64,000 nucleotides of DNA from Chryseosolibacter indicum. GTDB taxonomy: Bacteria; Bacteroidota; Bacteroidia; Cytophagales; Cyclobacteriaceae. Positions 1 to 64,000 of this stretch are shown piece after piece (within the stretch, counting starts at the first letter, position 1; each line of letters opens with the position of its first letter). A program made the position numbers and the translations under genes. The stretch lies in assembly GCF_018598585.1 (NCBI RefSeq), contig NZ_JAHESD010000003.1:62001-126000 (forward strand). Direction: 5' to 3'. The notes beneath the pieces were generated by a model. The model saw nothing but the letters and a program-made list of their open reading frames with translations. It searched no databases and was not told the DNA's origin.

Positions 1-1377
<1,377 letters not shown>

Positions 1378-1383
1378 CTATGT

Positions 1384-1439
1384 TGCCCTGTCACAAGGCA
1401 GGTCAATACTGTTTGTTGCCGAACGATGAAAGAATCGTT
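1384..1439 (-). promoter_or_regulatory. Two hairpins between the Cys-rich ORF and metY
   Basis: In the 127-base spacer two stem-loops are visible on the minus strand. One has 6 bp (AACGAT/ATCGTT, 1422-1439) and starts two bases after the stop of the Cys-rich ORF. The other (1384-1400) has a 7-bp stem closed by TGCC/GGCA, and GACC/GGTC can extend it. Neither is followed by a U-run, so they are not obvious terminators. They are placed where ribosome stalling on the upstream cysteine codons could change the folding. That role is inference. Confidence 0.45.
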
Positions 1440-1441
1440 AC

Positions 1442-1597
1442 TTAGCAATCGCAGTTGCAGCAACAACAAGGCATACACATGCACATGTCGTCCTGCTCGC
1501 AGCAGATTTCAGACGGGTTAAAGAATTCAGAAGCGAAAGCACATAAGTCATACAGACCTAGTACTACTGACTCGATTGATTCGATGATTTTTTTCAT
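1442..1597 (-). CDS. 51-residue cysteine-rich peptide under a SAM riboswitch
   Basis: A small ORF from ATG at 1597 to TAA at 1444-1442. The N-terminal half (MKKIIESIESVVLGLYDL) looks like an amphipathic helix. The C-terminal part holds 10 of the 11 cysteines and ends PCCCCNCDC; methionines are interspersed (MCMCMP). I recognise no family. It lies between the S-box riboswitch and metY on one transcript, so it is almost certainly translated from the riboswitch-controlled mRNA. It could be a leader peptide whose Cys codons sense charged tRNA-Cys, or a real metal- or thiol-binding peptide. No signal peptide is seen. Coding status rests on the start position, composition and synteny. Confidence 0.7.
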   Translation of the reverse strand: MKKIIESIESVVLGLYDLCAFASEFFNPSEICCEQDDMCMCMPCCCCNCDC

Positions 1598-1608
1598 TTA
1601 TTAATCGG

Positions 1609-1730
1609 TTTATATATCCTGACCCGGATTTTCCGAGTCAGAGTCAGGATTTAGCACCTTTTCCCGTTCGTGTCGGGAGGGTTGCTAGTGCTTCGCAGAG
1701 CCTGTCTCTCAGCACTTCTTTATAAATCGA
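1609..1730 (-). promoter_or_regulatory. SAM-I (S-box) riboswitch
   Basis: Read on the minus strand, the leader carries the S-box hallmarks. P2 is AGTGCT/AGCACT (1711-1716 with 1687-1692) enclosing GAGAGACAGGCTC. It is followed by AGCAACC, then a P3 stem CCCG/CGGG (1674-1677 with 1663-1666). The nearly invariant GGTGCTAAATCC is at 1658-1647. A P4 hairpin of 8 bp lies at 1639-1621, and a short P1 forms from TTTATA (1726-1721) and TATAAA (1614-1609). P1's 3' strand ends 11 bases before the start codon of the Cys-rich ORF and no U-run terminator is seen, so control of translation initiation is more likely than attenuation. SAM is the expected ligand by class. Confidence 0.9.
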
Positions 1731-1763
1731 TAAAGCAGGTGTGCTTCTTTCGACTTGATATTA

Positions 1764-1795
1764 CAAACGTAGAGCCTGAAAAGATGGTTTCCAAA
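1764..1795 (-). promoter_or_regulatory. Bacteroidota-type promoter of the SAM riboswitch-metY transcript
   Basis: On the minus strand TTTG (1795-1792) is followed after 20 bases by TACGTTTG (1771-1764), a perfect match to the TAnnTTTG -7 element with the expected -33 spacing. Transcription would begin near 1757, just before the riboswitch. Confidence 0.8.
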
Positions 1796-2004
1796 TCTCA
1801 ACTAAAATATTTTTTCGAATAAATACCCGCTTACGTTTGTTAGTCAGGGTTTAGGTTTTGGCTCGATGTTCTGGGGTTCTGCGTTATGAGTTAGTTTAGG
1901 TTCGCGATGTTGATTAAGCTAAAGGATTTAGACGCTCTTGGAAATACTTATCCTATTTGTCTATTTTACATTATGTATAATTAAAGTCCCTCTTTTATCT
2001 TGTT

Positions 2005-2211
2005 GTGTTACTATGTATATCAACAACAGTGTTTGCAGATAGTGGTGATTCCGTTAATACAACCATTATAAGAAATGGCATTGGTTTAGGTTCTGCCATT
2101 GCTGTAACGATATCATGGTCGAGAAACAAATCTATTCTGCTCGCTGTAATTCATGGTATACTGAGCTGGTTCTATGTTATCTACTACGCTGCCGTGAGGG
2201 AAAATGAGTAG
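2005..2211 (+). CDS. Small membrane protein of unknown function, start codon doubtful
   Basis: Two hydrophobic stretches are visible: a signal-like start ending VFADS and a second helix in the C-terminal half (LLAVIHGILSWFYVIYYA), separated by NGIGLGSAIAVTISWSRN. This resembles short hypothetical proteins seen in many Bacteroidota, from memory. The best in-frame start is GTG at 2005, which cuts the signal peptide. The frame is open back to 1981, where TTA AAG TCC CTC would give a perfect signal peptide (KSLFYLVVLLCISTTVFA) if the TTA were ATG. The start codon may therefore have been lost. It ends two bases before the convergent gene at 2214-2777. Confidence 0.6.
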   Translation: MLLCISTTVFADSGDSVNTTIIRNGIGLGSAIAVTISWSRNKSILLAVIHGILSWFYVIYYAAVRENE

Positions 2212-2213
2212 GG

Positions 2214-2777
2214 TTATATTATTACTTCTTTCACTACCTCATTCCATGCATAATCTTCGATAGTTGCTTTAATCTTGTAGTTAGGTTTTAATTCAACCGA
2301 AGAGGGCATTATAAAGACAAACTCATCTATTCCCTTTCGCATAGCCAAGTTTGTAATAATAGGCTTGTCGCAATCATTACAAACAGTAACACGCACTTTG
2401 TTAATCGCGAAGTGTTTCTTAAACACTTTAACCTTAATGGTGTGCTCTGCCTTGCCCTGCTGTTTGCTGGTGTTTATCTCCTTAATCTCGCCCTTACGCT
2501 TATAGTCGGTGATCACAGCAGTATAGGCATTGGTTAGATTCAGCTTCTTTGCCTTTTGTAAATAATACGCCTTTTTCTGCGGATCTTTTAAGATTTGCTT
2601 TGCGTAGGCAGATGCTGCCTTGAATTTTAGCCTGTTCTGCTTTTGTTTTTCGCTTTGCTTGCCTGTTTTTTTAGGTTTATGCGCCAGGATGGTTCTGTTG
2701 CCTACTCGTTTTATTACGAATTTCCCTATAGAACCGCTAAAACCTTCAATTGGTGATTTTACACGTAAGGTTGCCAT
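2214..2777 (-). CDS. Uncharacterised Bacteroidota protein, DUF6266-like N-terminus
   Basis: 187 residues. The N-terminus has the pattern GFSGSIGKFVIKRVGNRTIL followed by a basic KPKKTGKQSEKQKQNRLKF segment, a helical tract (residues 50-75) and a beta-rich C-terminal half that may be an Ig-like sandwich. The Gly-Ser/Gly-lysine-rich N-terminus recalls DUF6266 proteins, but I cannot confirm membership. No signal peptide or membrane helix is seen. It is a single gene ending against the small membrane protein; start at ATG 2777. Function unknown. Confidence 0.75.
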   Translation of the reverse strand: MATLRVKSPIEGFSGSIGKFVIKRVGNRTILAHKPKKTGKQSEKQKQNRLKFKAASAYAKQILKDPQKKAYYLQKAKKLNLTNAYTAVITDYKRKGEIKEINTSKQQGKAEHTIKVKVFKKHFAINKVRVTVCNDCDKPIITNLAMRKGIDEFVFIMPSSVELKPNYKIKATIEDYAWNEVVKEVII

Positions 2778-3115
2778 GATTATCTTTTTCAGACAATATG
2801 AGGTAGGTTTTTGACAAGTAGTGTCAAAAGAAATCTCGCCGGAATTTTTTCTTGCCTTCCCATGGCATAAGGACTTACAACAGAATGCTTGCTAAGGCTT
2901 AGCTTCGCCATAGGGATAGGCTAACTGGTTCATTTCTCCACTCTTTGTGGACTCTTGCCGGACTCTCGGTGCCCTTGCCGACGGAATTTAAATAGGATTA
3001 AGAAAATGGATTTTGGTCCCTGTAAAGGAATATCAGGAAGGAGGTTTAAGATACGAAAAAAGGGGGGAGGAAGGAAGAAGAAGTTGTTGTTATTTTACTG
3101 ATATAAAGTCCCCTG
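2778..3115. other. Intergenic region, nothing recognised
   Basis: About 340 bases between two minus-strand genes. I see no tRNA, strong hairpin or convincing ORF. A purine-rich run at 3055-3083 (aaaaaaggggggaggaag type) lies near the stop of the DinB gene. The promoter of the 2214-2777 gene should be here, but no clear TAnnTTTG was picked out. Confidence 0.5.
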
Positions 3116-3568
3116 TTACGCATACTTCTTCATGATCATAATTTGTCCTGCATGGTACAGGTCATGGTGAATGATGCCGTGCAATAGAGCGTAGTATGTG
3201 TATTTCTGTGTGCCGTCGGGGATGATGTCTGTAAGTCTTTCTGGTGGGAATGATCTGATTGCTTCTATAAGTTGTTGTTGTGATGCTTCAAGTTTATCAA
3301 GTTCATTATTCAAGTCTGTGACGTCAGGAAAGTTTAACTCTGGGGATACTTTGTACGCTGCATTGCCTTTAAGTTTTTCAATCGTAAATATTCTCCAGGC
3401 TGTCATGTGTGCGATAAGGGTTATGATGCTGTTGGAAGCAGCGATGCTTTTAGTTGCAAGCTCTGGTGTAAGATCTTTGAGTACTTCTTTTACAGTAGGT
3501 CCATGCCATGCGTCACCACTGTAGGTCCTGTTGAGCAGCTGGATGATGTTTTCAATCTCTGTTTTCAT
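3116..3568 (-). CDS. DinB-fold (DUF664-like) protein
   Basis: 150 residues, the usual length of a DinB/YfiT four-helix-bundle protein. The expected metal-binding histidines are visible: H54 in LIAHMTAW, and H135 and H139 in HHDLYHAGQI. Family members bind a divalent metal; some are bacillithiol or mycothiol transferases, but most are uncharacterised, so no substrate is assigned. It lies downstream of fabG on the same strand, separated by a terminator, and is probably an independent unit. Confidence 0.85.
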   Translation of the reverse strand: MKTEIENIIQLLNRTYSGDAWHGPTVKEVLKDLTPELATKSIAASNSIITLIAHMTAWRIFTIEKLKGNAAYKVSPELNFPDVTDLNNELDKLEASQQQLIEAIRSFPPERLTDIIPDGTQKYTYYALLHGIIHHDLYHAGQIMIMKKYA

Positions 3569-3580
3569 AGCGCTGAATTA

Positions 3581-3613
3581 AATAAAAAATCCTCAGCTCG
3601 TTGCTGAGGATTT
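3581..3613 (-). terminator. Terminator after fabG
   Basis: An 11-bp perfect stem (AAATCCTCAGC/GCTGAGGATTT) with a 5-base loop. On the minus strand it is followed by TTTTTTATTT. It lies between the fabG stop and the DinB start. Confidence 0.85.
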
Positions 3614-3641
3614 CTATCAATAATTTATAATGGCGTTCTAA

Positions 3642-4388
3642 TTAAGTAAGCATGCCACCATCTACCTGAAGTACTTGTCCGGTAATATATGACGACATAT
3701 CTGAAGCAAGGAATACACACGCATCAGCTACATCTTCAGGTCTTCCGCCACGCTTCATGGGAATAGCATCGCGCCAGCTCTGAATTGTTTTCTCATCAAG
3801 TTTTTCGGTCATTTCAGTTTCTATGAATCCAGGGGCAATGGCATTGCAGCGTATGCCTCTTGATCCTAACTCAAGGGCAACTGATTTTGTAAAGCCAATG
3901 ATGCCTGACTTTGAGGCTGCGTAGTTTGCCTGGCCCGCGTTTCCTTTAATACCAACTACGGATGTCATGTTGATGATTGAGCCACCTTTTTGTTTCATCA
4001 TTGGCTTAGTAGCTGCCTTTACTGTATTGAAACATGACTTAAGGTTTACGTTGATAACACGATCCCAAGCTTCTTCATTCATACGAAGCAGCAGGTTATC
4101 CATTGTGATACCGGCGTTGTTAATGAGGATATCAAGGGTGCCGAACTCGGCGATAACATCGTTGATTAGTTTATCTGCCTGAACAAAATCAGAAGCATCA
4201 GACCTGAAGCCTTTGGCTTTAATTCCTTTCGCAGCAAGCTCAGCTTCTAATGCCTGGCCTTGTTCTACACTGGATAGATATGTAAAAGCAACATTGGCAC
4301 CCTGCTCGGCAAATCTGAGGGCAATTGATCTGCCTATACCTTTTGAGGCTCCGGTAACAAGAGCATTTTTTCCCTGGAGTAATTTCAT
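3642..4388 (-). CDS. fabG: 3-oxoacyl-[acyl-carrier-protein] reductase
   Basis: NADPH-dependent reduction of 3-oxoacyl-ACP in type II fatty-acid elongation. The 248 residues show the SDR fold: TGASKGIG cofactor loop (residues 12-19), NNAG (90-93) and the catalytic triad S143, Y156, K160 in the order expected for FabG. It ends in the usual VDGGM. I take ATG at 4388; an in-frame ATG at 4460 would add 24 residues absent from FabG proteins and lies upstream of the likely transcription start. It is followed by its own terminator and not clustered with other fab genes. Confidence 0.95.
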   Translation of the reverse strand: MKLLQGKNALVTGASKGIGRSIALRFAEQGANVAFTYLSSVEQGQALEAELAAKGIKAKGFRSDASDFVQADKLINDVIAEFGTLDILINNAGITMDNLLLRMNEEAWDRVINVNLKSCFNTVKAATKPMMKQKGGSIINMTSVVGIKGNAGQANYAASKSGIIGFTKSVALELGSRGIRCNAIAPGFIETEMTEKLDEKTIQSWRDAIPMKRGGRPEDVADACVFLASDMSSYITGQVLQVDGGMLT

Positions 4389-4443
4389 ATAATGCAGTAA
4401 GAGTATTAAAATAATGGTCTTTTTATAACCTTTTAAAACGGGG

Positions 4444-4451
4444 CAAAAATA
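4444..4451 (-). promoter_or_regulatory. Likely -7 element of the fabG promoter
   Basis: TATTTTTG followed by CCCC on the minus strand matches TAnnTTTG. No convincing TTG lies at -33. A start near 4437 leaves a 5' leader of about 50 bases to ATG 4388. Confidence 0.5.
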
Positions 4452-4562
4452 ACAATTCATTTGTGAAAACAGCGTAGCAGCATTTGTCGTGGCCCTTTAA
4501 TTTGTTTTGCATCAGCATTTTAAGTTCCCGAAGGTGTCGAAAAATGTGGTCTTAAATTCGAC

Positions 4563-4611
4563 TTACTTTAAGTAAAGCTTATTTTTTATTACCGATCTGC
4601 TTTTATCTTTG
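4563..4611 (+). promoter_or_regulatory. Putative lpdA promoter with upstream palindrome
   Basis: TATCTTTG at 4604-4611 matches the -7 consensus and lies 25 bases before the lpdA ATG. A palindrome TTACTT-T-AAGTAA at 4563-4575 is at about -45 relative to the expected start and could be a regulator site. The -33 TTG is not obvious. Confidence 0.5.
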
Positions 4612-4635
4612 GCAGCGAATTTAAAAATCTACACT

Positions 4636-6024
4636 ATGTCAAAATATGATCTGATCGTAATCGGTAGTGGTCCTGGCGGTTATGTAGCAGCCATCCGTGC
4701 TTCTCAATTAGGTATGAAGGTAGGTGTTGTTGAAAAAGCGGAAATTGGTGGAATTTGCCTTAACTGGGGATGCATACCTACCAAGGCATTGTTAAAAAGT
4801 GCAAATGTTTTTGAATACATAAAACATGCTACGGATTACGGTATAGAAGTAAAAGACTTTAAAGCTGACTTACCTGGAATGGTAAAGCGAAGCCGCGAGG
4901 TAGCTGCCAGTAACAGCAAGGGGGTTCAATTTCTTTTCAAGAAGAATAAAATTGATCTTATTGAAGGTTTTGGTAAGCTAAAAAAAGGTGGCAAGGTAGA
5001 GGTAGATGCCGCAGGTAAGAAGACTGACTACGAGGCTAAGCATATTATTGTAGCTACAGGTGGAAGGTCGCGCGAGCTTCCTGCTATGAAAATAGATGGA
5101 AAGAAGATCATCGGTTACCGCGAGGCGATGGTGCTCGACAAAGCGCCAAAGAAGATGCTTATTGTAGGATCAGGAGCTATTGGTGTTGAGTTTGCGTATT
5201 TCTATAATGCAATTGGTACTGAAGTTACTATTGTTGAGTTCCTTCCAAGAATTGTGCCTGTTGAAGATGAAGAAGTATCCAAGACTTTAGAGAAATCTTT
5301 CAAGAAGTCTGGCATTAACATCTACACCAACTCAGAAGTAACGAAAGTAGATACATCTGGTGCAGGATGTGTATCAACTGTAAAAACTCCAACTGGTGAA
5401 ATTAAAATAGAATCCGATATTGTTCTTTCAGCTGTAGGTGTTGCTACAAACCTTGAAGGCATAGGACTTGAAGAAGTGGGAGTGAAAACTGACAGAGGTC
5501 GTGTAGTAGTAGATGATTTCTATAAGACAAACGTACCTGGCGTTTATGCGATTGGTGATATTGTAAAAGGCCCTGCATTGGCTCACGTAGCTTCCGCAGA
5601 GGGTATTATTTGTGTTGAGAAAATAGCAGGACAAAATCCTCAACCATTGGATTATAACAACATTCCTGGTTGTACGTATTGCTCTCCTGAAATTGCTTCA
5701 GTAGGTTATACTGAAGAAGCGGCGAAGAAGGCTGGCTATGAAATTAAAGTAGGGAAGTTTCCTTTTAGTGCATCAGGTAAAGCTAAAGCTGCAGGCGCAA
5801 CAGATGGCTTTGTAAAAGTTATCTTTGATGCGAAATATGGAGAGTGGTTAGGCGCTCACTTTATTGGTGCTAACGTAACTGAAATGATTGCTGAAGTGGT
5901 AGCTGCGCGTAAGCTTGAAACTACAGGTCACGAAATTATAAAGTCTGTTCACCCTCATCCAACCATGAGTGAAGCGATTATGGAAGCAGCAGCTGCTGCT
6001 TACGGTGAAGTGATACACTTATAA
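4636..6024 (+). CDS. lpdA: Dihydrolipoyl dehydrogenase (E3)
   Basis: FAD enzyme that reoxidises the lipoyl arm of 2-oxoacid dehydrogenase complexes using NAD+. The 462 residues show the FAD dinucleotide-binding start (IVIGSGPGGYVAA), the redox-active disulfide C41-LNWG-C46, the NAD-binding GSGAIGVEF, the second FAD motif (YAIGDI) and the C-terminal catalytic HPHPTMSE (H441, E446). I start at ATG 4636 (MSKYDL). The E1-alpha subunit pdhA is about 33 kb away, so the complex genes are dispersed. Single-gene transcript with a terminator behind it. Confidence 0.97.
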   Translation: MSKYDLIVIGSGPGGYVAAIRASQLGMKVGVVEKAEIGGICLNWGCIPTKALLKSANVFEYIKHATDYGIEVKDFKADLPGMVKRSREVAASNSKGVQFLFKKNKIDLIEGFGKLKKGGKVEVDAAGKKTDYEAKHIIVATGGRSRELPAMKIDGKKIIGYREAMVLDKAPKKMLIVGSGAIGVEFAYFYNAIGTEVTIVEFLPRIVPVEDEEVSKTLEKSFKKSGINIYTNSEVTKVDTSGAGCVSTVKTPTGEIKIESDIVLSAVGVATNLEGIGLEEVGVKTDRGRVVVDDFYKTNVPGVYAIGDIVKGPALAHVASAEGIICVEKIAGQNPQPLDYNNIPGCTYCSPEIASVGYTEEAAKKAGYEIKVGKFPFSASGKAKAAGATDGFVKVIFDAKYGEWLGAHFIGANVTEMIAEVVAARKLETTGHEIIKSVHPHPTMSEAIMEAAAAAYGEVIHL

Positions 6025-6048
6025 TAGTTATACAATACATTTAAGAGG

Positions 6049-6080
6049 AAAGCCTCTCGTAATTGCGAGGGGCTTTTTCT
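6049..6080 (+). terminator. Terminator of lpdA
   Basis: An 11-bp stem AAAGCCTCTCG/CGAGGGGCTTT with a 6-base loop, then TTTCTTT. Confidence 0.85.
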
Positions 6081-6142
6081 TTGGTTAGCGGTTCAATGGT
6101 TTAATGTTTTGGGTTCTGTTTTCGGGGTTGTGAAGGTTGAAG

Positions 6143-6181
6143 GTTAAAAAAAAGCGCATCAGTTAGAAACTGATGCGCTTT
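6143..6181 (-). terminator. Terminator of the GT117 gene
   Basis: A 14-bp perfect stem AAAGCGCATCAGTT/AACTGATGCGCTTT with a 3-base loop, followed on the minus strand by a run of eight T. It lies 30 bases past the stop of the DUF2723 gene. Confidence 0.88.
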
Positions 6182-6212
6182 CTTGAGATTTGTCTTTTTA
6201 CTAGTTGTTGGT

Positions 6213-9185
6213 TTAGAAATCCTGTCTATCAAATCCGCCTCTGCTACTTTGGAAAGCTTGGGCGTGTTTGGTGTAGACATCTTCGATTTTCTTGGCAAGA
6301 TCGGCTTCTCCGTTAGCATACAATACACGTTGGAGTTCTCCTAGTAACATAAGGTTGATCTGGAATTCGCGACCAAATTCACCTTTGTCTATGTAGTAGG
6401 CAGCGGTCTCATCAAAGCGAGGAGACACGGTATTGGCAATTTTAAGTGCCTTGTCTTTCTCGCCAACATCAAAAAGAAGTTCAATCATTCTCACATTAGT
6501 GAAATCGTAGCGAATTCCCTTGTCCGGCATCTTAGTCAAGCTATACAATAACACTTCACGCGCTTTTGCTTTGTCTCCTTCTGCTATCAGTGCTTCAGCA
6601 ACAGAATTCAGACTGCTCCGATGGTTCTGAACAAAGCTTCTGTAATCTTGTGTGTAATAGATGGTAGAGTCATCCAGGTTTCTGAACTGGAATTTCTTCA
6701 TGATGTTCTCATAAGCTACCGCTGTATTTACAAGCTCCGTTTCGTTGCTAGGGTTGAATACAGGGAGAATTCTGTAAGTGTTACCTTCCTGAACTACGTA
6801 TCTGCTGAGGTCAACATTAAACTGCGCCAATGATGTGTTGTTGACGTATAGAGGTCTTTCCCAATCTGCAGTAGCAAGTACATCAAGCATGGCAAGATCT
6901 TTCTTTTCAAGTCCACCACCTTTAACACGCAGGCGCATTTCAGGTACGATAAGACTGTCGAGGTTTTTAGGAACTATACCGAGTTTTCTCACTTTGTCAA
7001 CATCTACTTTCAAGATTAGCTCACGTGTTGGAACAACGTTGGCTGTAGGATACATGCGTAGCCCTTTATGATCTTTCTTAACCAGGTCGAGGAACTGCTT
7101 CAGATCTACGCTTTTAATTTTTGCATCGTAGAAAGGAAGATAATCGTTTGGCCCACCCTGACGATAATTCTGCGGTGTAAGGGTATATGGAAGTGGTTTC
7201 GACTCATACGTCTGGCGCATGGTCTGGTTCACATACCAGTCAGTATTATAATAACTTAATACAATCACGCGCATATCAGTACGCACGCCTTCAACTTCCT
7301 GTGAGTACCAGAGCGGGAAAGTATCGTTATCGCCCCCGGTGAACAATACTGCATCAGGAGCACATGACTGTAGATAATTTATTGCTGAGTCAACCGAGAA
7401 ATACCGTTTAGAGCGATTGTGGTCATCCCATCCGTCTTTTGCCATAAGAATAGGAGCGCTGAGGCACAGAACAGTAGCAATCATACCTGCGGTTTTCAGA
7501 TTTCCCGTAACTTTCTTCAGCCAATCGGCGAGTGCAATCACGGAAAGCCCGATCCAGAAAGTAAAGGCGTAATAAGATCCTGTATAAATGTAGTCTCGTT
7601 CGCGTGGTTCAGTAGGAGGTGAGTTGAGATAAACTACAAGGGCAACTCCTGTGAGGATAAACAGCAAAGTGATTACAACAAAGTTCTTGGTGCTGTTTAC
7701 AGACTGGTAGAAGATTCCGATAAGGCCCAGTATAAAAGGAATCATAAAGAAGTTGTTTCTTCCCTTGTTCTCGGCCAGTGATGGTGGTAACTTCTCAAAC
7801 CACTGCGATGGTCTCAGCCAGTCAGCATTCTGAATATCGCTTTCCCTCCCTGCAAAGTTGAACATGAAGTAACGTATATACATCCAGCCGATCTGGTGGG
7901 AGATCATAAAAGAGATGTTGTCAGTAAACTTTGGTCTTTCGCCTTCGCGCAAGCCCAAAGTTTCGCGGTATATTTTCTGATGGTCAGGATCAGTACTCCA
8001 GATCCTTGGCAGTATAGTTTGTTCTTTAGCATCGTATTTGTAAGAGATTCGTTTATCAGCGATTTCGTATTTGTCTTTCCCTTTAACATATACAACCTCA
8101 CCTTCATCGTAACCAACAACCTGCGCGGTAAAATACTGACCATATAGTAAAGGCCTACTTCCATATTGCTCACGTTTCAGGTAACGCACAAAGCTCATGA
8201 TATCAGAAGGATCGTTTTCGTTAATAGGAGGGTTTGCATTTGACCGGATAACCACCATGGCATACGAAGAGTATCCGATAAGGATAAAGGCTGTAGCCAA
8301 TAAGAAGGTGTTCAAAAGAGGCTTTTGGTTCTGCTGCGAGTAACGAATACCATAAATAAGCGCCCCTAGTAACAGCAGAGCAAAGAAGATGGCTCCTGAA
8401 CCAAATGGAAGTCCTAATGAATTCACAAAGAAGATCTCAAAGTTTCCTGCCATAGAGGGCAGTCCAGGAATGATAATGCTATTGATAAAGAAGATGATGA
8501 GCAGGCTTACAAGCATGGCAGCGATAATGCCCCATTTACCTGGTTCATACTTCTTAAAGTAATATATAAGTGCGAGTGCCGGAATTGTAACGAGGTTGAG
8601 CAAGTGAACACCAATGGAGAGACCCATCATGTAGAAGATCAATATTAACCATCGGTTGGCTTTTGATTCATCCTCTATAAGCTCCCACTTCAGCATAGCC
8701 CAAACCACAAAAGCAGTGAAGAATGATGACATTGAGTAAACTTCGGCTTCAACAGCGGAGAACCATTGTGAGTCAGAGAAAGTATAGCAAAGTGCGCCGA
8801 CAATACCTGCTCCCATTAATACCCATGTTTTATCAGGAGTGAGGTCTGTTTCACTTTTTATCTTCATTAGTTTACGCCCAAACAGAACGATAGACCAGAA
8901 CAGGAACAGGTTGGTGAAGCCTCCGGCAAGTACACTGACGAAGTTGATCCAGTAAGCAACCTGAGAGGTGTCTCCAAAAGAAAGAAATGAAAATAGGCGA
9001 CCCAGCAGGAGGAAGAAAGGTGCGCCGGGTGGGTGGGGAACCTGTAGTTTGTAGGAAACGGCAATAAATTCACCTGCATCCCAATAGCTTGCTGTAGGTT
9101 CCATTGTCAGCCAGTAGGTGATCAAGGCTATTGCGAAGATGATCCAGCCAACGAGGTTGTTAACCTTTTGAAAATTATGGTTCAT
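6213..9185 (-). CDS. DUF2723 / GT117 family membrane glycosyltransferase
   Basis: 990 residues. The first half is a polytopic membrane domain with about 12 helices, beginning with the DUF2723 signature DAGEFIAVSYKLQVPHPPGAP (residues about 36-56), whose acidic D/E pair resembles the catalytic loop of GT-C enzymes. The second half is a soluble C-terminal region (EALIAEGDKAKAREVLLYSL looks TPR-like near residues 870-890). The family is common in Bacteroidota and annotated as glycosyltransferase family 117, proposed to use a lipid-linked sugar for protein glycosylation. Acceptor and sugar are not visible here. Ends with its own terminator. Confidence 0.88.
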   Translation of the reverse strand: MNHNFQKVNNLVGWIIFAIALITYWLTMEPTASYWDAGEFIAVSYKLQVPHPPGAPFFLLLGRLFSFLSFGDTSQVAYWINFVSVLAGGFTNLFLFWSIVLFGRKLMKIKSETDLTPDKTWVLMGAGIVGALCYTFSDSQWFSAVEAEVYSMSSFFTAFVVWAMLKWELIEDESKANRWLILIFYMMGLSIGVHLLNLVTIPALALIYYFKKYEPGKWGIIAAMLVSLLIIFFINSIIIPGLPSMAGNFEIFFVNSLGLPFGSGAIFFALLLLGALIYGIRYSQQNQKPLLNTFLLATAFILIGYSSYAMVVIRSNANPPINENDPSDIMSFVRYLKREQYGSRPLLYGQYFTAQVVGYDEGEVVYVKGKDKYEIADKRISYKYDAKEQTILPRIWSTDPDHQKIYRETLGLREGERPKFTDNISFMISHQIGWMYIRYFMFNFAGRESDIQNADWLRPSQWFEKLPPSLAENKGRNNFFMIPFILGLIGIFYQSVNSTKNFVVITLLFILTGVALVVYLNSPPTEPRERDYIYTGSYYAFTFWIGLSVIALADWLKKVTGNLKTAGMIATVLCLSAPILMAKDGWDDHNRSKRYFSVDSAINYLQSCAPDAVLFTGGDNDTFPLWYSQEVEGVRTDMRVIVLSYYNTDWYVNQTMRQTYESKPLPYTLTPQNYRQGGPNDYLPFYDAKIKSVDLKQFLDLVKKDHKGLRMYPTANVVPTRELILKVDVDKVRKLGIVPKNLDSLIVPEMRLRVKGGGLEKKDLAMLDVLATADWERPLYVNNTSLAQFNVDLSRYVVQEGNTYRILPVFNPSNETELVNTAVAYENIMKKFQFRNLDDSTIYYTQDYRSFVQNHRSSLNSVAEALIAEGDKAKAREVLLYSLTKMPDKGIRYDFTNVRMIELLFDVGEKDKALKIANTVSPRFDETAAYYIDKGEFGREFQINLMLLGELQRVLYANGEADLAKKIEDVYTKHAQAFQSSRGGFDRQDF

Positions 9186-9219
9186 GATTGGTTTTTATTC
9201 GTATAAAAAACTTGAGGCG

Positions 9220-9227
9220 CGAAAATA
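9220..9227 (-). promoter_or_regulatory. Possible -7 element of the GT117 gene promoter
   Basis: TATTTTCG on the minus strand, 35 bases before the ATG. The same octamer precedes pdhA (38839-38846), suggesting a local variant of TAnnTTTG. Confidence 0.4.
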
Positions 9228-9292
9228 ATGAGGATTTATCAGATTTAGGTCAGAATTTCATTTAATGGCCGATTCAGCTTGTAAAAAAACGT

Positions 9293-9967
9293 TTATTTAT
9301 AAACGGTGATGTAAAACAATAGCCAAAGGGCAAAAAGCAGAATGTAGGAGCATGCAACTATTATCCAGACATATTTTTTATCTTTTTGTGCATAGAAATC
9401 AATACCGTTAACAAGTATAATCCAATAAATGACCTCGAATAAATTAAGGGCACGCAATGGATATGCATAACGCTTATCTAACGAATAATAATCAGCAAAG
9501 TGCATGAGTGAAAAGGGATAAAACGCACGGATATCGTGGTAGGAAGGATCTGTTTCAATGGTCATAAACCAAACAATCTTCAGGATTTCAGGTATTAAAA
9601 ACACGAACTCCGCACTGATTACTACACCCCAACATTCTTTATAGGTTACTTTATAGCCAAACATGAAGCATCCTACCCATATTACGAAAGCTATAACTGT
9701 AAACTTCCATAGGTAAACTATGGGTATTGATATGTATTTTAGTGTGTTTATCAGTTGAAGAATGCTGCCTTCGGGTTTATCCTGAAGGAATTCAAAAGCT
9801 GCAGTTTCATTTTCAATGAATGAAATCTTAATAAAAAGAAGCAACAGGGTTGCAAGGCAAAGTAACAAAAAGAGTAATCTTTTGCTGGCACCAAATAATG
9901 ATTTAGTTTCGTTTTCAGTAGCAGAGTTTATCACGTTAGTCGTTTTTACATGTATATGACCCAACAA
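9293..9967 (-). CDS. Integral membrane protein of unknown function (Yip1-like topology)
   Basis: Up to 224 residues with about five membrane helices (near residues 30-50, 85-110, 120-145, 175-195 and 200-222) and a short polar N-terminus. The spacing and the late motif LRALNLFEVIYWIILVNGI recall Yip1-fold proteins, but I cannot confirm this. The first ATG (9967) lies inside the divergent TPR gene; GTG at 9934 (VINSATENE) is an alternative start that would remove the 18-base overlap. Neighbours suggest an envelope role; no function can be assigned. Confidence 0.7.
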   Translation of the reverse strand: MLGHIHVKTTNVINSATENETKSLFGASKRLLFLLLCLATLLLLFIKISFIENETAAFEFLQDKPEGSILQLINTLKYISIPIVYLWKFTVIAFVIWVGCFMFGYKVTYKECWGVVISAEFVFLIPEILKIVWFMTIETDPSYHDIRAFYPFSLMHFADYYSLDKRYAYPLRALNLFEVIYWIILVNGIDFYAQKDKKYVWIIVACSYILLFALWLLFYITVYK

Positions 9968-11209
9968 TCAGGTAAGGTTTTCAATAATACCAAGATTCAA
10001 TTTACCTTTCTCAAACCTTCTGTTGTTACTATTGTTGGTTTATTTCTCTTAGTCGTTCCTTTTAAGCTTAAAGCACAGAACGCAATAAAAAAAGATACGA
10101 CTATTATTCTTTTGTCGGACTTTAGGGTTCAGTTGGAATGTACCCAGGCTTTAAATGACTTGTATAATTTCAAATTTGATAATGCCGAAGCCAAGTTTCG
10201 GTCCTTAAAAACGGAGTATGGATGGCATCCATTGCCATATTTTCTAATGGGCCTTATCGAGTGGTGGAAGATCATGCCTAATACCAGCGATAAGTCCCAC
10301 GATGATACGTTTCTCGTTTACATGGACAGTACCATTAACGTGGCAGAACGGTTATATGACGATTACCCGGCAAACAAGGTAGAGGCGGCTTTTTTTCTTG
10401 CGGCGGCTTACGGGTTTAAAGGAAGGTTATATTCCGATGAGGAGAGAAAGCAGTGGCGAAAAGCTGCATCGGCCGGAAAGGATGCGCTTGCTTATCTGGA
10501 TGAGAGCAGAGGTTATCACAATTTAAGTCCGGAGTTATTATTCGGAGATGCGCTCTATAACTATTTCTCTGTATGGGTACCTGAGAATTATCCCGCACTA
10601 AAACCGGTATTGTGGTTTTTTAGAAAGGGAGATAAAGCACTTGGCTTAAAGCAGCTAAAGGAGGTGTCGTATAATGCGTTTTATACGAGAATAGAAGCCA
10701 TGGTGTGGCTGATGCGCATTCTTAATAGCTACGAGAATGACCAGTTGCAAGCATTTCAGATCAGTAAGTACCTCAATGAAAACTATCCTGATAACCCATT
10801 TTTTCACCGTTATTATGCTCGCATGCTTTATTCAATGGGGCGTTTTGGAGAAGCTGAAATGGTTTGTAAGGATATTCTGGCAAGGATAGATAACGGCATG
10901 CTTGGGTATGAAGCCACCAGCGGTAGATATGCGGCTTTCTTCCTGGGTCAGATTTATGAGAACAGGAAGAATCTTGAAGAATCAAAAAAATATTACAAGC
11001 AGTGTCTTGCCTTCGCAGAACAGATAGATGCTACGGATTCCGGATATTATCTTTACTCCTTAATTTCTCTTGGAGAGATAGCAGAAAAGCAAGGCGACAA
11101 AGCTGAAGCAAGAAAGTATTTCAAGCAAGTAAAAGAAAATGCGAATCGCAAGGATGAAGCTTTTAAAGACGCCAAGAAGAGGTTAAAGAAATTGGAAAAA
11201 GGAGATTAA
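9950..11209 (+). CDS. Exported TPR-repeat protein
   Basis: 419 residues. A signal peptide follows a long polar N-tail (hydrophobic residues about 24-39, cleavage after KAQ). The rest is all-helical, with recognisable TPR units near residues 250-340 (RYYARMLYSMGRFGEAEMVCKDI type) and 340-410 (YYLYSLISLGEIAEKQGDKAEARKYFK). The periplasmic location is inferred. Its 5' end overlaps the divergent membrane gene by 18 bases unless later starts are used. The next gene starts 13 bases downstream, so the two are probably cotranscribed. Such proteins usually act as scaffolds; the partner is unknown. Confidence 0.8.
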   Translation: MYMTQQSGKVFNNTKIQFTFLKPSVVTIVGLFLLVVPFKLKAQNAIKKDTTIILLSDFRVQLECTQALNDLYNFKFDNAEAKFRSLKTEYGWHPLPYFLMGLIEWWKIMPNTSDKSHDDTFLVYMDSTINVAERLYDDYPANKVEAAFFLAAAYGFKGRLYSDEERKQWRKAASAGKDALAYLDESRGYHNLSPELLFGDALYNYFSVWVPENYPALKPVLWFFRKGDKALGLKQLKEVSYNAFYTRIEAMVWLMRILNSYENDQLQAFQISKYLNENYPDNPFFHRYYARMLYSMGRFGEAEMVCKDILARIDNGMLGYEATSGRYAAFFLGQIYENRKNLEESKKYYKQCLAFAEQIDATDSGYYLYSLISLGEIAEKQGDKAEARKYFKQVKENANRKDEAFKDAKKRLKKLEKGD

Positions 11210-11222
11210 ATAACTCACCTGT

Positions 11223-12554
11223 TTGGAGCTTCGTGATCTTATTGTTACACCTGTAGTAATAGTGTTTGTATACGTTGCGGCTTATATAATAAGGCCAGCT
11301 GTAACAGATGCACTTACTAAAAGGTATTTTATTCCTGCCCTGACGGTAAGGATCATTGGTGCTCTAGCCTTAGGTATGCTATACCAGTTTTACTATGGTG
11401 GTGGGGATACATTTAACTTTCATACCCATGGCAGTCGTCATATATGGGACGCCTTTACAGAATCTCCTCAGAAAGCATTTAAGATGATTTTTGGAAAGAC
11501 GGGCGATGTAAGCGAGGTCTATAGATATGCTTCTCGTATTCCGTTTTTTAACGATAACAGTTCTTATACTGTTATTCGAATAGCAGCATTTATTGATTTG
11601 TTTACCTTTTCAACCTACTCTGCAACTGCGGTCTGCTTTGCTGCTTTTGGTTTTACAGGAAGCTGGATGTTGTTTTTAACGTTTTATAAAGAAAGACCAG
11701 AGTTTGTAAAACTTATTGCCATTGCCACGTTGTTTGTTCCATCTGTTTTCTTCTGGGGGTCTGGCCTATTAAAAGATACCATTACCCTCGGGGCACTTGG
11801 CATTGCAACCTATAACGTTCAGAAGCTTTTTATACATAAAAGGTTTAGCATTACAGCACTAATCACCCTCATGCTCTCCTTGTATGTTACTTATGCTATA
11901 AAAAAATATATTCTTCTGTGCTTTTTGCCTGCTGTTTTACTTTGGGTGTATGCAAGACAACTGGCAAGTATTAAATCAGTAGTTTTAAAAGCCTTGCTGT
12001 TACCTTTTATAGGAATTTTTATTGTCGCTTCTGCATATCTTACCATCAGCCAGGTGGGTAAGGATGATCAGCGATACAATCTTCAAAAGCTTGGCAATAC
12101 CGCTATGGTAACCGCCTATGACATTGCTTATCAGACAGGACGTGATGCAGGGAGTACTTATACCTTAGGTGAGTTAGATGGTTCTTTAGGGAGCATGATA
12201 CGCCTTGCTCCTCAGGCTATCAATGTTTCTCTTTTCAGGCCGTATTTGTGGGAGGTAAGAAATCCTCTAATGGTAATGTCAGCCATGGAGAGTGTTGCAC
12301 TTTTGGTATTAACTATTTACGTTTTCTACAAAAGCAAAGGTTTTGTAATCAAGTCACTGCTCAATGCAAATGTGTTGTTTTGTCTTGTGTTTAGCATAAC
12401 ATTCGCATTTGCAGTAGGAATCTCAACCTTTAATTTTGGAACCCTTTCCAGGTATAAGATTCCGCTGCTGCCCTTCTACCTGCTTGCATTAATATTAATT
12501 TACGCTCAGGCAAACAAAGAAAGAAAGTTGTTAGTATTTGAAGGTACAGAGTAG
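11223..12554 (+). CDS. Polytopic membrane protein, EpsG/Wzy-like, function unknown
   Basis: 443 residues with about ten membrane helices. The segment YQFYYGGGDTFNFHTHG (residues about 57-73) and GSGLLKDTITLG (near 180) are typical of a Bacteroidota family of hypothetical membrane proteins whose layout resembles polysaccharide polymerases (EpsG/Wzy). The start is TTG at 11223, supported by the sequence MELRDLIVTPVV and the 13-base distance from the preceding stop. Its 3' end overlaps the convergent glycosyltransferase gene by 49 bases. Polymerase function is only a suggestion from topology and the neighbouring glycan locus. Confidence 0.75.
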   Translation: MELRDLIVTPVVIVFVYVAAYIIRPAVTDALTKRYFIPALTVRIIGALALGMLYQFYYGGGDTFNFHTHGSRHIWDAFTESPQKAFKMIFGKTGDVSEVYRYASRIPFFNDNSSYTVIRIAAFIDLFTFSTYSATAVCFAAFGFTGSWMLFLTFYKERPEFVKLIAIATLFVPSVFFWGSGLLKDTITLGALGIATYNVQKLFIHKRFSITALITLMLSLYVTYAIKKYILLCFLPAVLLWVYARQLASIKSVVLKALLLPFIGIFIVASAYLTISQVGKDDQRYNLQKLGNTAMVTAYDIAYQTGRDAGSTYTLGELDGSLGSMIRLAPQAINVSLFRPYLWEVRNPLMVMSAMESVALLVLTIYVFYKSKGFVIKSLLNANVLFCLVFSITFAFAVGISTFNFGTLSRYKIPLLPFYLLALILIYAQANKERKLLVFEGTE

Positions 12555-13579
12555 CTGCTGATTACTTTTTGTCTTCCTTCTTTTCCGATTCTAAGTCGAA
12601 GTGCGCGGTCCTTAATTAGTAACTCAAGATATGTCTTCCATTCATTAGCAGAGGAAGCAAGAAAGCCATCGATTTTGTGATTGATGATTCTGGTATTTAC
12701 TCCTACAGGGGACGCAATTGTAGGTATTTCCATTGCCATATACTGAAGTGCTTTAAATCCACATTTTCCATTAGACCACTCATCGTCGGGCAAGGGCATA
12801 ATACCAATATCGAATTGATAAAGGTCTTCGATTTCAGTGTTAATGTTCCATTTTTTGAATACTAATGAATTGAGACTCAGATCAGGAGGTCGATCTGCTA
12901 TAACAACCGTTCTTATCTGCGGAAATTCATCTTCCAGGATTTTTAACATACGTTCAATTTCTTTCAGGTATTTTAATGTTGAGTGAGAGCCGGTCCAGCC
13001 AATGGTAATGGCTTCTGTTGGGTGTTTTTTATAGAGGGAAGGATTATGAAGATTAACAGTGTCTATTGTTGTAGGGTTATAAATAACATTTGGGTTAAAC
13101 TGCAAGGCGTAGTTACAGAGGTAGTTATTTCCACAGCTCACTTTGTAACTCCATCGACAAATAGAAGAAACCTTACTTCGCCATTTTAGTACTCTAAGAA
13201 GGCGAGACTCATTCTTTCTGTCGGTTAACCAAATTGCATCGTCGAAGTCGTAAATAATCTTTCTTCTGAAAAGCCTTGCTATCAGCCATTCAAAAACAGG
13301 AGGGCCGACAGGAGTGGCTTCACGATGAATGAAGACAAAATCATATTTAAAGAGGATAAATAAAATGGCAATCCTTTTCATAAAGCCGCTTATGAGCGCG
13401 AGTGCTTTTAAATGCACGTTCCCTGGCTTAAAGAAAAGTTGCCAATTTTTATTTGTGAGAAAACTTTGAACCTCATAAGTGATACCTCGTTGGTGAAGAA
13501 TATTAAAGTACTGTTCGAACCGGAACCGCTGAGAAGGTGACTCTTTTAAGGGATAAGGTACAAGGAAAAGGATTTTCAT
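12506..13579 (-). CDS. GT4-type glycosyltransferase
   Basis: 357 residues of GT-B type. The N-terminus MKILFLVPYPLKESPSQRF is the usual donor-independent start of this group, and the C-terminal Glycos_transf_1 half shows IGWTGSHSTLKYL, MPLPDDEWSNGKCGFKALQYMA and ASPVGVN motifs. Start chosen at ATG 13579; a GTG at 13591 would add four residues. It is the only minus-strand gene of the glycan locus and its end overlaps the end of the preceding plus-strand membrane gene by 49 bases. Sugar specificity cannot be read. Confidence 0.88.
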   Translation of the reverse strand: MKILFLVPYPLKESPSQRFRFEQYFNILHQRGITYEVQSFLTNKNWQLFFKPGNVHLKALALISGFMKRIAILFILFKYDFVFIHREATPVGPPVFEWLIARLFRRKIIYDFDDAIWLTDRKNESRLLRVLKWRSKVSSICRWSYKVSCGNNYLCNYALQFNPNVIYNPTTIDTVNLHNPSLYKKHPTEAITIGWTGSHSTLKYLKEIERMLKILEDEFPQIRTVVIADRPPDLSLNSLVFKKWNINTEIEDLYQFDIGIMPLPDDEWSNGKCGFKALQYMAMEIPTIASPVGVNTRIINHKIDGFLASSANEWKTYLELLIKDRALRLRIGKEGRQKVISSYSVPSNTNNFLSLFA

Positions 13580-13635
13580 ATTCTTTGACACAAAAGTCGT
13601 TATTCTGATTCTATTTTTAAGAATTTAAATCAAAG

Positions 13636-14466
13636 ATGGCAGAAGGTATTGAATATGTTATTGAGTCTTCAAGGCGAAGGATAATAGACTTGAAGGAGAT
13701 ATGGCAATACCGGGAGCTATTCTATTTTTTCACCTGGCGCGATATAAAAGTTAAATACAAGCAAACAGTGCTCGGCGTCATCTGGGTTGTTTTACAGCCG
13801 GTATTAACAGTGGCAATCTTTTCCTTGTTCTTTGGGCGTGCTCTCAATGTACCTTCAGCAGGTCTTCCTTATCCTGTTTTTGTTTTTTCCGGACTGTTGT
13901 TATGGAACGTGTTCTCGGCTAGTATTAACACTGCCGGAAATAGCATGCTTACACATGCGCCGATTATAAAGAAGATTTATTTTCCAAGAATTATTATTCC
14001 TGTATCATCTATACTCGTGGCGCTGGTTGACTTTTGTATTGCATTTATAGTTTTCTTGATGGTATCGGTCTACTATCATGTAAAGGTAGACTTTGTAGAA
14101 CTTCTTATCTTCTGGCCATCTGCTATATTTCTTATGCTCTCAGGGAGCATAGGCATTAGCTGTTGGCTTGCTGCGCTAAGTGTAAAGTACCGTGACTTTC
14201 GTTTTGTAATACCTTTCGTTTTGCAGATAGCCTTATTTGTAAGTCCGGTTATCTATCCTGCCTCTGTAATAGGTAATAGTTTATTAAATTATGTTTTTGC
14301 GCTGAACCCTATGTATGGTGCGATTATGTTTTTCAGAGCTCCTATTACATCAACGCCGTTAGAAAATATACTGGTTTTAATAAGCGTGATTTCAACATTG
14401 TCTTTTTTGGTGTTAGGGATCTACTATTTCAAAAAAACAGAAGCCTACTTTGCTGATATCTCGTGA
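13636..14466 (+). CDS. wzm: Polysaccharide ABC exporter, permease (Wzm/TagG type)
   Basis: 276 residues with six membrane helices, ABC-2 fold. The amphipathic N-terminal helix with FYFFTWRDIKVKYKQTVLG, followed by WVVLQPVL and NPMYGAIMFFR, is the classic sequence of O-antigen or teichoic-acid exporters. With the ATPase gene that overlaps it (GTGA, 4 bases) it should move a lipid-linked polysaccharide across the inner membrane. It heads the unbroken run of plus-strand glycan genes from 13.6 to 28.7 kb. Confidence 0.93.
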   Translation: MAEGIEYVIESSRRRIIDLKEIWQYRELFYFFTWRDIKVKYKQTVLGVIWVVLQPVLTVAIFSLFFGRALNVPSAGLPYPVFVFSGLLLWNVFSASINTAGNSMLTHAPIIKKIYFPRIIIPVSSILVALVDFCIAFIVFLMVSVYYHVKVDFVELLIFWPSAIFLMLSGSIGISCWLAALSVKYRDFRFVIPFVLQIALFVSPVIYPASVIGNSLLNYVFALNPMYGAIMFFRAPITSTPLENILVLISVISTLSFLVLGIYYFKKTEAYFADIS

Positions 14467-15680
14467 AACCTATCCTTGAAATACAAAACATATCAAAGCG
14501 CTTCCAGATTAATCATCAGGGCGTGCCTTATCTCAGTTTGAGGGATAAGCTTTCAACACTTTTTAAGCCTGCAGGAAAGAAGGAAGACTTTTGGGCTTTG
14601 AGAGATGTATCTTTTGAAGTCTATCCAGGGGAATCAATTGGTATTATAGGTCGAAATGGTGCAGGTAAATCAACACTGCTTAAAATACTTTCAAGAATTA
14701 CGCCGCCTACCTCAGGACGAATAGTTAGTCGCGGTCGTATAGCGAGCTTGCTAGAAGTAGGCACTGGTTTTCATCAGGAGTTGAGTGGCCGTGAGAATAT
14801 CTATATGAACGGCTCTATTCTCGGGATGAAGAAGCGCGAGATTGATAAGCAGTTTGACAATATTGTGGATTTTTCAGGAACAGAAAAATTTTTAGATACC
14901 CCACTTAAGCATTACTCTAGCGGCATGCAGCTTAGATTGGCATTTGCAGTTGCCGCACATCTAGAACCTGAGATCTTAATCATTGATGAAGTACTGGCAG
15001 TAGGAGATGCAGAGTTTCAGAAGAAGTGTTTGGGTAAGATGGAGGACGTGAGTAAGAGTGGCAGGACTATTATTTTTGTTAGTCATAATATGGAGAGTCT
15101 CCGGCAACTCTGCACAAGAGGGTTGTTATTAAAAACCGGTGCACTAGAAATTAATAGTGATATTGACTCAGTAGCTACAGCGTATTTAAAAAATAGGGAT
15201 TCTCGGAGTCAATCAATGTCGTCTGTAAAATCCGGAATCAGTATAGAGGAGATACAAATCTATGATGATGAGGGCCGTTCAATAGAGTCCCTGACAACTT
15301 ATCAGTCGATAAGAATAGAATGTCATTTCATTAGTAACGTTAATAGGGATGATGTCACTTTTGCTATTTGTTTTGATAACATATACGAAAAGAGAGCCAC
15401 AACCTTATGGTCTTCTTTTCAAAACAAAAAATATTCTGTTAGTCCTGGAAGGTTTAAAGTAGTGTTTGAAATACCTTCTCTTCATTTGGTACCAGGAGAA
15501 TATAGTATGGTTTCTTATATAGAAAGCAGGGGAGTAGAGATTGAGAGGATTGATAATCTTAGAAGAACCATAGTGTCGTACGGGGCAAAGGATTTCTCCA
15601 GCATTCCGTCAATAGTCCATGGTTCTTATCTTGAAAATTTTACTGTTCAAATAGAGAAAGATGTTAAAGAGTATTATTAA
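14463..15680 (+). CDS. wzt: Polysaccharide ABC exporter, ATPase with C-terminal glycan-binding domain (Wzt type)
   Basis: 405 residues. The ATPase domain (1-240) has Walker A GRNGAGKS (63-70), signature HYSSGMQLRLAFA and Walker B LIIDEVLAVGDAEF, plus the TGFHQELSGRENIY loop of the TagH/Wzt group. Residues about 250-400 form a beta-rich extension as in Wzt proteins that recognise the modified non-reducing end of their polysaccharide. GTG start overlaps wzm. The adjacent methyltransferases could supply that terminal mark, as in E. coli O8/O9; here this is inference. Confidence 0.93.
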   Translation: MKPILEIQNISKRFQINHQGVPYLSLRDKLSTLFKPAGKKEDFWALRDVSFEVYPGESIGIIGRNGAGKSTLLKILSRITPPTSGRIVSRGRIASLLEVGTGFHQELSGRENIYMNGSILGMKKREIDKQFDNIVDFSGTEKFLDTPLKHYSSGMQLRLAFAVAAHLEPEILIIDEVLAVGDAEFQKKCLGKMEDVSKSGRTIIFVSHNMESLRQLCTRGLLLKTGALEINSDIDSVATAYLKNRDSRSQSMSSVKSGISIEEIQIYDDEGRSIESLTTYQSIRIECHFISNVNRDDVTFAICFDNIYEKRATTLWSSFQNKKYSVSPGRFKVVFEIPSLHLVPGEYSMVSYIESRGVEIERIDNLRRTIVSYGAKDFSSIPSIVHGSYLENFTVQIEKDVKEYY

Positions 15681-16401
15681 TAATGTACGTGGCTTTACGA
15701 CCTTAAAAACCAATGAGGAATATATAAAGCCTTTTATTAGTCCAGACTACCAACAAATTAACGTTGCAAGACTTAAGCATTTAAATTCTTTAGGTTTAGA
15801 TCTTGATAATAAATCTGTTTTGGAATTTGGCGCAGGTATTGGTGACCACTCTTTCTTTTATTTAACGAAAAATTGTAAAGTATTCGCGACAGACGGCAGG
15901 AAGGAACTTGCCGATTATATATCAAATCGTTTTGGTATTCCTACGGACGTTGTGAATGTAGAGACAGAACTTGAAAAACTTCATTCTTATACACAATATG
16001 ACATTATTCATTGTTATGGATTGCTGTATCACATCAATAATCCTTCTGTTTTTTTGGAAGCAATTAAAGATAAATCAACAACGCTTTTATTGGAAACTTG
16101 CGTTTCTTCTGATGGTGTATTAGAGGGAGAAAATTTTGTTGAAGAAGATTTAGATAATCCTACTCAAGCTGTTTCTGGAGTAGGTTGTAGACCAACACGT
16201 TCGTGGATCTTTAATAAACTGAAACAATTATATCCTTTTGTGTACATGCCTATATCGCAGCCTGAGCATCATCAGTTTCCGGTGAATTGGGAAAATTTGA
16301 AGGACGAAGGTGGCTATATCAGGGCTGTATTTATAGCTTCTAAGAAAGAGATTGCTTCTCCCATGCTTTCGAGAGAATTTATGAAAAACTATTCTTCCTA
16401 A
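15661..16401 (+). CDS. SAM-dependent methyltransferase (class I)
   Basis: 246 residues. Motif I is visible as VLEFGAGIGDHSFF (residues about 58-71), then an acidic end of beta-2 (FATDGRKEL) and IIHCYGLLYHINNP as motif II. It overlaps the end of wzt by 20 bases, so it is translated with the exporter. The C-terminal part has the RSWIFNKLKQLYPFVY pattern common to methyltransferases of O-antigen loci. Candidate for a chain-terminating or decorating sugar methyltransferase; substrate unknown. Confidence 0.82.
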   Translation: MLKSIINNVRGFTTLKTNEEYIKPFISPDYQQINVARLKHLNSLGLDLDNKSVLEFGAGIGDHSFFYLTKNCKVFATDGRKELADYISNRFGIPTDVVNVETELEKLHSYTQYDIIHCYGLLYHINNPSVFLEAIKDKSTTLLLETCVSSDGVLEGENFVEEDLDNPTQAVSGVGCRPTRSWIFNKLKQLYPFVYMPISQPEHHQFPVNWENLKDEGGYIRAVFIASKKEIASPMLSREFMKNYSS

Positions 16402-16417
16402 GTTCTAATTTTTTGAA

Positions 16418-17128
16418 ATGAATTTTATAAAAGCTATTAAAGGTATTGTTAGGAAGAATGATGTGGCGCATCCTTCGAAAAATAGTGTGCTTGATAAAAT
16501 TGACGAACTGTTAAACGAAGAAGTAAATATAATATTTGATATTGGCGCTCATCATGGGAGGTTTGCTGCGCAAATTGCTGCGCGTTTTGCCAGTGCAAAA
16601 ATATATTGTTTCGAACCTTCTCCTGATTCATTTAAAACGCTAAAGCAAAATCTGAATTTGGAGAAGTTCGCTCTTGTGCAAGCTGCATTGTCAGATTTTA
16701 CAGGTTTAGCTGATTTCTATATTAACGAATTTGATGAGACTAATTCGTTACTTCCTTCTAAGACTACCTTTAGTGCTATTGATAGATTAACAACAAAGAA
16801 AGAAGTAATTAGTGTCAGGGTATCAACAGTAGATGAGTACTGTAGGGAGCAAAATATTAGTGCTCTTGATGTATTAAAAATCGATGTACAAGGGAATACC
16901 TTAAAAACACTGCGTGGGGCAGAATATCTCCTGAGGACGAAGAGAATAAAGATTATTTATTGCGAAGTAGAGTTTTTGGAGATATATGAGGGTCAGTCTT
17001 TATTTCATGATGTGACTTTATGCCTGCAAAAATTTGGGTACTCTTTGTATTCTCTTTATAATATTCATTATGATATTAATGAGAGGATTTCTTGGGCAGA
17101 TGCTTTATACTGTATTAATCAAAAATGA
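16418..17128 (+). CDS. FkbM-family methyltransferase (first copy)
   Basis: 236 residues. IIFDIGAHHGRFAAQIAARF is motif I of FkbM methyltransferases, followed by IYCFEPSPDSFKTLKQNL, NSLLPS and the late DVLKIDVQGNTLKTLRGAE motif. Family members O-methylate sugars or natural products. It overlaps the next FkbM gene by 4 bases (ATGA). The two adjacent copies are divergent in sequence, so they probably act at different positions or sugars. Confidence 0.9.
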   Translation: MNFIKAIKGIVRKNDVAHPSKNSVLDKIDELLNEEVNIIFDIGAHHGRFAAQIAARFASAKIYCFEPSPDSFKTLKQNLNLEKFALVQAALSDFTGLADFYINEFDETNSLLPSKTTFSAIDRLTTKKEVISVRVSTVDEYCREQNISALDVLKIDVQGNTLKTLRGAEYLLRTKRIKIIYCEVEFLEIYEGQSLFHDVTLCLQKFGYSLYSLYNIHYDINERISWADALYCINQK

Positions 17129-17823
17129 TTCGGAATATTATCAATAGGATAAAAAAATCCTCAGAACTCAATAGTGGTATAGTTTCACATTCTCAATGTG
17201 GCGAAGATCTTATTATCAATTACATTTTTACGCTTAGAGGTGTAGTAAGGCCAAGCTATATCGATATAGGAGCGAATCATCCATATGGTCTTAGTAACAC
17301 AGCTTTTTTCTATAAAAAGGGAAGTAGGGGGATTAATATAGAGCCAAATCCCGATCTGATTAAATTATTTCATAAATACAGAAGGAAGGATATAAATCTG
17401 AATGTAGGGATTGGCAATAGGGACGCAGTGTTGGAATTTTATGTTTTTGAGGATAATACTTTAAGTACGTTTTCTGAGGAAGAGCATTTAAATCTAATTA
17501 AAGCTGGTAAAAGACTTAAGGGTAAAATTCAAGTTGAAGTAGTGATGATTAATAGGATAATTGAAAAATATTGTAATAATAGATTTCCTGATCTGTTGTG
17601 TGTAGATGTAGAAGGGTGGGATTTTGAAATAATTAAGACAATTGATTTTACTTATACATCACCGAAGGTAGTATGTGTTGAAGCTGCCGAGTATTCTCCT
17701 ATTGGTGCTGGAGAAAGGCGAACTGATCTGATAAATTACATTGAGAGTAAAGGTTATTATGAATACGCCAATACTAATTTAAACTCTATACTTGTAAGAA
17801 AAGATTTTTGGTACAATGTATGA
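17125..17823 (+). CDS. FkbM-family methyltransferase (second copy)
   Basis: 232 residues. The start SHSQCGEDLIINYIF and YIDIGANHPYGLSNTAFFYKKG followed by GINIEPNP is the subgroup of FkbM proteins found in polysaccharide loci. The late motif DLLCVDVEGWDFEIIKTIDF is intact. It is joined to both neighbours by 4-base overlaps, so it sits inside a translationally coupled chain. Confidence 0.9.
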   Translation: MIRNIINRIKKSSELNSGIVSHSQCGEDLIINYIFTLRGVVRPSYIDIGANHPYGLSNTAFFYKKGSRGINIEPNPDLIKLFHKYRRKDINLNVGIGNRDAVLEFYVFEDNTLSTFSEEEHLNLIKAGKRLKGKIQVEVVMINRIIEKYCNNRFPDLLCVDVEGWDFEIIKTIDFTYTSPKVVCVEAAEYSPIGAGERRTDLINYIESKGYYEYANTNLNSILVRKDFWYNV

Positions 17824-18626
17824 AGGATTCAACTCCTTTTATTTCGGTAATTATTCCTGTCTATAATGGTAAGGCAACACTTGACGGGTGCTTAAATAGT
17901 ATTGTCCTTCAAACTTTTAAAGAAATTGAAATAATTGTTGTTAACTCCTTATCTACTGACGGAACCGATGAGATAATCGAGTCGTATAAAGAGCGTTTTG
18001 ATTTTATTACCCATATACAAGAAAAAGATAGCGGAGTGTATGATGCAATGAACAAAGGTGTAGCATGCGCCAAGGGAAGTTATTTCTATTTTCTGGGAAG
18101 TGATGATGTTCTATTTTCCCCTACAGTTTTTGAAACTGTGGTTTGTAAAATAACTGAAAAGAATATGCCTGATATTTTATATGGTAACGTTTTACTAGGC
18201 GATAGTAACCTCATTCATAATGGTGAGTATAATTTGTGCAAACTTTATGATGTTAATGTTTGTCATCAAAGTATTTTTTACAAAAAGAACATTTTCAATT
18301 CATGGCGTTATGATTTACGATACCCTGCCCTTGCTGACTGGTATTTCAACTTCAAATGTTTTACCAATAGGTCGTTAAGTATTGTATATTCTAATGTCCT
18401 TGTGTGTAGATATGCGTTAAACGGACTTAGTAGTTTTACTGTCGATCCATTGTATGGGGAGAAGCATGATCTGTTTATTGGTTTAGCTAAAAACTTCTTT
18501 TCTCATGAGTACTATAAATTGAAAAAGTATAGTACTGATTCTCGAAGTGTCAAAGGAAAAATAAAAGCGCTTTGCTTTCATATTCTGTACACGTTGTTCT
18601 ATTTCCATTATAAGTTAAGCAACTGA
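17820..18626 (+). CDS. GT2 glycosyltransferase
   Basis: 268 residues from ATG 17820 (overlapping the preceding TGA); an upstream TTG is less likely. GT-A fold: PFISVIIPVYNGKATLDGCL at the start, DSGVYDAMNKGVACAKGSY near residue 75, and YFLGSDDV as the DxD-type metal site. This pattern (GVYDAMNKG) is typical of the WcaA-like branch. Sugar unknown. Confidence 0.9.
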   Translation: MKDSTPFISVIIPVYNGKATLDGCLNSIVLQTFKEIEIIVVNSLSTDGTDEIIESYKERFDFITHIQEKDSGVYDAMNKGVACAKGSYFYFLGSDDVLFSPTVFETVVCKITEKNMPDILYGNVLLGDSNLIHNGEYNLCKLYDVNVCHQSIFYKKNIFNSWRYDLRYPALADWYFNFKCFTNRSLSIVYSNVLVCRYALNGLSSFTVDPLYGEKHDLFIGLAKNFFSHEYYKLKKYSTDSRSVKGKIKALCFHILYTLFYFHYKLSN

Positions 18627-18631
18627 AAACC

Positions 18632-19318
18632 ATGGATAATTCAGCGTCTGTTTTATTTTATAATGTTTACATTAAGAACAATTGGAGAGAAGTAACAAAT
18701 AATTTGTTGAAGGATGTTCCACACTCTGACATATATGTTAATGTAACGATTGATTGGTTTGATCTTTACAAGTTGGTTAGTCCATTACTTTTTTTTCGTA
18801 AGCATCCTAAAGTTAAAAAGATCTTTGTTACCGTTAATAGCGCCAAATTAGCTGAAGTTCGTGGATTTGTTAAGCTAAAAGAGCGTGTGTCTCTAGGGGA
18901 TTATAAGGTACTGACTTACATGCATTCAAAAGGCGTTTCTAAACCAAACAACGCAAATGTCAAGGATTGGGTGGAGTTAATGAGATTTTTTATTGTTGAT
19001 AAGTATGATTTAACCATGGAGGTTTTTAGTAAGGGGTTTGATCTATATGGGGTTAATCTTGGTGTATACAATGTTAGCTCAGAAAAATATGGGCCTTATA
19101 AGTTTTCTTCCTTTCATTATTCGGGAAACTTCGTGACAATAAACTTGAACACCTTGAGAGACATGTATTATAGGACCAATGTAGATATGGACTATTTTGG
19201 GGTGGAAGCTTTTTGGGGAAAATTAACAAGCGTCGAAAAGGCTTTTAATGCACATGATTCGTCACTGCTGATTTCCAATCACTATAATGAAAGGTATCCT
19301 TCCAGTTTTTATAGATAA
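18632..19318 (+). CDS. Glycan-locus protein of unknown family, possible glycosyltransferase
   Basis: 228 residues, no membrane segment or signal peptide. A conspicuous YMHSKGVSKPNN (residues about 95-106) is followed by DWVELMRFFIVDKYDL and later SSFHYSGNFVTINL. The HSKG motif and the overall order recall the HxKxx region of rhamnan-synthesis-F-like or similar capsule glycosyltransferases, but I cannot place it in a named family. Five bases separate it from the preceding GT2 gene, and it is certainly part of the operon. Confidence 0.75.
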   Translation: MDNSASVLFYNVYIKNNWREVTNNLLKDVPHSDIYVNVTIDWFDLYKLVSPLLFFRKHPKVKKIFVTVNSAKLAEVRGFVKLKERVSLGDYKVLTYMHSKGVSKPNNANVKDWVELMRFFIVDKYDLTMEVFSKGFDLYGVNLGVYNVSSEKYGPYKFSSFHYSGNFVTINLNTLRDMYYRTNVDMDYFGVEAFWGKLTSVEKAFNAHDSSLLISNHYNERYPSSFYR

Positions 19319-19331
19319 CGTGTTGAAATTC

Positions 19332-20045
19332 ATGTATAACATTTTAAGAAATATAGTGTGGTTATATAGAAGGCTTGTCGGTATTACTAGCGATGATCTT
19401 TCAAATAGATATCATAAAAAAAGAAGTAGTCAGTTGATAAATGAATACTTAAGCGTTCATGACAAGAAATTATTACAAATAGGGTGTCAAAGTCATCCTA
19501 TGGAGGGGTGGTTGAATGTTGATTTGGAGCCAAAAAGCGACTCAGTAGTTTACATGGATGCTACTAAAACTTTTCCTTTTGCTGATAGTACATTCAATTT
19601 TATTTTCAGCGAGCATATGATTGAGCACGTAACCTTTAATGAAGGAGGGTTTATGTTATCTGAATGTTATAGAACTTTAAAGCCTGGTGGTAGAATTAGA
19701 ATCGTTACTCCTGATTTAAAATTCCTTATTGAACTATACAGCACAAGTAAAAGTGAACTCCAAAATAGATATATTTCTTTCAGTAAAAGATACTTTAAAA
19801 GTGAAGTTCCGTCAATTGATACTGTTGTTATTAATAATTTTTTTAGGGACTGGGGACATAAATTTATTCATGATGAGAAGTCTTTAAGGCATATTTTAGC
19901 TGGGATTGGTTTCACCCATATAGACCGTTTGGAGATTAATGAAAGTAAATCGCCTGAGCTGCGAAATATTGAAAAGCATGGGATTGAAATTACTGAAGAA
20001 TTTAATCGACTTGAGTCGATTGTTATTGAAGCGGTAAAACCTTAA
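19332..20045 (+). CDS. SAM-dependent methyltransferase (type 11-like)
   Basis: About 238 residues from ATG 19332, which lies 13 bases after the preceding stop; an ATG at 19287 would overlap the upstream gene by 32 bases and seems unlikely. Motif I is diverged (LLQIGCQSHPMEGWLNVD), while FNFIFSEHMIEHVTFNEGGFML and YRTLKPGGRIRIVTPD are the classic Methyltransf_11 motifs. The group is common in glycan loci. Substrate unknown. Confidence 0.85.
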   Translation: MYNILRNIVWLYRRLVGITSDDLSNRYHKKRSSQLINEYLSVHDKKLLQIGCQSHPMEGWLNVDLEPKSDSVVYMDATKTFPFADSTFNFIFSEHMIEHVTFNEGGFMLSECYRTLKPGGRIRIVTPDLKFLIELYSTSKSELQNRYISFSKRYFKSEVPSIDTVVINNFFRDWGHKFIHDEKSLRHILAGIGFTHIDRLEINESKSPELRNIEKHGIEITEEFNRLESIVIEAVKP

Positions 20046-20059
20046 GCTGGTAACTTAAC

Positions 20060-21013
20060 ATGGCGCAAGTTTCAATACTAATCCCAGTGTATAATGCAGA
20101 ACCTTTTCTGGCTACGGCTATTGAAAGTGTATTGAAGCAGACCTATGAAGATTGGGAGCTTTTGATTCTCGACGACTGTTCGTCAGACAATAGTTACTCC
20201 ATTGCTTCATCATACAGTCTACTTGATAGTAGAATTACTGTCAGACGTAATGATAGAAACATGGGAATGGTTGCTAATTGGAATTCAGGTATCTCCCAAC
20301 TTACTGGTGATTTTTTTATAAAGCTTGACGCTGATGATTACTGGCATCCTGAAATGCTAAAGGCTTCATTAGATGTACTGACACAGTATCCGGATGTAGC
20401 ATTAGTTTTTACAAACTATTGCAATGTGGATAGGGAAGGTAAGGAGATAGATGGAACAAGGAGTGAATTGCCCCTATTTGTGATTGACCAACCTTTTTCG
20501 TGTATTCCGCTGGTGAAATTAGGGAGCGCTCATATGTTAAAGTTTCCAATTTTGCGACAAGGTCTTTCTTTGTTAAGGAGGAGTGTTTTTGATAAAGTAG
20601 GTGTATATAGTTATCTCTTGAGCAAAGAAACCGAAGCATCATCTGATACAGAGTTTTATTTCCGTGTTGGTTGTCATTACAACTTATACTGCATAAATGC
20701 TGTTTATTATTATTATCGGTTGCATACCGATTCTATCAGTAAACGCGATTACATTTCAGGTAAACAGGATTTAAAATTATACGAAGTAAAAACAGCCATT
20801 AATGATTATTATTATAAAAATCATGCAATTACTGTAAGAGAATGGAGAGCTAATAAAATTGACACCGATTTTAAGTATAGAACCGCTAGAATAAACGTCT
20901 ATAGGAATAGTAAAAAGTTCCTCGATTTGATTGGCCTTTTGTTGGATACATTTTTCGAATACCCGGAAAAAACGGTAAGGTTTTATGTACAGAGATTATT
21001 GATGAGAGAATAG
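20060..21013 (+). CDS. GT2 glycosyltransferase
   Basis: 317 residues. VSILIPVYNAEPFLATAIES, EDWELLILDDCSSDNS and the metal-binding FIKLDADDYWHPEM (residues about 91-104) are textbook GT-A family 2. The C-terminal half contains YYRLHTDSISKR, which is common in this subgroup. 14 bases after the methyltransferase. Confidence 0.92.
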   Translation: MAQVSILIPVYNAEPFLATAIESVLKQTYEDWELLILDDCSSDNSYSIASSYSLLDSRITVRRNDRNMGMVANWNSGISQLTGDFFIKLDADDYWHPEMLKASLDVLTQYPDVALVFTNYCNVDREGKEIDGTRSELPLFVIDQPFSCIPLVKLGSAHMLKFPILRQGLSLLRRSVFDKVGVYSYLLSKETEASSDTEFYFRVGCHYNLYCINAVYYYYRLHTDSISKRDYISGKQDLKLYEVKTAINDYYYKNHAITVREWRANKIDTDFKYRTARINVYRNSKKFLDLIGLLLDTFFEYPEKTVRFYVQRLLMRE

Positions 21014-21017
21014 CACT

Positions 21018-21917
21018 ATGATAAAGGTAGGTATATGTGTTTCTTATGATTGGCAATTATTGAAGAATTCATTGCCACTTATTTATAAATTATCTGATCT
21101 TATTTGCTTGTCTTTAGATAAAAATAGAAGAGCTTGGACAGGAAAATCTTATCAATTTGATAACGAATCTTTTTTTCAATTTGTAAAGGATATTGATGTC
21201 GATCGCAAACTTATAATTTACGAGGACGATTTTTCTTTGCCTAATAATACCGCGATGGAAAATGATACCCGTCAAAGAAATTTAATGGCTGAAAAATTAG
21301 GAAAGGGTGGCTGGCACATACAGATAGATAGTGATGAATATGTTTTAGATTTTCAAAGTTTTGTTCGAATCTTAAAAAGGATAAATACGAATCCGTCAGG
21401 TAATGAAAAGCCTTTAAACGTCTGCATATCTTATATTCCATTGATTAAGAAGTTATCTACGGGATACCTATGTGTTGACTTCAAATCAAAGCTACCAGAG
21501 ATGGGACCTATAGCAACAAATGTTCCTTCTTATGAGCGCGCACGTAATAATGGACATTTTAACATTATCACCTCTCAATATGCTGTACATGATACTTGGG
21601 CCAGGTCAGATGATGAACTTTATTTTAAGATTAATAATTGGGGACATTCCAGCGATGAATTAAAAGAAAAAGAAGTTAGGGATAGTTATTATAAACTCTG
21701 GAAATCGTTGGACGAGTTTAATTATAAATACATTTCTAATTTTCATCCCGCTGTATCCGATGTATGGCCCGCGTTAAAGTTTGTTCCTTGTAATGATATA
21801 AAGGAATTGCTAATAAATTTCAACAAACCGTATTTTCCTCTTCGATCAAGTCAATTACTCTTGAGGAATAATAGAAATGTTGCTCGGCTAAAGGCAGTTC
21901 TAAGCAATTTTTTTTAG
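21018..21917 (+). CDS. Putative GT-A glycosyltransferase, unusual family
   Basis: 299 residues. It opens like a GT2 relative (KVGICVSYDWQLLKNSLPLIYKLSDLI) and has an acidic HIQIDSDEYVLDF (residues about 100-112) that could be the metal site. The normal family-2 nucleotide motif is not recognisable. The C-terminal half carries conserved-looking aromatic and histidine residues (AVHDTWARSDDELYFKINNWGH). Four bases after the preceding gene. Similar proteins occur in Bacteroidota glycan loci; function unproven. Confidence 0.72.
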   Translation: MIKVGICVSYDWQLLKNSLPLIYKLSDLICLSLDKNRRAWTGKSYQFDNESFFQFVKDIDVDRKLIIYEDDFSLPNNTAMENDTRQRNLMAEKLGKGGWHIQIDSDEYVLDFQSFVRILKRINTNPSGNEKPLNVCISYIPLIKKLSTGYLCVDFKSKLPEMGPIATNVPSYERARNNGHFNIITSQYAVHDTWARSDDELYFKINNWGHSSDELKEKEVRDSYYKLWKSLDEFNYKYISNFHPAVSDVWPALKFVPCNDIKELLINFNKPYFPLRSSQLLLRNNRNVARLKAVLSNFF

Positions 21918-21925
21918 CTTGAAAA

Positions 21926-22750
21926 ATGGATGTTTCAGTTGTCATTGTAAACTACAATACTTTCGAGTTAACTCGAAATTGTATTCAAAGTATACTGCAC
22001 CAACAAGCGGCGTCGAATTTCAATTATGAAATTATACTTGTTGATAATGCATCTAATGAAAGGAACCCTGAAGAATTCAAGCAGGTTTTTCCATTTATTA
22101 CTCTAATTAAAAGTGATAAGAATATAGGGTTTGCAGCAGGAAATAATTTAGGAATAGAACAGGCAAAAGGTGATGCTATCCTTCTTCTTAACAGTGATAC
22201 CATTCTGGAAAATGATGCGATATCGATTTGTTATGATTATCTAAAAAAGCATAATGAAGTTGCAGTTGTTACTGGCAAATTAATGTATCCTAACGGTGAT
22301 GTGCAAAGTAACTGTCAAAGATTTCCATCTATAAAATACCAACTTTTTGAAATATTAAGGTTACAGAAAATTTTGAGAAGCAAAGCAGGTCATATCTTGT
22401 TTGGATTCTTCTTTGATTATAACACACGTGCATTTCCAGATTGGGTCTGGGGTACTTTTTTCATGTTCCGGAGGAGGATTATAGAACAGTTGCCAGAGAA
22501 AAAATTGTCTGATTTGTTTTTTATGTATGGCGAGGATATGCAGTGGTGCATGGAATTTAGGCTCTTAGGTTACGAGATTTGCTTTTTGCCTGATGCTAAA
22601 ATTATTCATTTGATGGGAGCAAGTGGAGGAGCAAAGAACGAATTAATTAAGCAAAATTTACGAGTGTTTATGAATCTGTATTATTCCAGTTGGAAGAGGA
22701 TTGTTATTAAGTCACTTAACTTTCTACTTGTAGGCCGTTATGAATTTTAG
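21926..22750 (+). CDS. GT2 glycosyltransferase, rhamnosyltransferase-like (WbbL group)
   Basis: 274 residues. VSVVIVNYNTFELTRNCIQS, then NIGFAAGNNLGIEQAKG and LLLNSDT mark the WbbL/RfbF branch, many of which are rhamnosyltransferases. WVWGTFFMFRRR and FFMYGEDMQWCMEFRLLGY are the expected later motifs. Specificity for rhamnose is inference; no dTDP-rhamnose genes are in the window. It overlaps the next gene by 11 bases. Confidence 0.9.
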   Translation: MDVSVVIVNYNTFELTRNCIQSILHQQAASNFNYEIILVDNASNERNPEEFKQVFPFITLIKSDKNIGFAAGNNLGIEQAKGDAILLLNSDTILENDAISICYDYLKKHNEVAVVTGKLMYPNGDVQSNCQRFPSIKYQLFEILRLQKILRSKAGHILFGFFFDYNTRAFPDWVWGTFFMFRRRIIEQLPEKKLSDLFFMYGEDMQWCMEFRLLGYEICFLPDAKIIHLMGASGGAKNELIKQNLRVFMNLYYSSWKRIVIKSLNFLLVGRYEF

Positions 22751-23645
22751 TGCCAGCGTTATTATTCCTACCTACAACGGAGCAAATAAGATCAAGAATC
22801 TCCTGAAGAGCTTGACGCAACAATCTTTGAAGAACTTTGAAGTTATTGTTGTGATTGATGGATCAACGGATTCGACACTTGAAGTCGTCCGTTGTTTTGA
22901 CGGCGCTTTTTCGAATCTTAAAGTTCTTTCTCAGGAAAACGGTGGAAGATCTGTGGTGCGAAATAGAGGGGCTAAAGAAGCAGCAGCTTCTGTTCTTATT
23001 TTTTATGATGATGATATGATTCCAGCACGTGACTCAATTCAAAAGCATTGTGAATTTAATAATTCTTGCATGGGACTGGTATGTGGCGATCAAGCTGAAA
23101 TATATGATCCCAAAAATAGCGATATTCAGAATTATAAAATTGGGTTAACAAAAAAGTGGACTGATAAGTATAAAGAAGGTTTAAATAGGATGGATTTGCA
23201 GAACCTTTTTTTTTCTGCCTCTAATTGTTCGGTAAAAAAAGAGTTATTCTTTAGGCTTGGCGGGTTTGATGAGCGGTTAACAGATGCTGAAGATTTTGAT
23301 TTTGCCTTTCGTGCAATTGAAAATAACATAGACGTATATTACGATAAGAGTAATAAAGCTGTTCACAATGATTTTATCACAGCCCGAAGTTATGTTAAAA
23401 GACAGAGACAATATGTGGCTGCTAATAAGAAATTACTGTTGATTCATCCTGATAGAAAAGGTAAAGTATATACAAAGGCTAATTTTTTTAAGAGGATCAT
23501 CTATTGGTTTTTTGCTTCATCACATTTGATAAGATTAATAGATGCACGGAATATTTTAATGTGTCTTCCAAAATGGTTTCGTTATAGAATTTATAACATT
23601 ATTATTCAAAGTTTGTCTTATGAATATCCCAACGTTCCTATATAG
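22740..23645 (+). CDS. GT2 glycosyltransferase
   Basis: 301 residues. SVIIPTYNGANKIKNLLKS, IVVIDGSTDSTLEVV, GGRSVVRNRGAKEA and LIFYDDDMIP (metal site, residues about 86-95) define a family-2 enzyme of the galactosyl/chondroitin-like branch, with FDERLTDAEDFDFAFRA further on. The stop is directly adjacent to the start of the next gene. Confidence 0.9.
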   Translation: MNFSASVIIPTYNGANKIKNLLKSLTQQSLKNFEVIVVIDGSTDSTLEVVRCFDGAFSNLKVLSQENGGRSVVRNRGAKEAAASVLIFYDDDMIPARDSIQKHCEFNNSCMGLVCGDQAEIYDPKNSDIQNYKIGLTKKWTDKYKEGLNRMDLQNLFFSASNCSVKKELFFRLGGFDERLTDAEDFDFAFRAIENNIDVYYDKSNKAVHNDFITARSYVKRQRQYVAANKKLLLIHPDRKGKVYTKANFFKRIIYWFFASSHLIRLIDARNILMCLPKWFRYRIYNIIIQSLSYEYPNVPI

Positions 23646-24764
23646 ATGAAACAAAAAAAACTAGTCTATATCGTTTCTGAGGTAAATAAGTCACTCCATT
23701 TCGAATGGATTGCTTCTTCTCTGAAAGAGAATTACCAACTTTTATTTATTTTAATTGGCGCTCCTAAGTCCGAACTAGAGAAATTTTTAAAGAACCAAGA
23801 TATTGTAACATATTCACTAGCTTATAAAAACAAGATTGATTCTATAAAGGCTTGGATAAAAGTATTTAGGATACTTTTTTTTAACAGACCAGATATTGTT
23901 CATACCCATCTTTGGGTTGCAAATTTAGTTGGATTAACAGTGGCGTATATTTTAAGAATTAAGAAGCGAATTTATACCAGGCACCATGCGACTATTCACT
24001 ATGACTTATATCCTTCTGGGTTAAAATGGGACAAGCTTAATAACTTTCTCGCGACGGATATAATCGCCATATCCAAAAATATAGAATTGATATTAACACA
24101 ATGGGACAATGCAAAAAGAGACAAAGTAGTGCTGATTCCACATGGTTTTGAAATGTCCTATTTTCAAAATGTCAATATAGATCGTATTGAAGTGATTCGT
24201 GAAAAGTATCAACTTAGTAAGGATAGACATCCAATTATAGGAGTGATTTCAAGATTTACTGAATGGAAGGGAATTCAGTTTATTATACCAGCCTACAAAA
24301 AAATACTATCCGCATTTCCAGAATCCCAACTTATACTTGCTAATGCACACGGCGATTATGAAGAAGAAATAAATGAGCTCCTTAAAACTCTTCCTTCGTC
24401 ATCCCATGTAAAGATAAAATTTGAAAATGACCTGGCTGCTTTATATCATGTTTTCGATATTTTCATTCATGTTCCTGTTAATTCGCATGCTGAAGCTTTT
24501 GGTCAGATATATGTAGAGTCACTCGCGGTAGGTATTCCAAGTGTTTTTACTTTATCAGGGATTGCTTCGGAGTTCATAAGACATGAAGAAAATGCACTTG
24601 TTGTAGACTTCGAAAACGAAGTACAAATCTATGATAGCGTGTATAGGTTAATTGTTGATCAGCGCCTCAGAAAAAAAATTACTACCAATGGACTTAATTC
24701 AGTTTCTCAGTTCTCCTTTGAGAAATATACTGATAATTTAAATAAACTGTATTTAGGAGTATGA
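23646..24764 (+). CDS. GT4 glycosyltransferase
   Basis: 372 residues, GT-B fold. The N-terminal domain holds IVHTHLWVANLVGLTVAY and RHHATIHYDLYPSG; the C-terminal half shows IGVISRFTEWKGIQFIIPAY and a PVNSHAEAFGQIYVESLAVG motif containing the donor-binding E-x7-E. Zero-gap and 4-base junctions to both neighbours indicate one transcript. Confidence 0.92.
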   Translation: MKQKKLVYIVSEVNKSLHFEWIASSLKENYQLLFILIGAPKSELEKFLKNQDIVTYSLAYKNKIDSIKAWIKVFRILFFNRPDIVHTHLWVANLVGLTVAYILRIKKRIYTRHHATIHYDLYPSGLKWDKLNNFLATDIIAISKNIELILTQWDNAKRDKVVLIPHGFEMSYFQNVNIDRIEVIREKYQLSKDRHPIIGVISRFTEWKGIQFIIPAYKKILSAFPESQLILANAHGDYEEEINELLKTLPSSSHVKIKFENDLAALYHVFDIFIHVPVNSHAEAFGQIYVESLAVGIPSVFTLSGIASEFIRHEENALVVDFENEVQIYDSVYRLIVDQRLRKKITTNGLNSVSQFSFEKYTDNLNKLYLGV

Positions 24765-25648
24765 GTCCTTTGGTGTCTATAATTATTCCAGCTTACAATA
24801 GTGAAAGATATATTGCGGATACGCTAGACTCCGTACGATCACAAATAGTAGACAATTATGAAGTTATAGTGGTTGATGATGGTTCAACCGATAATCAGAA
24901 GTCTATTATCTTGAATTATGTTAAAGCGGATAATAGATTTAAATACATCTTTCAGAATAATAAGGGAGTTTCTGCTGCACGTAATGCAGGGTATTCAATA
25001 TCAAAAGGTTTTTATATAGCTTTTCTTGATGCCGATGATGTATGGATGCCCGATAATTTGGGTAAGAAGATCAATAAATTTAAAGAGAACAATTTTGGTC
25101 TTGTACATTCTAATGCTTTAATGATAGATGACAAGTCGAATGAGCGAGAAGGAATAATTTTAAAAGGTAAAGAGGGATATCTATTAGATGATTTGTTACT
25201 ATGGAATGGAACTCAAATTCCTGGACCGAGTAGCATATTAGTTAAGCGAGAGGTATTGGAGGAAGTAGGTTTATTTGATGAGAATTTATCGACCTCTGCA
25301 GACCAGGATTTTTTTTTCAGGGTTGCCGCCAAATTTAAGATCGGTAGGGTAAATGAAATCACATGGAAATATAGGTGGCATGATCATAATATGCATAAGA
25401 ACATTTTGTTGATGGAGCGTGACGTTCAATACGTATATAGAAAGGCTTTAAAGTTGAATTTGTTTAAAACAAATTTCTTTAAGCGTAAGTCTTTCTCCAA
25501 TATGTATCTGATCTTAGCTGCAAGTTGGGTCGGAGATGGAAAAAATTATTGGAAAGGTGTGTGTTATCTTTTAAAGTCAATAGCAACAAATCCTTTAGTT
25601 GTAATTCATATAATTAAAAGAATCTATATTAGAATCGTATCTCGTTAA
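24761..25648 (+). CDS. GT2 glycosyltransferase
   Basis: 295 residues. PLVSIIIPAYNSERYIADTL, YEVIVVDDGSTDNQKSI, GVSAARNAGYSISKG and IAFLDADDVWMPDNL form a complete family-2 catalytic domain. ATGA overlap with the preceding GT4 gene. Sugar unknown. Confidence 0.93.
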   Translation: MSPLVSIIIPAYNSERYIADTLDSVRSQIVDNYEVIVVDDGSTDNQKSIILNYVKADNRFKYIFQNNKGVSAARNAGYSISKGFYIAFLDADDVWMPDNLGKKINKFKENNFGLVHSNALMIDDKSNEREGIILKGKEGYLLDDLLLWNGTQIPGPSSILVKREVLEEVGLFDENLSTSADQDFFFRVAAKFKIGRVNEITWKYRWHDHNMHKNILLMERDVQYVYRKALKLNLFKTNFFKRKSFSNMYLILAASWVGDGKNYWKGVCYLLKSIATNPLVVIHIIKRIYIRIVSR

Positions 25649-25666
25649 AATTGATGTTATTAAAGT

Positions 25667-27541
25667 ATGTGTGGTATCACGGGTAGTATTTCGAAGAAGA
25701 AGTTAGATAGTGATATCATTATGCATATGACAAATGCATTGATACATCGCGGGCCAGATGCTCAAAATATTTTTATAAATAATTCTGCTACGGTAGCATT
25801 AGGTCATACGCGGCTGAGTATAATTGATCTTTCTGCCGGAGCAAATCAGCCATTTAAATCGGGAGATGGAAGATATGTGATTGTTTTTAATGGAGAAATT
25901 TATAATTACAAAAGTGTAAAGGCCGAACTAATTAGGGACAATGGAAGTTTAAATTTTAAAACTGAGTCTGACACAGAGGTCATTCTTTACGCTTATGCCA
26001 GGTGGGGGAGTAAAATGTGTTCGAAGCTTGAAGGGATGTTCTCTATTGTGATCTATGATAATTTTGAGGAACAGCTTTTTATCTGCCGCGATCGACTTGG
26101 TAAGAAACCACTTTACTATTATCACGATTCTTCGTGCTTTGTTTTTTCTTCTGAAATTAAATCTCTTCTCAAGCATCCTGTTGTGAGAAAGAATATTTGT
26201 ATTGATAAAGAGACAATAGGAACATTTCTTCATTTAGGGTATATCCCTGAACCTTATACAATTTACACAACAATTAAGAAATTCCCTTCCGGACATTTTT
26301 CAATATTGAGTAGTAGTGAATTAAGCTTAAAGACAGAGATGTTTTGGGAGGTTGAAAGTGATGTTGTTATAAAGCCGAATGAGTGGAGCGAACAAGCCGC
26401 AAAAAAAGCCTTACTAAATTCTCTTGAGGAAGCAGTAGAGAAGAGAATGATTAGTGATGTTCCTCTGGGAGCATTTTTGAGTGGCGGAACGGATTCTTCT
26501 TTAATTGTTGCTATTGCGTCAAAATTGTGCAAAGACAAACTTAAAACATTTAGTATAGGTTTTAAGGATCCTAAGTTTAATGAGCAGGAGTATGCTACAA
26601 GGGTAGCTAAAAAGCTTAACACAGAACACTATGCATATGAACTTGACGAGCATGAGGCTGTAAATCTCCTTGAAGATTATCTAGTCCATTTTGATGAACC
26701 TTTCGCAGATACCTCAGCTGTTCCCACTATGCTTGTTTCTAAGCACGCCAGAAAGGAAGTAAAGGTAGCTTTAACAGGTGATGGAGGGGATGAGTTATTT
26801 TCAGGTTATGGTTCCTATGATTGGGCAATGCGGTTGGCAAATCCACTTGTACATTTAGTTCAAAGTCCGCTTGGTACTTTATTTAACGCTATTGGCTCTG
26901 ATCGATTGAAAAGAGTTTCCCGTATGCTGGAAAATGTAAAGGATCAACAGAGGCAGAGTCATATATTTTCGCAGGAGCAATATTTTTTTTCCGAGAAGGA
27001 ATTAGTTAGTGAGTTACTTCAGGAATCTACAAAAAGGTTTTATAGAATAAACTATCACTCAAATTTCAAAAGCTTAAATGCTGCTGAAGAACAGGCACTG
27101 TTCGATATTAAATATTATCTAAAGGATGATCTTTTGGTAAAGGTTGATCGAGCTTCTATGTACTATGCTTTAGAATGTAGAAGTCCTTTTCTTGATCAAA
27201 AAGTAGTTGCGCTTGCATTGGGTCTTCCCTATGGGTTTAAAAGGAAAAATGGTGAGCGTAAATGGATATTAAAAGAATTGCTTAAAGATTTCTTACCTGA
27301 GGAATTAGTATACAGGCCTAAGTGGGGATTCAGCATTCCACTGGCGAAATGGATGAAAGGAGAGTTGTCGTACCTATTGGAAAAATATTTGACAAAGGAA
27401 GTTATTGAAACGTGTAATGTTGTAAGGTATGAGTATGTTGAGCAGATTAAGAAAGACTTCAAAGGTGGTCATAATTACCTTTATAATCGATTGTGGGTTT
27501 TAATTGTTATGCATAAATGGTTAATTGAAAATGGAGTTTGA
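25667..27541 (+). CDS. asnB: Glutamine-hydrolysing asparagine synthase family protein
   Basis: 624 residues. The class II glutaminase domain starts at the conserved Met-Cys2-Gly (MCGITGSI), with RGPDAQ and NGEIYNYKSV; the synthetase domain has the PP-loop SGGTDSS (residues about 272-278) and LTGDGGDELFSGYG. Full length for AsnB. Its place between glycosyltransferases suggests amidation of a uronic acid or other sugar carboxylate (as proposed for WbpS/VioN-like enzymes) rather than free asparagine synthesis; this is inference. It overlaps the next GT4 gene. Confidence 0.92.
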   Translation: MCGITGSISKKKLDSDIIMHMTNALIHRGPDAQNIFINNSATVALGHTRLSIIDLSAGANQPFKSGDGRYVIVFNGEIYNYKSVKAELIRDNGSLNFKTESDTEVILYAYARWGSKMCSKLEGMFSIVIYDNFEEQLFICRDRLGKKPLYYYHDSSCFVFSSEIKSLLKHPVVRKNICIDKETIGTFLHLGYIPEPYTIYTTIKKFPSGHFSILSSSELSLKTEMFWEVESDVVIKPNEWSEQAAKKALLNSLEEAVEKRMISDVPLGAFLSGGTDSSLIVAIASKLCKDKLKTFSIGFKDPKFNEQEYATRVAKKLNTEHYAYELDEHEAVNLLEDYLVHFDEPFADTSAVPTMLVSKHARKEVKVALTGDGGDELFSGYGSYDWAMRLANPLVHLVQSPLGTLFNAIGSDRLKRVSRMLENVKDQQRQSHIFSQEQYFFSEKELVSELLQESTKRFYRINYHSNFKSLNAAEEQALFDIKYYLKDDLLVKVDRASMYYALECRSPFLDQKVVALALGLPYGFKRKNGERKWILKELLKDFLPEELVYRPKWGFSIPLAKWMKGELSYLLEKYLTKEVIETCNVVRYEYVEQIKKDFKGGHNYLYNRLWVLIVMHKWLIENGV

Positions 27542-28727
27542 TAATAAATCATCTGTCTTATACTTAACCTATGACGGACTAACAGACCCGCTCGGACAAT
27601 CACAAATCCTACCTTATTTGTGTGGTCTTTCTAAGGAGGGATATAAGATCACTATTATAAGCTTTGAAAAGAAAGACCGTTTTCATGAAAAATACAACCA
27701 AATTAAAAATCTTTGCAATGCGCATAATTTAAATTGGCGGCCATTAAAATATCATAAAGCTCCGCCAGTTCTTTCTACGATTTACGATCTATTAAAACTT
27801 AGAATAACTGTAGGTTTTTTCTTAAAACGAAATAACTGTGATATTCTACACTGCCGAAGTTATCCAACATCATTAATTGGATTATGGGCAAAAAGGAAAT
27901 TTGGTGTAAAATTCATCTTCGATATGAGGGGATTTTGGGCTGATGAACGCGTAGAAGGAGGTTTGTGGAGTTTGAAAAATCCTTTAACTTTTTTGATCTA
28001 TAAATTTTTTAAGAAGAAGGAGGCGACTTTTTTAAAAGAATGTGATTCGGTTGTTTCACTTACAACTGCCGCAAAAAAGTACTTAGTGAGAGAATTCGAT
28101 ATTCCGGAGCAAAAGATAATTGTAATTCCATGTAGTGTAGACTTAGATCTTTTTGATCCTGCCAAAATATCATCAGTTGAGAAAAGTAATTTACAAAAGA
28201 AATTGGGTTTGTCGAGTGATGACTATGTATTGTTATACTTAGGGTCCTTGGGGACATGGTATATGTATAATGAAATGGTTGAGTTTTATGAAGTATTTAA
28301 AAAACGTAATCCCAAAGCAAAATTCCTGTTTCTAACGCCTGATCAGGATAAGGTTCAAAGAAGAGATGGTTTTATTGTAGCTACGGTAAACCGGTCAGAA
28401 GTACCTTTATACTGTAGTATCGCTCATGCTGCTATCTTTTTTATTAAACCCAGTTTTTCGAAAATGGCATCATCGGCTACAAAGTTAGCGGAAGTGATGG
28501 CAATGCGATTGGAAGTTGTTACTAATCCAGGGTGGGGTGATATTGATGAATTTACAAAACACGGGCTTAGCATTTTATTGCATAAAGAAGGAGCAGTTAT
28601 AGAATTGGGTAATACTAGCCCTTTGGCAATAGATAATAATAGAAATTATATTTTGAACGAAATGTCACTCAAAGGAGCCATTTCTAAATATCTTTCTGTT
28701 TATAATACATTGTGTAATAAGAACTAA
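27531..28727 (+). CDS. GT4 glycosyltransferase
   Basis: 398 residues from ATG 27531, overlapping the asnB stop by 11 bases (an upstream TTG would add two residues). LYLTYDGLTDPLGQSQILPYL is the hallmark start of a WbuB-like family-4 group, and FIFDMRGFWADERVEGG with LYLGSLGTWYMYNEMVEF are typical. Last gene of the same-strand glycan run; about 90 bases follow before the T9SS protein, without a clear terminator. Confidence 0.92.
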   Translation: MEFDNKSSVLYLTYDGLTDPLGQSQILPYLCGLSKEGYKITIISFEKKDRFHEKYNQIKNLCNAHNLNWRPLKYHKAPPVLSTIYDLLKLRITVGFFLKRNNCDILHCRSYPTSLIGLWAKRKFGVKFIFDMRGFWADERVEGGLWSLKNPLTFLIYKFFKKKEATFLKECDSVVSLTTAAKKYLVREFDIPEQKIIVIPCSVDLDLFDPAKISSVEKSNLQKKLGLSSDDYVLLYLGSLGTWYMYNEMVEFYEVFKKRNPKAKFLFLTPDQDKVQRRDGFIVATVNRSEVPLYCSIAHAAIFFIKPSFSKMASSATKLAEVMAMRLEVVTNPGWGDIDEFTKHGLSILLHKEGAVIELGNTSPLAIDNNRNYILNEMSLKGAISKYLSVYNTLCNKN

Positions 28728-28816
28728 TAATGTGTTGTAATTTGTGAGGTTACTAAATAAGACGACCAAATATATAAACTATAAGGCCTCCAGGTAAAGC
28801 GAGTTAACGGCGATCG

Positions 28817-31800
28817 ATGAAGCAATCTCTGATTTCTATTGGTATTATAATTCAATTTTTGGTTCCTTTTGCTCTAAAAGGGCAAAATGTATCGGCGGAC
28901 TTTGAAATCAAATCAGAGGGTTGTATAGGAGAAACAATACAACCTAGTAACCTGTCTACAGGGGCGGTTTATTATGAATGGGATATTTGCCAGGGAGATC
29001 TGCAATTAGTTCCTTCAGGAAACGTGATAGGAAGTGTGTCTGGTACTAGCGTGGCAACCGGAACGGATATAGTTTACAATGAAGGAAAGACATTTGTTTT
29101 TATTGCCAGCAGAGATAACCATTCGATAATCAGATTGGAATTGAATGATGATCAAAGTAAGATTATTAGTTCAACAATAATTTCCGGAGTTGCGGGTATA
29201 AGCTCTCCTGTTGATATTAAAATTGTCACTGATAATGGTAAGTGGTATGGATTTATCTATAACGAAGGCTTAAATACTATTTGTCGACTAGATTTTGGAA
29301 ATTCATTAACAAATGTTCCTATCAGTGCTGTACCTATTATTAATTCTAAAACTTCAACCAGTAATCAAGGGCTTGATTTAATAAGGGATGGTGGGTTTTG
29401 GTACATTGCCTATACTTTTAATTCAAAAGTTGGTGTCATCAAGCTCAATACAATTGAATCTATACCTTCAGTAGCTGATCAATTTCTTTCCGATAACCTC
29501 AGCGGCAATCCATTGGGTGATATTAAGGCAGTTCTTGATGGCGAAAACTTATATGCGTTTACTATTTCTTACGGACAAAATGCTTTATTTAAATTATCAT
29601 TTGGAAATCAACCTTTAATAGCACCGCAAATAACAGACTTATCATCAAGTCTAATTCCATCGTTAAACTACTATGGCATTGATGTAGGATTTGATGATGG
29701 ACAATACAACATTTTCACTTCTACACTTCAGGGAAGTATAATAAGAATATTACAAGGTGAGACACTTTCCCAAGCTGTTGTAAAATATGAATCATTAGGG
29801 AATCTCGGCGTTTTTACGAATACTGTAAAAAATAGACTAGTAAAGATAAAAGGACAATGGTGCAATTTTAGTATTGATTATACTAATGGTAATTTGTTTA
29901 AAGCAACTTTTCCCAATCCTCCTTGTGAAAACCCAATTTTTATCACAGATCAAGTGCCAACATTTGATTTTAAAGATTCTGGTAAAAAAACCATCACCTT
30001 ATCAGCGTATGATAATAACGGGTGGGTAAGTGAGAAAACTAAATTTTTATCTATCTCTTCCTTACCTGCTCCGGATTTAGCTCTTCCCACTTCTGGTGAA
30101 TATTGCGTGGGAACTCAAATTGAGTTTTCCTATACAAGTAATCAACTTATTCAACAACAAAGTTGGAACTTTGGCGATGGAACAACCAACAATGCTTCAA
30201 GCGTGTCTTACACTTATTTGAATAAAGGAAATTATACAATTAGATTAAATGTTACTGCTGAAAATAATTGTAGTAATGTGATTTGGAGATCCGTTTCGAT
30301 TTTTGATGCCCCCGCACCTGACTTCACTCTTCCTACAAACAATCCCCTTTGCACAAGTCAACAGCTAATTTTCAATAATACCTCTGCCTATGATCCTGGT
30401 TCTTCTCCGCTATGGCAGTGGTTAATAAATGGTGAGCAGGTATCGACTAGTGAAGACCTGAATTATGCCTTAGAGAGTACAGATCCAAAAGAGATAAAAC
30501 TTGTAGCTTCTATACCAGGTTGTTCATCAGAAACAACTAAAACAATTAATACTATTTACGAAGGTCCTTCTGCAAGCTTCAATCATGTAGGTAATTGCGA
30601 AGGAGAAGAAATCAGATTTACAAATACCTCTCACAATGCTCCTGATCAGTTAGTAGATTACCAATGGAATATAGCAGGTGACATAACATCAGATGTTGAT
30701 CCTGTTCGTGTTTTATTCAATGGTATCTATAATGTATCGCTTACTGCTAAATCTGCTAATGGTTGTGAGAATTTGGTGGTACATGAACTTATTATAAACT
30801 CAAACCCCGTAGCCGACTTTAGAATTTTAAATTCGCTGATTTGTAATAACAGTCCTACTGATTTTATAGATCAAACACTCAACCCTGACACACCACTCGC
30901 TACATGGAAGTGGAATTTTGGAGATCAGCAGACATCAAATTTGCAAAATCCAAGATACAGCTTTACTAACGCTGGAGATAACATTGTTTCATTGGAAGTA
31001 ATTGCAGCGTCGGGCTGTAGCAGTAGAATTCAAAAAATCATTAATGTAAAGCCTTCACCAGATTCAGTCTTTATATTTTCGCCTACATGTCGAAATATAC
31101 CAGTTTCATTTAATGGGCCTGGTGCTTCCAATATTTTGGCGTGGACATGGGAGGTTGCTGATAAAATCTATTCAACGAAGGATGTAACACATACATTTCG
31201 CAACCCGGGAGCTTACCTCGCGAAACTAACAACAAAATCAACTAATGGTTGTGAAGGCGTACATACCGAAAACCTGATTGTGCCTGTGCCTTTGGAGCCA
31301 TCGTACCAGGTAATAAAAAACTGCGTTGATCAGCCTGCTACTTTTAGCGACTTAACATCTGGTGCAGATCCTGTTGTCTCAAGAGAATGGTTAATAAATG
31401 AAAACGTTAAGCTAAATGGCAGTTCTGCAAATCATACTTTTAAGAACACAGGACAGCAACAAGTACAATTTACTGTAACAGCAGCCTCTGGATGTACCTA
31501 CATTTTAAGGAATACTATTGATGTTACTTTGTCTCCTAAAGCATCATTTACAACTACACAAACAATTGGAGCGCCACCTGCTGAGATCGCTTTTACAAAC
31601 ACCTCTCAAAACGCATCTCTAAGTCACTGGATTTTTGGTGATGCGATAGAATCAAATGAAACCTCCCCTTTACATGTATACACAACAATAGGCAATTTCA
31701 GAGCAAGATTAAGGTCTTATAATGAGCAGGGCTGCGAAGATTTTGCTGAAAGAAGTATTACAATATCTCCTCCTTCTCCTAACGTTTCAATAAAGGCTAT

Positions 31801-32335
31801 TACCACTACTGAAAATCCTGACGGGACCATGAAGATATTAATTACACTCGATAACGAAGGTAACACCGTGCTTAAAGATCTGCCTGTTGATATTGATGTT
31901 TCTGGTAGGCTTAATCTACGTGAAGTAGTTAAAGGACCTATATTGCCCTTGTCGCGTTACAATTTAAGTTTGTCATATGGCCTTCAAAAAACTGGATTAG
32001 AGTTCCTCTGCGCTCAAGCAGCGTTGCAGGGAGATGAGGATAGTCAGTTTAATAAGACCTGTATTCAACTAGACACTGATTTAATATTCTTTCCGGCTTT
32101 CCCTAATCCAACATCAGAGACGCTTAATGTAGAATGGATTTCAGCCGATGCAAAAAGTATTAAGCTGTCCCTATTTAACGCATTGGGTGTTGAGTTGTCG
32201 GGACGAGTGATAGAGTCGAAGAAAGGTTTCAATAGCTTATCGTTTAAGGTTGAAAGTCTTCAAAACGGGATTTATCTCCTTGTATTAAAGGCAAATAACT
32301 ACCAATCAACCCAGAGAATTCTTATTTCGAAATAA
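28817..32335 (+). CDS. Large secreted PKD-domain protein with T9SS type A sorting domain
   Basis: 1172 residues. Signal peptide (residues 1-22, ending KGQ). Residues 25-60 look like the first strands of a PKD domain (EWDICQGDL). A beta-propeller-like region with four or five repeats (IIRLELND, ICRLDFGN, LFKLSFGN, LFKATFPN) fills about 80-365. PKD repeats run from about 380 to 980, with NFGDG-type (SWNFGDGTTNNAS, KWNFGDQQTSNLQNP) and conserved Cys-containing starts. A CARDB-like domain spans about 985-1085, and the last 80 residues are a T9SS type A sorting domain (FPNPTSETLNVEW ... GIYLLVLKA). Expected on the cell surface. Follows the glycan locus, with its own upstream gap of 89 bases. Confidence 0.9.
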   Translation: MKQSLISIGIIIQFLVPFALKGQNVSADFEIKSEGCIGETIQPSNLSTGAVYYEWDICQGDLQLVPSGNVIGSVSGTSVATGTDIVYNEGKTFVFIASRDNHSIIRLELNDDQSKIISSTIISGVAGISSPVDIKIVTDNGKWYGFIYNEGLNTICRLDFGNSLTNVPISAVPIINSKTSTSNQGLDLIRDGGFWYIAYTFNSKVGVIKLNTIESIPSVADQFLSDNLSGNPLGDIKAVLDGENLYAFTISYGQNALFKLSFGNQPLIAPQITDLSSSLIPSLNYYGIDVGFDDGQYNIFTSTLQGSIIRILQGETLSQAVVKYESLGNLGVFTNTVKNRLVKIKGQWCNFSIDYTNGNLFKATFPNPPCENPIFITDQVPTFDFKDSGKKTITLSAYDNNGWVSEKTKFLSISSLPAPDLALPTSGEYCVGTQIEFSYTSNQLIQQQSWNFGDGTTNNASSVSYTYLNKGNYTIRLNVTAENNCSNVIWRSVSIFDAPAPDFTLPTNNPLCTSQQLIFNNTSAYDPGSSPLWQWLINGEQVSTSEDLNYALESTDPKEIKLVASIPGCSSETTKTINTIYEGPSASFNHVGNCEGEEIRFTNTSHNAPDQLVDYQWNIAGDITSDVDPVRVLFNGIYNVSLTAKSANGCENLVVHELIINSNPVADFRILNSLICNNSPTDFIDQTLNPDTPLATWKWNFGDQQTSNLQNPRYSFTNAGDNIVSLEVIAASGCSSRIQKIINVKPSPDSVFIFSPTCRNIPVSFNGPGASNILAWTWEVADKIYSTKDVTHTFRNPGAYLAKLTTKSTNGCEGVHTENLIVPVPLEPSYQVIKNCVDQPATFSDLTSGADPVVSREWLINENVKLNGSSANHTFKNTGQQQVQFTVTAASGCTYILRNTIDVTLSPKASFTTTQTIGAPPAEIAFTNTSQNASLSHWIFGDAIESNETSPLHVYTTIGNFRARLRSYNEQGCEDFAERSITISPPSPNVSIKAITTTENPDGTMKILITLDNEGNTVLKDLPVDIDVSGRLNLREVVKGPILPLSRYNLSLSYGLQKTGLEFLCAQAALQGDEDSQFNKTCIQLDTDLIFFPAFPNPTSETLNVEWISADAKSIKLSLFNALGVELSGRVIESKKGFNSLSFKVESLQNGIYLLVLKANNYQSTQRILISK

Positions 32336-32373
32336 AACTCTGAATAAGTTAGCTGCGGTAAAATTCTTTCTTT

Positions 32374-32381
32374 TATTTTTG
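32374..32381 (+). promoter_or_regulatory. Possible -7 promoter element before the Lrp gene
   Basis: TATTTTTG followed by CCC matches TAnnTTTG; no good -33 TTG. It would leave a 5' leader of about 115 bases. Confidence 0.4.
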
Positions 32382-32503
32382 CCCAAATAAAATTTGGTAA
32401 CTCATTAACTGATACAATAAATATGCTGTCGGGCCTACTAAGATCATGAGTCAAAACACAGACATTTGATTGAAGTAACGAGAGTAAATAAAATTCAAAA
32501 CGC

Positions 32504-32980
32504 ATGAAATCAAACATTAAGCTAGACGCAACTGATCGTAAGATTCTTGAAATTCTTCAGGCAAATTCAAATATTACCAATGCCCAGTTGGCAAAAGAAA
32601 TAGGTCTCTCACCAGCGCCTACGTTAGAAAGGGTTAACAAGCTGGAGACCTCGGGAGTGATCAGAAGTTATCATGCTGTTATTGATCCAGCTAGTGTAGG
32701 ACTTGGCGTAAGTACATTTGTTATGGCAACATTGAAAGGGCATAACAAGGAAAACATCGAGAAGTTTATAAAGGCAATTAAACAAATTGATGAAATAGTA
32801 GAGTGCCATCATATTACCGGGGCAGGTGATTTTATACTTAAGATTGTGTGTGCTGATATTTCTGCTTATCAGCAATTAATGCTTGAGAAAGTTTCTAATA
32901 TAGATGTGGTTGATAGCCTTCAATCTATGGTGATACTTTCAACATTTAAGGATAGCAAGTCAATGCCTATACCTCAATAA
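32504..32980 (+). CDS. Lrp/AsnC family transcriptional regulator
   Basis: 158 residues. N-terminal winged helix-turn-helix (LDATDRKILEILQANSNITNAQLAKEIGLS pattern, residues 5-60) and C-terminal RAM ligand domain with CHHITGAGDFILKIVC (about 100-115). The family binds amino acids and acts as dimers or octamers. Target genes are not evident. It is 13 bases before the phosphoribosyltransferase gene and likely shares a transcript with it and panB. Confidence 0.93.
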   Translation: MKSNIKLDATDRKILEILQANSNITNAQLAKEIGLSPAPTLERVNKLETSGVIRSYHAVIDPASVGLGVSTFVMATLKGHNKENIEKFIKAIKQIDEIVECHHITGAGDFILKIVCADISAYQQLMLEKVSNIDVVDSLQSMVILSTFKDSKSMPIPQ

Positions 32981-32993
32981 TAACCATACGACT

Positions 32994-33497
32994 ATGGTAA
33001 TGGAGAAATCGTTGATACTTGATGCTCCCCAGATAAAGCAAAAGATCCGGAGAATGGCCTTTGAGATTTATGAGCATAATTTCAAAGAAAGAAGTATCGT
33101 CATTGCCGGAATTGCGGGTCAGGGCTATGTCTTAGCAAAGTTGCTTGCAAAAGAAGTTGAAGCCATATCTGAAATAAAGATTGTTCTTGTTCAGGTTTGG
33201 GTAGACAAAGAAGCCCCTCAACAAAGCGACGTGAAGCTTGACTGCGAGTTAAAGGAGCTTAAAAAGAAGTGTATCATTCTTGTTGACGACGTGTTGAATA
33301 CGGGGAGAACTTTTGCTTATGGTCTAAAGCCTTTTTTAAATATCGCGGTAAAAAAGATAGAGATCGCGGTATTAGTAAACCGAAGCCATACATTGTTTCC
33401 GATTTATCCTCAGTATACCGGTTATGAGTTAGCTACCACACTTACTGAACATGTTGAAGTAGTGCTCGGGAAAGGTAGCGCAGTTTATCTTAAATAA
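32994..33497 (+). CDS. Phosphoribosyltransferase family protein (PyrR-like)
   Basis: 167 residues. The PRPP-binding signature ILVDDVLNTGRT is clear (residues about 95-106). The layout (QIKQKIRRMAFEIYE start, GIAGQGYVLAKLLA loop, late LVNRSHTLFPIYPQYTGYEL) matches PyrR-type uracil phosphoribosyltransferase or regulators. There is no pyrimidine gene nearby and it sits between an Lrp regulator and panB, so its substrate is open. ATG at 32994; ATG 33000 is an equal alternative. Confidence 0.85.
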   Translation: MVMEKSLILDAPQIKQKIRRMAFEIYEHNFKERSIVIAGIAGQGYVLAKLLAKEVEAISEIKIVLVQVWVDKEAPQQSDVKLDCELKELKKKCIILVDDVLNTGRTFAYGLKPFLNIAVKKIEIAVLVNRSHTLFPIYPQYTGYELATTLTEHVEVVLGKGSAVYLK

Positions 33498-33506
33498 TAA
33501 TAATCC

Positions 33507-34325
33507 ATGTCTGTACATAAAGCCGAGAAAAAGAAGATCACAACGCATCAGTTGCAGGAGATGAAGAACCGGGGCGAGAAGATTGCAATGCTTACTGCTT
33601 ACGATTATAGCATGGCAAAGATTATTGATGGGGCAGGCATTGATGTGATTCTAGTTGGTGACTCCGCATCTAACGTTATGGCTGGACATGAAACTACACT
33701 GCCTATTACTTTAGATCAGATGATTTACCATGCGGCTTCTGTAATAAGGGCAGTAAACCGTGCTTTGGTAATAGTAGATTTGCCATTTGGAACCTACCAA
33801 GGGAGCTCTAGTGAAGCACTAAGATCTGCTATCCGTATTATGAAAGAGGCAGGTGCTCACGGCGTAAAACTTGAAGGTGGTAGTGAAATCAGGGAGTCGG
33901 TAGAGCGGATTCTAAGCGCAGGAATACCTGTAATGGGCCATTTAGGGTTAACCCCTCAATCTATTTATAAGTTTGGTACCTACTCTGTGCGCGCAAAAGA
34001 AGGGGCGGAAGCAGCGAAATTAATAGAAGATGCAAAGCTCTTGAATGATATTGGTTGCTTTGCATTGGTACTTGAAAAAATCCCTGCTGAACTGGCGAAA
34101 AGAGTATCAGCATCCATTCAGATACCTACAATAGGAATTGGAGCTGGCCATGATACAGATGGGCAAGTGCTCGTTATGCAGGATATGCTTGGAATTACTA
34201 AAGAGTTTCAGCCAAGGTTCTTAAGAAGATACGCAGACCTTCATGCAACTATTACATCGGCAGTTTCTAAATATGTTGCAGATGTAAAAGCTGTAGATTT
34301 TCCCAATGACGAAGAGAAGTACTAG
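33507..34325 (+). CDS. panB: 3-methyl-2-oxobutanoate hydroxymethyltransferase
   Basis: First step of pantothenate synthesis: transfers a hydroxymethyl group from methylene-THF to ketoisovalerate to form ketopantoate. 272 residues with [39 protein letters not shown] (metal-binding Asp/Ser), [10 protein letters not shown] and [10 protein letters not shown], all diagnostic. Starts nine bases after the phosphoribosyltransferase stop. panC and panD are not in the window. A convergent gene ends 14 bases downstream. Confidence 0.96.
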
Positions 34326-34339
34326 TTTTATTAGTGCTC

Positions 34340-34930
34340 TTATTGATTTGCGTCACATACGGAAATAGGGGTAGCGTCTTCAGCTTCACCAAACCATACA
34401 ATTCCATACTCTTTGTAAAGACCAACGCCAACAGCTTTCCAGGTAGCCTTTGCCCACATGCCTTCATTGATAATTAGCGGATTGTGTGAAGGGCTCTTTT
34501 GCCACCCTTTCAAACCTTCTTCTGCTGTTGCTCCCCTTGAGCTGTAGTAGGCAATTTCATATCCTGCGCTGTTGTAGTCAGCAATTTCCTTTGGCTTATC
34601 CCACATGCACTTAGCCTCTTTGTGGTCGTTTGTATAACAGCAAGATGACCATTTTCCTTTCTTTGACCAGCTATGAGGATTGCACTTATTCTCCGGATCG
34701 AATTTGTAGTTATTAGCCAGGTCCTTCGCATGGGTTTGCGCTACCAAGCTTAATTTCGCAGAAAGTGGAATAGGAGGCAGGCCTTTTGACTTTCTATAGG
34801 CCATCATGATGTCGTATAATTTCTTCTCCTCGGCGCTAACACATAAGTCAGGAGCGCTCAAGGAAGACTTGTTTGCAGTAGTTGATGCTTGGAGAAGAAA
34901 TAGTATAAAGACCAGGGATATTGATTTCAT
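34340..34930 (-). CDS. Secreted CAP (SCP/PR-1) domain protein
   Basis: 196 residues. Signal peptide at residues 1-18. The CAP fold is seen from KLYDIMMAYRKSKGLPPIPLSAKLSLVAQTH through the GYEIAYYSS motif and KSPSHNPLI, with both expected histidines (QTHAKDL and SPSHN). Eight or so cysteines suggest disulfides outside the cytoplasm. Family roles vary; function here unknown. Single gene. Confidence 0.87.
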   Translation of the reverse strand: MKSISLVFILFLLQASTTANKSSLSAPDLCVSAEEKKLYDIMMAYRKSKGLPPIPLSAKLSLVAQTHAKDLANNYKFDPENKCNPHSWSKKGKWSSCCYTNDHKEAKCMWDKPKEIADYNSAGYEIAYYSSRGATAEEGLKGWQKSPSHNPLIINEGMWAKATWKAVGVGLYKEYGIVWFGEAEDATPISVCDANQ

Positions 34931-35127
34931 ATCATTTAAGAACAGGCAATAAAACGTTTGTAAGAGATAAAAAGTGCGGTTTCAATAAAAACTTGTTAAA
35001 AATGCGCCGACCATTGAAATTTTAAGCTCAGGAATTAAGGAAATTCTTTAATTGTGATCAAATCCTGATTAATTTTCGGGGCTTTTTAAGAAGCATTGTC
35101 TTCAAAACCTATAAAAAATTTTAGAAA

Positions 35128-36354
35128 ATGAGCGATCAAAAAATCAGCATCAGCAATGGTAAGTTGGTAGTTCCTGATAATCCAACACTCCCCTTTATTG
35201 AAGGTGATGGTACAGGTGTAGACATCTGGCCTGCCTCCAAACACGTTTTCGATTCAGCAGTAGAGAAAGCCTATAAAGGCAAGAAAAAGATAAACTGGAA
35301 AGAAGTTTTGGCGGGTGAAAAAGCCTTCAACAAGACCGGGAACTGGTTGCCTGAAGAAACGCTCAATATATTCAAAGAATACCTTGTAGGTATTAAAGGT
35401 CCGCTTACAACACCTGTTGGTGGCGGTATCCGTTCTTTAAATGTAGCGCTACGTCAGGAGTTAGATCTTTATGCATGCGTTCGTCCTGTTCGTTGGTTTA
35501 AAGGTGTTCCTTCTCCTGTAAAAGAACCACATAAAACGGACATGGTTATCTTCCGCGAAAACACGGAAGATATTTATGCAGGTATCGAGTTCCAGGAAGG
35601 TACTGAGGACAACAAAAAGTTTTTAAAGCTTTTTGCTGAAGCTTTTCCTAAGCCTTTCAAAAAAATACGCTTCCCAGAAACCTCAGGTATTGGTATTAAG
35701 CCAGTATCTAAAGAAGGTACAGAGCGTTTAGTACGTTCAGCTATTGAATATGCCCTTCAACACAAGAAGCCGAACGTGACTCTGGTTCACAAGGGTAACA
35801 TTATGAAGTTTACAGAAGGTGGTTTCCGCGATTGGGGATATGCTTTAGCGAAAAATGAATTTGGTGCTAAAGATCTCGATGGCGGACCATGGCAAGTCAT
35901 TGAAAAGGATGGTCATAAACTAGTCATTAAAGATGCTATTGCAGATGCTTTCCTTCAGCAGATTCTTTTAAGACCAGATGAATATTCAGTAGTAGCTACT
36001 CTAAACCTTAACGGTGATTATATTTCTGATGCCCTTGCTGCTATTGTAGGTGGTATTGGTATTGCGCCTGGAGCTAACATCAATTATAAAACCGGTCATG
36101 CTATATTTGAAGCAACACATGGTACAGCACCTAAATATGCAGGACAAGATAAAGTTAATCCTGGCTCTGTAATTCTTTCTGGTGTAATGATGTTTGAATA
36201 CATGGGCTGGCAAGAAGCTGCCGACCTAATAATTAAAGGTTTGGAAAATGCAATTTCGACCAAGAAGGTAACATACGACTTCCACCGTCTTATGGAAGGA
36301 GCTACGCTTCTTAAGTGCTCTGAATTTGCAAATGAAATAGTAAAGGGAATGTAA
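35128..36354 (+). CDS. icd: NADP-dependent isocitrate dehydrogenase
   Basis: TCA-cycle enzyme, isocitrate to 2-oxoglutarate. 408 residues, the dimeric E. coli-like type, with the substrate motif [18 protein letters not shown] (containing the Ser corresponding to E. coli S113), [25 protein letters not shown] and [19 protein letters not shown]. Single gene, ending at a strong bidirectional terminator. Confidence 0.96.
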
Positions 36355-36374
36355 GACCTTTTTGTCTTACCTTA

Positions 36375-36414
36375 GTAAAAAGAAAGGCTGTCAAACGACA
36401 GCCTTTCTTTTTAC
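36375..36414. terminator. Strong bidirectional terminator between icd and ribH
   Basis: A perfect 18-bp stem (36375-36392 with 36397-36414) with a 4-base loop AAAC; A/T tracts at both ends serve the convergent icd and ribH genes. Confidence 0.93.
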
Positions 36415-36438
36415 CATTTTATAAGCTTATACAATAAA

Positions 36439-36912
36439 TTACCCTTTAATGGCTAACATTTTAATAGCCGTAATTGCAGCCTCCTCGCCTTTATTGCCAA
36501 GCTTGCCACCAGCACGCTCAAGTGCTTGTTTTTTATTAAGAGTTGTGAGTACGCCAAAAATTGCAGGCTTTTTTGTTTTGATGTTAACTTCTGTAATACC
36601 ATACGCAACAGCCTGGCAGATATAATCAAAATGAGGTGTGTCACCTTGTATTACACAGCCAAGACATATTACAGCATCAATATCCTTTCTTTCGGCCATC
36701 CACAAAGCACCAAGCGTTAATTCGTAACTGCCAGGTACATTCTTTCTTACAATGTTGGTCTTCTTTACACCATGGGCTAATAGAGATTCAACTGCGCCAT
36801 CGTAAAGCGCTTCTGTAATTTCTTCATTCCATTCGGCAACAATAATGGCAAACCGCTTTCTTGAAAGATTAAGCTTTGTATTGGCCGATCCCGATTTTAA
36901 AACTCCTGGCAT
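36439..36912 (-). CDS. ribH: 6,7-dimethyl-8-ribityllumazine synthase
   Basis: Penultimate step of riboflavin synthesis. 157 residues with FAIIVAEWNEEITEALYDGA, VPGSYELTLGA, CLGCVIQGDTPHFDYICQA (catalytic His) and GVLTTLNKKQALERAGGKLGNKGEEAA, all expected. It lies downstream of a TPR gene on the same strand but a terminator hairpin separates them. Other rib genes are absent here. Confidence 0.96.
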   Translation of the reverse strand: MPGVLKSGSANTKLNLSRKRFAIIVAEWNEEITEALYDGAVESLLAHGVKKTNIVRKNVPGSYELTLGALWMAERKDIDAVICLGCVIQGDTPHFDYICQAVAYGITEVNIKTKKPAIFGVLTTLNKKQALERAGGKLGNKGEEAAITAIKMLAIKG

Positions 36913-36938
36913 TTAATATATTATAGGTTGATGAATAA

Positions 36939-36965
36939 AAAAGGGATAGACAAGCTATCCCTTTT
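36939..36965 (-). terminator. Terminator or attenuator between the TPR gene and ribH
   Basis: An 11-bp stem AAAAGGGATAG/CTATCCCTTTT with a 5-base loop; T-run on the minus strand. Located 27 bases before the ribH start. Confidence 0.75.
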
Positions 36966-36982
36966 CAATAGTTAATACCTGA

Positions 36983-37672
36983 TTATGAATTTCCTTCTAA
37001 CCTTGCTTTGAACTTCCTTGCATTTTGGAATTCAGCAGATTGAAAATATTCATTGATGATTTCATCATAAGCCTGTATCGCTTTGTCGTTCTGATTGCTT
37101 TTTTCGTAAGCAAGAGCTGCCTTCATTAAATAAGAAGGTGTAAAATATTTGTTAGGTTTATAATCAGCAGCTTTTTGATAGTATTTAGCCGCATCCTCAT
37201 ATTTACCTTCTTCCATATAAGTATCCCCTACTAAGCTATATGCACGCGCCTGCACGAGAAGATCGTTCGAGCTGTAATCCTGAAGATATAAACGTGCTAA
37301 TTCAAATTTACCTTGTTTAAGATAACATGCGCCAGCATAGTAGTGAGCAAGGTTAGCAGCATCTGTAATGCCGTACTCGTCTATAATATCTCTGAAGCCT
37401 AGGTTATTTCCATCGCCGTTAAGGGCAAGATTTAAACTGTCAGACTCGAAGTAGTAGATCGCCTGAAACATTTCGCGCTGTGCTTCAGCGTTCTGATTGT
37501 CTTTATAATACTGAAATCCAAAATAGCCGCCAACCAGCAATGCAATAGCGACAGCAACTCCAATAACGGTTTTGGGATTTCTTTCTGCCCAGGTTTCAGC
37601 GCCGTGCAATCTGTCTGCAAGTGCCTCAGGACTTTCTAGAATTTCACTTCTGTTTTCTACCTTCTTAGCCAT
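36983..37672 (-). CDS. TPR-repeat inner-membrane protein (YfgM-like)
   Basis: 229 residues. One membrane helix near residues 35-52 (GVAVAIALLVGGYFGFQYY), a short cytosolic N-tail and a C-terminal TPR domain (ANLAHYYAGACYLKQGKFELARLYL, YEDAAKYYQKAADYKPN, YEKSNQNDKAIQAYDEII). This layout resembles the YfgM/DUF2133-like periplasmic chaperone proteins. Downstream of pdhA on the same strand but with a terminator between. Role unknown. Confidence 0.85.
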   Translation of the reverse strand: MAKKVENRSEILESPEALADRLHGAETWAERNPKTVIGVAVAIALLVGGYFGFQYYKDNQNAEAQREMFQAIYYFESDSLNLALNGDGNNLGFRDIIDEYGITDAANLAHYYAGACYLKQGKFELARLYLQDYSSNDLLVQARAYSLVGDTYMEEGKYEDAAKYYQKAADYKPNKYFTPSYLMKAALAYEKSNQNDKAIQAYDEIINEYFQSAEFQNARKFKARLEGNS

Positions 37673-37747
37673 TGTTTTTAAATCAATCCCCAGCTAGTCG
37701 GGGAGTGGGCCGCAAAATTACGAATTGTATTGTTCTAATCAAAAACG

Positions 37748-37771
37748 AAACCCACCCGGTTGGGTGGGTTT
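37748..37771 (-). terminator. Terminator of pdhA
   Basis: A perfect 10-bp stem AAACCCACCC/GGGTGGGTTT with a 4-base loop, just after the pdhA stop; on the minus strand it is followed by CGTTTTT. Confidence 0.8.
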
Positions 37772-37782
37772 TTATAATACTC

Positions 37783-38820
37783 TTAATCAGTGATGTAAGG
37801 ATAATCTTGTTGTGCGTAAATATCTTTAAGCGCTTCGGAAGGATCAGGATATTTTGATTCTTCTGCAAACTGCACGCTTTCTTCTACCGCCTGATGCACA
37901 CGCTGATCGATTGTCTCGATCTCCTGCTCAGTAGCATATTTTTTATCCAAAAGAACTTTCTTCACTACTTCAATTGGATCGCGTTGCTTATATTCTTCTA
38001 CTTCTTCTTTTGTGCGATATTTAGCAGGGTCAGACATTGAGTGGCCTTTGTAACGATATGTACGGAACTCCAGTAACGAAGGTCCTTCACCATTACGGGC
38101 ACGTTCTGCGGCTTTAGCTACTGCAATGTGAACCGCCTCAACGCTCATGGCGTCAACTGGCTCAGACGGCATATCGAACGCTTCACCTAATGTATATAAT
38201 TCAGTTACGTTAGAACTTCTTCTTACAGCTGTACCCATGGCATAACCGTTATTCTCGATTACAAAAATCACCGGCAATTTCCATAACATAGCAAGGTTAA
38301 GCGCTTCGTGAAAAGCACCCTGGCGAACAGCACCATCACCCATGTAGCAAATACATAGATTGCCGGTTTTGTTATATTTTTCAGCAAACGCTATCCCTGC
38401 ACCAAGTGGAATCTGGCCACCTACAATACCGTGGCCTCCAAAAAATCCCTTCTCCTTATCGAAAATGTGCATAGAACCACCTTTGCCTTTAGAAATGCCA
38501 GTTTCTTTGGCAAATAATTCAGCCATAACAGCTTTAGGGTCGGTTCCTAAGATAAGCGGGTGAGCATGGTCGCGATAAGCTGTAATCCATTTGTCACCTT
38601 TCTGAAGCGCAGAAGCAGCACCAGCCGCGCACGCCTCCTGGCCTATATATAAATGACAAAATCCTTTAATTTTTTGCATTCCATAAAGCTGGCCGGCACG
38701 TTCTTCGAACTTTCGCATCAGCTGCATATTCTCATACCAGAACAGATAAGTTTCCTTAGAAAACTCTCCTTTGCCACCTTTTGTGGCCGACTCAGTCTTA
38801 GCTTTGGTTGTAGTAGGCAT
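37783..38820 (-). CDS. pdhA: Pyruvate dehydrogenase E1 component, alpha subunit
   Basis: Thiamine-diphosphate decarboxylase subunit of the pyruvate dehydrogenase complex. 345 residues from ATG 38820 (MPTTTKAK); an ATG at 38901 would reach into the divergent recF gene. Diagnostic segments: RKFEERAGQLYGMQKIKGF, YRDHAHPL, GKGGSMHIFD and the ThDP motif GDGAVRQGAFHEALNLA...ENNGYAMG. E1-beta and E2 are not in the window; lpdA (E3) is at 4.6 kb. Confidence 0.95.
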   Translation of the reverse strand: MPTTTKAKTESATKGGKGEFSKETYLFWYENMQLMRKFEERAGQLYGMQKIKGFCHLYIGQEACAAGAASALQKGDKWITAYRDHAHPLILGTDPKAVMAELFAKETGISKGKGGSMHIFDKEKGFFGGHGIVGGQIPLGAGIAFAEKYNKTGNLCICYMGDGAVRQGAFHEALNLAMLWKLPVIFVIENNGYAMGTAVRRSSNVTELYTLGEAFDMPSEPVDAMSVEAVHIAVAKAAERARNGEGPSLLEFRTYRYKGHSMSDPAKYRTKEEVEEYKQRDPIEVVKKVLLDKKYATEQEIETIDQRVHQAVEESVQFAEESKYPDPSEALKDIYAQQDYPYITD

Positions 38821-38838
38821 ATTCCTAATTTTGAACTG

Positions 38839-38846
38839 CGAAAATA
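38839..38846 (-). promoter_or_regulatory. Possible -7 promoter element of pdhA
   Basis: TATTTTCG on the minus strand, 19 bases before the ATG; same octamer as before the GT117 gene. Confidence 0.4.
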
Positions 38847-38889
38847 AACCCCGAACGAACATTCGCCAAACTTTCGATGTAAATAGTGC

Positions 38890-39990
38890 ATGCAAATACA
38901 AACACTCCAGCTTATTAACTTTAAAAATTATGCAGAAGCAAGGCTGGACCTATCTGAAAAAATTAACGTTCTGGTTGGGAAAAACGGTAGCGGAAAAACC
39001 AATCTACTCGATGCAATTCATTTTTTGTCGCTTACAAAAAGCGCTTTTACATCGGCTGATAACTACTGTATTAAGCAGGGAGAGCAGTTTTTTTCAATAA
39101 AAAGTACATTTTCTCGAGGTAATACACATCACGAACTGCTTTGTGCCGTTCAGTCAGGCGCAAAAAAAGTATTTCGTGAAGATGCGAATGACTACCCGAA
39201 ACTAAGCGATCACATTGGTAAATATCCTGTTGTTTTAATTGCACCAGATGATACCGCTCTTGTAAAAGAGGGTAGCGAGGAGCGGCGAAAGTTCTTCGAT
39301 AGCATGATAAGCCAGCTAGACAAAGCTTACCTGGAGGCACTTATTCAGTATACCTATGCTATTAAACAGCGAAATAGTTTACTAAAGATGTTTGCCGACA
39401 CACATTCTTTTGATGGTCTGGCGCTTGAATCATACGACCGCATGCTGGTAAGATCAGGAAACACGCTATATAATAAGCGCGCTGCTTTTGTTGGTGAGTT
39501 TGTAACTGTATTTAAAAGGTATTATGATTTTATTGTTGATAATGAGGAGGTGGATTTGCGCTACAACAGCGAATTAAAGAATACCTCTTTCGAGGATGGA
39601 CTATTAAAGAATAAACAAAGAGACCTTTACCTTCAGCGAACCAGCTTCGGAGTTCACCGCGATGATTATCAGTTTACATTAGGTACCGGAGATCTGAAAA
39701 GACTCGGGTCGCAAGGTCAGCAGAAGTCCTTTATTATAGCCCTTAAACTGGCCCAGTTTGAGATTATCAAAAATGCAAAAGGCATTAAGCCCATTCTTTT
39801 ATTGGATGATATATTTGATAAGTTGGATGACGCAAGAATTGGTAAATTGCTCGAATTAATTAGAAATGAAGAATTTGGTCAGTTATTTATAACCGATGCC
39901 CGGCCGGATAGAACAGCGGCATTGTTGGATCAGATTCATGTTTCAGCCACTATGTTTAATGTAGATAACGGATCAATAAGGAAATTATGA
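38890..39990 (+). CDS. recF: DNA replication and repair protein RecF
   Basis: ATP-binding protein loading RecA at gaps. 366 residues. Walker A VGKNGSGKTNLLDAIHFLSL (residues about 28-47), RRKFFDSMISQLDKAYLEAL, GVHRDDYQFTLG, the signature SQGQQKSFIIALKLAQ and Walker B LLLDDIFDKLDDARI are all intact. Divergent from pdhA with only 69 bases between starts. The DUF721 gene overlaps its end by 4 bases, as is common in Bacteroidota. Confidence 0.96.
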   Translation: MQIQTLQLINFKNYAEARLDLSEKINVLVGKNGSGKTNLLDAIHFLSLTKSAFTSADNYCIKQGEQFFSIKSTFSRGNTHHELLCAVQSGAKKVFREDANDYPKLSDHIGKYPVVLIAPDDTALVKEGSEERRKFFDSMISQLDKAYLEALIQYTYAIKQRNSLLKMFADTHSFDGLALESYDRMLVRSGNTLYNKRAAFVGEFVTVFKRYYDFIVDNEEVDLRYNSELKNTSFEDGLLKNKQRDLYLQRTSFGVHRDDYQFTLGTGDLKRLGSQGQQKSFIIALKLAQFEIIKNAKGIKPILLLDDIFDKLDDARIGKLLELIRNEEFGQLFITDARPDRTAALLDQIHVSATMFNVDNGSIRKL

Positions 39991-40289
39991 GCGGTAGAGA
40001 TTCGAAAGGAGAGTTTAAATCATTGGGAGATGCCATTCGCGAGTTGTTAAACTCCTACCATCTTACCTCAAAGTTTGATGAGGCCAACCTGATAAACTCG
40101 TGGGAGCGGATTGCCGGAAAACCCATCGCCTCCCGCACCAAAAAGATCTTTATACGCAATAAGGTGCTTTTTGTAGAGCTGGATTCACCATCCATGAAAC
40201 ACGATTTCTCCCTCCATAAAAACCAGGTGCTCGAAATCTTTAAAAAAGAGTTTGGTACAGGTATTATTGCTGATATTATAGTAATGTAA
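39987..40289 (+). CDS. DUF721 family protein (DciA-like)
   Basis: 100 residues with the DUF721 core LINSWERIAGKPIASRTKKIFIRNKVLFVELDSPSMKHDFS. Relatives of DciA help load the replicative helicase; the link with recF supports a DNA replication or repair role. ATGA coupling to recF. No dnaA or gyrB nearby. Confidence 0.9.
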   Translation: MSGRDSKGEFKSLGDAIRELLNSYHLTSKFDEANLINSWERIAGKPIASRTKKIFIRNKVLFVELDSPSMKHDFSLHKNQVLEIFKKEFGTGIIADIIVM

Positions 40290-40682
40290 GATCCTTCTAA
40301 GTCTAATGTAGGTTGGAAGTAGGTTCGATGAACGTTCGGTCTAGGATCGATAAGGGGCCTTTTTATCGATCCTACGTTGTTTTTACGCTGAATCTAGATT
40401 GTTTCTTCGATGAATCTATTCCGAAGGTATGAGGTTGGAGCATCGACTTAATCCCCAACATTGTGATTAGGAAGAAGGAAGTATAAACTTCTGGTATCAA
40501 TGGCTCTGTAAGCATTAGTGAGCCAATCAGCCATTAGTAACCCATCAGAGTGCCTGGGAAATGCCTGCGATTAATCTATGGTATCCTTCGGTCAAAATGC
40601 TTCTGACCAAACATCACCGAAGGCGCCCAAGGGGCATCCAGGAAGCAATCTATCGCTATTCTATTGCTCGACAATATGTTAA
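40290..40682. repeat. Gene-poor region with two strong inverted repeats
   Basis: About 390 bases with no convincing ORF. A perfect 12-bp stem TAGGATCGATAA/TTATCGATCCTA with a 9-base loop lies at 40342-40374. A second inverted repeat CCTTCGGT/ACCGAAGG is at 40585-40623 with an internal GGTCA/TGACC. The first could be a terminator for recF-DUF721 (TTTTT before the second arm), but is 50 bases away and lacks a trailing U-run. Confidence 0.6.
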
Positions 40683-40847
40683 TTTGATTTTGGCAAAAAA
40701 CAGCTACCGAAGAAAAATCTGAATGGGTATTCAAAATGTAACATTGAAACATTATTTAAAGAGTCAGAGTGGATGCCTTTTACCATCCAGGACCCCGACT
40801 TGGATGATTTAGAAAAACTCTTTTTTGAAAGATTTATAAAAATCTAA
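40683..40847 (+). pseudogene. Possible 3' remnant of a protein gene
   Basis: An open stretch of 54 codons ending at TAA 40845-40847, with no start codon near its beginning (TAA lies just upstream). The translation looks protein-like, especially near its end: SEWMPFTIQDPDLDDLEK then LFFERFIKI. I recognise no family. It sits just before the tRNA-Tyr promoter. Coding origin is a guess based on composition. Confidence 0.35.
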
Positions 40848-40867
40848 GAAAATAGATTGCTTATGTT

Positions 40868-40896
40868 TTGAAAACGTAGAAAAGCGTATAATTTTG
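40868..40896 (+). promoter_or_regulatory. Promoter of the tRNA-Tyr/Gly/Thr-tuf transcript
   Basis: TTG at 40868-40870, 18 bases, then TAATTTTG (40889-40896) followed by CACTCC. The GCAsTCC-type context is shared with two other promoters in this window. Confidence 0.75.
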
Positions 40897-40963
40897 CACT
40901 CCTGTTTTTCAAGGACGAGTCCTTAAAGCAGGGCAAAGTTCTTCGTTTTATTGAAATTATTGA

Positions 40964-41046
40964 GGGGGAATACCAAAGCGGCCAACTGGGACAGACTGTA
41001 AATCTGTTGTCTTATGACTTCATAGGTTCGAATCCTATTTCCCCCA
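40964..41046 (+). tRNA. tRNA-Tyr (GTA)
   Basis: An 83-base class II tRNA: acceptor GGGGGAA/TTCCCCC, anticodon loop CTGTAAA, long variable arm (TTGTCTTATGACTTC region) and T-loop GGTTCGAATCC. First tRNA of the cluster, as in the tyrU-glyT-thrT-tufB order of E. coli. Confidence 0.96.
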
Positions 41047-41116
41047 CATATTTCGTTGGAGGTTCAACGTTAAAAGTTATAAACACACTTTGCCATTGAA
41101 CTTGTAACAAATGAAT

Positions 41117-41189
41117 GCGGGAGTAGCTCAGTTGGTAGAGCGGCAGCCTTCCAAGCTGCAGGTCGCGGGTTCGAACCTCGTCTCCCGCT
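41117..41189 (+). tRNA. tRNA-Gly (TCC)
   Basis: A 73-base cloverleaf: acceptor GCGGGAG/CTCCCGC, anticodon loop CTTCCAA, T-arm GCGGGTTCGAACCTCGT. Discriminator T at 41189. Confidence 0.96.
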
Positions 41190-41200
41190 CTAATAAAATA

Positions 41201-41246
41201 GTCAATGGTCATCGGTCATTGGGATTGCCATTGACTGACCATTGAC
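41201..41246. repeat. GTCAATGGTC-type inverted repeat between tRNA genes
   Basis: GTCAATGGTC at 41201-41210 pairs perfectly with GACCATTGAC at 41237-41246; between them is a diverged internal copy (ATCGGTCATTGGG). A related run with the same words lies after rpoC (54740-54766). Confidence 0.7.
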
Positions 41247-41251
41247 TTAAA

Positions 41252-41300
41252 GCTGTTGTAGCTCAGTGGTAGAGCATCCCGACCTACGTCGGGAAGGTCG
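41252..41300 (+). pseudogene. 5' half of a second tRNA-Thr, degraded
   Basis: The first 25 bases match the intact tRNA-Thr at 41322 with one mismatch (GCTGTTG for GCCGTTG). The anticodon arm is replaced by a palindrome TCCCGAC-CTAC-GTCGGGA, which does not leave a 7-base anticodon loop. AAGGTCG follows, then the T-arm and 3' acceptor are missing. Not expected to be functional. Confidence 0.7.
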
Positions 41301-41321
41301 ATGGGTAACAATACTTAATCT

Positions 41322-41393
<72 letters not shown>

Positions 41394-41429
41394 CATGGCT
41401 GGTGATAAGAAAGTTGATTGATAGCGTGG

Positions 41430-41480
41430 ATCTTCCGACGCATATCGGGAAGGTCGCCAGTTCAATCCTGGCTCTAAAGC
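41430..41480 (+). pseudogene. 3' tRNA-like fragment
   Basis: Contains an anticodon-arm-like palindrome (CTTCCGACGCATATCGGGAAG), the variable-loop word AGGTCG and a perfect T-arm GCCAG-TTCAATC-CTGGC. No matching 5' half precedes it and the acceptor (TCTAAAGCG) has no partner. Together with the fragment at 41252 it indicates rearranged tRNA copies around tRNA-Thr. Confidence 0.6.
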
Positions 41481-41742
41481 GATGAAAGGATGACCAGCTT
41501 AGAGAGCGGAAATCAACAGCGAATGTTGACTGGAAGGGTCTGCAACTTAGACTTAGAAAATTTTGAAATAGCCGAATACAGTGCCTAGCGAACACTATTT
41601 AGTATCGGCAAATTTCAACGAATAACCCTTATTCGAAAGGCTTACAATGTTTAGGGTGTGCTCTTCTTCTTATACGAAGAAAGACTTGATAGTAAACTCA
41701 ATTAATAACTATACACTTTAAACTTAACTGGGATTTTCAAAT
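41481..41742 (+). other. tuf leader region
   Basis: About 260 bases between the tRNA debris and tuf. One clear hairpin CGAATAA/TTATTCG lies at 41619-41635. No tRNA or ORF, and no clear promoter: tuf is probably read from the tRNA promoter. Confidence 0.5.
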
Positions 41743-42930
41743 ATGGCTAAAGAACAATTCGACCGTTCCAAACCACACGTAAACATTGGAACTATCGGTC
41801 ACGTTGACCACGGTAAAACTACACTTACCGCTGCTATCACTCAAGTATTAGCGAAAAAAGGTCTTGCTGCTGTTCGTGACTTCTCTTCAATTGACAATGC
41901 TCCTGAAGAAAAAGAACGTGGTATTACCATTAACACTTCACACGTAGAATACCAAACTGAGAAACGTCACTATGCTCACGTTGACTGTCCAGGTCACGCT
42001 GACTATGTGAAAAACATGGTTACTGGTGCTGCGCAGATGGACGGTGCTATCCTTGTAGTGGCTGCTACTGATGGTCCAATGCCACAAACTCGTGAACACA
42101 TTCTTCTTGCTCGTCAGGTAGGTGTACCTGCACTTGTTGTGTTCATGAATAAAGTAGACTTAGTTGACGATCCTGAGTTGTTGGATCTTGTAGAAATGGA
42201 AGTTCGTGAACTTCTTTCTTCTTATAACTTCCCTGGCGATACAATGCCTGTAATCCGTGGTTCAGCTCTTGGTGGCTTGAATGGCGATGCAAAATGGGTT
42301 GCAAAAATTGAGGAACTAATGAATGCAGTTGATGAATTCATTCCAATTCCTGTTCGTCTTGTTGACAAAGATTTCTTGATGCCTGTTGAAGACGTGTTCT
42401 CAATCACTGGTCGTGGTACAGTTGCTACTGGCCGTATCGAGCGCGGTGTGATTAAAACTGGTGATCCAGTTCAAATCCTGGGTATGGGTGCTGAAAACCT
42501 TACTTCTACTATCACTGGTGTTGAAATGTTCCGTAAGATCCTTGACAGAGGTGAAGCTGGTGATAACGTAGGTCTTCTTCTCCGTGGTATTGAAAAAGAA
42601 CAAATTAAGAGAGGTATGGTTATTTGTAAACCTAACTCTGTAACTCCTCACGCTAAATTTAAAGCAGAGGTTTACGTTCTTTCGAAAGAAGAAGGTGGTC
42701 GTCACACTCCATTCTTTAACAAATACCGTCCTCAGTTCTACTTCCGTACAACTGACGTAACAGGTGAAATTATGCTTCCTGCAGGTGTTGAAATGGTTAT
42801 GCCTGGTGACAACATCTCAATTGAAGTACAATTGATTAATAAAATCGCTATGGAAAAAGGTCTTCGTTTCGCTATCCGTGAAGGTGGCCGTACCGTAGGA
42901 TCTGGTCAGGTAACTGAGATTCTTGACTAA
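41743..42930 (+). CDS. tuf: Elongation factor Tu
   Basis: GTPase delivering aminoacyl-tRNA to the ribosome. 395 residues with G1 [14 protein letters not shown], switch [13 protein letters not shown]3 [13 protein letters not shown]4 NKVD and the C-terminal [19 protein letters not shown]. Start ATG 41743. Its codon use is strongly biased (GGT, CGT, GCT, ACT), as expected for a very highly expressed gene. Followed by a terminator before the tRNA-Trp operon. Confidence 0.98.
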
Positions 42931-42948
42931 TATCTAAAAGCTTGAACT

Positions 42949-42986
42949 AAAAGCAGAAAGCAGGGTAATACCACTTTCTGCTTTTT
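42949..42986 (+). terminator. Terminator of tuf
   Basis: A 12-bp stem AAAAGCAGAAAG/CTTTCTGCTTTT with a 13-base loop, T-rich 3' side. Confidence 0.85.
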
Positions 42987-43055
42987 AGTTTAAATGAGCA
43001 GCAACAGGGTGATAATGAAGGAGATAAAAACTTTGTACTTTTTTCATTCTGTTTT

Positions 43056-43084
43056 TTGCTTTTCAAGCTTTTCCCTTACCTTTG
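43056..43084 (+). promoter_or_regulatory. Promoter of tRNA-Trp-secE-nusG-ribosomal operon
   Basis: TTG at 43056-43058, 18 bases, then TACCTTTG (43077-43084) followed by CAGTCC. The 14-mer TACCTTTGCAGTCC recurs exactly before rpsL. Confidence 0.85.
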
Positions 43085-43106
43085 CAGTCCTTTTGGGCTG
43101 AGGTAT

Positions 43107-43190
43107 ACGGGTGCGGCTCAGGGGATTGAGTAGTTCCCACTAAAGCACTAGAAAAACAGCAAAAACAGGGGTGCAACTCAGTTTCGACAG
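43107..43190 (+). pseudogene. Two degraded tRNA-Trp-like 5' copies
   Basis: ACGGGTGCGGCTCA...GAGTAG at 43107-43133 matches the 5' 27 bases of the intact tRNA-Trp at about 20 positions (acceptor and D-arm). A weaker copy, AGGGGTGCAACTCAGTT, starts at 43167. Neither has an anticodon or T-arm. They lie between the promoter and the intact gene, in the transcribed leader. Confidence 0.5.
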
Positions 43191-43224
43191 AACCAGTCAA
43201 AAGGAGTTAACCAGATAAAAACAA

Positions 43225-43297
43225 ACGGGTGTAGCTCAATTGGTAGAGTAGCGGTCTCCAAAACCGTTGGCTGGGAGTTCGAGTCTCTCCACCCGTG
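43225..43297 (+). tRNA. tRNA-Trp (CCA)
   Basis: 73 bases: acceptor ACGGGTG/CACCCGT, anticodon loop TCTCCAAAA giving CCA, T-arm CTGGGAGTTCGAGTCTCTC. Standing before secE as in many bacteria. Confidence 0.96.
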
Positions 43298-43345
43298 CAA
43301 GAAATCATACCAGGTTAAAAGCCTAGGTAATAAAAAAAGAGATCG

Positions 43346-43537
43346 ATGGAGAAGATAAAAACCTATATCGCAGAAAGCTGGGACGAAATCACTAACAAAG
43401 TGACGTGGTCTAAATACAGCGAGCTTCAGGGTAGTGCTATGCTTGTATTAATAGCATCTTCAATTTTTGCGTTGGTTATTGGAGCGATCGATTGGATTTT
43501 CAAATCAGGGTTAACTTGGTTTTATAACGAATTTTAA
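43346..43537 (+). CDS. secE: Preprotein translocase subunit SecE
   Basis: 63 residues, the short single-helix form: amphipathic ESWDEITNKVTWSKYSELQGSAM followed by one membrane helix (LVLIASSIFALVIGAIDWIFK). Part of the SecYEG channel. Located between tRNA-Trp and nusG, the invariant order. Confidence 0.94.
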   Translation: MEKIKTYIAESWDEITNKVTWSKYSELQGSAMLVLIASSIFALVIGAIDWIFKSGLTWFYNEF

Positions 43538-43548
43538 TCTTCTGCCGC

Positions 43549-44103
43549 ATGGGTGAATTAAAGTGGTACGTACTCAGAGTCGTTAGCGGCCAGGAAAAGA
43601 AAGTTAAGTCTTACCTGGAGACTGAGATCGAACGCTCTAAACTGACGGATTTTATTCCTCAGGTTCTGATCCCATCCGAGAAGGTGTATGAAATGAGAGG
43701 TGGTAAGAAAAGGGTAAGAGAAAGAAATTTCTTCCCTGGGTACGTTCTCCTTTCCGCAGATTTAACAAATGGTGAAGCATATCACGCTGTGAATAATATC
43801 CCAGGTGTTATTGGCTTCTTGGGTGGTAGCGGAGGTTCTTCTAAAGAACCTGTATCTCTACGTCAATCAGAAGTGAATCGAATTCTTGGTAAGGTTGATG
43901 AGATCGACGAACATGAAGTGAAACTTGAGACTCCTTTTATTAAGGGAGAATCTATAAAGGTAATGGATGGTCCTTTCAGCGGGTTTACCGGAACAGTTGA
44001 AGAGATCTTTGAAGATAAGAAAAAGCTCAATGTTATGGTTAAAATATTTGGCCGTAACACTCCAGTAGAGTTGAGCTACATGCAAGTAGAAAAGTTAGAA
44101 TAA
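43549..44103 (+). CDS. nusG: Transcription termination/antitermination protein NusG
   Basis: 184 residues. N-terminal NGN domain (WYVLRVVSGQEKKVKSYLE ... FFPGYVLL) and C-terminal KOW domain (GESIKVMDGPFSGFTGTVEEI). Binds RNA polymerase and couples it to Rho or ribosomes. 11 bases after secE. Confidence 0.97.
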   Translation: MGELKWYVLRVVSGQEKKVKSYLETEIERSKLTDFIPQVLIPSEKVYEMRGGKKRVRERNFFPGYVLLSADLTNGEAYHAVNNIPGVIGFLGGSGGSSKEPVSLRQSEVNRILGKVDEIDEHEVKLETPFIKGESIKVMDGPFSGFTGTVEEIFEDKKKLNVMVKIFGRNTPVELSYMQVEKLE

Positions 44104-44126
44104 CGATATTTTTGAGCTAAGCGAAT

Positions 44127-44570
44127 ATGGCAAAGGAAGTTACAGGTTATCTGAAATTACAGGTAAAAGGTGGTGCAGCAAACCCTGCTCCTCCAATCGG
44201 TCCTGCATTGGGTTCTAAAGGTCTTAACATCATGGACTTTTGTAAGCAGTTCAATGCACGTACACAAGACAAACCAGGTCAGGTGTTACCAGTTTTAATT
44301 ACTATCTATAATGATAAGTCTTTTGACTTTGTAATTAAGACACCTCCTGCCGCTATTTTGATTCTTGATGCTGCAAAAAAACAAAAAGGCTCTGCTGAAC
44401 CTAACCGCAATAAAGTAGGATCAATCACCTGGGATCAGGTAAAAACAATTGCTGAAACTAAAATGCCGGATCTTAATGCATTTAAAGTTGAATCTGCAAT
44501 GAAGATGATTGCAGGTACAGCAAGAAGCATGGGAATTACAATATCAGGTACAGCTCCTTGGGCTAATTAA
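44127..44570 (+). CDS. rplK: Ribosomal protein L11
   Basis: 147 residues. [20 protein letters not shown] and the late [11 protein letters not shown] are diagnostic. Binds 23S rRNA at the GTPase centre with L10 and L7/L12. 23 bases after nusG. Confidence 0.98.
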
Positions 44571-44581
44571 TAGTTACAACA

Positions 44582-45280
44582 ATGGCAAGAATTTCAAAAA
44601 ACAGAAAAGCTGTTTTAGCAAAATATAACCTGGAGAAACAATACTCTCTGGATGATGCAGCTAAAATGTTGAAAGATATCACTTTCACAAAATTTGACTC
44701 ATCAGTAGATCTTGATATTCGCTTAGGTGTAGATCCTAAAAAATCAGATCAAATGGTTCGTGGTGTGGTCTCGTTGCCACACGGTATCGGAAAAACTGTA
44801 CGTGTACTTGTACTTTCCACGCCGGATAAACATCAAGAGGCAAAAGATGCAGGTGCTGATCACGTAGGTTTAGATGATTATATCCAGAAAATTGAACAAG
44901 GATGGACAGATATTGATGTTATTATCTGTACACCAACGGTAATGGCAAAAGTGGGTAAACTAGGTAAAGTGCTTGGTCCTCGCGGTTTAATGCCAAACCC
45001 TAAATCAGGAACTGTTACGCTTGAAGTTGGTAAAGCTGTTAAAGAAGTAAAAGCAGGTAAAATCGACTTCAAAATTGATAAACAAGGTATCATCCATGTG
45101 GGCATTGGAAAAGCTTCCTTCTCGGCTGACAAGATCCGGGACAATGCTGCAGAAATGATCCAAACTGTGGCAAAGCTTAAACCTGCCTCTGCGAAAGGTG
45201 CATACTTCAAGAGTATCACTATTTCGACAACAATGAGTCCGGGAGTGGCTGTAGACACTAATTCAATTGCTGGTATTTAA
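44582..45280 (+). CDS. rplA: Ribosomal protein L1
   Basis: 232 residues. Ends of both domains are clear: [24 protein letters not shown] and [19 protein letters not shown]. In other bacteria L1 autoregulates the rplKA mRNA; no binding site was sought here. 11 bases after rplK. Confidence 0.98.
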
Positions 45281-45291
45281 GAAATAGAAAC

Positions 45292-45825
45292 ATGACCAGA
45301 GAAGAAAAAGCACAGATCATAGACGAACTTGCAGAAAAGTTTGCTAATAACAACCACTTCTATATCACAGATGCTACTGGTTTTACGGTAGCGCAGGTGA
45401 ATAACTTTAGAAGGCTTTGTTTTAAGAGTGGTATTGAATACCGTGTGTACAAAAACACACTTATTCAAAAAGCACTTGAAAGACAAGATGGAACGGACTT
45501 CTCACCTTTATTCAAGACATTGCACGGTTTCTCAGGAGTAATGTTCTCTAAAGAAGTTGGTAATGCTCCTGCTAAAGTAATTGATGAGTTTCGTAAAAAG
45601 GTACAAGGCAAACCCGTACTGAAAGGTGCTTCTATAGAAACCGCCCTGTTTATTGGGGATGAGAACCTTCAAACACTTGTTGCGCTTAAATCTAAAAATG
45701 AGCTCATCGGTGAAGTTATTTCGTTGCTTCAATCTCCTGCTAAAAATGTTATCTCTGCTCTACAAAGCGGAAAACATACTGTTGCAGGTCTTGTTAAAGC
45801 ACTCGAAGAACGTGCAAATAAATAA
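45292..45825 (+). CDS. rplJ: Ribosomal protein L10
   Basis: 177 residues. MTREEKAQIIDELAEKFANN, NNFRRLCFKSGIEYRVYKNTL and the alpha-helical C-terminal tail that carries L7/L12 dimers are evident. The small gap to rplL (34 bases) is normal for this pair. Confidence 0.97.
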   Translation: MTREEKAQIIDELAEKFANNNHFYITDATGFTVAQVNNFRRLCFKSGIEYRVYKNTLIQKALERQDGTDFSPLFKTLHGFSGVMFSKEVGNAPAKVIDEFRKKVQGKPVLKGASIETALFIGDENLQTLVALKSKNELIGEVISLLQSPAKNVISALQSGKHTVAGLVKALEERANK

Positions 45826-45859
45826 TTGTTGAACCCTGAATATTTTAAATTTTACAAAA

Positions 45860-46243
45860 ATGGCTGATATTAAAGCTCTTGGAGATCAACTTGTTGAACT
45901 CACCGTTAAAGAAGTTAACGAATTAGCTTCTTATCTTAAAGAAACTTACGGTATCGAACCTGCGGCTGCCGCTGTAGCTGTTGCTGCACCTGGTGCAGGT
46001 GGAGCTGGTGGTGGCGCTGCTGCTGCTGAAAAAACTAACTTTGATGTAGTATTGAAAGCACCTGGTGCTAACAAACTTCAAATTGTTAAGTTAGTAAAAG
46101 AACTTACTGGTCTTGGCTTGAAAGAAGCTAAAGATATGGTTGATGGTGCTCCTAAGACTATCAAAGAAGGTTTACCTAAAGATGAGGCTGAAAATCTTAA
46201 GAAGCAACTTACTGAGGCTGGTGCCGAAGTTGAGTTGAAGTAA
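45860..46243 (+). CDS. rplL: Ribosomal protein L7/L12
   Basis: 127 residues. N-terminal dimer domain ([19 protein letters not shown]), an Ala/Gly-rich hinge (residues about 35-57) and the C-terminal factor-binding domain ([21 protein letters not shown]). Forms the stalk recruiting translation GTPases, including EF-Tu and EF-G encoded in this window. Confidence 0.98.
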
Positions 46244-46266
46244 TCTTCTTAAAGACGAAGAGTACC

Positions 46267-46392
46267 GTCTAACAGCTTCGGTTAGACCCTGGCTCTGTAT
46301 CTGGTTAATTTCAGAACAGGCGGGGTCTATCCCTATTTATGCACTTTGGCATATTGTACTCGAACTTTGTAAAGACACATTGTGTTGTGTCT
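46267..46392 (+). promoter_or_regulatory. Two hairpins in the rplL-rpoB spacer
   Basis: GTCTAAC/GTTAGAC (46267-46287, loop AGCTTCG) and AGACACA/TGTGTCT (46373-46392) lie in the 219-base spacer. Neither is followed by a U-run. In other bacteria this spacer holds an attenuator and RNase III site; a similar role is possible but unproven. Confidence 0.5.
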
Positions 46393-46462
46393 CTGCATGT
46401 ATATAGGACACAAATTTTTGTGCCACTCATGTCCGGGATTTAGAACCTAAAACGAAACAACC

Positions 46463-49400
46463 TTGGCAAAGAAGACTAATAATGGTAGAATCGACTTCTC
46501 AAGAATTGAGAAGATCCTTGACTACCCTGACTTTCTGGATCTCCAACTCCAGTCATTCAAAGATTTCCTACAAATAGAGACTCCTGCTGAAAAAAGACAA
46601 AACGAAGGTCTTTATAAGGTTTTTGCGGAAAATTTCCCTATCAGTGATTCCCGTGAAAACTTTGTTTTGGAGTTTGTTGACTATACTATCGATCCTCCGA
46701 AATATGATGTCGATGAGTGCATCGACAGAGGATTAACATTTTCTGTTCCTCTTAAGGCGAAGTTAAGACTTACCTGTAATGATGAGGATAACGAGGACTT
46801 CGAAACTATCGAACAGGAAGTGTTCCTTGGCAATATTCCATACATGACAGAGAAAGGTTCGTTTGTGATTAATGGAGCTGAACGCGTTATCGTATCGCAG
46901 CTTCACCGTTCTCCAGGTGTGTTCTTTGCTATGAGCAAGCATACCAATGGTACGAAGCTGTATTCAGCACGTATTATTCCTTTCAAAGGATCATGGATTG
47001 AATTTGCTACCGATGTGAACGCTGTAATGTATGCGTACATCGACCGTAAAAAGAAATTCCCTGTAACCACGTTGCTGCGTGCGATTGGTTATGGTTCTGA
47101 TAAAGATATTCTTGATCTCTTTGGATTGTCTGAAGAGGTTGAGGCAAATAAAAATACACTTAAGAAATTCGTAGGCCGTAAGCTAGCTGCGAGGGTGTTG
47201 AAAACATGGACTGAAGACTTCGTGGATGAAGATACTGGTGAAGTGGTTTCAATTGACCGTAACGAAGTTCTTTTAGAGCGCGACCATGTAATTGAAGCTG
47301 AAGATGTAGATGTAATTCTCGATTCAGGGGTGAAGTCAATTATTCTTCACAGAGATGACATTAACATCACAGATTATAACATCATATTTAACACATTAGC
47401 GAAAGATACATCTAACTCTGAAAAAGAGGCAGTTGAATATATCTATCGTCAGCTGAGAAATACTGAAGCTCCCGATGAACAAACAGCTCGCGATATAATT
47501 CAGAGCTTGTTCTTCAGCGAAAAGCGTTATGATCTGGGTGAAGTAGGCCGTTACAGAATCAACAAAAAGCTTGGTCTTGACTTAGGTTACGATCAACGCG
47601 TGTTGACCAAAGAAGATATCATCCTTATTGTAAAATACTTGATTGGTCTTATCAACTCAAAAGCAGTAGTTGATGATATCGATCACCTTTCTAACAGAAG
47701 GGTAAGAACAGTAGGTGAACAGTTATACGCACAATTTGGTGTTGGTCTTGCCCGTATGGCAAGAACTATCAAAGAAAGAATGAACGTTCGCGATAATGAA
47801 GACTTTAAGCCTGTTGATCTGATCAACGCGCGTACATTGTCTTCAGTGATCAACTCATTCTTCGGTACCAACCAGCTCTCTCAGTTTATGGATCAAACCA
47901 ATCCATTGGCCGAGATTACGCACAAGCGCAGAATGTCTGCCCTTGGTCCTGGTGGTCTTTCCAGAGAGCGTGCAGGTTTTGAGGTTCGCGACGTACACTA
48001 TACGCACTACGGACGTCTTTGTACAATTGAAACTCCGGAAGGTCCAAACATCGGTCTGATCTCTTCACTTTGTGTTCATGCAAAAGTGAATAAGATGGGC
48101 TTCATTGAAACTCCTTACAGGAAAGTTGAAGAAGGTAAGGTAAAAGTGAAGGATCCTGTTGTGTTCTTAACGGCAGAAGAAGAAGATACTAACTATATCG
48201 CACAGGCAAGTATTCCTATTAAACCTACCGGTGAGTTTATCGACGAGAAGATAAAATCCCGTTACGAAGGTGACTTCCCTGTGGTGGAGCCAAAAGATCT
48301 GAAGTACATGGACATTGCTCCTAACCAGATTGTGTCTGTGGCAGCATCGTTAATTCCATTCCTGGAGCATGATGATGCAAACCGTGCGTTGATGGGTTCA
48401 AACATGCAACGTCAGGCTGTGCCTTTGATCAGGCCTGAGGCTCCTATTGTAGGAACTGGCCTTGAAAGACAAGTAGCTCTTGACTCACGCGCTCTTATCC
48501 TTGCAGAAGGAGACGGTGTTGTTGAGTTTGTTGATGCTAAGAAAATCGTAGTTAAGTATGATGTTACAGATGAGCAACGTCTTGTAAGCTTCGACGACGA
48601 ATACAAAACCTATAGTCTGGTAAAGTTCAGAAGAACGAACCAGGATACTTGTATAAACTTAACTCCACTGGTAAGAAAAGGGGAGAAACTTGTTAAAGGA
48701 CAACCTCTTTGCCAGGGATATGCAACACAGAATGGTGAACTGGCGCTTGGTCGTAACCTGCTGGTAGCTTATATGCCGTGGCAGGGGTATAACTTTGAAG
48801 ATGCTATTGTAATCAGTGAACGCGTTGTTCGTGACGACATCTATACTTCTATTCATATAGAAGAATTTGAACTCGAGGTTCGCGATACGAAACGTGGGGA
48901 GGAAGAATTAACTTCTGAAATTCCAAACGTAAGTGAAGAAGCGGTTAAACACCTTGATGAGAATGGTATCATCCGTGTTGGTGCCGAAGTAAAAGAAGGT
49001 GACATTCTTATCGGTAAGATTACTCCGAAAGGAGAAACTGATCCGACACCGGAGGAAAAACTTTTGAGAGCAATCTTTGGTGACAAAGCCGGGGATGTGA
49101 AGGATGCATCACTTAAGGCGCCTCCATCTTTAAAAGGCGTGGTAATCGACACGAAGCTTTTTTCAAGACCGAAACGTGATAAAGATGTTCGTACCAAGTC
49201 TAAGAAAGAGCTCGATGCACTTAAGAATAAGTACAGCAAGCAGCTTACTGATCTTCGTGAAGAAATGATTAAGAAACTTACAACATTGTTAAACGGAAAA
49301 ACGAGCAATGGTGTAAAGCATAAGTTTGGTGATGAGTTAGTAAGTAAAGGTGTGAAATTCTCTCAAAAGGTGATTGACAACAATCTCTTCCCTGATAAGA

Positions 49401-50335
49401 ATATCTACCGCGATGAAAGCAATTACAATGTTCCTGAAGAAGTGAACTTAATTGCTGACGTGAGCCTTGAAAACTGGACAACCGAAGAGCATACGAATGA
49501 GCTTGTTGCTCAGACAGTGAAGAATTACTTGTTAAAGCGTAATACTTATGCTGGTGAATTTAAACGCGAGCGCTTTACGCTTGAAGTTGGTGATGAACTT
49601 CCTACAGGAATCGTTCAGCTTGCTAAAGTTTACATTGCTAAGAAGCGTAAATTGAAAGTTGGCGATAAGATGGCAGGTCGTCACGGTAATAAAGGGGTTG
49701 TGGCAAGAATTGTTCAGGAACAAGATATGCCGTTCCTTGCTGATGGAACACCGGTTGATATTTGCTTAAACCCGCTTGGTGTACCTTCTCGTATGAACCT
49801 GGGGCAGATATATGAAACTGTTCTTGCGTGGGCAGGACATAAGCTAGGTAAGAAATACGCTACGCCAATTTTTGATGGTGCTACACTTGATGATGTACAA
49901 ACTGAATTGAAAGAAGCTGGTTTGCCAGAGTACGGAAGAACATATCTGTATGACGGATTGACTGGTGAGAAATTCGATCAGCCAGTAACAGTAGGTATGG
50001 CTTACATGCTGAAACTTGGTCACCTTGTAGATGATAAAATGCACGCACGTTCAATCGGGCCTTACTCGCTTATCACACAGCAACCGCTTGGTGGTAAAGC
50101 ACAGTTCGGTGGACAGCGTTTCGGAGAAATGGAGGTTTGGGCAATCGAGGCATTCGGTGCATCTCATATCCTTCAGGAAATACTGACCATTAAGTCCGAC
50201 GACGTTATAGGTCGTGCTAAAGCATATGAAGCGATTGTTAAAGGGGAGAACATGCGCAAACCAAATATTCCTGAATCATTCAACGTATTGGTTCATGAGT
50301 TAAGGGGTCTTGCTCTTGAAATCACAATGGACTAA
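46463..50335 (+). CDS. rpoB: RNA polymerase beta subunit
   Basis: 1290 residues. Start is TTG at 46463 ([11 protein letters not shown]), since no ATG precedes the conserved N-terminus. Recognisable motifs include [24 protein letters not shown] (rifampicin pocket), [36 protein letters not shown] and [17 protein letters not shown]. The C-terminal [15 protein letters not shown]-like segment is intact ([18 protein letters not shown]). Cotranscribed with rpoC. Confidence 0.98.
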
Positions 50336-50347
50336 CATTCCATATAG

Positions 50348-50380
50348 GCAGAAGGTAAACTGGAAACAGTGGCCTTCTGC
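50348..50380 (+). promoter_or_regulatory. Hairpin in the rpoB-rpoC spacer
   Basis: An 8-bp stem GCAGAAGG/CCTTCTGC with a 17-base loop in an 87-base spacer. No U-run; may be a processing or pausing site. Confidence 0.5.
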
Positions 50381-50422
50381 TGACATTAAACTTGAAACTT
50401 GAAAAACCTGAAAACTTAAAAT

Positions 50423-53400
50423 ATGTCTTTCAGAAAAAATAAAAAGATTAACAACGACTTCTCTAAAATTACCATCAGCCTTGCTTCTCCTGAATCTATT
50501 CTTGAGAGTTCACATGGTGAGGTAACACAGCCAGAAACAATAAACTACAGAACTTACAAGCCTGAGATGGGTGGTTTGTTCTGTGAGCGAATTTTTGGAC
50601 CAGTTAAGGACTGGGAGTGTCATTGTGGTAAGTATAAGAGAATTCGTTATAAAGGCATTATTTGCGATCGCTGCGGTGTAGAAGTTACTGAGAAGAAGGT
50701 TAGACGCGAACGCATGGGCCATATTGAATTGGTTGTACCAGTAGCTCATATCTGGTATTTCCGTTCTCTTCCTAATAAGATCGGTTACCTTTTAGGTTTG
50801 CCTACGAAGAAGCTTGATCAGATTATTTATTACGAACGTTATGTAGTTATTCAGCCAGGTATTAAGGAAGAAGACGGAGTTAACCGTCTGGATTTTCTTA
50901 CTGAAGAAGAGTACCTGGATATCGTTGATAAACTACCCCGCGAAAACCAGTTACTCGATGACAATGATCCTAAAAAATTCATTGCTAAAATGGGTGCTGA
51001 CGCCCTTGAGATGCTTCTTTCAAGGACACGTTTGGATGAGTTGTCTTACGACTTAAGACACCAGGCAGCTACAGATACATCACAGCAACGTAAGGCGGAA
51101 GCTTTAAAGCGTCTGAAAGTTGTTGAGGCCTTCCGCGAAGCTCGTACTCGTATTGAGAACAAACCTGAATGGATGGTTATTAAGATGGTGCCTGTAATTC
51201 CTCCAGAATTGCGTCCTCTTGTACCTCTTGATGGTGGTCGTTTCGCTACATCAGATTTGAATGATCTTTATAGACGTGTTATTATCCGTAACAACCGTCT
51301 GAAGAGATTAATAGATATTAAAGCGCCCGAAGTAATCTTACGTAACGAAAAACGTATGCTTCAGGAAGCTGTTGACTCTCTGTTTGATAATTCACGTAAA
51401 GTGAATGCTGTTCGTTCAGATGGAAACCGTGCATTGAAGTCTTTAAGCGATATGCTTAAAGGTAAGCAAGGACGTTTCCGTCAAAACCTACTCGGTAAAA
51501 GGGTTGACTACTCTGGTCGTTCTGTTATCGTAGTTGGTCCTGAGCTTAAGCTTCATGAGTGTGGTTTGCCGAAGGATATGGCAGCTGAGTTGTTCAAGCC
51601 ATTCATTATCCGTAAGCTTATTGAAAGGGGAATTGTAAAAACAGTTAAGTCTGCAAAGAAAATTGTTGATAGAAAGGATCCTGTAATTTGGGATATTTTG
51701 GAAAACGTATTGAAAGGACATCCTGTTCTTTTGAACCGTGCTCCAACGCTTCACAGACTGGGTATACAGGCTTTCCAGCCTAAGTTAATTGAAGGAAAAG
51801 CTATTCAGCTTCACCCGCTCGTATGTACTGCGTTTAACGCTGACTTTGACGGTGACCAGATGGCTGTACACGTTCCTCTTGGACAAGAAGCAATTCTTGA
51901 AGCTTCAATGCTTATGCTTTCTTCACATAATATCCTTAACCCTGCCAACGGTGCACCTATCACGGTACCATCTCAGGATATGGTGTTGGGACTGTATTAC
52001 TTAACTAAAGGTAGGAAGTCTACACCTGAGTTTCCTGTAAAAGGAGAAGGAAAGAAATTCTATTCAGCAGAAGAAGTAATTGTGGCTTATAATGAAGGAA
52101 AAGTTTCAAAGCATGCAATTATAAAAGTAAGAGTTAAGGTACGGGATAAGAAAACTGGTGACCTTCAGTATAAACAAATTGAAACCGTAGTAGGCCGTGT
52201 TCTCTTCAATCAAACTGTTCCTGAAGAAGTAGGTTTTGTGGATGAACTGCTAACTAAGAAGAAGCTTCAGACTATTATCTCTGATGTGTTCAAGCTCGCT
52301 GGTTTGTCGAAAACAGCAAAGTTCCTTGATGACATTAAGGATCTTGGTTTCCAGATGGCTTATAAAGGTGGTCTTTCAATGGGTCTTAACGACGTTAAGG
52401 TTCCATCAGAAAAAGAGAAGCTTGTAGCTAATGCACAGGAAGAGGTTGATTCTGTATGGAATAACTATATGATGGGTCTTATTACAGATAACGAGCGCTA
52501 TAATCAGGTGATCGATATCTGGACAAGAACAAATACACTTCTAACCAATACGCTGATGAAGCAATTGGAAGAAGATCAGCAAGGATTTAACTCCATCTAC
52601 ATGATGATGCACTCTGGTGCTCGTGGATCGAGAGAGCAGATCCGTCAGTTAGGTGGTATGCGTGGTTTGATGGCGAAGCCTCAGAAGAACTTAGCAGGTT
52701 CTGTTGGTTCTATCATCGAGAACCCTATCCTTTCAAACTTTAAAGAAGGATTGGATGTATTGGAGTACTTTATCTCTACTCATGGCGCACGTAAAGGTCT
52801 TGCGGATACTGCCTTGAAGACAGCTGATGCGGGTTACTTAACTCGTAGGTTAGTTGACGTTGCTCATGATTTAGTGGTAACAGAAGAGGATTGTGGTACA
52901 CTTCGTGGATTGAAAGTAACAGCATTAAAAGATAACGAAGATATCGTTGAGCCGCTTTCTGAAAGAATAGTTGGTCGTGTAACAGTACACGCTGTTTTTG
53001 ATCCTGTTAATGATGAGTTGATTGTTGACGCTAACGAGGAGATAACTGACGAAATCGCTAAGAAGATCGAAGAGACTGCGATAGAAGAAGTTGAGATTCG
53101 TTCGCTTCTTACTTGTGAGTCTAAAATTGGTGGTTGCGCTAAATGTTACGGTAGAAACCTTTCTACTGGTAAAATGGTACAGACAGGTGAGGCAGTAGGT
53201 GTTATTGCAGCTCAATCAATTGGCGAACCTGGTACTCAGCTTACACTTCGCACTTTCCACGTGGGTGGTACTGCTTCCAATATTGCAGTTGAAGCAAACA
53301 TTAAAGCTAAGTTCTCAGGTTTTGTAGAATTTGAAGGTATTCGTATCATTGATACTACTGATAATGACAATAATCCTGTTCAGGTTGTAATGGGCCGTAC

Positions 53401-54733
53401 AGGTGAAATAAGAATTGTAGATAATGATAAATCCCGCGTGCTTATTACTAATAACGTTCCTTATGGCGCGTTTTTGAAAGTAAAAGACGGACAAAAAGTA
53501 GAGAAAGGTGATGAGCTGTGTTTCTGGGATCCTTACAATGCAGTAATTCTTTCTGAGTTTGAAGGAGTAATTGAATACGAATCGATTATAGAAGGTGTTA
53601 CCTATAAAGAAGAGTCTGACGAACAGACTGGTCACAGAGAAAAGGTAATTACTGAAACAAGAGATAAGACTAAAAACCCTGCAGTTGTTGTTAGAGGCAG
53701 TGCAGAACCTAAGGCTTACAACGTGCCTGTAGGGGCTCACTTGGCTGTTGATGCAGGTGAGAAAATTAAAGCAGGTCAAGTACTTGCTAAGATTCCTCGT
53801 ACAATGGGTAAATCAAGAGATATTACCGGAGGTCTTCCTCGTGTAACTGAATTGTTTGAAGCACGTAATCCTTCTAATCCAGCTGTTGTATCCGAGATAG
53901 ACGGTGTGGTTACTTATGGAGGTATTAAGCGTGGTAACAGAGAGATCTTTATTGAATCTCGTGATGGTGTTCAGAAGCGTTATTTGGTGCCATTGTCTAA
54001 ACATATTCTTGTTCAGGATAACGATTTTGTAAAAGCAGGTCAACCCTTATCTGATGGTTCAATCACGCCTTCTGATATCTTATTGATTAAAGGACCTACT
54101 GCAGTACAAGAGTACTTAGTAAATGAGATTCAAGAAGTATATCGTCTGCAGGGTGTGAAGATCAATGATAAACACATTGAAGCTATTGTTAGTCAAATGA
54201 TGCAGAAGGTTGAGATTATCGATCCAGGAGACACTAACTTCTTACCAGGAGAATTTGTAGATAAGTTTGTTTTCCGTGAAGAAAACGATCAGGTTCTTGA
54301 TAAAAAAGTAGTTACTGATGCTGGTGATTCTCAAAACTTTAAGCCGGGACAGATTATCACAGCCCGTGACCTTCGCGATGAAAATTCAGCTTTAAGGAGA
54401 AAAGATCAGAAGTTGGTTGAAGTGAGGGATGCCCTTGCGGCGGTTTCGAGACCTACATTGCAAGGTATTACGCAGGCGTCATTGAAAACTGAAAGCTGGT
54501 TATCTGCCGCATCGTTCCAGGAAACTACTAAAGTGTTAAGTGAAGCTGCGATTCGCGGTAAAACTGACTGGTTGATGGGTATGAAAGAAAACGTAATTGT
54601 TGGACACTTGATACCTGCAGGTACTGGTCAGCGGAAGTTCAATGATATCATTGTAACTCACAAGGATGAGTATAATGCATTGACTAGTGCAGAAGCTCGT
54701 ACTAGAGACAGAGAAAAAGAACTTCAGGATTAA
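50423..54733 (+). CDS. rpoC: RNA polymerase beta' subunit
   Basis: 1436 residues. N-terminal zinc site CHCGKYKR ... CDRCGVEV (residues about 70-92), the catalytic [12 protein letters not shown] (near 470), and the second zinc site ([14 protein letters not shown]). [18 protein letters not shown] and [19 protein letters not shown] are normal. Length and motifs are ordinary for Bacteroidota. Terminator directly downstream. Confidence 0.98.
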
Positions 54734-54739
54734 ATAATA

Positions 54740-54797
54740 GTCAATAGTCATTGGTCATAGTCATTAATCAGTAGGGTAAGCCCTTTGATTAATGACT
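54740..54797 (+). terminator. rpoC terminator with adjoining GTCAATAGTCATT repeat
   Basis: A perfect 12-bp stem AGTCATTAATCA/TGATTAATGACT (54759-54770 with 54786-54797) followed by TTTTCC. The first arm lies in the GTCAATAGTCATTGGTCATAG repeat run resembling the one at 41201-41246. Confidence 0.88.
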
Positions 54798-54860
54798 TTT
54801 TCCTTTGGACGAATTAGTTTGCAGAGTACATAAGCGCTTGACCAATGAACTTAAATTAAG

Positions 54861-55190
54861 ATGGCAGACGAAAAGAATAAACAACAGCCGCCTCAGAACC
54901 AGATAAATATTGAATTAACAGAGGAAACCGCAGAGGGTATTTATTCAAATCTGGCAATGATTGCTCATTCAAATAGTGAGTTTGTTATTGATTTTATTCG
55001 ACTTATGCCTGGTGTTCCAAAGGCTAAGGTCAAATCGAGAATTATAATTACTCCGGAGCATGCTAAGCGATTTCTTTTAGCACTCAAGGATAATATTGAA
55101 AAATACGAAGCTGCTTTTGGTACAATAAAGAGAACGGAGGACATGCCTAAGTTCCCCATGAACTTTGGTGGTGCAATGGGAGAAGCGTGA
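54861..55190 (+). CDS. DUF3467 domain protein
   Basis: 109 residues with the DUF3467 pattern EETAEGIYSNLAMIAHSNSEFVIDFIRLMPG followed by KSRIIITPEHAKRFLLALKDNI. In Bacteroidota it is regularly found between rpoC and rpsL, as here. The function is not known; it is small, soluble and has no catalytic motif. Confidence 0.93.
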   Translation: MADEKNKQQPPQNQINIELTEETAEGIYSNLAMIAHSNSEFVIDFIRLMPGVPKAKVKSRIIITPEHAKRFLLALKDNIEKYEAAFGTIKRTEDMPKFPMNFGGAMGEA

Positions 55191-55266
55191 TGACAGCAAA
55201 GGAGAAGATTAATCTCTAAAAGATTGATACAAAGCGTTTCTGATAAAGAAATTTCTTATTAGTCTT

Positions 55267-55296
55267 TTGTAGGTTTCCTTCTTCTGACTACCTTTG
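55267..55296 (+). promoter_or_regulatory. Promoter of the rpsL-rpsG-fusA-rpsJ operon
   Basis: TTG at 55267-55269, 19 bases, then TACCTTTG (55289-55296) followed by CAGTCC, the same 14-mer as before tRNA-Trp. Confidence 0.85.
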
Positions 55297-55335
55297 CAGT
55301 CCTTATTTTAAGAGGTTTTAATAATTAGTATATAA

Positions 55336-55758
55336 ATGCCTACCATTCAACAACTTGTAAGAAAAGGCCGTACGAAATTGACTTTCAAGTCTAAGTCACC
55401 TGCCTTGGATTCTTGCCCACAGCGCAGAGGTGTATGTACACGTGTGTACACAACGACCCCTAAAAAGCCGAATTCTGCTATGCGTAAGGTAGCAAGGGTT
55501 CGTTTAACAAACGGTAAAGAAGTAAACGCATATATTCCAGGTGAGGGTCACAACCTACAAGAGCACTCAATTGTGCTTATTCGCGGCGGAAGGGTAAAAG
55601 ATCTTCCAGGTGTTCGTTATCACATTATTCGTGGAGCATTGGACACTGCAGGTGTAAATGGCCGTCTTCAAGGTCGTTCTAAATATGGAGCTAAAAGACC
55701 TAAAGCTGGTGCAGCTGCAGCTCCTGCAAAAGGTGCTCCTGCGAAAGGTAAAAAATAA
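55336..55758 (+). CDS. rpsL: Ribosomal protein S12
   Basis: 140 residues, slightly longer than the usual 123-130 because of an Ala/Pro/Gly/Lys tail ([18 protein letters not shown]). [29 protein letters not shown] (streptomycin site K42/K87 region) and [15 protein letters not shown] are normal. Confidence 0.98.
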
Positions 55759-55770
55759 TTGAATTGAACA

Positions 55771-56238
55771 ATGAGAAAGTCTAAACCAAAAAAGAGATAC
55801 TTACTTCCTGATCCAAAGTTCAATGATACTTTGGTAACAAAATTTGTTAACTACCTGATGGAAAGCGGCAAGAAAAGCGTTGCTTATGGCATTTTCTATG
55901 ATGCAATTGCGCTTGTTGAGAAAAAGGCCAATGAATCAGGACTTGAAGTATGGAAACGCGCTATGAACAACCTTATGCCTTCGTTAGAGGTTAAAAGTAG
56001 ACGTGTAGGTGGAGCTACTTTTCAGGTGCCTGTAGAAATCAGACCTGAAAGAAAGATCAACTTAAGTATCAAGTGGCTTATTGATTATTCAAGAGCCCGT
56101 GGTGAAAAGACAATGATGGACAAGCTAGCTGCTGAAATCATCGCTGCATCTAAAGGAGAAGGTGCTGCTATTAAGAAGAAAGATGATACACACAGAATGG
56201 CAGAAGCGAACAAGGCATTCTCACATTTCAGATTTTAA
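55771..56238 (+). CDS. rpsG: Ribosomal protein S7
   Basis: 155 residues. [46 protein letters not shown] and [16 protein letters not shown] at the C-terminus are diagnostic. 12 bases after rpsL. Confidence 0.98.
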
Positions 56239-56255
56239 TTGAGGAATTATAAGTA

Positions 56256-58361
56256 ATGGCAAGAGATTTAAAATTCACCAGAAACATTGGTATTGCTGCC
56301 CACATCGATGCAGGTAAGACAACTACCACTGAGCGTATTCTATACTATGCTGGTGTAAACCATAAAATTGGAGAAGTGCACGAAGGTGCAGCAACGATGG
56401 ACTGGATGGCGCAGGAGCAGGAGAGGGGTATTACCATTACTTCAGCTGCAACAACAGTACACTGGAAATATCGTAACAACGAATATCACATCAATATCAT
56501 TGATACTCCTGGTCACGTGGATTTTACTGTTGAAGTAAACCGCTCACTTCGCGTATTGGATGGTCTTGTGTTCCTCTTTAGTTCAGTTGATGGCGTTGAG
56601 CCTCAGTCTGAAACTAACTGGAGGCTTGCTGATAACTATAAAGTAGCCCGTATTGGTTTCGTGAATAAAATGGACCGCTCTGGTGCTGACTTTTTAGGTG
56701 TTGTTAAACAAGTAAAAGAAAGATTAGGGAGCAATGCAGTTGCGCTTCAATTACCAATTGGTGCTGAAGACAATTTTAAAGGTGTTGTGGATCTTGTGAA
56801 CAACCGTGGTATCGTATGGAATGAGCATGATAAGGGGATGACTTTTACTGAAGTTCCTATTCCTGACGATATGAAAGACGAAGTTCTCGAGTACCGTGAG
56901 AAGCTTTTAGAAGCTGTAGCAGAGTATGATGAGACATTGATGGAGAAGTTTTTTGAAGATCCTAACTCAATTTCTGAGAAGGAAATTCTCGCAGCACTTC
57001 GCAAGGCTACAATCGATATGAAGATTGTTCCTATGGTTTGTGGTTCATCTTTCAAAAATAAAGGTGTTCAAACCATGTTGGATTACGTGATGGAATTACT
57101 TCCTTCGCCTCTAGATAAAGATAATATTATTGGAACCGATCCTGATACAAATGGAGAGGTCACCATTAAGCCTGATGAAAAGGAGCCATTTACAGCATTG
57201 GCATTTAAAATCGCAACTGATCCGTTTGTAGGACGTTTGTGCTTTATTCGTGCTTACTCTGGTGTTCTTGAATCGGGTTCTTATATTTACAATACCCGCT
57301 CAGGACAAAAAGAACGCATCTCCCGCGTATTCCAGATGCATGCGAATAAGCAGAATCAAATCGAAAGACTTGCTGCTGGTGATATCGGTGCTGTTGTTGG
57401 ATTTAAAGATATTAAAACTGGTGACACCCTTTGTGATGAGAAACGCAAAGTTGTATTGGAATCAATGGTGTTCCCTGAACCTGTTATTGGTTATGCAATC
57501 GAGCCTAAAAAACAAGCTGATGCTGATAAATTAGGTATGGCGATTGGTAAACTAGTGGAAGAAGATCCTACACTTCGCGTAAATACTGATCAGGAAACTG
57601 GTCAGACTATCCTTCGTGGGATGGGAGAGTTGCACCTTGAAATTATTATCGACCGTTTGAAGCGTGAATTCAAGGTTGAAATCAATCAGGGCGCTCCTCA
57701 GGTGGCGTATAAAGAAGCACTTACTAAAGGTGTTGAACACAAGGAGGTTTATAAGAAACAGACTGGTGGTCGTGGTAAGTTCGCTGATATCGTATTTGAG
57801 CTTTCGCCACGTGAAGATGGTAAAGAGGGACTTGAGTTTGTTAACGACATCGTTGGTGGTGTTATTCCTAGAGAATTCATTCCTGCGATTCAAAAAGGAT
57901 TTCAGTCAGCAATGGTTAACGGACCTTTAGCTGGATACCCTGTAGATTCCATGAAAGTACGTCTGTTCCATGGTTCTTACCATGATGTTGACTCTGATGC
58001 ATTGTCATTTGAATTGGCAGCTCGTTTAGGTTTTAAAGAAGCGGCAAAAAAGGCAGGACCACAGCTTCTTGAACCTATCATGTCTGTGGAAGTTTTATCT
58101 CCAGATGAATATACTGGTTCAGTAACGGGTGACTTGAATAGAAGAAGAGGTTTGATGAAGGGTATGGATACAAGAGGTGGTGCTCAAGTTATAAAAGCTG
58201 ATGTTCCTCTTGCTGAATTGTTCGGTTACGTAACTGATCTTCGTACCATTACTTCAGGACGTGCATCTGCTTCACTTACTTTTTCTCACTATGCTCCGGT
58301 TCCTAAAAACCTGGCTGACAAAGTAATTGAAGAAGTTAAAGGTGCTGCTTTAGCGAAATAA
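56256..58361 (+). CDS. fusA: Elongation factor G
   Basis: 701 residues. G1 [33 protein letters not shown]3 [21 protein letters not shown] and G4 NKMDRSGAD are complete, with domain [19 protein letters not shown] and the domain [24 protein letters not shown]. Translocation GTPase. 18 bases after rpsG. Confidence 0.98.
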
Positions 58362-58410
58362 TATAACTAATTAATTATAGGATTTAGACGATCTCCTAAC
58401 TGAGACAAAG

Positions 58411-58716
58411 ATGAACCAAAAAATCAGAATAAAACTTAAGTCTTACGACCACAACTTGGTGGATAAATCTTCTGAGAAGATTGTAAGAGCAGTAAAGGCT
58501 ACCGGTGCTGTAGTAAGTGGTCCTATTCCGCTTCCAACAGAAAAGGAGAAGTTTACTGTATTACGCTCACCGCACGTAAATAAAAAGTCTCGTGAGCAAT
58601 TTCAACTTTGCACTTATAAGCGCTTAGTAGACATCTACAGTAACAGTGCAAAAACAGTTGATGCGCTTATGAAGCTTGAATTGCCAAGTGGTGTTGATGT
58701 AGAGATCAAAGTCTAA
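58411..58716 (+). CDS. rpsJ: Ribosomal protein S10
   Basis: 101 residues; also part of NusB antitermination complexes. [24 protein letters not shown] and [30 protein letters not shown] are diagnostic. A strong terminator follows at once, so rplC and the rest of the S10 operon are not attached here. Confidence 0.98.
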
Positions 58717-58734
58717 CGTTTGAAAGATTATTAA

Positions 58735-58767
58735 AAAAAAGCTATCACTTCAGTGATGGCTTTTTTT
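58735..58767. terminator. Bidirectional terminator after rpsJ
   Basis: Stem AAAAGCTATCACT/AGTGATGGCTTTT with a 2-base loop (one T-G pair) between A- and T-runs; serves rpsJ and the convergent mocA. Confidence 0.88.
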
Positions 58768-58791
58768 ATTGCCTCACGCATTAAAGCCTAG

Positions 58792-59409
58792 CTAATTTGA
58801 GATTTTAGTTAGTTGTGTCAAGAACTTGGTGTAGTCCTCAATAGTGTCTAAATCAAACTCTCCATTTTCGAATGGAATTGTCGTTGAATCATCAGTACAG
58901 GATTCAATAACTCTTTTTGCTCCCTCATCGTCTCCCAATAGTGTTAAGTTATTATACAACTGTTTATCGAATAGAGCAGGTGTTCCGGTTGTTTTTAAAT
59001 AGCTGGAAGCTACTACTGGCTTAGAAAGCCGACTGTATGCATTAATAAGCTTGTTGATATGGTCTTTAGTAAGGAAAGGTTGATCGCATACAGAAATAAT
59101 AACCGCATCTAAATCTTTTCTTAATTCGTTTATGCTTTGTAGGCCGTATTTAATAGATGTGCCGATTCCTCTTTGCCAGTTTGGGTTTATGGTATATTTA
59201 ATTGGTAAGTCTTTTATTAGACTTTGATGTTCTGCTTGACGAGCGCCCAACACTACTAACGTTTCATCGACATTTGATGAAAGTACTTCCTTTATGGTTT
59301 TTATTAATAGAGGTTCGCCGTTAATGGGTAATAATTGTTTAGACTGTCCCATTCTCGAAGAAGATCCTGCTGCAAGAATGATGCATCCAATTGAGACTTC
59401 TTTGGTCAT
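58792..59409 (-). CDS. mocA: Molybdenum cofactor cytidylyltransferase-like NTP transferase (MocA family)
   Basis: 205 residues. The nucleotide motif CIILAAGSSSRMGQSKQLLPINGEPLL is complete, with AVIISVCDQPFL (metal Asp) and GTPALFDKQLYNNLTLLGDDEGAKRVI. MocA makes MCD from Mo-MPT and CTP for xanthine dehydrogenase-type enzymes. Seven bases downstream of the xdhC start-side neighbour, so cotranscribed. The alternative is another MobA-like role. Confidence 0.88.
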   Translation of the reverse strand: MTKEVSIGCIILAAGSSSRMGQSKQLLPINGEPLLIKTIKEVLSSNVDETLVVLGARQAEHQSLIKDLPIKYTINPNWQRGIGTSIKYGLQSINELRKDLDAVIISVCDQPFLTKDHINKLINAYSRLSKPVVASSYLKTTGTPALFDKQLYNNLTLLGDDEGAKRVIESCTDDSTTIPFENGEFDLDTIEDYTKFLTQLTKISN

Positions 59410-59416
59410 TAAATAA

Positions 59417-60592
59417 TTAAAGGTTGGAAGATTTTCGGTATTCTCTATCGGCTAAATAGACTTGTTTAAAAACCTGGTCGCTTTGCTGATCGCGATGATG
59501 AATAGGTGCATTTCTATACTTTAAAAAGCCGCCTGACCTGTTTGAAAATTTACTCTGAATTTCTGCAATAATACTGATTGCAATTTCATCTGGTGTTTCT
59601 GCGCCAATATCAAGTCCAATAGGCGAGTGAATACGATTAAGATCATTGTCGTCGAACACAATTCCTTCTTGCGCAAGTTCCTCTTTCATTTTATCAAATC
59701 TTTTTCTAGGCCCCAGTATGCCTATATAAGGTGATGGCGTTCCTAGAAGTTTTCGGAGAACATCGCGGTCATATTCGTAGTTGTGTGACATAAGAACACA
59801 AGCAGTGTATGGGGTAATCGAAAAATCACGGTCAACAAAGTCTCTATGACAAAGTGAAAGTTTGTCAACCCCGGGAAAAAAGGTAGGTGCAATATGAGCT
59901 ACACATTCATCAGTAATCTGTACAAGCCAGCCTAGGGATTTTGCTAGTTGACTTACAGGTCTTGCATCAAAACCTCCTCCGAATATTATGAGTGAGGTTG
60001 AAGGTTGTATTAATTCAATAAACACTTCTGTTTGCCCATTAGCAGATGTATAACTGTTAGCATATGATTTTTTGTTTAAGAAAACCTCTTTAAGATCTTT
60101 TTTTACTTCACTAGTGAGACTGCTATTGGAAAATGAAATTTTAACGTTTTCATTTTGAATCAGTAGCTTTTCTCCAATTAATGTTCCATTGAAAACAGTG
60201 GCAATACCAGTAGGAATGTTAGTATTAATAATTTCCCTAAGAAGATTTATTGGATTTTTTGCGTCTTGTTCATCAATCGGTTCTATTAAAACATCAATCA
60301 CACCGTTACAGCCAAGACCGATGCCCAGGTTTTGATTGCTTTCTTCCCTGGTGTCGTAAGTAACGGTCATAGGTTTTTTATCCAGTATTACCTGTCTTGC
60401 TTTTCGTAATGCATCACCCTCCAGACAGCCACCGCTAATAGATCCAGTCCACCTTCCATTGTCAGTAATTAACATTCTCGCCCCCGGACTCCTGTAAGAA
60501 GACCCGCGAACTCTAACAACTGTAGCAAGGGCTGCTTTCTGCTGTTTTTCGATTTTAGAAAATGCTTCTACAATAGCGATCAGTTCTTTCAT
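59417..60592 (-). CDS. XdhC-family molybdenum cofactor insertion protein
   Basis: 391 residues. N-terminal XdhC/CoxI domain with GSISGGCLEGDA (conserved Cys near residue 56) and the C-terminal Rossmann domain LIIFGGGFDARPVSQLAKSLGW. Family members deliver sulfurated Moco to xanthine dehydrogenase or CO-dehydrogenase relatives. Its partner mocA is adjacent; the target oxidoreductase genes are not in the window. Confidence 0.92.
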   Translation of the reverse strand: MKELIAIVEAFSKIEKQQKAALATVVRVRGSSYRSPGARMLITDNGRWTGSISGGCLEGDALRKARQVILDKKPMTVTYDTREESNQNLGIGLGCNGVIDVLIEPIDEQDAKNPINLLREIINTNIPTGIATVFNGTLIGEKLLIQNENVKISFSNSSLTSEVKKDLKEVFLNKKSYANSYTSANGQTEVFIELIQPSTSLIIFGGGFDARPVSQLAKSLGWLVQITDECVAHIAPTFFPGVDKLSLCHRDFVDRDFSITPYTACVLMSHNYEYDRDVLRKLLGTPSPYIGILGPRKRFDKMKEELAQEGIVFDDNDLNRIHSPIGLDIGAETPDEIAISIIAEIQSKFSNRSGGFLKYRNAPIHHRDQQSDQVFKQVYLADREYRKSSNL

Positions 60593-60625
60593 GTTCTGCT
60601 AATATCAGGACTAATATAAAAAAAG

Positions 60626-60658
60626 AAAGCCGTCCACCTGCATTTGGTAGACGGCTTT
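60626..60658 (-). terminator. Terminator of the HEIGH protease gene and convergent/divergent boundary
   Basis: A 13-bp stem AAAGCCGTCTACC/GGTGGACGGCTTT with a 7-base loop, followed on the minus strand by CTTTTTTT. It lies between the protease stop and the xdhC start. Confidence 0.85.
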
Positions 60659-60676
60659 TGGTCAGGTTATATATGC

Positions 60677-61501
60677 TTAGTATATGGTAGACAAAGCAGT
60701 TTTATCGCCGGACGTAAAAGGACGATCACCACCATTTGAACAAGCAAGCATATACGAGCCTGATTCAGGATTTGTTGGTGTGCCAGGTATGTGTACTGCA
60801 CCATATTGCGAAGGGCCTTCGTTTCCTGCACCGCTAGAGCCACAACTAAATGCTCTGTTCATATAATCTGTATGACGTAGTCCAATAGCATGTCCAATTT
60901 CATGTGCAATAACAGTTGTAGCGTCAGCTCTACGACTTGACCCATTGTAAACATATGTGTTTAATTTGATTGGGCTTGCAGGATTTCCACTGGCACTAGG
61001 AAAGCCGGCGCTTTGCCCTAGTGTAACAAAACCGCCGCTAGGTAATTCATACATCGTTAGTATTTGAATATTCGCTCCGGTTTTTGTTGTTGTTCTTTGG
61101 AATTTTAATGTGAGATTTTCAGCATTATAGCGAGCAAGTGCAGCGTCAAAAGAACTTTGCATATATGAATCGAAGCCAGGATCCATGTATATTTTTAATG
61201 TTCTTGGGGTGCTTTTTACAATGTTGGTTGTTCTGTAGTGCTCCTCACCTGCTTTTCCGCCTAGCCCGACAGGTGCAACGAGGTCATCAATTTGATTTTC
61301 TGTTAAAAAGATATCATATTCAACAATGTACCCATTTCCTGATTTCTTTAATCCTTCATTCGTATGGAAGCCTGCGGCTTCCAGTTTGGAAATAATTTCT
61401 TTCGGAACATCATTTCGTAGTTCTTCTTGTTGTTCTTCACAAGAAAGCATAGCGGTAAACACCAACGCTATGCTTAGCGTTGTAGCATGAATTCTCTTCA
61501 T
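60677..61501 (-). CDS. HEIGH-type zinc metalloprotease lipoprotein (M57-like)
   Basis: 274 residues. Lipoprotein signal with lipobox AMLSC (C21). The zinc site HEIGHAIGLRH (HExxHxxGxxH) is complete, followed by the family's GNEGPSQYGAVHIPGTPT and SGSYMLACSNGG. Similar secreted proteases (dual-action HEIGH family) occur in Bacteroidota. Probably an envelope-anchored protease; substrate unknown. Divergent from the S8 protease. Confidence 0.9.
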   Translation of the reverse strand: MKRIHATTLSIALVFTAMLSCEEQQEELRNDVPKEIISKLEAAGFHTNEGLKKSGNGYIVEYDIFLTENQIDDLVAPVGLGGKAGEEHYRTTNIVKSTPRTLKIYMDPGFDSYMQSSFDAALARYNAENLTLKFQRTTTKTGANIQILTMYELPSGGFVTLGQSAGFPSASGNPASPIKLNTYVYNGSSRRADATTVIAHEIGHAIGLRHTDYMNRAFSCGSSGAGNEGPSQYGAVHIPGTPTNPESGSYMLACSNGGDRPFTSGDKTALSTIY

Positions 61502-61609
61502 AAGTTTTTAAAAATTTAGGTTTGAGTGATTAATGTGTTTGATGAAATAATAAATTAAACGTTAACTTTTCAAGAAATTGGTGAAATATAATTTTAGAAA
61601 ATCTTCTGA

Positions 61610-64000
61610 ATGAAGAACAAACAGGTTTATATACTTTTTTCTGTCGTTTCTTTTCTTTCTATAACGTTACCGGTATCTGTTATTTCTCAAATTAGAAGTG
61701 ACAACTTGTTTTCTAGACAGCGTAATCTCATGCCAAAATCAGATAGTTACTTCGTTATCTCCTATTCTAATAACGAAATACAGAATCTAAGGAAGAGTGA
61801 GTCGGTAAGATACCTCAGAAAATTGTCTGCTACTAAGTATATAATTGCTTTCAACGGAGTTCCTAGCGTTCCGTTTTACATCAAAGGCCAATCAAAGGAT
61901 GACAATAGTTGGAAACTCCCTTCGGGTACTAATATTGCTGATCAAAAGGAATGCAAATATGTTGTTTGTGTACTAGATATAGATGCTTTTATAAAAGCGA
62001 ATAATAGTAATGATGTAAATATTATCAATATCTACGATGACTCACAAACTATAATAATCAGAATTAAGGACGATAAAACGTTAAATCAGCTTTTAGAGTT
62101 GAGTAATGTTGTTTTTGTAAAACCATATCAATCTGCTAAAGAAGAGTCACCTAATTCCTTTCAAGATAATAGTGTAAATAAAATTAATATCGTACATCAC
62201 GAGAATCCTTTTATAGCTGGGGAAGATTTGACAGTATGTGTTAAGGAAAGGACTATTGATAAAACTGACATTGATCTTAAGAATAGAATTATTAATTCTG
62301 AACTTGAAGATTCACAAGTTTCTTTACATGCGAATCAGATTGCAACTATGATTGCAGGAGGAGGAAATACCCTTCACACTGCTCGTGGTGCTTCATGGAA
62401 AAGCCGAGTAATGTCATCGAGTTTTGATAATCTCTTTCCTGATAATATTAGGGAGTTACAGGGCAATGGTGTTACTGTACAGAATCATTCATATGGTGTT
62501 GCTATCGAGAATTATTACGGACCGGAGGCGCATGCTTATGATGAAAGTATAAATAAAGCACCAGAGATACTTCATGTTTTTTCATCAGGAAATTCAGGTG
62601 AGGAGATTCCTTTAACTGGCAATTATGCCGGGTTGGGAAGGTATTCAAATATTACTGGTAATATGAAGATGTCAAAAAATGCTTTGGTTGTAGGAGGACA
62701 TAGTAGAGAACTTCAAGTAGATTCTCGTATTTCTAGGGGCCCCGCCTATGATGGACGCATAAAGCCTGAAGTAGTAGCATTTGGTCCCGAAGGTTCTTCA
62801 GACGCAGCTGCGGTAGCTTCTGGTACTGCTTTACTTTTACAGGATGCCTACACGCAGATTAATGAAAAGATTCCTTCATGTGACTTGGTGAGGTCTGTTA
62901 TGATTGCTGGGGCGGATGACGTAGGAGCCGTAGGGATAGATCATGTGACTGGATATGGTGCTATTAACGCTTACAGATCAATACAACTTATAAAGAATAA
63001 ATGGTTTTATCAGGACTCGCTTCAAGATAATCAGGATAAATTGGTATCACTTGATGTGCCTGCAGGAATAAAGTCTCTTAAAGTCACCTTAAGTTGGATT
63101 GATCCAGCTGCAACTGCCGGAGATGTTCAGGCTTTAGTAAATGACATTGATCTTAAAGTTATCGATGATGATCAAAACACAATATTGCCATGGTGTTTAA
63201 GTAGTTATCCTCACATTGACTCTCTATCTCTAATTGCAAAACGTCGTGAAGATCATTTGAATAATAATGAAATAATAACAATAGAAAATCCGCGGGAAGG
63301 GAAGTACATAATAAAAGTATCTTCTAAAGCCTTGGCTACATCTTATCAAAAGTACTCGGTAACCTTCTTCATGGATAGTATAGACAGCTTTAAATGGACT
63401 TACCCTACAGGTTCCGATCCTCATCCTACAAACTCTGAAAAGTATTTAAGATGGAATACGACTTACAATGGGATAGGAGATTTAGCTGTTAGCGTTAACG
63501 GATCTTCTTACGTAACTATTAGTAATAGTGTCAGTTTAAATGGAGGATTCTATAAATGGCTTACTCCGGATAGTACGGGAACAGCAGTGGTTAGAATGAA
63601 GATACATGATAAAACTTACTACAGTGATACTTTTTATATTACGCCGCCTGTAAATGTATCGATAGGATATAATTGTGATGATGAAGTAATGATAAATTGG
63701 AACGCCATCGAGAAAGCAACTGCTTATCGAATATATACTCTAGGGGATTTATTTTTAAAACCTTTGACAGAGGTTGGAGATACTTCATTCATTATTAAAA
63801 AAGGTCACTTAGTTGACGAGTACGTGGCGGTAGAACCTCTAATGGACAAAAAATCTGGCGGTGTAAGAAGCATTAGCTACAATGTGGGAACACAAGGAGT
63901 TAATTGTTATTACTTAACTTTTACTGCTCAAGCTGTTGAATCATCTGCCTTATTAACCTTAAATCTTAGCACTTCAACCCAGGTTCAGAAGATAATCTGG
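61610..64000 (+). CDS. Subtilisin-like (S8) serine protease, 3' part outside window
   Basis: 797 residues visible; the frame is open at base 64000. Signal peptide at 1-27. The S8 domain keeps the catalytic His (H240 in SLHANQIATMIAG), the oxyanion Asn (N328 in SSGNSG) and the catalytic Ser (S397 in GSSDAAA). At the usual Asp motif, VCVKERTID aligns Glu213 where Asp is expected (VaVlDtGid). Beta-rich modules follow (SWIDPAATAGDVQALVNDIDLKV; repeated SVNGSSYVTISN pattern; fibronectin-like WNAIEKATAYRIY). A T9SS sorting domain would be expected beyond the edge. Confidence 0.88.
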   Translation, partial: MKNKQVYILFSVVSFLSITLPVSVISQIRSDNLFSRQRNLMPKSDSYFVISYSNNEIQNLRKSESVRYLRKLSATKYIIAFNGVPSVPFYIKGQSKDDNSWKLPSGTNIADQKECKYVVCVLDIDAFIKANNSNDVNIINIYDDSQTIIIRIKDDKTLNQLLELSNVVFVKPYQSAKEESPNSFQDNSVNKINIVHHENPFIAGEDLTVCVKERTIDKTDIDLKNRIINSELEDSQVSLHANQIATMIAGGGNTLHTARGASWKSRVMSSSFDNLFPDNIRELQGNGVTVQNHSYGVAIENYYGPEAHAYDESINKAPEILHVFSSGNSGEEIPLTGNYAGLGRYSNITGNMKMSKNALVVGGHSRELQVDSRISRGPAYDGRIKPEVVAFGPEGSSDAAAVASGTALLLQDAYTQINEKIPSCDLVRSVMIAGADDVGAVGIDHVTGYGAINAYRSIQLIKNKWFYQDSLQDNQDKLVSLDVPAGIKSLKVTLSWIDPAATAGDVQALVNDIDLKVIDDDQNTILPWCLSSYPHIDSLSLIAKRREDHLNNNEIITIENPREGKYIIKVSSKALATSYQKYSVTFFMDSIDSFKWTYPTGSDPHPTNSEKYLRWNTTYNGIGDLAVSVNGSSYVTISNSVSLNGGFYKWLTPDSTGTAVVRMKIHDKTYYSDTFYITPPVNVSIGYNCDDEVMINWNAIEKATAYRIYTLGDLFLKPLTEVGDTSFIIKKGHLVDEYVAVEPLMDKKSGGVRSISYNVGTQGVNCYYLTFTAQAVESSALLTLNLSTSTQVQKIIW

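Follow-up and report, generated by a model that had tools for sequence, protein, structure and literature searches.

Two signals are read by one leader RNA in tandem riboswitches and in mgtA with its Pro-codon leader mgtL. The metY leader studied here would resemble these systems in that respect, whereas it places an aptamer and a Cys-codon ORF in series and would read two products of the same pathway. Neither the SAM-I riboswitch nor the Cys-run leader peptide is in itself a novel element; the arrangement stands out by joining the two in series.

Contiguous Cys codons before sulfur genes were described for the mycobacterial polycysteine leaderless sORFs (Canestrari et al., 2020, as cited in PMC9031893, PMC9094748, and PMC13236596). 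The sORFs were proposed to read the cysteine supply via ribosome speed, and later papers describe their output as translational (PMC13236596). The present locus likewise has a short ORF with contiguous Cys codons before a sulfur gene. However, the mycobacterial sORFs are leaderless, whereas the ORF examined here precedes metY in a different phylum and sits in a long 5' leader that contains a SAM aptamer. The mRNA of a leaderless gene starts at the start codon of the ORF, and this criterion was not met, with a 122-nt aptamer and a candidate promoter upstream of the ORF. Cys-run leader peptides were also predicted before cys operons in Mycobacterium and other Actinobacteria, for which Rho was suggested as well (PMC1262725). 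The Cys run near the stop and the lack of a conserved terminator hairpin are shared with the present leader; the differences are the phylum and the absence of any riboswitch described alongside in the available part of that paper. The uORFC-8-2 motif before cysS of Rhodobacterales has tandem Cys codons and was read as a ribosome-mediated attenuator (PMC8632094). According to the sections available, it differs in having two Cys codons, an intrinsic terminator stem with a U run, a cysteinyl-tRNA synthetase gene, and no SAM aptamer. Within the phylum of the present organism, leader-peptide attenuation was inferred for amino-acid operons of Flavobacterium psychrophilum (PMC9723704); no cysteine leader or SAM riboswitch is named in the portion of its main text that was available, and a case in the supplements is not excluded. 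The initial annotation knew of no description of the tandem arrangement, and no report of a SAM riboswitch followed by a Cys leader was recognised among the open-licence papers listed.

Anatomy of the metY leader

The window, i.e., the whole 64,000-nt stretch of Chryseosolibacter indicum DNA that was analysed, has the following features on its minus strand, in the order in which they are read toward metY.

1792..1795, minus strand: TTTG, candidate upstream promoter element (from the sequence)
1764..1771, minus strand: TACGTTTG, candidate -7 promoter element (from the sequence)
1607..1728, minus strand: SAM-I (S-box) riboswitch aptamer, Rfam RF00162, 67.5 bits against a gathering score of 44.4
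1442..1597, minus strand: leader ORF of 51 codons plus stop, ATG start, peptide MKKIIESIESVVLGLYDLCAFASEFFNPSEICCEQDDMCMCMPCCCCNCDC
1445..1504, minus strand: Cys-rich tail of the leader ORF, 10 Cys in the final 20 codons
1422..1439, minus strand: small perfect hairpin AACGAT-TCTTTC-ATCGTT directly 3' of the leader stop (sequence and predicted fold, single sequence only)
1413..1420, minus strand: GGCAACAA, which can pair with the UGUUGUUGC Cys codons (predicted for ribosome-free RNA)
1368..1412, minus strand: predicted hairpin domain between leader and metY, about -19.5 kcal/mol (fold prediction; a similar domain in the clade alignment)
1..1314, minus strand: metY, O-acetylhomoserine aminocarboxypropyltransferase/cysteine synthase, PF01053 and TIGR01326, running to the window edge

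The match of the aptamer to RF00162 was full-length (model positions 1-108 of 108) with a complete core, which bore out the S-box hallmarks that the initial annotation had claimed ahead of metY. The aptamer is a regular member of the family, above the gathering score, and differs in that the nearest downstream start codon opens the leader ORF and not the enzyme gene. The leader ATG was located at +10 from the last aptamer base, leaving 9 nt between aptamer and ORF. Four consecutive Cys codons (CCCC) were found at 1457-1468, and the distance from the leader stop to metY was 127 nt. The ATG of metY is at 1314 (-), and its product scored 672 bits against the TIGR01326 cut-off of 495.1. The Cys-rich 51-codon ORF and the metY gene 3' of it had also been claimed beforehand, and both were present as described. 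The TTTG and TACGTTTG pair ahead of the aptamer is a candidate promoter of the Bacteroidota type.

Among Rfam cis-regulatory matches at the gathering score, the SAM aptamer was the only one in the window leader, and no second known aptamer was found. A second riboswitch after the leader ORF had been suspected from GGCAAC and GGTGAC, and nothing credible was obtained in 1290-1610 up to an E value of 10. The leader is not a tandem riboswitch, for which a second aptamer is the criterion. The criteria of uORFC-8-2 were not met either, the gene being metY and the domain at 1368-1412 being followed by CTCGTCATT, with 3 T in 8, and not by an intrinsic terminator.

The genome of Chryseosolibacter indicum has four SAM-I aptamers, and a short Cys-tail ORF came next in three of the four. 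The two further aptamers of this kind were followed by the peptides MKDTSLSFLFYRPYCWCCC and MENQHFTYQNLSMRSSSMKLCCCCSH, each ending at a stop, and no similarity was seen among the three leader peptides except the Cys tail. The fourth aptamer, before metH, had no Cys-tail ORF. The polycysteine pattern TGYTGYTGYTGY occurred at 69 sites in the same genome. By a mechanical rule, 13 of 68 distinct Cys runs (65 loci fetched) were inside short ORFs, and only L264, which is the SAM-I leader L003, was judged leader-like among these 13. The batch of 68 runs did not contain the window's own site, and the run of three in leader L001 was too short for the pattern.

The two other SAM-I and Cys leaders of this genome (loci L049 and L050; contig C98, 38000-62000) were 12 kb apart, with a sulfite-oxidase-type molybdopterin oxidoreductase, a PF03601 membrane protein, and a TauE/SafE-family exporter in their surroundings. 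The first genes 3' of these leaders encode proteins of 149 aa and 311 aa; Pfam gave no match for the whole 149-aa protein nor for the first 200 aa of the 311-aa protein.

Recurrence and gene preference

A search of 98 relatives for homologues of the 51-aa peptide gave a best match outside the own genome at E 0.06. The search was redone through SAM-I and metY because the peptide body was not conserved. In total, 110 metY loci were collected: 80 were the best among 594 candidate stretches, and additional genomes supplied 30. Removal of L071 (upstream too short), L154 (start not identified), and two duplicates left 106 for analysis. These loci are phylogenetically non-independent, and a few lie outside Bacteroidota. 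SAM-I was scored over the 900 nt ahead of metY, for which a covariance model was built in this analysis. A Cys tail was assigned to a short ATG ORF within 750 nt whose last 17 residues included a five-residue stretch with three or more Cys, and this rule was set after the pattern had been seen.

SAM-I was found upstream of metY in 86 of the 106 loci and a short Cys-tail ORF in 63, against 1.5 expected from 100 dinucleotide-preserving shuffles per region and none of 106 on the antisense strand. Both elements were present in 55 loci, SAM-I only in 31, the Cys ORF only in 8, and neither in 12. It had been proposed that other metY loci be inspected for the pair and that the idea would fall if the ORF or its Cys codons were not conserved there; the inspection found both to recur, and that refutation did not occur. 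The Cys-tail carriers included Pedobacter, Mucilaginibacter, Pontibacter, Hymenobacter, Thermonema, Psychroflexus, and Saprospiraceae. SAM-I without a Cys tail was seen at metY in Algoriphagus and in most of the Sphingobacterium loci examined. Hence, the Cys tail is common and not universal, as 31 of the 86 SAM-I metY loci were without it.

Another start rule gave a Cys ORF at 65 of 106 metY loci and a metY count of 22 among the SAM-I aptamers described below; the figures used here are those of the ATG-only rule. The other rule also flagged L042, L222, L235, and L239, which the ATG-only rule did not count within the leader. The Cys ORFs of L239, which overlaps the aptamer, and of L042 were treated as spurious. 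Those of L222 (PAPS reductase-like) and L235 (amino-acid permease) look real, although no ATG is present under the reading applied.

In six loci (L068, L088, L089, L102, L111, and L151), the Cys ORF was apart from the aptamer and near metY, with the aptamer 327-543 nt before metY. In L068, L088, L102, L111, and L151, a short hairpin of the type ATGCC-N4-GGCAT was seen immediately 3' of the Cys run, either across the stop codon or just ahead of it.

The gene preference was explored with 114 SAM-I aptamers, namely the four of the own genome and 110 from the best-scoring places listed. Thirty of the latter were given automatically and 80 were hand-picked, so they are not a random sample. Gene classes were taken from BLAST clusters and recognition by eye, with Pfam checks on six first genes. 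The Cys tail was present in 24 of 34 metY leaders, in 1 of 10 for metX, and in 12 of 20 for other genes, and it was absent for metH (0/37), metB-type (0/6), metZ-like (0/2), metK (0/2), and hom-like (0/3) genes. Among the 12 others, the gene was PAPS reductase-like in L172 (by Pfam) and L220 (by cluster), a sulfite reductase gene in L238, and an OsmC gene in L213. L174 has a gene for a Na+/H+-antiporter-family protein, and L215 a TonB-receptor-like gene recognised by eye. The remaining six are the own-genome leaders L001 and L003 and the four congeneric loci L209, L210, L228, and L229, where the leader precedes a 78-aa ORF whose function is unknown. These counts indicate that sulfur-entry genes often carry both elements and that the methionine-specific genes sampled carry SAM-I alone. 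The metB-type enzymes consume cysteine.

Two side observations concern the first genes. In the four congeneric loci, the 78-aa ORF was followed by an apparent intrinsic terminator and then by a gene for an HPP-family membrane protein. An OsmC-like gene came first after SAM-I and a Cys leader in L133 and L213 (Pfam OsmC for L213, by eye for L133), and metY was next after it in L133.

The spacing of the leader start codon followed the gene as well. An ATG that opened an ORF of at least eight codons 8-12 nt after the aptamer was present in 32 of 34 metY leaders and in only 1 of 37 metH leaders; the counts were 0 of 6 for metB-type and 5 of 10 for metX leaders. The ATG was exactly at +10 in 26 of the 34 metY leaders. 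Of the 86 SAM-I metY loci, 67 had an ATG at +7 to +13 that opened eight or more codons, and 19 did not. On the strength of sequence comparison, the anatomy, the recurrence, the reading-frame constraint described below, the gene preference, and the promoter position are taken as established. The arrangement was confirmed as real, recurrent, and gene-selective.

All 10 metY leaders without a Cys tail in the sample of 34 kept the ATG at +7 to +11, indicating that the leader ORF has a role without Cys. This observation would fit an ORF that relays the SAM signal only, with the Cys run merely slowing or pausing the ribosome, irrespective of the cysteine supply. That explanation is considered improbable: the enriched residue is the pathway product, and Cys-tail ORFs were also found before 8 metY genes without a detected SAM-I. 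Four of these eight leaders (L109, L120, L124, and L158) had tails rich in both Met and Cys, e.g., MMQMCMMMCCCM in L124, where Met codons perhaps stand in for the SAM input; the tails of the other four (L097, L104, L146, and L152) were not Met-rich.

Reading frame and variability of the leader peptide

The relation of the Cys codons to the reading frame was evaluated in 118 SAM-I leaders whose ATG is 7-13 nt past the aptamer, up to a distance of 330 nt from this start codon. Without exception, the 76 runs of at least three TGY codons were in frame with the leader ATG and ahead of its stop. In the 86 collected leaders with Cys ORFs, Cys accounted for 46.5% of the 12 C-terminal residues and for 1.8% of the remainder; the codons were TGT in 327 cases and TGC in 195, and the longest Cys run varied from 2 to 8 with variable spacing. 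The runs were tied to the frame in otherwise unalike peptides, which suggests reading by the ribosome and not an RNA motif or a peptide function. Two sequence criteria of a leader-peptide attenuator were fulfilled, namely a short ORF before the gene with a run of codons for a pathway amino acid near its end, and the placement of that run in frame with the start and ahead of the stop.

Met was also enriched in the tails of the 86 leaders (9.6% of the 12 C-terminal residues, 1.9% elsewhere in the peptide), and it immediately preceded the longest Cys run in 34 of the 86 (e.g., L058, L086, L114, and L136). The tail looks as if it read both sulfur amino acids, Met and Cys. Leader ORFs without a Cys run often ended in RMR (L117, L118, L119, L121, and L150), and RMRM was seen ahead of the Cys run in the Hymenobacter loci L090 and L100.

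The initial annotation had offered as an alternative that the peptide itself binds metal or thiols, and it had asked whether the peptide sequence or only the Cys run is conserved. Such a peptide would be made when SAM is low. The dense Cys of the tail and the alignable peptide of the one group of four congeneric loci (L209, L210, L228, and L229) are compatible with this function. However, nonsynonymous changes equalled or exceeded synonymous ones in all six pairs of that group (small counts). The number and spacing of Cys varied, the peptide bodies did not align between lineages, and the fixed Cys spacing of a conserved peptide was not found. No match for the leader peptide was obtained in Pfam or NCBIfam. 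In five close pairs, 29, 30, and 44 changes fell at codon positions 1, 2, and 3 outside the Cys codons (few changes), and identical columns amounted to 29 of 35 for Cys and 125 of 179 for the others (small counts). Clear purifying selection on the peptide was not shown by these codon-position counts. What recurs is the Cys tail, and the rest of the peptide cannot be aligned. The functional peptide is highly improbable and is disfavoured relative to attenuation, as the peptide body was unalignable and every TGY run was in the leader frame.

Proposed control and the output step

The promoter position was explored in the 86 SAM-I metY loci. In 51 of them, the motif TTG-N18-24-TAnnTTTG was present in the 110 nt that precede the aptamer, against 1.0 expected from shuffles, and in none of 84 stretches just before metY. 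The shorter TAnnTTTG was present upstream of the aptamer in 61 of 86 regions (7.5 expected). The promoter pair upstream of the aptamer, with none before metY, indicates that the aptamer, the leader ORF, and metY are probably on one transcript.

This transcript, starting upstream of the SAM-I aptamer, would carry in series the aptamer, the leader ORF with its terminal Cys codons, a stretch that is structured and poor in G, and finally metY. Because P1 ends 9 nt before the leader ATG, SAM binding would close P1 and the ribosome-binding region of the leader, and leader translation would stop. At low SAM, the leader would be translated. The ribosome would pass the tail and leave when Cys-tRNA is plentiful, and it would stall on the Cys run when Cys-tRNA is scarce. 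A ribosome held near the leader end would keep the following RNA from shutting off metY, and the same RNA would shut off the gene if the leader were untranslated or vacated by the ribosome. The enzyme that brings sulfide into organic sulfur would be fully made only with SAM and cysteine both short. The fixed spacing of the ATG after the aptamer suggests that SAM, via P1, controls leader initiation and that leader translation relays the signal to metY, which remains an inference. SAM binding, leader translation, stalling, and the whole output step are inferred, with no binding, expression, or ribosome data.

The region between the leader stop and the gene had a median length of 128 nt (86 leaders with Cys ORFs). 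For 77 of 80 leaders, C was more frequent than G in this region (C 24.8%, G 14.9%); for the ORF body, this held in 70 of 80. The composition upstream of the aptamer was 17.5% C and 16.2% G, C exceeded G in 35 of 55 in the upstream interval of the rut-like test described below, and the values for 32 metH leaders were 18.0% and 16.7%. The stop-to-gene RNA folded better than shuffles (mean z -1.34, SEM 0.16), and the ORF body did not (mean z 0.23). A T-rich tract after the best hairpin was found in only 11 of 80 leaders. Hence, intrinsic termination before metY is not general.

A classical 1:2/3:4 attenuator common to the set was rejected as a general feature by duplex energy and by the longest perfect complementarity against shuffles. 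The Cys codons showed no general pairing with the downstream RNA (duplex z -0.45 vs -0.54 for a control stretch). In the clade of the window, CAACA of the GGCAACAA segment was invariant in 7 aligned sequences, and the complementarity between Cys codons and downstream RNA was weak (mean z 0.99, SEM 0.31, 9 leaders); it was absent elsewhere (mean z 0.18, SEM 0.14, 72 leaders). The attenuation logic that had been proposed by analogy with the trp and his leaders stands as regards the recurrent Cys tail and its in-frame runs, but it does not extend to a terminator/antiterminator pair across the set. The arrangement is attenuator-like in logic and not of the classical trp/his type.

A shut-off of the Rho type is favoured by the C excess between leader stop and gene, by the rarity of T-rich tracts after the best hairpin, and by the rho gene encoded in the Chryseosolibacter indicum genome. 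Rut-like windows under a stricter test were found in 26 of 80 stretches before the gene, in 4 of 55 upstream of the aptamer, and in 1 of 80 on the antisense strand; they were also found in 57 of 80 gene starts. The window locus itself had no rut-like window, and its leader ORF contains 31 C and 35 G. Premature Rho-type transcription termination in the G-poor leader is the leading guess for the shut-off. It is named only as the likelier of two outputs because the rut-like test was negative in the window and the pairing statistics were weak or null.

The main alternative is translational control of metY, in which the same two inputs act and the state of the ribosome on the leader opens or closes a structure at metY initiation without premature termination. 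Cysteine genes of M. smegmatis are regulated by translation attenuation according to the available part of PMC13236596. The lack of a general intrinsic terminator and the structure above shuffles between leader and gene also speak for such an output. However, for each of the three ribosome states that were modelled, most of the metY start region of the window was predicted to be unpaired (0.70, 0.75, and 0.74), and the low G of the leader would not be needed. This alternative is regarded as unlikely, although it cannot be neglected. Control in which SAM gates translation of the leader ORF and Cys-tRNA gates the passage of the ribosome through the tail, with a metY output that is likeliest of the Rho type, is considered fairly probable from the comparison of the loci.

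Comparison between loci supports the two-input reading well, with no experimental data behind it. In its wider form, SAM-I at the sulfur-entry genes of Bacteroidota would act not on the enzyme gene but in series on a leader ORF that reads Cys-tRNA, forming a NOT-SAM AND NOT-cysteine gate at sulfide entry. Met-tRNA would perhaps be read too, given the Met-enriched tail, and methionine-only genes would have the SAM sensor alone. This wider reading could equally prove right or wrong. Its rating was lowered slightly in view of the six loci where aptamer and Cys ORF are separated and of the 31 metY loci that have SAM-I but no Cys tail; the proposed SAM gate is inapplicable to those six loci, as their Cys ORF is far from the aptamer.

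If true, the arrangement would be a widespread natural two-input RNA gate in which a metabolite aptamer is joined to a codon-reading leader ORF. It would account for the ORF at fixed spacing in the SAM-I leaders of metY and would allow a prediction, gene by gene, of whether SAM is sensed alone or together with cysteine. Furthermore, many unannotated small ORFs would be added to genomes.
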